Origin: a virus
Virus record (IMG/VR): IMGVR_UViG_3300020123_000351
Coordinates: 1-27,033 of that record
Length of the DNA stretch: 27,033 nucleotides
Reading direction: 5' to 3' (one strand)
Positions 1 to 27,033 of the stretch are shown piece by piece (the first letter of the stretch is position 1; the number at the start of each line of letters is the position of its first letter). Both the position numbers and the translations under genes were made by a program. Under the pieces are notes generated by a model, which saw nothing but the letters and a program-made list of their open reading frames with translations, was not told the origin of the DNA and made no database searches.

Positions 1-79
1 CCAGGACGCCTCGCAGCTCGGGCATCTCGCGGAGGCGAAACGGCGTGCCTGGTTTCAGGGCCTGGAGGTTGGTGATCAT
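1..79 (-). CDS. Partial small protein, 5' end only
   Basis: Only the first 26 codons lie in the window, and the gene runs off the left edge. It starts at an ATG at 79 (complement) and reads MITNLQALKPGTPFRLREMP and onward. The ATG overlaps the stop of the upstream membrane-protein gene in an ATGA arrangement, and a TGAGG lies 5 bases before it, so both SD and coupling support this start. The N-terminus looks like a short soluble phage accessory protein. No function can be assigned from so little sequence. It is the last visible member of the minus-strand operon. Confidence 0.6.
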   Translation of the reverse strand, partial: MITNLQALKPGTPFRLREMPELRGVL

Positions 80-249
80 TTAAGCCTCATCAGGTTGACC
101 TTGCAGTCGACGAGGATGATCACGGTCTCCACCGCCAAAACCCAGAATGACAAGTTCCAATTTCCTGCGTATGCAAAACACGCCGATCCGCCGGTCATAA
201 TCGCGGGAGGAATAACGGCGAACCAAAACTGGAATCGTTCGTTCGTCAC
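76..249 (-). CDS. Small membrane protein (57 aa)
   Basis: A 57-residue protein starting at a GTG at 249, preceded by AAAGGAG with 7-base spacing, the best SD in this operon. It begins MTNERFQFWFAVIPPAI. Two hydrophobic segments are visible, roughly residues 7-27 (FWFAVIPPAIMTGGSACFAYA) and 31-47 (WNLSFWVLAVETVIILV), followed by a short basic tail, VNLMRLK. This fits a two-helix inner-membrane protein. Its stop overlaps the next start (ATGA), so it is coupled to the gene at 79. Function unknown; a small accessory ('moron'-type) or lysis-related protein would fit equally. Confidence 0.65.
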   Translation of the reverse strand: MTNERFQFWFAVIPPAIMTGGSACFAYAGNWNLSFWVLAVETVIILVDCKVNLMRLK

Positions 250-267
250 TGACGGTCTCCTTTGTGG

Positions 268-546
268 TTAGCAGTCGTCGATCTGGATAAGTTCACGTCC
301 GTTGAATTCATACGCCGCGGCCGTCGCCTCAGCGAAGCCTTTCATAAAGTGTTCGCTGATCGGACGCGAGCCGACTCCGACGATGACCTCAGCGTTGCAG
401 TCAGGGCACCGCCAAAGGTCACCGCACCACAGCTTGTAGGGCGACCAGCTGGTGAGGCCAGCACCGTCCGGCATCCCTTCGACGAACCTGACGCCGGTCC
501 GGAACGGCCGAAAGAAGCGTCGGCATTTGACGCAGATGGGTTTCAC
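268..546 (-). CDS. Zinc-ribbon-like phage protein (92 aa)
   Basis: The chosen start is the GTG at 546, which overlaps the upstream stop as GTGA and follows AAAGGCGG. A longer reading upstream would invade the neighbouring gene. The protein starts MKPICVKCRRFF, with a first CxxC at residues 5-8 and a second cysteine pair in WRCPDCN near residues 46-49. An extra cysteine (LWCGD) lies between them. Four cysteines in two CxxC pairs are what a zinc ribbon needs. The part between the pairs is aromatic and glycine-rich. Probably a small nucleic-acid- or protein-binding factor; nothing more specific is visible. Confidence 0.65.
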   Translation of the reverse strand: MKPICVKCRRFFRPFRTGVRFVEGMPDGAGLTSWSPYKLWCGDLWRCPDCNAEVIVGVGSRPISEHFMKGFAEATAAAYEFNGRELIQIDDC

Positions 547-842
547 CGGGCACCGCCTTTCGATGCGAGTCGCTTGGAAAGCCGCTTCGCTTTGGCATTC
601 AGTTTCGACGCCCGCTGACGGCATAGGTTGATCGCCGCGTTGACGGCCTCCTCGTGACTCAGGTTCAGGTGCGACGTCTTGCGGTCGACGACCTCGACTC
701 CGCCTCGCTTCACGAACGAGCGGTCCCGCGTGATCAGGACGGTATCGCCGCCGTCGGCTATTTTCTTAATGACGCCAAACTCGACGTCAGGCAGCATGTG
801 ATCATCGAGCGTTTGCCACCAGACTTTAGTTCCAACGTTCAC
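543..842 (-). CDS. Hypothetical protein (99 aa)
   Basis: Starts at a GTG at 842 with AAAGGA 8 bases upstream, in the context CACAAAGGA that recurs in this operon. The N-terminal half (residues 1-50) looks like a compact beta barrel: MNVGTKVWWQTL, then VEFGVIKKIADGG and TVLITRDRSFV. This resembles small SH3- or KOW-like folds, but that is an impression and not a family match. The C-terminus (about 60-99) is an alanine-, lysine- and arginine-rich helix ending NAKAKRLSKRLASKGGAR, suited to nucleic-acid contact. The gene is coupled to the zinc-ribbon gene downstream by a 4-base overlap. Confidence 0.6.
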   Translation of the reverse strand: MNVGTKVWWQTLDDHMLPDVEFGVIKKIADGGDTVLITRDRSFVKRGGVEVVDRKTSHLNLSHEEAVNAAINLCRQRASKLNAKAKRLSKRLASKGGAR

Positions 843-876
843 GGTCAGGTTCCTTTGTGATGAGTGGTGACGGTGA

Positions 877-1107
877 TCAGGCGGCCGAACAAGCCGCCCA
901 ATATTCGCGGACGCTCACGTGAGTCGACGCCTTGTAGTCGGCGTAGAACTCGCGAGCCGTCGGCGAGTCAGTGAGGCCGGTTGCTGAGAGGAAGGCGACG
1001 TAGGAGTACTTCTTCGGAGTTGACCGGTGGCATGCGTTGCAGAGGAACATCATCGATCGGTCGCGGTAGATGACGTTCTTGGTATCGCCGCAAATCTTGC
1101 ATGCCAT
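877..1107 (-). CDS. Zinc-finger-like small protein (76 aa)
   Basis: I place the start at ATG 1107 because CACAAAGGA lies 9 bases upstream. The open frame extends further 5' only through low-complexity leader sequence with no better start. The protein opens MACKICGDTKNVIYRD, followed by FLCNACHRSTPKK, giving CxxC pairs at residues 3-6 and about 22-25. This is a classic four-cysteine zinc knuckle of rubredoxin or zinc-ribbon type. The rest (TPKKYSYVAFLSATGL, then the aromatic YADYKASTHVSVREYW) is a small helical tail. Likely an early-expressed DNA- or protein-binding accessory factor; exact role unknown. It appears to be the first gene of the minus-strand operon. Confidence 0.65.
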   Translation of the reverse strand: MACKICGDTKNVIYRDRSMMFLCNACHRSTPKKYSYVAFLSATGLTDSPTAREFYADYKASTHVSVREYWAACSAA

Positions 1108-1116
1108 GTGACGGGG

Positions 1117-1265
1117 TCCTTTGTGAGTTGGTGAGTGAGTGAGTGGCGGTGACCTATGCGAAGTAAGCGCAATAGCTGCGGGTGTCGGTATCGCGGTTCC
1201 TTTGAATAGGTCAGTGACGTTCAGAACGAACACCACACTACAATACCTATTCGCCTGACGCAACG
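1117..1265 (-). promoter_or_regulatory. Leader/promoter region of the minus-strand operon
   Basis: This 150-base gene-free leader precedes the gene at 1107. On the minus strand it reads TTGCGTCAGGCGAATAGG followed by TATTGTA; TTGCGT is a possible -35, but no convincing -10 follows. Bases 1239-1259 are an exact 21-base copy, in reverse orientation, of 13112-13132. Bases 1246-1265 match CCTATTCGCNNNNCGCAACG, also found at 1556-1575 ahead of the HTH gene. A run of GTGA repeats (about 1126-1145) and a second CAAAGGA at 1198-1205 with no start codon after it are also present. Confidence 0.45.
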
Positions 1266-1270
1266 CCGGA

Positions 1271-1300
1271 ACTAAAGAAAAACATGCGAATCACGCATGT
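1271..1300 (-). terminator. Rho-independent terminator of the HTH gene
   Basis: Read on the minus strand, ACATGCG and CGCATGT form a perfect 7-bp stem round a 5-base loop (1282-1300). It is followed immediately by TTTTTCTTT, and lies directly after the TAG stop at 1301-1303. Stem, T-run and position make it a convincing terminator. It separates the HTH gene from the downstream minus-strand operon, which therefore needs its own promoter. Confidence 0.8.
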
Positions 1301-1546
1301 CTAGACGGCGTACGCCTTTGCGCCGCGTCCACCCTTGGGCAATTTGGCCGCTTTTTGCTGGCGCTTCCGCTCGGCGACGGCGTTTTTGGGGATATACCAT
1401 TCCCGGCCGATCAGGACGGCGTTCGGGAAGGCACCGCGTGAGCAAAGCGTTTGAATGAGCCGCCGCGTTCGCCTGAGTGACGCCGCCGCCTCGCCGGTTG
1501 TGAGGTGGCCGTCGAGCAACGCCTGGATTTTGTTGGACGGGTTCAT
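1301..1546 (-). CDS. Small HTH DNA-binding protein (excisionase/MerR-like)
   Basis: An 81-residue protein starting at ATG 1546, with AGGA sequences just upstream. Residues about 15-50 (LTTGEAAASLRRTRRLIQTL, then GAFPNAVLIGREWYIPKNAV) match the pattern of winged HTH excisionase or MerR-type domains: a 'TTGEAA' helix 2, a recognition helix, then a wing with the usual 'REWxIPxxAV' ending. The C-terminus is basic (ERKRQQKAAKLPKGGRG). Such proteins act as directionality factors or small repressors/activators. It is monocistronic with its own terminator and divergent from the methyltransferase-like gene. The motif CCTATTCGC sits just upstream of its start and recurs elsewhere, so it may bind that motif; this is inference. 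Confidence 0.7.
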   Translation of the reverse strand: MNPSNKIQALLDGHLTTGEAAASLRRTRRLIQTLCSRGAFPNAVLIGREWYIPKNAVAERKRQQKAAKLPKGGRGAKAYAV

Positions 1547-1615
1547 TCCTAAAATCCTATTCGCTATCCGCAACGTTGGCAATGAGCTATAAAGGCCCGA
1601 TCGGGAGATCGTCGA
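1547..1615. promoter_or_regulatory. Divergent intergenic control region
   Basis: This 69-base gap separates the divergent HTH gene and the methyltransferase-like gene. It contains CCTATTCGC-TATC-CGCAACG (1556-1575), matching 16 of 20 positions of the element at 1246-1265, and the 10-base palindrome CCCGATCGGG (1596-1605). GGGAG before 1616 serves as SD for the plus-strand gene. No clear sigma-70 pair was found. Confidence 0.4.
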
Positions 1616-2452
1616 ATGTTAATCCGCGACCGCATCAAAGAGTTACGCCGGGTGAAGGCAAAGGACATCAGGCCCAATCCAAAAAACTGGCGGACGCACA
1701 GCGACGCCCAGAAAAACACGCTCCGCGGAGTGCTCGCTGACATCGGCATCGCTGACGCCCTGCTCGCTCGTGAGATGCCGGACGGCTCGCTGATGCTGAT
1801 CGACGGGCACTGCCGGGCCGACGTTGACGGAGAGACCGAATGGCCGGTGCTCGTCCTCGACGTGACTGAGGCCGAGGCCGATAAGTTGCTCGTAACCGTT
1901 GACCCGCTCGCCGCTATGGCCGGGTCAGACGCCGCGAAGTTCACGGTCCGCTGCCAGCTGATCTGGAAAAAAGGCTCGCTCGTCATTGGTCGCGGTCACT
2001 ATCACTGGATGCATGAGCCTCTTTTTTATGCTGTGAGGCAAGGAGGCTCGGCGAAGTGGTGTGGTGATAGAACGCAGTCGACGATTTGGGAGATTCCCAA
2101 TATGCACCGCACGCAGGGGAACGTTGACGACGGCAAGACCGAGCACGGCACCCAAAAGCCGATCGAGTGCATGGCCCGGCCAATCCGCAATCACGGCGAC
2201 AAGGGCGACGACGTTTACGACCCGTTCTTAGGCTCAGGCACGACGATCATCGCCGCCGAGCAATTGGGACGCCGTTGCTATGGCCTCGAAATCGATCCGC
2301 GGTATTGCGACGTCATTGTGATGAGGTACGAGAAGTTCACTGGGAAGAAGGCTGAGCGGCACCCGCCGGCGCAAAGCGAAAGCCCGGTGGCAGTCCCGGC
2401 CGTGAGTGAACCAACCCCAAGCGTCATGGATCACTCGTCGGTTTCGAGGTGA
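1616..2452 (+). CDS. ParB-like/adenine methyltransferase fusion, catalytic centre apparently deleted
   Basis: Residues about 10-100 form a ParB/sulfiredoxin-like domain with DGHCRAD (63-69) in place of the family's DGHxR. Residues about 110-243 match the C-terminal part of an N6-adenine DNA methyltransferase: IWKKGSLVIGRGHYHW, SAKWCGDRTQSTIWEI, HGTQKP (about 178-182), and the SAM-binding motif DPFLGSGTT (202-210) followed by YGLEIDP. In full-length relatives, roughly 130-170 residues lie between the two parts and carry the catalytic DPPY motif. Here LLVTVDPLAAMAGSDAAK joins directly to FTVRCQLIWKK and no DPPY occurs anywhere. The frame stays open, so a stable non-catalytic protein may still be made. 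The start at ATG 1616 has GGGAG 9 bases upstream. The tail after about 245 is proline- and serine-rich. Confidence 0.75.
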   Translation: MLIRDRIKELRRVKAKDIRPNPKNWRTHSDAQKNTLRGVLADIGIADALLAREMPDGSLMLIDGHCRADVDGETEWPVLVLDVTEAEADKLLVTVDPLAAMAGSDAAKFTVRCQLIWKKGSLVIGRGHYHWMHEPLFYAVRQGGSAKWCGDRTQSTIWEIPNMHRTQGNVDDGKTEHGTQKPIECMARPIRNHGDKGDDVYDPFLGSGTTIIAAEQLGRRCYGLEIDPRYCDVIVMRYEKFTGKKAERHPPAQSESPVAVPAVSEPTPSVMDHSSVSR

Positions 2453-2634
2453 ATCCTGGAACTCTGAATAAACATCTCTAGATTCCCATTCATCATGCAC
2501 CGATCAACGGCTGTTTCTGCGGCCCTCATCGCCGCGGATTTGTCGCGTGCAAATAGGCTGACGCGAACCGTGACGTCGACGAAATAGCCTCTCAACTTAC
2601 GGGCCTTCGGTGCCGGCTTCGATTTCGTTTTCAT
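2431..2634 (-). CDS. Hypothetical protein (67 aa)
   Basis: A minus-strand gene convergent with, and overlapping by 22 bases, the methyltransferase-like gene. It starts at ATG 2634 with AAAGGA 9 bases upstream (TTCAAAGGATATCAGGGC), the same SD context as the left-hand minus operon. The protein has a basic N-terminus (MKTKSKPAPKARKLRG), then YFVDVTVRVSLFARDKSAAM, a strand-helix pattern, and ends FIQSSRIHLETDE. No family recognised. The inverted repeat GTTACCA-N12-TGGTAAC at 2662-2687 upstream may regulate it. Confidence 0.55.
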   Translation of the reverse strand: MKTKSKPAPKARKLRGYFVDVTVRVSLFARDKSAAMRAAETAVDRCMMNGNLEMFIQSSRIHLETDE

Positions 2635-2840
2635 GCCCTGATATCCTTTGAAACGGTGATGGTTACCAAAACTAACCGCATGGTAACGACCCCAACCTAT
2701 ACGCCAAGCGAATAAATTGGTACAAGATCAAATGGCGGATGGCGTAGGCGTTGGCACGATCGGTCATCCCAGGACGGCTGGCAACGGCAATTGAAGCTGA
2801 CGCTCAGCGTCCGGCACCGACGATTCAGGAGAAAACGCAG
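2635..2840. promoter_or_regulatory. Divergent intergenic region with inverted repeat
   Basis: A gene-free gap between the divergent genes at 2634 (minus) and 2841 (plus). It holds the perfect inverted repeat GTTACCA (2662-2668) and TGGTAAC (2681-2687) with 12 bases between, about 28-53 bases before the minus-strand start and so well placed for an operator. A short hairpin, GACGC-TCA-GCGTC (2799-2811), precedes the plus-strand gene. No confident -35/-10 pair was found. Confidence 0.4.
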
Positions 2841-3080
2841 ATGATCACGGTAATCGCATATCGACTTGGCTATAGCGGATACCACGACATCGTTCTCGCT
2901 CAAATTGAAGATGATTCGCTGATCGAAGAAAGCGTAGAATTGGCTCATGATTATTGGGAGCAGCGGGGCGGTAAATATGGCGTCCAGGTAACGACTAACA
3001 GATCGGTCCTTTATATTTCATCGAACTACGGAGAGAGTGAACCGCAGCCAATCCCTCCTCACTTGGCAGGTGCCCAATGA
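2841..3080 (+). CDS. Hypothetical protein (79 aa)
   Basis: The start is set at ATG 2841 because CAGGAG lies 9 bases upstream; an earlier in-frame TTG at 2751 has no SD. The protein (MITVIAYRLGYSGYHDIVLA and onward) alternates predicted strands and one helix (SLIEESVELAHDYWEQRG) and ends proline-rich. It heads a run of four overlapping small genes and is coupled to the next by ATGA. No family recognised. Its position ahead of the packaging genes suggests an early or regulatory role, which is only inference. Confidence 0.6.
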   Translation: MITVIAYRLGYSGYHDIVLAQIEDDSLIEESVELAHDYWEQRGGKYGVQVTTNRSVLYISSNYGESEPQPIPPHLAGAQ

Positions 3081-3202
3081 CAACCGGACTCGGCCTGATC
3101 TTCTTCTACAGCGGCGATCGGATGGAGCCGTATATGCACATCCGGATCGGACGCGACTGCCCATTCGGAGTCGATCACAAGACGGGAATTTGGATTTACT
3201 GA
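3077..3202 (+). CDS. Small hypothetical protein (41 aa)
   Basis: A very short gene fitted exactly between two neighbours. Its ATG overlaps the upstream stop (ATGA, 3077-3080) and its TGA shares a base with the next ATG (TGATG, 3200-3204). It encodes MTTGLGLIFFYSGDRMEPYM, then HIRIGRDCPFGVDHKTGIWIY. The coupled junctions at both ends are the main evidence that it is translated. A compact hydrophobic/aromatic beta-type protein; function unknown. Confidence 0.55.
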   Translation: MTTGLGLIFFYSGDRMEPYMHIRIGRDCPFGVDHKTGIWIY

Positions 3203-3417
3203 TGATTCCTCAGCGTCCCGAAGTTATTGTTTTTCCCGAGTTGCCAGATGACATGGCGGATGCCTTCGATGGGCTGAAGCTGGCTGTCCTGCGTCACCGC
3301 CGCGACGGCTGGCGTGAAATATCGAAGGCCGACGTCCTCACTGTGCTTGGTGTTCTTTGTGATATCGCGATTTTCGACAAGCCTGAGGCACAAAATGATC
3401 ACGCCATCGTTCACTGA
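3202..3417 (+). CDS. Hypothetical protein (71 aa)
   Basis: Starts at ATG 3202, overlapping the previous stop by one base. The sequence reads MIPQRPEVIVFPELPDDMAD, then FDGLKLAVLRHRRDGWREIS and KADVLTVLGVLCDIAIFDKP. The second half is helical, with a short acidic-basic alternation, and could be a small protein-interaction or HTH-like fold. No family is recognised. The 3' end overlaps the next gene by 23 bases, so these genes are expressed together. Confidence 0.55.
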   Translation: MIPQRPEVIVFPELPDDMADAFDGLKLAVLRHRRDGWREISKADVLTVLGVLCDIAIFDKPEAQNDHAIVH

Positions 3418-3859
3418 CGCTCATGCCAGAACCCGCCGGCTAATAGGCAACGACTATCCGCTGACACCGACCCCAATGCCGCCCGAGGCGATCAGGTTGA
3501 TCCCGTACGAGATATGTCCTCGGTGCCGAAAGCTCCCGGTACTCCCTGAGCTACGTTCGCTCAGCGAGGGCCTCTGCTACGAGTGCTGGTCACAGCAGGC
3601 ACTCCTGACGTCCTTATCAAAGCCGCTTTACCCTGAAGTCGCGGACCGTGCGATAGAGTACAAGCCGCACTTCGACCCGCGGCCTCGCATCATCGGGTCG
3701 GCACAAAATAGCCGCGGCACACCGGCCTCAGCTTCGCCGCCGGACGAGCCTCAGGCACCGGCTCCGGCCTCTCAGGCTTCGCCCGACGAACAAAAGGCCG
3801 CAAAGGGGCGGGGTTCAAAACGCCGGCCAGCCGCAAAATCAGACGCCTTCGATTGGTAG
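3395..3859 (+). CDS. Zinc-ribbon protein with disordered tail (154 aa)
   Basis: The start is placed at ATG 3395 (TGAGG 6 bases upstream), inside the 3' end of the preceding gene. A central four-cysteine cluster, CPRCRKLP and GLCYECWSQQ (residues about 41-66), looks like a zinc ribbon or knuckle. Residues beyond about 100 are rich in proline, alanine, serine and lysine (APAPASQASPDEQKAAKGRG, KRRPAAKSDAFDW), and so probably disordered and nucleic-acid binding. It is the last gene of the small operon; the gap that follows contains the promoter of the packaging genes. Family unknown. Confidence 0.6.
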   Translation: MITPSFTDAHARTRRLIGNDYPLTPTPMPPEAIRLIPYEICPRCRKLPVLPELRSLSEGLCYECWSQQALLTSLSKPLYPEVADRAIEYKPHFDPRPRIIGSAQNSRGTPASASPPDEPQAPAPASQASPDEQKAAKGRGSKRRPAAKSDAFDW

Positions 3860-3969
3860 TCATAAAACACGTCACCCTGTCCTGCACCATGTGACAAATT
3901 CGGCCGCCGCGATGTTCAATTACCTCCTCAGGGCGACGCCGGTCAGGCAAGGCATACGACGTGCCGGGC

Positions 3970-3997
3970 TTGCGTCAGGCGAACTGCCTTTGATAAT
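3970..3997 (+). promoter_or_regulatory. Sigma-70-like promoter for the packaging operon
   Basis: TTGCGT (3970-3975), a 16-base spacer and GATAAT (3992-3997, 5 of 6 matches to TATAAT) lie 89 bases before the gene at 4086. The first 14 bases, TTGCGTCAGGCGAA, are identical to the minus-strand sequence ahead of the gene at 1107. The surrounding gap (3860-4085) otherwise holds only the leader structure described next. Confidence 0.55.
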
Positions 3998-4044
3998 TTG
4001 CGGCTAGTAGCTCTCGGAAAACTCTGCCCACTCTCTGGGGAAAG

Positions 4045-4102
4045 GCCTGCGATGAGCGGATCAAAAACCATCCGCAGGCGACTGCATGCTCGAAAATCAT
4101 AA
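4045..4102 (+). promoter_or_regulatory. Leader peptide and alternative hairpins before the packaging genes
   Basis: A 16-codon reading frame, MSGSKTIRRRLHARKS (4052-4102), sits behind a strong GGGGAAAGG and overlaps the start of the gene at 4086. Two mutually exclusive pairings exist: GCCTGCG (4045-4051) with CGCAGGC (4073-4079), or GCGGAT (4056-4061) with ATCCGC (4070-4075). Either would occupy the weak AGGCG SD of the downstream gene, and translation of the leader would open it. This looks like a translational attenuator; the function is inferred. Confidence 0.4.
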
Positions 4103-4664
4103 TCCGCCGGATGACGACGGGGGGTCCGGGGGACCTCGCAACGTTCGTGCAGACAGCGGCCTCAGCGAGATGCGTGACGCCCGTCTGACCGAGCGTGCCA
4201 TTCGCAGCGGCTGGATCAAGTCGAAGCGTTGGCCGACTGGTCTTACGCTCGATCAGTTTCAGGAGAAGATTGCCGGCGGTCAGGCAACCTTTCTCGATCG
4301 GGCGTTGATCACCGCTCAGAAGCTAATGAACAGTCAAAGCGAGCGTGCCAACGGCATCGGAGTGCGGTCGATCATCGCGATGGAGTCACAGAACCAATCT
4401 GACGATCATCGTCCTGACATCATCGACGGCAGTGAGTCATCACCGTTCGGATGCGAGGTTCCGCTCGATCAGATCGCCCGCGAGATGGCCGCCAGCGTCC
4501 CGACGGAGCCGCCGGCAGAGTCGCCGATTGTTGAGACGCCGGATCTAGCGCCGGCGGCCGAGTCATCCGAGGCATTCGATGCGTCGAGCGGTGCCGAGTG
4601 GAGCGAGCCGACTCAGCCGGCTGAACCAACTCTCGAAGACTTCACTATGGACGGGTTTTTATAA
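4086..4664 (+). CDS. Candidate terminase small subunit
   Basis: A 192-residue protein directly upstream of the packaging ATPase. Residues about 30-105 (RLTERAIRSGWIKSKRW, LTLDQFQEKIAGG, FLDRALITAQKLMNSQ, IAMESQNQSDD) are helical, with spacing like a group of small phage proteins that precede large terminases and are thought to bind DNA at the packaging start. The rest, from about 110, is acidic and rich in Pro, Ser and Glu, hence disordered, ending TLEDFTMDGFL; this might contact the large subunit. The assignment rests mainly on position and helical pattern. Its TAA abuts the next ATG. Confidence 0.5.
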   Translation: MLENHNPPDDDGGSGGPRNVRADSGLSEMRDARLTERAIRSGWIKSKRWPTGLTLDQFQEKIAGGQATFLDRALITAQKLMNSQSERANGIGVRSIIAMESQNQSDDHRPDIIDGSESSPFGCEVPLDQIAREMAASVPTEPPAESPIVETPDLAPAAESSEAFDASSGAEWSEPTQPAEPTLEDFTMDGFL

Positions 4665-4931
4665 ATGAAGATCAGCATCCGTGACTTGTTCTGGCTACTC
4701 ACAGTCCTCGCCGTACTGTTTGCGTGGTATGGAGACCGCCGCAATCACATCGCGGTGATCACAAGCCTCGAGCGCGACGTCTCGGACCTCGCTCACCGGC
4801 TATGGGTCGTGAAGGATAAGCGGGATCGGTTCTTTGGCGCCGGTCAGTATTACGGCCTTAATGCTTGGGAGCGTGACCGGAAATCCCCTCGCGTTGAATA
4901 TGACCCGCGAGACCAGATGAAATATGAGTGA
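4665..4931 (+). CDS. Planctomycete-signature membrane protein (88 aa)
   Basis: The N-terminus KISIRDLFWLLTVLAVLFAW carries the SIRDL(L/F)W plus hydrophobic-stretch signature typical of many planctomycete envelope proteins, followed by WYGDRRN. One transmembrane helix (residues about 8-22) is followed by a short coiled coil (ITSLERDVSDLAHRLWVVKD) and a charged C-terminus that would face the periplasm or cytoplasm. It starts immediately after the previous stop and overlaps the terminase gene by 8 bases. A membrane protein between the two packaging genes is unusual. Function unknown; it may have been captured from the host. Confidence 0.7.
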   Translation: MKISIRDLFWLLTVLAVLFAWYGDRRNHIAVITSLERDVSDLAHRLWVVKDKRDRFFGAGQYYGLNAWERDRKSPRVEYDPRDQMKYE

Positions 4932-6222
4932 CCTTCTTACTAAAGCCTGGTTTCCGCTCCGCTACCACCAGCACCAAGCTCGCTATTGGACAAGCCCGAC
5001 CCGCTTCAAGGCCGTCGTCGCCGGTCGTCGCTCAGGAAAGACCGAGCTCGCACGCCGCAAGGTCGTCTGGTATCTGCAGATGAGGAAAGAATGGGACGAC
5101 CCGCTTTACTTCTATGCGTTACCGACTCGCGATCAGGCGAAGCGAGTCGCATGGCCACGCCTGAAGGCACTCGTCCCTAAGTCATGGTCGCCGCTGATCA
5201 GTGAAAGCGAACTCAGCATCGCAACCTGCTTCGGATCCAAGCTATTCTGCCTTGGACTCGATAAGCCCGAGCGTGCCGAAGGCGTCGGTTGGGATGGCGG
5301 AGTCGTCGATGAATCATGTGATCAGAAGGCCGGCGTTTTCGACCTGACGATTCGCCCGGCGTTATCCGATCGCATGGGATGGTGCGACCGCATTGGAGTT
5401 CCGAAGCGAACCGGGTCAGGCGCGCAAGACTTTAAGGAGTTCTGGGAACGAGGACTGCCGAGCGACAATCGCGATCCTGAGATCGAGTCGTTTAGCTGGC
5501 CGTCGAGCGACATCCTCCAGCCCGGTGAGATCGCCGCGGCGAAGCGTCAGTTGGCCGACAAGGACTACAACGAACAATACGATGCGTCCTGGGAGTCGGT
5601 CGGCGGCTCGGTGTTCTACGCGTTCGACGAAATTCACAACGTCAGTGATCAGGTCGTCTACTCTCCGAGCCTGCCGCTGCTCATCGGATGCGACTTCAAC
5701 GTCGACCCCATGGCGTGGAGCATCTGCCAGCAACGTGACGGCCGCCTCGCGGTGTTCGATGAGATTTTTATCCGCAACACAAACACGGAGGAAACTCTCA
5801 GGACGCTCGCGATCAAGTACGGCGAGCACAAGGCCGGCATCGTGTTCTTCGGTGACGCGACCGGCAAGGCCCGCAAGACGTCGGCCAGCCTGAGCGATTA
5901 CGTGCAAATCCGCAACTTCAAAGGCATTGCTGACGCCCGCGTGATGTTCCCCGAGGCGAACCCTCCGCGGCATGATCGATTTGCCTCCTGCAATGCCATG
6001 TTTCGCAACGCGGCTGGCGAAAGGCGGTGTTTGATCCACCCTCGATGTAAAAACCTCATTCGCGATTTGCTCGCCCGGGCATATACTGCCGGCACCTCGG
6101 AGCCTGATGATCACGACGACATAAGTCACGCCTCAGACGCTCTGGGCTACCTAATCCAATGGCTGTTCCCGTTAAAGCTGGTCACAGACGCAAAACCGCC
6201 ATCGATGCCGGCTATCACTTAA
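4924..6222 (+). CDS. Terminase large subunit
   Basis: Packaging motor ATPase and nuclease, 432 residues, a usual length. The N-terminal ATPase shows Walker A AGRRSGKT (33-40) and a Walker B-like WDGGVVDES with D129 and E130. The C-terminal RNase H-like nuclease shows IGCDFNVDP (D257), VFFGDATG (D311) and DDHDDISHASDALGYL (D399 and/or D405), the usual carboxylate set. The protein would dock on the portal, hydrolyse ATP to pump DNA and cut concatemers. It overlaps the preceding gene by 8 bases, and the SD is weak, pointing to coupled translation. All key residues are present. Confidence 0.92.
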   Translation: MSDLLTKAWFPLRYHQHQARYWTSPTRFKAVVAGRRSGKTELARRKVVWYLQMRKEWDDPLYFYALPTRDQAKRVAWPRLKALVPKSWSPLISESELSIATCFGSKLFCLGLDKPERAEGVGWDGGVVDESCDQKAGVFDLTIRPALSDRMGWCDRIGVPKRTGSGAQDFKEFWERGLPSDNRDPEIESFSWPSSDILQPGEIAAAKRQLADKDYNEQYDASWESVGGSVFYAFDEIHNVSDQVVYSPSLPLLIGCDFNVDPMAWSICQQRDGRLAVFDEIFIRNTNTEETLRTLAIKYGEHKAGIVFFGDATGKARKTSASLSDYVQIRNFKGIADARVMFPEANPPRHDRFASCNAMFRNAAGERRCLIHPRCKNLIRDLLARAYTAGTSEPDDHDDISHASDALGYLIQWLFPLKLVTDAKPPSMPAIT

Positions 6223-6231
6223 AAAACGCGT

Positions 6232-6273
6232 AAAAACACTGAGTTTGACAGCCGGTTGTAAAACCGTTTTACA
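6232..6273 (+). promoter_or_regulatory. Promoter/operator with TGTAAAACCGTTTTACA palindrome
   Basis: The gap 6223-6303 precedes the portal operon. AAAAACACTGAG (6232-6243) is followed by a perfect -35 TTGACA (6245-6250). The 17-base palindrome TGTAAAACCGTTTTACA (6257-6273) then fills the spacer and the expected -10 site (TTTACA, 6268-6273). AGGAAA before 6304 is the SD. AAAAACACTGAG and the palindrome recur in opposite orientation at 13128-13172. A repressor bound here would block transcription of the head operon. Confidence 0.6.
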
Positions 6274-6303
6274 CACACCTGTACACTACCAGGAAACGCC
6301 CTA

Positions 6304-6609
6304 ATGAATGCCATCCCGGTGGACCAATTCACTCCTCAGGTTGCCGCGGTGCCTCCTCCTCGCGTCCAGGCCGCTCAGCAGTTCCTGTTTTGGTTTCATC
6401 AGGGTCGGGCCATGCCGGTTATGGGATTTGACCAACGACCGGCCGATCCCCCTGACCCGACGGCAAAGGAGAAGGCCGCTTACGAGTCAGCATTGGACGT
6501 CATGCGACTCTACTTTTCGGGCGAGATGGACTATGGCGACTCGCCCCCGGCGTCTCACATTGGCGGTGATGATAATCCCGAGTCTCCAGCACCAGTTCCG
6601 GTGAGCTAA
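6304..6609 (+). CDS. Hypothetical protein (101 aa), portal-operon leader gene
   Basis: Starts at ATG 6304 with AGGAAA 8 bases upstream, and ends TAATG sharing one base with the portal start. Residues 1-45 (MNAIPVDQFTPQVAAVPPPR, QFLFWFHQGRAMPVMGFD) are proline-rich then aromatic. The middle has a helix (AKEKAAYESALDVMRLYFSG) and the C-terminus is acidic/proline-rich (GGDDNPESPAPVPVS). It may help head assembly because of its coupling to the portal. No family recognised. Confidence 0.6.
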   Translation: MNAIPVDQFTPQVAAVPPPRVQAAQQFLFWFHQGRAMPVMGFDQRPADPPDPTAKEKAAYESALDVMRLYFSGEMDYGDSPPASHIGGDDNPESPAPVPVS

Positions 6610-8807
6610 TGATTTCCGAACCATCGACCGTTTCGTTCATCGTTGATCAGCAGCTGCGTCAGGTGCAGAACGTCCAGGCCCTGCAACCGATCAACGGGCC
6701 TCAGATCGTCGGCGTGGACGGCTCGAAGACCCCGCCGCAGGTGAATACGATGGTCTCACCCCTCGATGGTGAGCTACCGAAACCATCAACCGTCGGCGAC
6801 GCGTTCTATCGCAAGGCCAGGGAGATTCGCCGCGACCCGACGATCCGCATGGTTCGTGAGTTGGCGATGGCACCGATCCTGATGGCCGAGTGGGAGTTCG
6901 AGGCTGCTGACGACGCTCCTGAGGGGGCAAAGGAACTTATCGAGTCGATCATGGGCGGCCTCAGGCTCCCGCTGCTGCGGTCATCGCTCTGCGGCATGTG
7001 CGACTTCGGATGGCAACCGTTCGAGATCATCGCCGAGCAGCGTCAGGATGGCGTGAGTGCTCCCCGGCTGAAACCGCTGCTGCAGGACATCACCAACATT
7101 CTCGTCAACGCAGCAGACGGTTCATTCTTCGGCCTGCGTCAGACGCCGACGGTCGGCCAGCGCATCGGTTGGATTTACTTACTCGATCAGGAATGCTTCG
7201 TCGTCAGTCAGGACGTCGAGGGAACAAACTGGTACGGCGAGCCGACGCTGCGGTCCGTCGAGAAGACGTACGATGAGGCCGAGGTCGTCAACAAGTCGTC
7301 GCGAAAGTACGACGCGAAGGTCGCCGGAACGCACTGGGTGATCTATTACCCGCTCGGGACCTCGACGTACGAGGGAGTTGATCGAGACAATGGCTGGATC
7401 GCTAAGGACCTTCTAGCCCGGGCCGAGGCAGTCAACGGCATCGCGGTGCCGCGGTCAGTCGTTGACTCACTCGACTCGATGAACGCCGCGATGGCGAACT
7501 CCGAGGCGTCACAGTGGAAGATCGAATTGCTCAGCGACAGCGGCAAAGGTCAGCAGCCGTTTACCGATCGGCAGAAGTATCTCGACGTGCTGAAGGTGCG
7601 GGCGTTCGGTTTCCCTGAGCGAGCGATCCTAGAAGGTCAGTTTGGAACGAAGGCCGAGGCCGAGACTCACGCCGACATGGCGGTCAGCAACGTCGAGGTC
7701 CGTCACGCCCTGCTCTGCCTGCAGTACAACCAGAAGGTCGTCGACCTCATCCTCACTTGGAACTATGGCCCTGACGCCCGTGGCAAGGTGTGGGTCAAGC
7801 CGTCACCGCTCGCCGATGACACCAAGGGATTTTTCCGGCAGGTCTATCTCGCGTTGATCGCCAACCCGCAAGGGTTCATGACCGAAGTCTCGGCACTCGA
7901 CCTCCACCAGATGCGTGAGCGGTTGGGAATGCCCGAGGTTCCGATGATGGAGGCCGGCTACGCTGACCCTTGGGGTGCCGGCATGGTCGACCCGGTGACC
8001 GGTCAGCTGCTCATGACGCCAGATCCCGCGGCTCCGGCCGACCCGATGGCGGTGCCGCAGTTGACGTACGCGATGGCGTTCGACCCGAACGAGCCTCGCG
8101 ACGATCAGGGACGCTGGACGGACGGAGCCGCTCACGATGCGTCTAAGGTCAACATCGATCATTGGGGTAAAATACTCGAAAAGGATGCGAAGCGAGGTAA
8201 GGATCGGCTGAGGTCATTCCTGGCATCGCTCGCGACGGCAAGAGACTTCGGAGAGAAGATTGAAGATTTCCATGAACGCAGAGGACTGACTCATTTCGTT
8301 AGATGGGCCAGGGAAGTTTTGGGAATCAAGCCGACGACATTATCGATGATCGACGACATCGACTCGGCCGCCTCACGAGCCCGCAAGCCGACCGACGCTC
8401 AGCGTGAGGCCGGCAACTACCGCAAAGGGCACGTCACGATTCACGGCCTCGACGTTACCATTGAGACGCCGCGTGGCAAGAAGCGGAAAAAGAAGTGGCC
8501 GAAGCTGCCCGCTCATTACGGCTACTTCAAAGGCACCGAGGGAGCCGACGGTGATCACGTCGACGTGTTCATCGGTCCTCAGCCTCAAGTCGAGGTCGCG
8601 TTCGTCGCCAACATGAAGAACGGCAGCGGTGAGTTCGACGAGCATAAGGTGCTACTCGGGTTCAAGTCACGTAAGAAGGCCGTCGCCTGCCTCCGTGAGG
8701 CGTACGGTGGTGCCGATCACCGCATTGGTAAGGTGCATGCGTTCACGATCCCGGGCCTGAAGCGATGGCTCGCCGGCAACACCGACGTCGCCCTCAGCCA
8801 AAGATAG
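6609..8807 (+). CDS. Portal protein (DUF935/Mu gp29-like) fused to InPase-like domain
   Basis: Residues about 30-460 match DUF935-type portals: AFYRKAREIRRDPTIRMVRE, CDFGWQPFEI, YDAKVAGTHWVIYYPLGT, NGWIAKDLLARAEAVNG, FGFPERAILEGQFGTKAEAE. Portals form the dodecameric ring at the capsid vertex and bind the terminase. After a linker with AMAFDPNEPRDDQGRWT (about 487-503) and a helical stretch, residues about 600-720 form a second domain: YRKGHVTIHGLDVTIE, LPAHYGYFKGTEGADGDHVD, VFIGP, DEHKVLLGF. This is the inorganic-pyrophosphatase-like module seen in phage polyvalent proteins. At 732 residues the protein is far longer than ordinary gp29 homologues (about 500). The C-terminus, DVALSQR, resembles motifs repeated in the protease/scaffold protein. 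Confidence 0.85.
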   Translation: MISEPSTVSFIVDQQLRQVQNVQALQPINGPQIVGVDGSKTPPQVNTMVSPLDGELPKPSTVGDAFYRKAREIRRDPTIRMVRELAMAPILMAEWEFEAADDAPEGAKELIESIMGGLRLPLLRSSLCGMCDFGWQPFEIIAEQRQDGVSAPRLKPLLQDITNILVNAADGSFFGLRQTPTVGQRIGWIYLLDQECFVVSQDVEGTNWYGEPTLRSVEKTYDEAEVVNKSSRKYDAKVAGTHWVIYYPLGTSTYEGVDRDNGWIAKDLLARAEAVNGIAVPRSVVDSLDSMNAAMANSEASQWKIELLSDSGKGQQPFTDRQKYLDVLKVRAFGFPERAILEGQFGTKAEAETHADMAVSNVEVRHALLCLQYNQKVVDLILTWNYGPDARGKVWVKPSPLADDTKGFFRQVYLALIANPQGFMTEVSALDLHQMRERLGMPEVPMMEAGYADPWGAGMVDPVTGQLLMTPDPAAPADPMAVPQLTYAMAFDPNEPRDDQGRWTDGAAHDASKVNIDHWGKILEKDAKRGKDRLRSFLASLATARDFGEKIEDFHERRGLTHFVRWAREVLGIKPTTLSMIDDIDSAASRARKPTDAQREAGNYRKGHVTIHGLDVTIETPRGKKRKKKWPKLPAHYGYFKGTEGADGDHVDVFIGPQPQVEVAFVANMKNGSGEFDEHKVLLGFKSRKKAVACLREAYGGADHRIGKVHAFTIPGLKRWLAGNTDVALSQR

Positions 8808-8811
8808 ACCA

Positions 8812-9129
8812 ATGACCAAGATCATCGTTTGCAAAACTTCCGAGGAATACTTCGCCGATCCGGTGACTCCCGGTCGAGTGTTGCTCCGCGGCTGGAACGG
8901 AACAACCGGACGGCTGATGATCACACTGCCGAACCTAGATAACGGCGGCGTTCATATTCGCCTGCCTGACGTTCCGCACCCTGAAGGATTCCCGTCGTGG
9001 GAAGTCCGCAAAGGCATCTCAGCGGACGGCACGATCACTGACGACCTAACGCTCACGCCGAGCATCGACTGCCAAGGCACAAACCGTTGGCACGGCTACC
9101 TGACCGACGGCTACCTGAAGGAGTGCTAG
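8812..9129 (+). CDS. Hypothetical protein, DUF6527-like (105 aa)
   Basis: Begins 4 bases after the portal stop. The protein is beta-rich: KIIVCKTSEEYFAD, VLLRGWNGTTGRLMITLPN, then DLTLTPSIDCQG and WHGYLTDGYLKEC at the end. The C-terminal 'LTLTPSI-C-G-WHGYL-DG' pattern resembles small phage proteins of the DUF6527 type, in which a similar 'P-S-CHxFI-xG' closes the domain. The match is from memory and partial. Role unknown; the location suggests a head or connector accessory. Confidence 0.5.
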   Translation: MTKIIVCKTSEEYFADPVTPGRVLLRGWNGTTGRLMITLPNLDNGGVHIRLPDVPHPEGFPSWEVRKGISADGTITDDLTLTPSIDCQGTNRWHGYLTDGYLKEC

Positions 9130-9132
9130 ATC

Positions 9133-9639
9133 ATGGACTACTGCGCAGACACCGACATCTTCCTCGCCTTTGGTGAGTCGAACGTTCGCAAATGGGCCGA
9201 CGTCAACAATAACGGCCTCAAATCCGAAATCGACAAACGCATCGCATGGTCGATCAGCAACGCCACCGCTCACCTAAACTCCAAGCTCCATAAGAGTCGC
9301 TATCAATTCCCGCTGTCTGACGATAGCGACATCCCGGCCGACCTCACTCTGATCGCGTCCTTCAAAGCCGGCGTGCTGTTGTACGAGTCTCGCGGCATCA
9401 CTGACATGGGGCCTGACGGAAAGGCGGTGCACTCGCTCAGCTGGCACCGTGATCAGGTCGAGGAGTTTATTCGCGACATTCACTCTCGGCGCCGATTCCT
9501 CATTGGCGTGACGCTGAAAGACGGTGCAGTTGCCGATATTAGCGAAGCACCTGCGATGGTGTGTTTTCCCGACCCGTCGAAAGCTGACAGCGTGACGAAG
9601 CTCGAAGACAACATGATTGACATCGCTCCCAGGCAGTAA
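9133..9639 (+). CDS. DUF1320/Mu gp36-like head-tail connector protein
   Basis: Strong SD AAGGAG 9 bases before ATG 9133. The opening YCADTDIFLAFGESNVRKWA, then NNNGLKSEIDKRIAWSISNA and LHKSRYQFPLSDD with 'IPADLTLIASFKAGVLLYES' matches the DUF1320 pattern: 'YCT-DL-xxFGE', a D/N-rich turn, a helix pair, and a 'Y-LPL' segment with a long helix. Mu gp36-type proteins are adaptor/connector proteins of the head-tail joint. In Mu-like phages this gene lies after the capsid gene; here it lies before the head morphogenesis gene. Confidence 0.75.
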   Translation: MDYCADTDIFLAFGESNVRKWADVNNNGLKSEIDKRIAWSISNATAHLNSKLHKSRYQFPLSDDSDIPADLTLIASFKAGVLLYESRGITDMGPDGKAVHSLSWHRDQVEEFIRDIHSRRRFLIGVTLKDGAVADISEAPAMVCFPDPSKADSVTKLEDNMIDIAPRQ

Positions 9640-9700
9640 TATCTCTAGCCTCCAAACGTGTCGCCTGGATAGAATCACCATCCTCTGAAAGGGGTGGTTC

Positions 9701-10048
9701 ATGTTGGAGTTTTGGACGCGAGTCTTTGAGAAAGACGGCATTCTGGATCGGTTCGGTTTCCCGATCCTGGTGGTCATCGGACTGAGCTTCGCCATTTGGG
9801 CCTCGGTCAGCTGGACGGCAAAGAATATCGCCCAGCCCGTAGCCGCAAAGCACATCATGTTCTTGGAAGCTGAGCAGGAGAAGATGAAGGTCATGGCCGA
9901 TCAGTCCGTGCGTCAAACCGACCAGATGGCAATTCAGTCGGAAGAGCTCCGAAGACAGCGTGAGCTAACCGAGTTGAACACCAAGGTCCTAAGAGAAATC
10001 CGCGATGACCAGAGAAAGTTCCCGGCCGTCGCAGACAGCCCCAAGTAA
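9701..10048 (+). CDS. Membrane-anchored coiled-coil protein (115 aa)
   Basis: GAAAGGGG lies 6 bases before ATG 9701. One transmembrane helix (residues about 20-40, GFPILVVIGLSFAIWASVSW) is followed by a long heptad-rich helix (about 50-105, FLEAEQEKMKVMADQ, QSEELRRQRELTELN, VLREIRDDQRK). Such single-span coiled coils occur among phage lysis accessory proteins (spanin- or XhlA-like) and among other structural accessory proteins; neither is proven. It opens the small-gene block. TAGAAT (9670-9675) is a possible -10 without a good -35. Confidence 0.6.
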   Translation: MLEFWTRVFEKDGILDRFGFPILVVIGLSFAIWASVSWTAKNIAQPVAAKHIMFLEAEQEKMKVMADQSVRQTDQMAIQSEELRRQRELTELNTKVLREIRDDQRKFPAVADSPK

Positions 10049-10064
10049 TCATCTCACCGCCGAA

Positions 10065-10256
10065 ATGACGGACGAAACCATGCCCAGTCCAGCGAAGCAA
10101 CTCCGCCCATATAGCGGTGACGAGTGCTCCGGTTGCGCGGCACTCTCTCAGAGGGTGCAGGCGATCGAGCGTTGGCAGTGGTTCATCTCAGGAGGTATCT
10201 TTGTTGGCGGCTACCTGCTCGGTCATCTTGAGATCCTGAAAAAGTTATTCTTGTAA
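10065..10256 (+). CDS. Small membrane protein (63 aa), start uncertain
   Basis: Start options are ATG at 10005 (inside the previous gene), 10065 or 10080; 10065 avoids a long overlap but none has a good SD. The conserved-looking part is SGDECSGCAALSQRVQAIE, then RWQWFISGGIFVGGYLLGHL and LEILKKLFL: a short helix, one transmembrane span and a basic end. The pattern 'RVQAIERW-TM' recalls XhlA-like haemolysin/holin accessory proteins, but the match is weak. Confidence 0.5.
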   Translation: MTDETMPSPAKQLRPYSGDECSGCAALSQRVQAIERWQWFISGGIFVGGYLLGHLEILKKLFL

Positions 10257-10264
10257 GCCGTCAA

Positions 10265-10693
10265 ATGAACCAGACCACGATACCTCCGACCGCGTTGTTG
10301 CTGAGTGCCGCGATGGGATGGATGTTCTACATTCGCGGACGTCACGCAGTCGGAAACGCGATGCTTGCCATGAGCATCATGGGACTGTGGTCACTTGCGG
10401 TTTTTAATCAGGCCGCTCCCCACTCTCGCGTAATTGCTCCGACGTACCGATCACCGTCGAGAATCTACGCTTCAGAGTTGAAGATCGACGGTCAGTCGGT
10501 GATCGTTTCGACGCTCGATCGATCGAAGCGAGTGTATCATGAGCCCGACTGCTCGTACGTCAGGCTGATGAAGGTCAACGCCCAGGCCGAGAACCACATG
10601 AGGACGTTTCGGTCGAAAGCCGATGCCGAGGCCGCTGGCTTCTCGCCGTGCAGTCGGTGCGTTAAGCGACCAGCGATAGCAGCCACAAACTGA
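10265..10693 (+). CDS. Membrane protein with Ada-like metal-binding C-terminus (142 aa)
   Basis: The N-terminal half has two hydrophobic segments (PTALLLSAAMGWMFYI and NAMLAMSIMGLWSLAVF). The C-terminal part (residues about 88-135) carries VYHEPDCSYV, then FRSKADAEAAGFSPCSRCVK. This is the short zinc-binding module first known from Ada and common at the ends of nucleases and secreted proteins ('H-x3-C ... F-S-x-A-x-AGF-PC-x2-C'). The metal site thus sits on a membrane-anchored protein. A target cannot be named. The 3' end overlaps the small antisense gene at 10662-10826. Confidence 0.6.
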   Translation: MNQTTIPPTALLLSAAMGWMFYIRGRHAVGNAMLAMSIMGLWSLAVFNQAAPHSRVIAPTYRSPSRIYASELKIDGQSVIVSTLDRSKRVYHEPDCSYVRLMKVNAQAENHMRTFRSKADAEAAGFSPCSRCVKRPAIAATN

Positions 10694-10826
10694 GGCACGC
10701 AGAGGCCATTCCGATCACGTAGGCTACGAGTGCCCAGGCCATTCCGGCGCCAAATAATGCCCCGCGGGACTGCCTTAGGGCGTCCAAATCGATATTCGCC
10801 TGTCGGCGGTGAGTCGCGATGTGCAT
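10662..10826 (-). CDS. Small antisense membrane protein (54 aa)
   Basis: A lone minus-strand gene inside the plus-strand structural region. ATG 10826 follows a strong GGAGG (5-base spacing: CCGGAGGCCATT). The product starts MHIATHRRQANIDLDALRQS, followed by a long hydrophobic span: ALFGAGMAWALVAYVIGM, then SACLSLWLLSLVA. It would be a one- or two-helix membrane protein with a basic cytoplasmic N-terminus. It is convergent with the upstream plus-strand gene and overlaps it by 32 bases. A separately controlled accessory gene is likely. Confidence 0.6.
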   Translation of the reverse strand: MHIATHRRQANIDLDALRQSRGALFGAGMAWALVAYVIGMASACLSLWLLSLVA

Positions 10827-10899
10827 AATGGCCTCCGGTTCGCAAATGATGTTAGTTGCAAACCCGGTGCCTTGATATTCTGATTTCGAGGGGTGACCA

Positions 10900-11247
10900 G
10901 TGAGCGATCACGAACTATTGCTGCACATTCACGAGATGCTGCATAATCTGAACAACCCGTTCACCGCGCTGGCGGATCTCGCTAGGCGGGTCGGGAAACT
11001 GGAGGCTAGTCTTATGTCACTGAAGGACGATTTCGATGCGGCGATGAGTTCCATCGACGAGAAGACCACCGACCTCGGTAAGCGAATCGACGCCATCGTC
11101 GCGAAGCTGCAGAATCCGAGCGTCACGCCCGAGGAGAAGACCGCGTTGCTGAATCACCTGACCGCGATCGGCGATACTCTCGACGCGATGGCGAAAGACC
11201 CGGCCAACCCGGTTCCCGAGCCGACGCCGCTCCCGCCGTCGCCCTAA
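10900..11247 (+). CDS. Coiled-coil protein (115 aa)
   Basis: GTG start at 10900 with GAGGGG 8 bases upstream. The body is a long helix with heptad character (MLHNLNNPFTALADLARRVG, KLEASLMSLKDDFDAAMSSI, LGKRIDAIVAKLQ). A helical hairpin (TPEEKTALLNHLTAIGDTLD) and a proline-rich tail, PVPEPTPLPPSP, follow. Such small coiled coils with proline tails are common in phage structural regions, with no known activity. Two intergenic bases at most separate later members of this block, so cotranscription is likely. Confidence 0.6.
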   Translation: MSDHELLLHIHEMLHNLNNPFTALADLARRVGKLEASLMSLKDDFDAAMSSIDEKTTDLGKRIDAIVAKLQNPSVTPEEKTALLNHLTAIGDTLDAMAKDPANPVPEPTPLPPSP

Positions 11248-11261
11248 GGGCCGAGTTTTAA

Positions 11262-11516
11262 TTGGTCATTTTTGTCAATCTCCTGATCGCCTTGGTGCTC
11301 GCAGTCCTTCGGATCGCGGGTCATAAGTCCGAGGCGTTTCAGGCGATTGCCCACATGTACGTCGGCGGACTGTTCGCGTGGTCTGTTTCCGAATACCGCA
11401 TCACGAAGAACAAGTCGCTCGACGCGGCCATCGAGGCGATCTCGATTTTTGTGATCGCGGTCGTCTTGTCGCTGATCGAATTGACCGTGGCACTTTGGCA
11501 AAGGTTTATGGGATAA
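11262..11516 (+). CDS. Small membrane protein (84 aa)
   Basis: Starts at TTG 11262 with AAGGG about 12 bases upstream; the rare start leaves some doubt. Two or three hydrophobic segments: IFVNLLIALVLAVLRIAG (1-20), the mildly hydrophobic AIAHMYVGGLFAWSVSEY (about 28-45), and AIEAISIFVIAVVLSLIELT (about 55-75). A multi-span small membrane protein, holin-like in size and shape, but there is no neighbouring endolysin to support that role. Confidence 0.55.
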   Translation: MVIFVNLLIALVLAVLRIAGHKSEAFQAIAHMYVGGLFAWSVSEYRITKNKSLDAAIEAISIFVIAVVLSLIELTVALWQRFMG

Positions 11517-11519
11517 GTC

Positions 11520-11744
11520 ATGGCCGACGCGATCTCCCAAGACATCCCTAAAAAGAGGTTGGCTGAATTGGTGAAGTTGCTTCCGCTGGTGATCTCGGAC
11601 TGCGCAAATCGTAAAGTGTCATTTGAAAATTCTATGATGGTATTTGGTGCCGGATGGCCTGAACCAGTCACATCCGACGAGGCCCTTGCCATTAGCTCCG
11701 TAACGCCACTGGAATTAATCCGACTACTGAAACGGGGTAAATAA
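11520..11744 (+). CDS. Hypothetical protein (74 aa)
   Basis: ATG 11520 lies 3 bases after the previous stop. The sequence MADAISQDIPKKRLAELVKL, then VISDCANRKVSFENSMMVFG and ISSVTPLELIRLLKRGK is amphipathic-helical without a transmembrane span. The closing motif 'TPLELIRLLKRGK' looks like a small interaction helix. No family recognised. Its place between small membrane proteins suggests a common purpose. Confidence 0.5.
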   Translation: MADAISQDIPKKRLAELVKLLPLVISDCANRKVSFENSMMVFGAGWPEPVTSDEALAISSVTPLELIRLLKRGK

Positions 11745-11746
11745 TC

Positions 11747-11929
11747 ATGAACGCCCGCCAAGCACTCAGCCTTGGAATCGCCGACGTTATTGCCGTGAAA
11801 GGCATCGTACTGACCGACGCGATTATTAAAGCGATTGTCGAAAGCCAACTAAAACAATTGGCGAAGGTTCATCAGGAAAATCCGCAGTCAATTCTCGACG
11901 TGCTGGCGGTGACTCCGGAGAAGAAATGA
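11747..11929 (+). CDS. Small hypothetical protein (60 aa)
   Basis: Starts 2 bases after the previous stop at ATG 11747. The protein (MNARQALSLGIADVIAVKGI, VLTDAIIKAIVESQLKQLAK, VHQENPQSILDVLAVTPEKK) is almost entirely helical. The start 'ARQALSLGIADV' superficially recalls the C-terminus of SppA/ClpP-type peptidases, but no catalytic part exists. Its stop overlaps the next start as ATGA. Confidence 0.5.
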   Translation: MNARQALSLGIADVIAVKGIVLTDAIIKAIVESQLKQLAKVHQENPQSILDVLAVTPEKK

Positions 11930-12027
11930 CCTGGAAGGCAATCGCAATTGCAGAAGGTGTAGTAATCGCCATGGCGATCGCTTGGTTTGCCTTGTCAGTG
12001 TGTTTTCAATGGCTCGACAGTGACTGA
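11926..12027 (+). CDS. Single-span micro-membrane protein (33 aa)
   Basis: A 33-residue product from ATG 11926, overlapping the upstream stop (ATGA). It reads MTWKAIAIAEGVVIAMAIAW, then FALSVCFQWLDSD: a lysine, one transmembrane helix of about 22 residues and an acidic end. Its TGA overlaps the GTG of the next gene by 8 bases. Supported by coupling at both ends and the clean membrane pattern; function unknown. Confidence 0.5.
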   Translation: MTWKAIAIAEGVVIAMAIAWFALSVCFQWLDSD

Positions 12028-12160
12028 ACCGCTTCCGTTAATTAACCAGATGACTCCCGCCGGCCACATCATCACGACGCTTAGTTTCATTGCCCTCGGC
12101 TGCATTTCACTCGCAGCCGTGATTGCGGCGTTTTGTTTGATATTCGGAGGCTTGAGGTAG
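12020..12160 (+). CDS. Single-span micro-membrane protein (46 aa)
   Basis: GTG 12020 overlaps the previous stop by 8 bases. An internal ATG at 12050 is the alternative start. The product MTEPLPLINQMTPAGHIITT, then LSFIALGCISLAAVIAAFCL and IFGGLR has one long transmembrane helix. The final codons carry GGAGG, which serves as the SD of the head morphogenesis gene starting on the next base, so translation is tightly linked. Function unknown. Confidence 0.5.
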   Translation: MTEPLPLINQMTPAGHIITTLSFIALGCISLAAVIAAFCLIFGGLR

Positions 12161-13090
12161 ATGCGGCGAGACCTCCTGGTCGCCCAGGCGATCAAATCCG
12201 ATTCCGACATCACGCGAGTGGAATCGGCCGGCCTGGGGGCATCTCAGCGTTGCCTCGCTCGCATCAGGTCAGGCTTCGCTCGCATGCTCGCCTCTCGCGG
12301 ACATTTTCAGTTCTCGGCCGAGGCCGAGTTACTGAATCACATGGTGCCGGTGATGACTAAGACGCTGGCCGCGGCGAACCTGATGGGTCAGCGTCGGGCG
12401 TTGCTCGCTCAGGAGGCCGCTGGCCTGTATCCGCTGGCTCTCGATCGGTTCAGCGAAGTCATGCGTGACATTCGAGCCGCCGGCCTCGGCCGCAACCTCA
12501 GCCGCCTGCAGCGTGGCTACGCTCGGATGGTTTACGACGCGATGCGTCAGACGGGATCAAAAATCGACGCGATGACCCGGGCCACGATCGCGAGCCTAGT
12601 CGCCGCTCGTGAGCCGCAAGGTCGGGCCATCAAGAAGCTGATGCGGACGCTCGACAAGCTCGGCGTCGGTGATCACTCACAGGCTCAGCTAGAAACGCTT
12701 TACCGCACAGAGACCGCTCGCGCTCACGCCGCCGGCCGCTGGCATCAGGACCGCAAGCGTTGGGATGACGTCTGGGGCTTCTTCTACCTGACGATGCGGG
12801 ATGATCGTGTTCGCCGGACGCACCGCAGTTGGGAGGGAACGACGCTGCCGAAGTCGCACCGATTTTGGCGAGGGCACTGGACGCCGTGCGGTTGGAATTG
12901 CCGCTGTCAGATCGTCACGATCTACAAGACGCCTGGCGTGAGGCCGCCGGCACTCGTCCTGCCTCAGAAGATCGACGGCCGCGTCGCACCGGCTGACGAA
13001 GGGTTCCGCGACAATTGGGGCATCACGATGGGGTCGGCGCTCGAGCTCTCGGACGCGACCGCTATGGCGTTTGATTTTGCCTCGGCGTAG
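12161..13090 (+). CDS. Head morphogenesis protein, Mu gpF/SPP1 gp7-like
   Basis: 309 residues, starting directly after the previous stop with GGAGG 10 bases upstream. The family signature is clear: YRTETARAHAAGRW (about 178-191), then RDDRVRRTHRSWEGTTLP (about 211-228), FWRGHWTPCGWNCRCQIV with the closing C-x4-CRC (about 235-252). These minor capsid proteins bind the portal or DNA inside the prohead and are needed for correct head assembly. The C-terminal end ATAMAFDFASA resembles the AMAFD/ALAYD segments in the portal and protease proteins. Confidence 0.85.
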   Translation: MRRDLLVAQAIKSDSDITRVESAGLGASQRCLARIRSGFARMLASRGHFQFSAEAELLNHMVPVMTKTLAAANLMGQRRALLAQEAAGLYPLALDRFSEVMRDIRAAGLGRNLSRLQRGYARMVYDAMRQTGSKIDAMTRATIASLVAAREPQGRAIKKLMRTLDKLGVGDHSQAQLETLYRTETARAHAAGRWHQDRKRWDDVWGFFYLTMRDDRVRRTHRSWEGTTLPKSHRFWRGHWTPCGWNCRCQIVTIYKTPGVRPPALVLPQKIDGRVAPADEGFRDNWGITMGSALELSDATAMAFDFASA

Positions 13091-13111
13091 GATCACCACA
13101 ACGGGCGTCAG

Positions 13112-13172
13112 GTCAGGCGAATAGGTATTGTAAAACAGTTTTACAACCTCCGCTCGAAATCTCAGTGTTTTT
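13112..13172. promoter_or_regulatory. Composite regulatory element with TTGTAAAACAGTTTTACAA palindrome
   Basis: Lies in the gap 13091-13227. Bases 13112-13132 repeat, in opposite orientation, 21 bases of the leader at 1239-1259. A perfect 19-base palindrome, TTGTAAAACAGTTTTACAA, follows at 13128-13146, then CTCAGTGTTTTT (13161-13172), the complement of AAAAACACTGAG at 6232-6243. The element thus joins parts seen separately at the two other loci. A CACCC/GGGTG hairpin at about 13183-13199 follows, before the protease start. Confidence 0.55.
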
Positions 13173-13227
13173 GATACTTTTTCACCCACAAAAAGGGTGG
13201 TTTCCAGTTTCCGGACGTTTCAAAATC

Positions 13228-16008
13228 ATGCCCTTCAAATCCGAAGCTCAGCGTCGCTATCTTTGGGCTAATCACCCCGAGATCGCACGTCGTTGGGCAG
13301 ATGAATATGGATCAAAACCAATGAAGAAAAGCAAAAAGAAGGTTCGCAAGCAGGCCCGGAAAATGGCCGATGTATTCGCCTGCTCGCTGGCGGTTGATCA
13401 GTTTGCCGGCGACCCGGTCAGCAACGCGGTGGAGGCGTTCGCGTTGGCGTTCGATGAGTCAAAGCACCCTCGCGGTGAGAAGGGGACGCGGCAAGGCGGC
13501 CGGTTCGTGAAGCTGCTCGGCGTGAAGATTACCAAGGACACCAATGAGCACGGCGAGGAGCGTCACTACGTCACGCCGACGTACAACCGCGGCGGCATCA
13601 TGATGACGGTGCCCGACGATAAGGGATTTGCAACGCGGGCCGAGGCCGAGGCTCACGAGCAGCACATTCGCAAGCGGGCAAAGATGGGCGTTCATAAAGG
13701 ATCACAGTCTGCCCGGAGAATGTTCGAAGGTGCCGCCAACGCGGCATCCGATGAAGCGACGTTTCAAAGTGACCGTGCCGGCAGGACGGGTTTGAAATCG
13801 CACCACGCTCAGGCCGCCGACGCCCACCTGTTTGCCGCAGAGGTTCACGACAAGCAAGGCAACCGAACCCGGGCCGCGTTTCATCGTATCCATGCGAAGA
13901 ACCACGAGGAGAAATCAAAACAGGGATTTCGCCTGTCTCAGCCGGCCGACTCCCTAGGCTTCGACGCGATCATCTCCCTGAGTCACGGCGACGGCGACGT
14001 ACAGGCAACGTCCGACCCGCTCACGTTCTGGAAGGAGATCGCTCACGTCGGAAAGTTCTACAAGGGCAGTCAGGAGATCAACATCACGCCGCGGCACCTG
14101 AAGCATTGGGCCGGCACCTTCAAGGCGATGAGCCAGGTTGGCATCAAGGTGCCTGTGCCCGTCGAGCACACCGAGAACCCCGAGCGGAAACGCGGCGAGG
14201 TCCTCGCGATGATCACTCGCGAGAACCGTAAGGGCGTCCCGGCGTTGTACGCTCGCATCAAATTCCGTGACGCCGACGCCGCCAAGATGAAGGACAGCGG
14301 AACGAGCATCTACGTCCCGACTAAACGAGAATCGGGCCTCGGTCACCATTTTGTGTCGCCCGTGACACACGTTGCGGTCACGGATTACCCGGTGATCCCA
14401 GACCTGGAGCCGTTCTCGCAGGCACTCAGCCTGAGCCTGACGAGCGACGTCAGTGGCGTCGCGTTGGCGTACGATCCGGACGAAGAACGCGACGAAATTG
14501 GCCGCTGGACCGGGCCGGGTTCGGCTGACATCGCGAAGCGTCGCAGCAAGCGTGAGCAGGCGGCGGACGCCGAGGATCACGCCTCAGCGAAGTCCCTCCT
14601 GAAACACATAAAGAGCCTGGGATTTACCGCCTCACGATGGGCCGGAAACTACGACAAAGGAAACGTCCGAGTATCGATTCACGGTGACGACGGACGGGCC
14701 TCCCTGACAGTTTTTGACGGCAAGCCAGGGAACGGCCATGTCAAATACGATATGAATTTGCCGTTTGCATCTGGGAAAGTTGCCCATAAGATCATCGAAC
14801 ACGTCTTAGCTCAGGAATCGGGAACAGCCATGTCGCTCAGTCACAACTTCAATCCGAACACGAGTGCTATCGTCATGGACGCTGCCTCACGCACCGGTGC
14901 CCTGAACGGCATCACGCTCAGCTTCCCGCCCAATAATGACAGCGGCGGCAACGACAAGCCCGACGCGAGCGGCGGTGACAAGCCGCTGGATAAGGCGTCG
15001 CCGCCGGCAAACCAAAAAGCACCGCAGCAGCAACCGCCGAACGGTGCCACCCAACAGATCACGCTCCGCGACCTCGCTACCTCACTCGGAATCGATCAGT
15101 CGATCACCGACGAGACGCAGCTGCTCACCCTCGTCGCCAACGTGGTCGCCCAGTTGAAGGCCCGGGCACAAGCCCCGATCCCGCCTCAGCAGCCGTTTCC
15201 AAACCCGATGATGCCGCGGCCACCGATGCCTCCCAGCCCGATGGCTAGTCAGCCTCCGCAGATGCACCCGGCCGGTCAGTTCGGACCGCCGGCATTGCAC
15301 ACTGGACGGCCGCCAATGCAGATGAGCCGCAATCAATTCAAGCGTCATGTGGCCGAGCTCGCCGGAGTAGCTCTGTCGCTCGACGACATTCCCGAGGAGA
15401 TCGTCATGGCGTTGTCGAAGAAGCAAATGAAGAAGGTGATCAAGACCATTAAGAAGGGGAAAAAGGGAAGCGTCAGCGGCGACAAAGACGTCGTCCAAAA
15501 GTTGAACGACAAACCCCACTTCGGAACTCGCGATGACGTCGAGGGCGGTGACTACGACGACACCTACAAAGACGAAGGCAACGACGCCTTTGATAACGAC
15601 GACGGCAATATCGACAGCGACGACGCACTCGACGGCTCAGGACGACCAGGCAAGCTATCGATGGGAAGCATGGCCCTCAGCGGATCGGTGCTCGACGCCG
15701 TGAAGAATTCTCGCAAAATCATCATCGACAACCTGTTCAGTCAGGGGTACGTCAACGCTCACGTCCGCAAGTCGCTAATGGGTGACTTTGTCGACAGCGG
15801 GAACGTTGCCCTGAGTCATCAGTACGACGATGGCTTCGACCGCACCGTCCAAATGATCATGGCCAACGGCAAGGTTATGAACACCGGCAAGAGCGGAATC
15901 CAGGCCGCAGGGGGCACCGTCGTCGCCCTCAGCAACGGCGACCTGAGTGAATCAAACCCGGTCCTGGCGGACGCTGAGCGGCGTGCGGCAGGCAAGAGCA
16001 ACCTTTGA
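13228..16008 (+). CDS. Mu I-like prohead protease/scaffold protein (926 aa)
   Basis: The start is ATG 13228 (MPFKSEAQRRYLWANHPEIA), a common opening of phage head proteins; the GTG at 13165 has no family support. Neither start has a well-placed SD. Residues about 70-95 carry ALAFDESKHPRGEKGTRQGG, and 150-245 a helical region with repeated A/H-rich helices. Residues about 255-415 resemble Mu gpI-type proteases: VPVPVEHTENPE with candidate H314, GTSIYVPTK with candidate S360, then VTHVAVTDYPVIPDLEPF. A second linker, ALAYDPDEERDEIGRWT (about 412), follows. Residues 570-700 are Pro/Gln-rich, 731-750 lysine-rich, 768-805 aspartate-rich: scaffold-like. Repeated ALS/SLS motifs may be cleavage sites. 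The protein is much longer than usual gpI. Confidence 0.8.
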   Translation: MPFKSEAQRRYLWANHPEIARRWADEYGSKPMKKSKKKVRKQARKMADVFACSLAVDQFAGDPVSNAVEAFALAFDESKHPRGEKGTRQGGRFVKLLGVKITKDTNEHGEERHYVTPTYNRGGIMMTVPDDKGFATRAEAEAHEQHIRKRAKMGVHKGSQSARRMFEGAANAASDEATFQSDRAGRTGLKSHHAQAADAHLFAAEVHDKQGNRTRAAFHRIHAKNHEEKSKQGFRLSQPADSLGFDAIISLSHGDGDVQATSDPLTFWKEIAHVGKFYKGSQEINITPRHLKHWAGTFKAMSQVGIKVPVPVEHTENPERKRGEVLAMITRENRKGVPALYARIKFRDADAAKMKDSGTSIYVPTKRESGLGHHFVSPVTHVAVTDYPVIPDLEPFSQALSLSLTSDVSGVALAYDPDEERDEIGRWTGPGSADIAKRRSKREQAADAEDHASAKSLLKHIKSLGFTASRWAGNYDKGNVRVSIHGDDGRASLTVFDGKPGNGHVKYDMNLPFASGKVAHKIIEHVLAQESGTAMSLSHNFNPNTSAIVMDAASRTGALNGITLSFPPNNDSGGNDKPDASGGDKPLDKASPPANQKAPQQQPPNGATQQITLRDLATSLGIDQSITDETQLLTLVANVVAQLKARAQAPIPPQQPFPNPMMPRPPMPPSPMASQPPQMHPAGQFGPPALHTGRPPMQMSRNQFKRHVAELAGVALSLDDIPEEIVMALSKKQMKKVIKTIKKGKKGSVSGDKDVVQKLNDKPHFGTRDDVEGGDYDDTYKDEGNDAFDNDDGNIDSDDALDGSGRPGKLSMGSMALSGSVLDAVKNSRKIIIDNLFSQGYVNAHVRKSLMGDFVDSGNVALSHQYDDGFDRTVQMIMANGKVMNTGKSGIQAAGGTVVALSNGDLSESNPVLADAERRAAGKSNL

Positions 16009-16107
16009 TCTGTTTCCTTCAAGTTCCGTTTCCGATAAACTTCGAACATTCAAAACTGATCCGGTGACGCAGCGGAGTAATTAACCGCAGCGAAACCAGC
16101 AAATACC

Positions 16108-16148
16108 AAAGGCCATGCAGGAGCCTGCACTCCCGCGTGGCCTTTTTT
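16108..16148 (+). terminator. Strong rho-independent terminator
   Basis: AAAGGCCA (16108-16115) pairs with TGGCCTTT (16138-16145) and runs into a T6 tract. An inner hairpin, GCAGG-AG-CCTGC, lies in the loop. It ends the portal-to-protease operon, and a new promoter follows for the decoration and capsid genes. Confidence 0.85.
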
Positions 16149-16168
16149 CGTTTGCTCACCCGATCGGT

Positions 16169-16198
16169 TTGAAACTTTGCCCGGCTCGCCGGGATAAT
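16169..16198 (+). promoter_or_regulatory. Sigma-70-like promoter for the capsid genes
   Basis: TTGAAA (16169-16174, 5 of 6), an 18-base spacer and GATAAT (16193-16198, 5 of 6) precede the decoration gene by 26 bases. The spacer holds the perfect palindrome CCCGGC-TC-GCCGGG (16180-16193), a possible operator or start-site structure. The rest of the gap 16009-16224 holds the terminator and nothing else recognised. Confidence 0.65.
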
Positions 16199-16224
16199 CC
16201 TCACCCTCCATCAAGGATTCCGAA

Positions 16225-16671
16225 ATGGTCCGATCGTCAACCAAGACTCGGTCCGCTGGGAGCTATCTCGGCGACCTGATCCGTGCTGAATGGCACCGTG
16301 GATACAACTACGTGTCCGCGGTTGTGAAAAACACCGGCAGTGCCGACGTCCTCGGCATGAACCTGCTCGGCCAGCCGCTGAAGGTCTCCAGCGGCACGCA
16401 TCAATTCGTGCTCACGACCGACGAGGCCAACACGACCGCGTTGTTCGCTTCCGACAAACTGATGCCGTCAATCGCCGCCAACGCGACGAGTGCCGATCTG
16501 TTTCTGATCCTAAAGCGCGGTCCGATCATCATCGACCAAGACGCACTTCCGGTGACTGACGTAAACGGCGCCACGCTGGTGCCGGCGACGATCGCGACCG
16601 CCCTGGCCGCTCTCTCGCCGCCGATCATCGCGGTTCGCGAACTCACGCCCACGAAAACGCAGTCGGTCTAA
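16225..16671 (+). CDS. Head decoration protein, lambda gpD-like
   Basis: AAGGA lies 8 bases before ATG 16225. The 148 residues show LGDLIRAEWHRGYNYVSAVV, GSADVLGMNLLGQPLK, then LKRGPIIIDQDALPVTDVNG near the C-terminus. This is the order of phage decoration proteins, in which a 'G-L-L' turn and a late 'L-RGPaiV---L' strand are typical. Such proteins trimerise on the expanded capsid and stabilise it. It stands immediately before the major capsid gene, as in lambda-like head operons. The assignment relies on this pattern and position. Confidence 0.7.
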   Translation: MVRSSTKTRSAGSYLGDLIRAEWHRGYNYVSAVVKNTGSADVLGMNLLGQPLKVSSGTHQFVLTTDEANTTALFASDKLMPSIAANATSADLFLILKRGPIIIDQDALPVTDVNGATLVPATIATALAALSPPIIAVRELTPTKTQSV

Positions 16672-16701
16672 TCACGGCCGGCGACCCCGATCGACCTTGT
16701 T

Positions 16702-16723
16702 CCGGCGACCTGCTGCTCGCCGG
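16702..16723 (+). other. Intergenic hairpin before the capsid gene
   Basis: CCGGCGA (16702-16708) and TCGCCGG (16717-16723) form a 7-bp stem with an 8-base loop. No T-run follows, so it is not a normal terminator. It may stabilise the highly expressed capsid mRNA. A second CCGGCGACC copy about 24 bases upstream allows alternative pairing. Confidence 0.5.
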
Positions 16724-16757
16724 TTAGATTACGAAACTTTTTCAGGAGCCCGGGACA

Positions 16758-17825
16758 ATGCTCGACATCTTCAAGACCGACGCCTTCGGGCTCGTGTCCC
16801 TCACGACCGCCATCAACAAGCTGCCGTACAAGCCATCGCGTCTCGGTGAGATGGGCCTGTTTAACGAGAAGGGCATCACCACGACAACGGTCGTTATGGA
16901 AGAGCAGCACGGAAAGCTGTCGCTCGTCCAAACGGCCGCACGCGGTTCGATGCCTCGCGTGCAGTCGACCCGCACCCGAAAGACGCGGGCGTTCCCGGTC
17001 AACTACCTGCCCCAAAACGACACCGTGATGGCCGACGAGGTCCAGAACGTTCGCCAGTTTGGGACGGAAGATCAGGCGGCCGGCGTCGCTCAGGTCGTGA
17101 ACGACAAGATGCAACGCCTGCGTCAGAATCTCGAAACCACCATCGAGTGGCATCGGGTCGGCGCCGTGCTCGGCAAGACTTACGACGCCGATGGATCGAC
17201 GGTCTTGTTTGATTGGTTCAGCGAGTTCGGACTCACTCAGTACAACATCGACATTGACTTCTCGTCGTCAGCCCTCCTAGTCGATGACGTCGCCCTGTCG
17301 GTGATCCAGTTGATGGAGGACGCCCTCGGCGGCCAGACGTACACCCGCATCCGGGCGATCTGCGGAAACTTGTTCTTCAAGAATCTGATCTCCCACACTT
17401 CGGTCAGAGACGCCTTCAAGGCGTGGCAGATCGGCAGCGGGTTCAATCAGTCGCAGGTCTTCACCGTCAACTCGCCTCAGGTCAAGCGTGAGGGGTTCGA
17501 GTTCGGCGGCATCGTCTGGGAGAATTACCGAGGATACATCGGCTCGTCGCCGTTCATCCCAACCGACGAGTGCCGTTTCATTATCGAAGGCGTGCCGGAC
17601 CTGTTCATCACCAACTATGCACCGGCGGACTTCAATGAAACGGTCAACACCGTCGGAAAGCCCGTCTACGCGAAGCAGCGGACGATGGACTTCGACAAGG
17701 GGATCGCAATCCACGTCGTCAGTTGCCCGCTCTGCTATTGCACGCGGCCTCAGACGATCATCAAGGGAACCCGCACTGGCAACGTGACTGGCCTTTACAC
17801 GATGCCGGTCGGTCCGTTGGCCTAA
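16758..17825 (+). CDS. Major capsid protein, lambda gpE family
   Basis: 355 residues, normal for the family (PF03864-type). Start ATG 16758 has AGGAG 10 bases upstream. The hallmarks are in order: the N-terminal DIFKTDAFGLVSLTTAINKL and PYKPSRLGEMGLFNEKG, MEEQHGKLSLVQTAARGS, the middle FKAWQIGSGFNQSQVF, and the C-terminal GIAIHVVSCPLCYCTRPQTI. It forms the HK97-fold shell. The 'SCPLCYC' segment replaces the family's usual 'SNPLPI', adding three cysteines. Together with the DUF935/gpF genes upstream this makes a head module of mixed Mu-like and lambda-like origin. Confidence 0.92.
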   Translation: MLDIFKTDAFGLVSLTTAINKLPYKPSRLGEMGLFNEKGITTTTVVMEEQHGKLSLVQTAARGSMPRVQSTRTRKTRAFPVNYLPQNDTVMADEVQNVRQFGTEDQAAGVAQVVNDKMQRLRQNLETTIEWHRVGAVLGKTYDADGSTVLFDWFSEFGLTQYNIDIDFSSSALLVDDVALSVIQLMEDALGGQTYTRIRAICGNLFFKNLISHTSVRDAFKAWQIGSGFNQSQVFTVNSPQVKREGFEFGGIVWENYRGYIGSSPFIPTDECRFIIEGVPDLFITNYAPADFNETVNTVGKPVYAKQRTMDFDKGIAIHVVSCPLCYCTRPQTIIKGTRTGNVTGLYTMPVGPLA

Positions 17826-17847
17826 TCAGCCTGAGCAGCAATGCCCA

Positions 17848-18390
17848 ATGCCCAAACTGAACCTTACGGTGACCGTGAACCTTCACGGTCTCCGTCGTTT
17901 TAAGGACGACCTCTCGACGAGCGACCTCCGCCGCTCGGCCTCACGCCCTATTCGCGAGGCACTTGACCAATGGGCGATCATCCTGGCACGCTTCCTGACA
18001 GCCCGCTGGAGCCTGTTTTCTGCTGGCGGTGGTAACTGGAAGCATCTCAGCGAGAAATATCTCGCCTGGAAGCGGCGGAAGGGCCTCCTGCCGCTAATCC
18101 TGAGGGCAACCGACCTGATGTTTCAGGCGTTCTCGATCACCTTCGGCCGCAAGCCCGGGAGGATCGCTGAGGACATTCCGTTTGGCGTTCGAGTCGGGTT
18201 TGGCCCGGGCATGCAATACCCGCACACCAGTAACCCGAGCGTGACAATTGCCCAGCTGGCGATGTGGCACCAAACCGGAGAAGGCCGCTTGCCGGCCCGT
18301 AAGATCATCGTCGGTCCCGACACCGAAACGAGAGCTCAGATGAGGGCGACGATGCAGGAAGCGATGCTGGAGGTCGCCCGCGGTGAATGA
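17848..18390 (+). CDS. Tail completion/virion morphogenesis protein, Mu gpG-like
   Basis: The 180 residues carry WKHLSEKYLAWKRRKGLLPL, followed by ILRATDLMFQAFS, then YPHTSNPSVTIAQLAMWHQT and GEGRLPARKIIV. This is the pattern of phage virion morphogenesis/tail completion proteins ('W--LS--Y---K', 'IL--TG-L--S', 'A--H--G---LPAR'). They sit at the head-tail interface. A second ATG lies 6 bases upstream in another frame. The 3' end overlaps the next gene by 8 bases. Confidence 0.7.
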   Translation: MPKLNLTVTVNLHGLRRFKDDLSTSDLRRSASRPIREALDQWAIILARFLTARWSLFSAGGGNWKHLSEKYLAWKRRKGLLPLILRATDLMFQAFSITFGRKPGRIAEDIPFGVRVGFGPGMQYPHTSNPSVTIAQLAMWHQTGEGRLPARKIIVGPDTETRAQMRATMQEAMLEVARGE

Positions 18391-18916
18391 AAACCCTTTC
18401 AACATGGTTCTGCAAGCGCTCTGGGCGATGCTCCTCGCTCACCCGGCGTTCGTGCGCGACGTAAAGGAGAATAACCGAATCCGGTTTGACGATCCATCGA
18501 ATCGAGACCCGCTGAAGGATGCTGTTCAGGCAGGAGACCTTCCTGAGGTTGCGATTGGGACGACCGCGGCGACCGCGAACATCATGGAGACGTCAAGCAC
18601 ATCGATGTGCAAGCGGACTTATACGATCATGGTTTCTAGTGGGGACCTCCGCTATACAGAAATCCTTGGCCGCGTCGAATGGTACATCTGGTGTGCCATG
18701 GCCGGATGGAAGAAATCTGTGGCGTCTCTGCAGTGGAGAAAGAAAACGTTCGTCAAGGTCGTCAACGTAGCGTCAGTCGCTTCAGGCCTGAGCGACGCCG
18801 AGAGAAACCGAAATATCAAAGGCTGGTCGGCCGTCTGGTCGATCACCGTTGAAATGCACTTCGACACCGCTGACCTGCTGACAGAGTTGGCAGGTGACCA
18901 AGAGAAGGACAGCTAA
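18383..18916 (+). CDS. Putative tail terminator protein (177 aa)
   Basis: GTG start at 18383 with GGAGG 8 bases upstream, overlapping the previous stop by 8 bases (GTGAATGA). The sequence begins with a helix (MNENPFNMVLQALWAMLLAH), then NRIRFDDPSNRDPLKDAV, LPEVAIGTTAATAN, KRTYTIMVSSGDLRY, and RNIKGWSAVWSITVEMHFDT. One helix plus a beta sheet, encoded between tail completion and tail tube genes, fits a tail terminator, but no sequence family was recognised. Function is by position. Confidence 0.5.
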   Translation: MNENPFNMVLQALWAMLLAHPAFVRDVKENNRIRFDDPSNRDPLKDAVQAGDLPEVAIGTTAATANIMETSSTSMCKRTYTIMVSSGDLRYTEILGRVEWYIWCAMAGWKKSVASLQWRKKTFVKVVNVASVASGLSDAERNRNIKGWSAVWSITVEMHFDTADLLTELAGDQEKDS

Positions 18917-18917
18917 T

Positions 18918-19778
18918 ATGACCGTGCATGGTGGAAAACGCGGCCGAGTCAACGGCGTCAATACGATGCGGCGTTGGTCAGTCAGTGAGACCGAGCGGTT
19001 GGCGAAGGCCGTCGCGTCAAACACACTCCTTGGCACTCAGCGCCAGAGAGGAGCGAGGGCATGGACTGGAAGTTACGACTCCTACGGGGAGCAGCCGATC
19101 GCCGGCGCAATGCCCGGTGAGACATTCTCCTTCTCCGCATACGGTGCACCATCGGACGACATCTCCGGAAACGGACTGCTATACGAGGGTGACTGCGTCG
19201 TTCGCCAGATCCAGCAGAAATGGGACTGGAAAGGCGGTGCAATCCTCCAGCACACCGTAAACTTCGATGGGCACCTTGAACTCGACAAGGTGAGTGGCGC
19301 CGACCCGGGCGACACCGTCGCACCCAATTGCCCGATGGTTGGCGGGACGAAGATCACCTGGGCGGCTAATGGGGGAACGCCGGAGACTGAGCTACCGAAC
19401 CTCGCTCAGGCGACTCTCACGATCAGCAGTGCAGTCTCTGATTATGTCAACAGCAGCACATACATCGGAGGCACTCTGTGGACCGGCCGCAAGTCAGGAC
19501 CGATTGACTGGTCGCTTTCGATCACCCAGGAAGACGACGAGCGGCTGACTGGGATCTTCGACATTGGCGACGTCGTGAACCTGCGACTATTCACCGACTC
19601 CAGCCTCTATTGGGAGTTGACCACCGGCCGCGTTGCAGGGTTTAACAACATCAGGGTCGATAGGGAAAGCGGCGAGATCATTGGCCGCACGATCGAAATC
19701 GAGATGAACGCCTACTATGGTTCGTCCGCTGGTCACATTAAATTGCCCGGCGGTACAACGTGGTGGCCGTTCCCCTAA
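18918..19778 (+). CDS. Putative tail tube protein (286 aa)
   Basis: The start is ATG 18918 (GAAGGA 9 bases upstream), just after the previous stop. The protein opens MTVHGGKRGRVNGVNTMRRW and is beta-rich throughout, with TGSYDSYGEQPIAGAMPGET, a glycine-rich middle and GRVAGFNNIRVDRESGEIIG near the end. Order (terminator, tube, chaperone, tape measure) and all-beta character support a major tail protein. Sequence similarity to a named family was not recognised, so confidence is moderate. Confidence 0.6.
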   Translation: MTVHGGKRGRVNGVNTMRRWSVSETERLAKAVASNTLLGTQRQRGARAWTGSYDSYGEQPIAGAMPGETFSFSAYGAPSDDISGNGLLYEGDCVVRQIQQKWDWKGGAILQHTVNFDGHLELDKVSGADPGDTVAPNCPMVGGTKITWAANGGTPETELPNLAQATLTISSAVSDYVNSSTYIGGTLWTGRKSGPIDWSLSITQEDDERLTGIFDIGDVVNLRLFTDSSLYWELTTGRVAGFNNIRVDRESGEIIGRTIEIEMNAYYGSSAGHIKLPGGTTWWPFP

Positions 19779-19786
19779 GTGATTAA

Positions 19787-20215
19787 ATGAGCCAAAGAAT
19801 TATCCCCTGCGACGAGACAATCACTCTCGCAGGGCGTACCCTGACAATCGGTGCCCTGAGCGATCGGCAGCACGTCGAGCTTGACAGATGGGTCGGCTCC
19901 CAAATGATCAGGGCCGCCGCTCGGTCGCTTCCTGAGGATGACCCGTTGTGGGACCGCGTTGTGGCGGTGGCTACCGCTGAGGCGATCAACGCCGATTGGC
20001 AAGGCAACCATGCCTCCCGCGGCGATGAAGGCTACGCTCATATCATTTTCGTCAGCGTGAAGGACAAGGCAGTAACCGAGGCAGAGGTTTCCGCTCTGCT
20101 TCGCGAGGCCACAAGGGCCGAAAAAAAGCTGCTCAACGACGCCTTTATGCGGCTCAACTATCCGATAAAGCGGGAGGTCGCTGAGGGCGACTCAAACCCT
20201 CATGCACCCGCGTAG
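19787..20215 (+). CDS. Tail assembly chaperone, short (G-like) form
   Basis: The 142 residues, starting at ATG 19787, are mostly helical: SQRIIPCDETITLAGRTLTI, LSDRQHVELDRWVGSQMIRA, EAEVSALLREATRAEKKLLN. It lies between the tail tube and the tape measure, the usual place for the lambda G-type chaperone. The last codons contain a -1 frameshift signal (20194-20221), so a minority of ribosomes should make a 204-residue G-T fusion. The ratio of short to long form usually matters for tail assembly in such phages. The chaperone call itself rests on position and the frameshift. Confidence 0.75.
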   Translation: MSQRIIPCDETITLAGRTLTIGALSDRQHVELDRWVGSQMIRAAARSLPEDDPLWDRVVAVATAEAINADWQGNHASRGDEGYAHIIFVSVKDKAVTEAEVSALLREATRAEKKLLNDAFMRLNYPIKREVAEGDSNPHAPA

Positions 20216-20221
20216 CGCGGG
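20194..20221 (+). promoter_or_regulatory. Programmed -1 ribosomal frameshift signal
   Basis: The heptamer A-AAC-CCT (20194-20200) is an X-XXY-YYZ slippery site in the correct zero frame. After a 6-base spacer, CCCGCG (20207-20212) and CGCGGG (20216-20221) form a perfect 6-bp stem whose loop is exactly the zero-frame stop codon TAG (20213-20215). The -1 frame is open from 20185 to 20400. Confidence 0.8.
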
Positions 20222-20400
20222 AAGAGGTTTATGCCCGAGTAATGCGTCTATGGCCGTCCTACAAGCTTGATGATATAGCCAACCTAACGCCTGAGTCGAT
20301 AATCTGGCATCTCGAAAACGGATGTGAGCCTGACCCGGACGTCATTACCTTTCAGACGATGGAGCAAGTCGAGCGATGGCGGGCGAAAACGATGTCGTAA
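20200..20400 (+). CDS. Tail assembly chaperone, T-like extension in the -1 frame
   Basis: After slippage the reading continues SCTRVAREEVYARVMRLWPS, YKLDDIANLTPESIIWHLEN, GCEPDPDVITFQTMEQVERW, RAKTMS: 66 residues added to 138 zero-frame residues (204 in all). The frame overlaps the tape measure start by 25 bases. The only internal start (ATG 20242) has no suitably spaced SD, so fusion by frameshift is preferred over an independent gene. By analogy with lambda T, this part would contact the tail tube subunit. Confidence 0.75.
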   Translation, partial: SCTRVAREEVYARVMRLWPSYKLDDIANLTPESIIWHLENGCEPDPDVITFQTMEQVERWRAKTMS

Positions 20401-21446
20401 TCGACGCGAAAGTTAAGACCGAAGACGCTAAGTCAGGCGTTCAGGACCTCTTCGACCAAATTGAGGACATGAAGGGGAAGCTTGAGGATCTCGGTGATTC
20501 CGCTGGAGTTGATACACTCGAGGAAAAATTCAACCGCCTGAGCGGTACGTTCGAGAATCTGGGTTTGAGCGTCGGCACATGGGATCAGATGCTACAGAAA
20601 GCATCTCAGGTTGCCGCGGCGGAACTCGACGACATTTTCAACGCGGTCGATAAAACGATCGACGCTCACGACAAGGCGACCGAGGCTGTCAGGAGGTACT
20701 TTGACGAGATCGAAAAGGGCGGAAAAAAAGGATCAAAAAAGGACCGCCTTGGCGGGGGTGGCGAGGAGGATGCATTCAAGGAACTCGGCGAAGAGCAGTT
20801 GGGGTTCTCGGCCCGAGGAACGGTCTCCGGTCGCCTGGAACGATTAGGCCGAGGTATTTCCGACTTCTTCAGTGGCGATGACTACACCGCTGACGCTGAC
20901 AGGGAGGGGCGCAAGGCCGGCGATCGTCAGCGTCAGATTGACAAGAACAACGAAAAGGAACAGGAGCGTCGCGAGTTCGAGGCCTCGGCCGCCGATCACA
21001 ACAACCGCGAACGCCAGCGGGAGCGAGAAAAATACTTCCAGGAAGAATCGCGTATCGACGAGAAGGAGGCGAAGGATCGCGAGGCCGCGGCGGTGAAGGC
21101 CGGCAGACAGCAACTTGAGCTGAATGATCGCCTCGGAAAGGCTGAGCAGCATAAGGCTGACGCTCAGGAGCGGTTCGACCGGCAGGAATCGTTGAGGGCG
21201 ATCAGCCGCGAGAAATATGCTCAGGAAAAACACTTCGGCGGCGGGACGGTCGGGTTCGAGTCGATCTATAGTCAGTTTGCCGGCGCCGCGAACGCTGGCA
21301 AGGACGACCCAGCCGAAAAGGCTCGCCAGCAGCGAGAGGAAATCGCCAAACGTCAAGACGAGCTTCGCCGTCAATGGCATGAAGAGGACCTCGCAAAACA
21401 GGACAAGGTCATCGAAGAGATGAAGAGGGGACTCGGGTTGGCATGA
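20376..21446 (+). CDS. Tape measure-like protein (356 aa, short)
   Basis: Located right after the chaperone pair and rich in charged coiled coil: SGVQDLFDQIEDMKGKLEDL, FNRLSGTFENLG, then from about 185 nearly continuous R/E/K/Q-rich helix (EKEQERREFEASAADHNNRE, REREKYFQEESRIDEKEAKD, QREEIAKRQDELRRQWHEED). A glycine/lysine stretch lies at about 115-130. No transmembrane helix or lysozyme domain was seen. It is much shorter than usual tape measures, which would set a tail of roughly 50 nm if the normal 1.5 angstrom-per-residue ruler applies. It overlaps the chaperone extension and the next gene (ATGA). Confidence 0.65.
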   Translation: MAGENDVVIDAKVKTEDAKSGVQDLFDQIEDMKGKLEDLGDSAGVDTLEEKFNRLSGTFENLGLSVGTWDQMLQKASQVAAAELDDIFNAVDKTIDAHDKATEAVRRYFDEIEKGGKKGSKKDRLGGGGEEDAFKELGEEQLGFSARGTVSGRLERLGRGISDFFSGDDYTADADREGRKAGDRQRQIDKNNEKEQERREFEASAADHNNRERQREREKYFQEESRIDEKEAKDREAAAVKAGRQQLELNDRLGKAEQHKADAQERFDRQESLRAISREKYAQEKHFGGGTVGFESIYSQFAGAANAGKDDPAEKARQQREEIAKRQDELRRQWHEEDLAKQDKVIEEMKRGLGLA

Positions 21447-22255
21447 GCGACTGGACAAGCGAAGCGACCGCCGTCGAAGAACACGGATCAGTCACCGAGG
21501 AATACTCGTTTACTGGTGAGCATTCGGCCTCGGTGCAGTTGCGGGTGCCGTGGGCCAAACGCATGAACGTCGTCAATGACGTCCTTGTGTTCGCTAAGTT
21601 TTATCCCAACGTTGCCTGCGGTGCGATGGCGAGCAAGTGCATCATTAAGCCGACGATGGCGAAGCCGAGTTCCTCACCGACAAACGGCCGGATCAATTAT
21701 CAAGACGCTCTGGTGACGATTCACTACGACACGAACAAGATTTCGAAATTTGATCAGAGTTCGCCTGAGACAGGGAGCATCCTCTACTCAGAAGAAATCG
21801 GTTTAACAATCGACGCGCAAAAGCTGAACCCTAAAAATTTCTGTTGGGGAAGCTCGGCGTTGGGTCAGAGAGTAACCGACGGCCCGGTTCGTCAGATGTA
21901 CTCCATGACGATCAAGAGGACGCTTTACAACATGACGTCCGTCCCGCCGGCATTCTTCACGCTCCCGGGTCACACCAACAACGCCAGCTATACCAGCACG
22001 ATCCTGGGGGTGACCTTCGCCACCGAGACTCTGCTTTTCTACCCTGGAACAGTCGCCAGGACGATCACGACTGCCGGAGTGAAAGCGTTTAACGTCCCGA
22101 TGACTCTCGCCTATCGGCCTGATGGTTGGAACAAAGCGTGGAACCCTGACAAGTCAGGAACCTACTCGGGAGGCTACGACGAGATGTTCGACGAGAAGTC
22201 AAACAAGGTCCACAAAAACTTTCCCCCCGCCGATTTTTCCTCGCTGGTGTTCTAG
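21443..22255 (+). CDS. Putative distal tail protein (270 aa)
   Basis: Starts at ATG 21443, overlapping the tape measure stop (ATGA). The sequence is beta-rich and carries GSVTEEYSFTGEHSASVQLR, VPWAKRMNVVNDVLVFAKFY, DALVTIHYDTNKISKFDQSS and FNVPMTLAYRPDGWNKAWNP. No transmembrane or enzymatic motif. Being first after the tape measure suggests the distal tail or baseplate hub, but I do not recognise a family. Confidence 0.5.
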   Translation: MSDWTSEATAVEEHGSVTEEYSFTGEHSASVQLRVPWAKRMNVVNDVLVFAKFYPNVACGAMASKCIIKPTMAKPSSSPTNGRINYQDALVTIHYDTNKISKFDQSSPETGSILYSEEIGLTIDAQKLNPKNFCWGSSALGQRVTDGPVRQMYSMTIKRTLYNMTSVPPAFFTLPGHTNNASYTSTILGVTFATETLLFYPGTVARTITTAGVKAFNVPMTLAYRPDGWNKAWNPDKSGTYSGGYDEMFDEKSNKVHKNFPPADFSSLVF

Positions 22256-23010
22256 TGCCGACACGCACTCCGATCGACGCTCTCCGAGAATATGAATCAG
22301 GCCAACGCCTGAGGGCTGGAGACGTCAATGCTTTGATCGCGGAAATCAAGAACCTCCCGGAATTGCCGGACGTCAGCGAGCCGATCGAAACTGACCTTCA
22401 GAACGTCGGCGACTTCGGCCTTAACGACTCAGGGGCAACAGCCACCGCCGGCGCCATCGTGAGGCCGACGGTTCAGTTTGACGTCGGAGCCGGAAAACGC
22501 GGATGGAAGTTCAATAAGCCGCGGAACGATATGCCTCAGGCGAAGCTCGTCATTGACGTGGACCGTGACGTGGCCAACGGGGGCTCCGTAGCGGCCCGGT
22601 GGGCGTGGCGGTCGGCGTGGTGCCTCTATACAGGAACCGACCCGGTTTTGTTCGAGAGGTGGGGCACGTCGGCGGCCTCCTGGTCACTCAGCAAGGGAAA
22701 GACGGGCGACTTCCTGGCACTCGGCGCAATGTTTCAGGTCGGGAGCAACAAGTTTGGACTGTTTAAGCAGATCGTCGGTCAGCCGATCATTGCGGTTACG
22801 AACGGATCGCTGTCCCACGGAAGCTCTTGCGAGGTCGAGCAGCTGGCTCGCGTCACGTCATGGGCCAGGACAGGCAATAAATTCTCAGCGTATGATGTGT
22901 TTTTAAATTCCGGTGAGACGCTCGACACCGGAACGATCGTAAGGGTGCAGGATTATGGCGTGCCCACGATCGATGCAATGTATTGCAACGCTAACGATTG
23001 GCTCGACTGA
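22255..23010 (+). CDS. Hypothetical tail-region protein (251 aa)
   Basis: A GTG start at 22255 shares a base with the previous TAG. The N-terminus (PTRTPIDALREYESGQRLRA, GDVNALIAEIKNLPE) is a short helical opening found in many phage fibre-region proteins. The rest is beta-rich with repeated aromatic/glycine strands (DVGAGKRGWKFNKPRNDMPQ, RWAWRSAWCLYTGTDPVLF). Its stop overlaps the next ATG (TGATG). A tail tip or fibre role is inferred from position. Confidence 0.5.
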   Translation: MPTRTPIDALREYESGQRLRAGDVNALIAEIKNLPELPDVSEPIETDLQNVGDFGLNDSGATATAGAIVRPTVQFDVGAGKRGWKFNKPRNDMPQAKLVIDVDRDVANGGSVAARWAWRSAWCLYTGTDPVLFERWGTSAASWSLSKGKTGDFLALGAMFQVGSNKFGLFKQIVGQPIIAVTNGSLSHGSSCEVEQLARVTSWARTGNKFSAYDVFLNSGETLDTGTIVRVQDYGVPTIDAMYCNANDWLD

Positions 23011-25022
23011 TGACCGCAGCCGGAATGAGAATGATGGGGCCAAACTGCACCTGCAGTGGCTGCGAAGTGTTTGCCGACAACTTCAACCGCCCCGATGAAG
23101 ACATTAATCCAAACGACTCTACCGGAAATTGGAAAGACGAGATCCCGCCCGTCCTGCTAAACAACAGGCTGCACATCCGAGGCAATCGGTTGCTGGCCGA
23201 GTTCGTTGGAGCTAGCGACTTCCCGATCGCAACTTACGAGCATGCACCACCATCGCATTTTTCGATCTCCATCGATGTGGAGCTTTACTCAGGAGGCGCT
23301 TGCGAACTGCGGGTAGTCACGGACGCGTTGAAGACCTACGGGATCACGCTCTATCAATCGGCCGGCGATCCTCCCGCCGCGTGCGGACAAATCGTTCTGG
23401 TGGGCAACGTGACCGGAGCCCAATTCTCATTTGTGCCGAACGTCGCGGTGGAAGTTGCGCACCGCCTGACTCTGTGCTACGACCCCGACACAAAGATTCT
23501 CAGCGGCAACGTCGTTCTACACGGGGAGGCCGTGCCTCATTCGACGCATCTCTTTGAGGTGACGATGGACGGTACTCCCGAGAAAATTCAAATCTTTCCG
23601 ACGCTTGCGACTGGAGGAACTTTCGGGGATCAATACTACGACAACTTCGCGGTCATCGAGACGAAGGTCCAGGATGAATACTACGGGTCGTATTATTACT
23701 ATTACTACGGTAACCACTGCCCATGCGGCGGGCCTCGTGGTTGCCAAAGCGTCTCTCCGGTTCTGAGCATTGAAGGGTTGGACTGCCGATTTCATGTCAG
23801 CGGCGACTCGACTCCCGGTGATGGATTTTTGACACTCGCCGCCGGCACCGCGGCACAATGGTGGGAGTCATGGTCCGGGATTGATAATCACTGTCGGCCT
23901 GATCACACAACCTATCTCGCGTCGAGCGTGCGTATCAAAGGCTACGGCGAGTCGGTCGCAATCGACGTCGCATGGCTCAACTCGACCCATAAGCTACAAG
24001 CAAAATTGACGGCCGAGAGCAGCGACGGGGCAAACGACGGCACGCTTAAAATCTACGATTCCGGTGGAGCGGAATTGGGTAGTGTAGTTCTGGCTGGTGC
24101 CATTAAAGATACCTGGGTGCAGGTCAAAGTCTGCTACGACGGTTTCAACTTGAGTGCCTCGGCTCTGGGAGAATTTGTAGAGGCCGAGGCTCCGGACACC
24201 AGAGGTCAATTCGTCGGATGGGAAAACTTGGGAACCAGTGACGCTGACGTGAGCGGGATCACGATCAGTCACAACATCTATTCCCCGAACTGCCCGGGAT
24301 GCGACGAGAACATTACCTCAGGGTGCGACATCTGCGAGGATGAGATCGTTCCGGCAAGAATCGCGGCGATGATTGAAGGTGTGTTGCCTGGGCACGAGAC
24401 TCATTGCTCTGGCGCGACACCGACCGGAAGTTTGGGTGCCGATATTAACTGTGATTTTTGCGAGCGAGCGAACGGCACTTGGATTCTTCCTTACGGAGGG
24501 GGCAGCATCCACGGTGCCGTACCCGGTGCATGCGGATCGCCACTGGCCGGATTCGATGCTATTGAAAATTTTGATAACGTATCGTCATGTTCATGGTCTC
24601 AAGTGTTTGGCCCTAGCGTGGCGTGCGGACTGACCGACGGAAGTGATGAACCAAATGTCATCTGCCGGGGAGTTGTTAGCAATGATTCCGGGGGCCTCGG
24701 ATTCGCGTGCTTCACCGCAATCGGAGTTACCCTCTACCACAACAGCGAGAACAATAGATGGGTAGTTGAGGGAGTGTTGCAATCGCCGGGAAATAATGGA
24801 GATCCCGGACTTGACCCGGGCAGCTTGGTTCAGACATGGATTTACTGGTCAACGGAACTCCCAGAGGGAGCGGACCCGATTAACTGCCCGGGCGTTCTCG
24901 ACGGCCTGGAGCTAAAATTTGCCGGCCAATGTAAAAAGTGCGGCCTGTCACCGCCTGGAACATTAACCCCGGACGCGCTCTGCGACGGATCTGGATCAAC
25001 GATGAGGCTGGCAGTCGCGTGA
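23010..25022 (+). CDS. Cysteine-rich tail adhesin-like protein (670 aa)
   Basis: The start is ATG 23010, coupled to the preceding stop; an in-frame TTG at 22998 is less likely. The N-terminus has GPNCTCSGCEVFADNFNRPD, a short cysteine cluster before the first of two similar beta-sandwich (LamG/concanavalin-like) regions, about 20-215 and 245-425. Their counterpart strands include HRLTLCYDPDTKILSG and TWVQVKVCYDGFNLS. Between them is a tyrosine-rich stretch (YYGSYYYYYYGNHCPCGG), after them a second Cys cluster (NCPGCDENITSGCDICEDE), and a Cys-rich C-terminal third ends with GQCKKCGLSPPG. It probably binds the host surface or forms the tail fibre. The 3' end overlaps the next gene as GTGA. Confidence 0.6.
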   Translation: MTAAGMRMMGPNCTCSGCEVFADNFNRPDEDINPNDSTGNWKDEIPPVLLNNRLHIRGNRLLAEFVGASDFPIATYEHAPPSHFSISIDVELYSGGACELRVVTDALKTYGITLYQSAGDPPAACGQIVLVGNVTGAQFSFVPNVAVEVAHRLTLCYDPDTKILSGNVVLHGEAVPHSTHLFEVTMDGTPEKIQIFPTLATGGTFGDQYYDNFAVIETKVQDEYYGSYYYYYYGNHCPCGGPRGCQSVSPVLSIEGLDCRFHVSGDSTPGDGFLTLAAGTAAQWWESWSGIDNHCRPDHTTYLASSVRIKGYGESVAIDVAWLNSTHKLQAKLTAESSDGANDGTLKIYDSGGAELGSVVLAGAIKDTWVQVKVCYDGFNLSASALGEFVEAEAPDTRGQFVGWENLGTSDADVSGITISHNIYSPNCPGCDENITSGCDICEDEIVPARIAAMIEGVLPGHETHCSGATPTGSLGADINCDFCERANGTWILPYGGGSIHGAVPGACGSPLAGFDAIENFDNVSSCSWSQVFGPSVACGLTDGSDEPNVICRGVVSNDSGGLGFACFTAIGVTLYHNSENNRWVVEGVLQSPGNNGDPGLDPGSLVQTWIYWSTELPEGADPINCPGVLDGLELKFAGQCKKCGLSPPGTLTPDALCDGSGSTMRLAVA

Positions 25023-26878
25023 CTACAAAACGATTCAAATGCCCATCGTGCCGGGCTTCGTTTCTGGTGTCTGAAGTCTCAATGCCGCTGAGGTGCTGCA
25101 GCAACACATACCTGAGAATAGACGACGTGCCGGGTGTCGCCGTCGCGAGTGATATCGACTTGGTCGGGAGGAATGCGGCACTAACGCAGGAGCGTATTAA
25201 GCTGCCCCTGAAACTCGGGTGCGTTCATCAGAAAGAGGAGCGGCGAAGGGTTGTCTGCAAAACGTGTCGCGGTCAAACGGAACTAAAAATTCTCGGATGT
25301 TCGATTCACGGAGAGTGCTCAGTTGTGAAGCCTATTAATGTTGTCCAATGCTGCCAGTCGTGCAGTGAGTACCAGAAATATTATGAGCCTGAAACGAGAA
25401 ACCTGATCTATCACGTCGCAGCGATCGATGGCAACGCGGGATGGTGGTTCAATTGCCGCGAGATAACCAAGCGGATCAGTCGAGGCGTATTCAACGGTCG
25501 GAAGCTGATCGCTGTCGCGGCCGGCGAAGGTTTATTGAGGGTCGATGAGGTCAGGTCGCGTTTCGATTGGGGGGACGCTGAGTTCGTCGAAATCGCCAAT
25601 GACCGAGAGCTTCGCGAGGTCGCGACGTTCCCCGTACTGATTGGTCGGGCGTCCTGTTGGGAAGGTGCCACGTTCTACGCTCACACGAAAGGCAACAGCA
25701 CCGATGGCGACAAAGTCGGCGCCGTTCGCTGGCGGAACGAGATGTACCGTCAGCTGCTCGACGACATCCCGCGGGCGATGATTTGCCTCAGGACTCACGC
25801 GGCCGTCGGCACTCACAAGATGATCTGGCGAGACAAGCGTCCGCCGTATCCATCAGGTCTAAAACATGGCGGATGGATGTTCGCCGGGACGTTCTTCTGG
25901 TTTAGGAACGATGTGATCTACCAACGAAAATGGCAGGACGTACCTAGAGATCGATACGGTGCCGAGGCTTGGCTTAGCGGAATATTGCAATGGCATGAAG
26001 GGTGGAGCGTTTACCAGCCATGGCCTGAGCATCAGTATCCAACGCCGAGCCCGTACTCACGCGACCTGTACCCTAGCTACCTCGACGACAACCCACTGAA
26101 TGAGATCTCTGTGAGCGATTGGGAGGCACTCACACCGCCCGCTCGCCCTAGCATTCCGGCGATCTCGCCGGCAGACTGGAACGCCGTGTTTGCCCCTCGA
26201 TCACCGCGTCCGAAGATCAGCCCGACAACGGTCCTTCGGCCGCCAATCACGGAAGGTCCGGCAACCGTGGTTGTTATCGGGACTTACCGCGGAGGGACGT
26301 CATTCACGGCCCAGTTGCTGACCGAGGCCGGAGTGAGCATGGGCGACTCGTATTTCGATGAGAACAAGCCCAATGCCGTCTACCTAAGCTACGAGGACAC
26401 GGACTTTAACATCGCGATCGGCGATTTGGTTCGCGACCGTAAGGGTGGCGATTGGGATTGCGAGGAGTGGCAATTGGTCGAGGTTCTTTGCCGTGAGCGT
26501 GACGAACGACACACCGTCTGGGGATTCAAGGTACCGTCTGTTGTTTTCGTGATCGATCGATTGCTGAGCCTCGTCCGCAACCCGCACATTGTTTTGGTTA
26601 CCCGCGATTTAGTATCGACTTGGCAAAGCGAGGTGCATTACAAAGTAAATCCGTCGTGGAATAATGCCCGCACTCACTGCCTGAGCGTGATCGACCTAAT
26701 TGAAAAGCCGCGAGCACCGACGCTGCTGATCGGTTTCGAGAGGGCACAGAAGTATCGCGAGCACACAAAGGACGCGATTCGCCAGTTTTTGGCAATGGAC
26801 AAGCCTCACCGGAGCACAAATGATTCGCGACTTGATCTATCACGTTTGCGCGCTGAAGAAGAACGATCTGTGGATTGA
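25019..26878 (+). CDS. Glycosyltransferase-sulfotransferase fusion with Cys-rich N-terminus
   Basis: GTG 25019 overlaps the previous stop (GTGA); 619 residues. Residues 1-30 hold FKCPSCRAS and PLRCCS. Residues about 68-115 form a Cys-rich module with VVCKTCRGQTELKILGCSIH and CCQSCSEYQ. Residues about 126-320 resemble a glycosyltransferase-like domain: RNLIYHVAAIDGNAGWWFNC, FYAHTKGNSTDGDKVGAVRW, WMFAGTFFWFRND, DRYGAEAWLSG. A proline-rich linker leads to a P-loop sulfotransferase-like domain (about 414-598) with VVVIGTYRGGTSFTAQLLTE, the 5'-phosphosulfate loop, and HIVLVTRDLVSTW, the 3'-phosphate-binding strand/helix. It could attach a sugar and then sulfate to the same glycan. Both activities are inferred from motifs. 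Confidence 0.65.
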   Translation: MTTKRFKCPSCRASFLVSEVSMPLRCCSNTYLRIDDVPGVAVASDIDLVGRNAALTQERIKLPLKLGCVHQKEERRRVVCKTCRGQTELKILGCSIHGECSVVKPINVVQCCQSCSEYQKYYEPETRNLIYHVAAIDGNAGWWFNCREITKRISRGVFNGRKLIAVAAGEGLLRVDEVRSRFDWGDAEFVEIANDRELREVATFPVLIGRASCWEGATFYAHTKGNSTDGDKVGAVRWRNEMYRQLLDDIPRAMICLRTHAAVGTHKMIWRDKRPPYPSGLKHGGWMFAGTFFWFRNDVIYQRKWQDVPRDRYGAEAWLSGILQWHEGWSVYQPWPEHQYPTPSPYSRDLYPSYLDDNPLNEISVSDWEALTPPARPSIPAISPADWNAVFAPRSPRPKISPTTVLRPPITEGPATVVVIGTYRGGTSFTAQLLTEAGVSMGDSYFDENKPNAVYLSYEDTDFNIAIGDLVRDRKGGDWDCEEWQLVEVLCRERDERHTVWGFKVPSVVFVIDRLLSLVRNPHIVLVTRDLVSTWQSEVHYKVNPSWNNARTHCLSVIDLIEKPRAPTLLIGFERAQKYREHTKDAIRQFLAMDKPHRSTNDSRLDLSRLRAEEERSVD

Positions 26879-27033
26879 TAACGTCAAGCAGCTGATGCAC
26901 CGCATCGACGTTTTTGACGGCAGGAAGGTCATCGCCATCGCCACAGGACCGGCAGACAGCATTCACGGACCTGAGGTCGTCATGAGGATGTTCCGCCCTC
27001 ACATCTGCAAGTTCATCCTCGTACCCAACGACC
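26820..27033 (+). CDS. Second glycosyltransferase-like protein, partial
   Basis: Begins at ATG 26820, inside the 3' end of the previous gene but in another frame, with GGAG 6 bases upstream. The first 71 residues, MIRDLIYHVCALKKNDLWID, NVKQLMHRIDVFDGRKVIAI, align with the glycosyltransferase domain of its neighbour (RNLIYHVAAIDGNAGWWFNC, FNGRKLIAVAAGEG). It lacks the Cys-rich N-terminal part. The two are thus tandem paralogues. The window ends before any catalytic motif. Confidence 0.65.
   Translation, partial: MIRDLIYHVCALKKNDLWIDNVKQLMHRIDVFDGRKVIAIATGPADSIHGPEVVMRMFRPHICKFILVPND

Follow-up and report, generated by a model that had tools for sequence, protein, structure and literature searches.

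The window analysed here is a 27,033-base IMG/VR virus record that carries phage late genes in the order terminase, portal, Mu-F-like protein, capsid E, neck and tail; its capsid E protein matches the Pfam family with an E-value of 3e-96. The portal-like protein (Portal_Mu; 6609-8807) has a C-terminal InPase domain at residues 596-721 (PF18823, E 5.5e-37), a small late-region protein at 10265-10693 matches an Ada-type metal-binding domain (PF02805, E 3.8e-5), and a large protein near the end of the window (24938-26878) shows a weak match to Sulfotransfer_3 (E 0.005, below the cut-off).

All features of the tail region described below lie on the plus strand. A gene at 18894-19778 probably encodes the major tail protein; this function is assigned from its position, which is conserved in relatives just 5' of the tail assembly chaperone (TAC) gene, and the protein has no match in Pfam, PHROG or annotated phages. 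The gpG-like TAC itself is encoded in the zero frame at 19787-20215 (142 aa) and is identified by homologues in four relatives and by fold matches. Overlapping its end, a -1 frame at 20185-20400 is homologous to the -1 frames of those relatives and encodes a T-like C-terminal domain that is putatively joined to the TAC by frameshifting. A probable tape measure protein gene follows at 20376-21446, with its start inside the end of the -1 frame.

Read directly, the last codons of the zero frame (19787-20215) are GAC TCA AAC CCT CAT GCA CCC GCG TAG. They contain a slip heptamer, A_AAC_CCT (20194-20200), which reads AAC CCT in the zero frame and AAA CCC in the -1 frame; it is followed by a 6-nt spacer, CATGCA (20201-20206), and by a 6-bp GC hairpin, CCCGCG-TAG-CGCGGG (20207-20221; stem arms 20207-20212 and 20216-20221), which is a probable stimulator. 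The 3-nt hairpin loop is the zero-frame stop codon TAG (20213-20215). The -1 frame opens after TGA 20182-20184 and closes at TAA 20398-20400, with 66 codons beyond the slip. An initial annotation of this DNA had proposed the heptamer, spacer, stem and TAG loop, together with the limits of the -1 frame and its 66 downstream codons, and direct reading confirmed each of these parts and its position.

Several other short motifs lie near this cassette. At 20122-20128, 72 nt 5' of the slip site, the zero frame reads A_AAA_AAG, which ranks as a strong -1 motif in E. coli; ribosomes shifting to -1 at that point would meet TGA 20182-20184 after about 20 residues. Downstream, a zero-frame mini-ORF (ATG CCC GAG TAA, 20231-20242) has a stop codon that overlaps the -1-frame ATG at 20242, forming TAATG. 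As candidates for an upstream SD-like stimulator, we considered GGGAGG at 20172 (16 nt from the heptamer) and GAGGG at 20183 (6 nt); L009, one of the relatives described below, lacks any such element, and we do not claim one.

Neither the TAC nor the T domain has a match in Pfam or in annotated phages, and neither has a meaningful match in PHROG. The AlphaFold model of the TAC (pLDDT 81) has no match in the PDB; among its 50 best BFVD matches, 13 are tail assembly chaperones by annotation, drawn from many phages, and the best of the 13 has an E-value of 0.025, which is weak for any single match. The model of the T domain is small and helical (pLDDT 76) and has no informative structural match.

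Relatives were identified by two routes. L002 was found via its capsid protein (77% identity) and L009 through capsid alignment (51% identity), and L087/L088 and L091/L092 were found with a profile of three tail-protein sequences. L087 and L088 are identical over the 2.4 kb compared, and L091 and L092 have one difference in 3.2 kb; we counted five independent lineages, namely the window, L002, L009, L087 and L091. In a profile search of 80 capsid relatives, the tail module was common to only L002 and L009, and the others were left out. Searches of phage and viral collections with single proteins (TAC, T domain, tail protein and the gene after the tape measure gene) found no further relatives, nor did two scans of genome contigs.

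The order major tail protein, TAC, -1 C-terminal domain and tape measure occurs in all five lineages, so that the TAC always sits between the tape measure gene and the gene taken, from its position, to encode the major tail protein. The window's major tail protein has 54% identity to that of L002, 52% to L087, 40% to L009 and 35% to L091. In 5/5 lineages the tape measure gene starts inside the end of the -1 frame, and the tape measure counterpart in L009 has a PHROG tape measure match (E 3e-12).

The T-like domain likewise lies in the -1 frame relative to the TAC in every lineage. Its protein identity is 38% between the window and L002, 41% between L002 and L087, 31% between L002 and L009, and 48% between L009 and L091. 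Third-position changes are in excess in the -1 frame, with 26, 24 and 37 changes at the three codon positions between the window and L002, and 23, 19 and 36 between L009 and L091. Judged by sequence comparison, both frames are under protein-level constraint.

The slip region itself is partly conserved. The heptamer A_AAC_CCT is identical in L087 (6289-6295), where it shares with the window the preceding, TGA-containing GTC GCT GAG, and L009 carries A_AAC_CCC (9215-9221). L002 has G_CGC_CCT, that is, the tetramer C_CCT only (10418-10421), directly 5' of a 7-bp GC hairpin. L091 has an A-run in place of A_AAC_CCY (AGT AAA AAA GGG G, 6330-6339) and keeps the -1 arrangement. In a codon alignment of the gene between the window and L087, nucleotide identity is 0.47 overall, and the best 8-codon windows, at 20162-20200, reach up to 0.83. 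The same codon is used at 7/7 shared residues from 20162 to 20198 versus 16/38 elsewhere (Fisher p 0.005), a comparison that involves few shared residues.

Downstream structure, a common though not essential part of TAC frameshift sites, varies among the lineages. The 7-bp GC stem of L002 (10427-10448) stands at the same distance from the slip as the stem in the window; structures in L009, L087 and L091 are weaker or different, and only these two hairpins are clear, with the stems of the relatives standing in sequence that is not alignable. RNAfold places the 6-bp hairpin of the window as the element of minimum free energy in 20201-20240 (-12.6 kcal/mol, z -1.25). For that region, 20 of 200 shuffles folded equally well, and the hairpin is not exceptional once longer windows are folded. 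The initial annotation had singled out the stop codon in the hairpin loop as an unusual detail; this feature is not conserved, as the zero-frame stops lie ~18, ~61 and ~115 nt past the slip in L087, L002 and L009, respectively. It had also suggested that the pausing ribosome sits over the slip site; by our reasoning, a ribosome stopped at the TAG has moved five codons beyond the slip and must have opened the stem by then.

Taken on sequence and synteny, -1 programmed ribosomal frameshifting at this locus very probably yields two tail assembly chaperones, a pair of the gpG/gpGT kind. The G/GT-type reading of the initial annotation gains support from the -1 arrangement in five lineages, the gene position, the heptamer in two relatives and the resemblance of the N-terminal model to viral TACs. 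Against the frameshift reading, AAACCCT is expected to be a weak motif, A_AAC_CCY is absent from L002 and L091, the hairpin is not clearly kept in L009, L087 and L091, no fold match to a named TAC is individually significant, and ATG 20242 in the -1 frame could in principle serve as the start of a free T domain. We infer that slipping occurs at low efficiency. Most ribosomes would read the 142-aa TAC and stop at the TAG ending at 20215. In a minority, the P-site tRNA-Asn (on AAC) and the A-site tRNA-Pro (on CCU) would move back by one base and re-pair with AAA-CCC, a slip that the hairpin, 6 nt further on, would help. Shifted ribosomes would then continue to the TAA ending at 20400, and their product would be a TAC extended by a T-like domain, small and helical, of ~66 residues. 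If lambda is a guide, coating of the tape measure protein may fall to the short form and recruitment of the tail-tube subunit to the long form.

A different way into the -1 frame would be termination-reinitiation at TAATG (20240-20244), or coupling from the TAG, either of which would yield a free T-like protein from ATG 20242; we regard this as improbable. That ATG does lie in the -1 frame, L002 has a TGATG stop/start overlap at the equivalent point, L087 has an ATG nearby, and a purine-rich GGGAAGAGG is present at 20219-20227; however, this element is poorly spaced for an SD (14 nt from 20242 and 3 nt from 20231). Start codons in the -1 frame are present in the window, L002 and L087, whereas in L009 and L091 the stretch of this frame from the slip region to the conserved domain contains neither ATG nor GTG nor TTG; their first start codons fall inside the domain (ATG 9335 in L009 and ATG 6449 in L091). 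In the protein alignment, the Met encoded at ATG 20242 corresponds to Leu in L087, and similarity reaches upstream of this Met to a Tyr common to 4/5 lineages (the window, L002, L009 and L091). Because two lineages lack a start, L087 has Leu and the upstream Tyr is shared, independent initiation is not the general route in this family. Reinitiation would also leave the conserved slip codons unexplained. L002 could use reinitiation at its TGATG as well. The initial annotation had proposed that homologues with a second frame that was fused, lost or self-started would count against frameshifting: none was fused or lost, no start codon stands ahead of the conserved domain in L009 or L091, and in L002 the TGATG may permit reinitiation.

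Two further explanations would remove recoding at the heptamer altogether. Metagenome contigs can carry indels, and the two frames might be parts of a single gene split by an indel from assembly or sequencing, or of a pseudogene in decay; no result points to an indel here, and both frames are constrained at the protein level. Moreover, the same -1 relation recurs in five diverged contigs whose zero-frame stops lie at differing distances, so an indel artefact is very unlikely. It is equally hard to credit that the heptamer is a chance motif beside two ordinary overlapping genes and that any slip occurs elsewhere, such as at A_AAA_AAG 20122. That motif is a much better one in E. coli (PMC4066793); however, a -1 shift there meets TGA 20182-20184, leaving the T frame out of reach, and this candidate was rejected. 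The 10-codon overlap contains no further motif from the E. coli hierarchy of slip-prone Z_ZZN sites (only GGGC and AAAC occur), and window/L087 conservation is highest around the heptamer. Across the window's listed genes, 28 in-frame X_XXZ_ZZN heptamers occur at 6,681 codon positions, and only one of the 28, A_AAC_CCT at 20194, has a perfect 6-bp stem 4-10 nt downstream. In a 10-codon overlap of random codons drawn with the window's codon usage, any X_XXZ_ZZN heptamer is expected at 4.1% and a heptamer plus stem at 0.06%; the combination is therefore unlikely to arise by chance.

Returning to the frameshift, the expected strength of the slip site can be compared with measurements in E. coli, where all Z_ZZN and X_XXZ_ZZN motifs were assayed by Sharma et al. 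2014 (PMC4066793). In that study, the C_CC.U and C_CC.C tetramers were shift-prone with a strong stimulator, CCN codons were less shifty than AAN or UUN, and all heptamers but three, A_AA.C_CC.A being among the exceptions, exceeded twice the background with the IS3 pseudoknot. The window's site resembles these motifs in belonging to the X_XXZ_ZZN class and in containing a tetramer of the C_CC.U/C_CC.C type, which shifts when followed by a strong stimulator; it differs in that the measurements come from E. coli reporter constructs rather than from the window's phage family, and C-type motifs were among the weaker ones. AAACCCT is expected to be weak, since it is heterogeneous in A and C and CCN is less shifty than AAN or UUN; by this analogy, AAACCCY should shift at a low level, aided by the all-pyrimidine CCY codon. 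Such low-level shifting would agree with lambda, in which the ratio between the two products is about 30:1 (PMC5009743). At X, Y and Z alike, the annotated phage frameshift heptamers reported by PRFect include each of the four bases (PMC10885494), so C at the Y position is uncommon but known. The initial annotation had called AAACCCT unusual: it is indeed rare, and the part of the literature searched held no tail chaperone with precisely this heptamer, but its class is not unprecedented (PMC4066793), with C at Y in TAC heptamers (PRFect, PMC10885494).

A more tentative proposal, possible but open to doubt, is that what this tail module conserves for shifting may be the C_CC.Y tetramer in the A site (tRNA-Pro re-pairing with CCC from CCU or CCC) and not the full heptamer. 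L002 would then slip with only the A-site tRNA re-paired, which would make it a natural tetramer-type tail-chaperone frameshift. A C_CCY tetramer occurs by chance at ~0.45% of codons, and its chance occurrence within the 51-codon overlap of L002 is therefore about 1 in 5.

The organisation of the locus closely follows that of lambda gpG/gpGT, in which the gene is flanked by those for the tail tube and the tape measure and gives a short TAC plus a -1 extended form; however, no sequence homology is detectable by Pfam or PHROG matches, and the lambda slip site is G_GGA_AAG, whereas the window has A_AAC_CCT and a downstream GC hairpin. Position, direction and product logic are also all shared with gp17.5/gp17.5* of SPP1 (PMC6316719), in which the slip sequence is UUUUUUC rather than the predicted C-type A-site slippage at A_AAC_CCY of the window family. 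The same three properties are shared with the wider set of long-tailed phages in which TAC frameshifts are attributed to Xu et al. 2004, as cited in PMC5009743. The principle of frameshifting has long been known; what seems to be new, as far as sequence comparison reaches, is its use in a tail module that is a sequence orphan and whose slip site is of the uncommon C type. The gpG/gpGT logic was recognisable by comparison alone in a module with no sequence relatives in Pfam, PHROG or annotated phages. The family also suggests a probable natural use of C-type slip sites (A_AAC_CCY / C_CCY), a class measured as weak. Slip motifs are replaced from lineage to lineage while the frame relation stays fixed in all five, so the family could be used for studying the replacement of frameshift sites.

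Elsewhere in the window, a second in-frame AAACCCT occurs at 18391-18397, just past the start of an ORF at 18383 and adjoining the end of the ORF at 17848-18390; there is no stem downstream of it.
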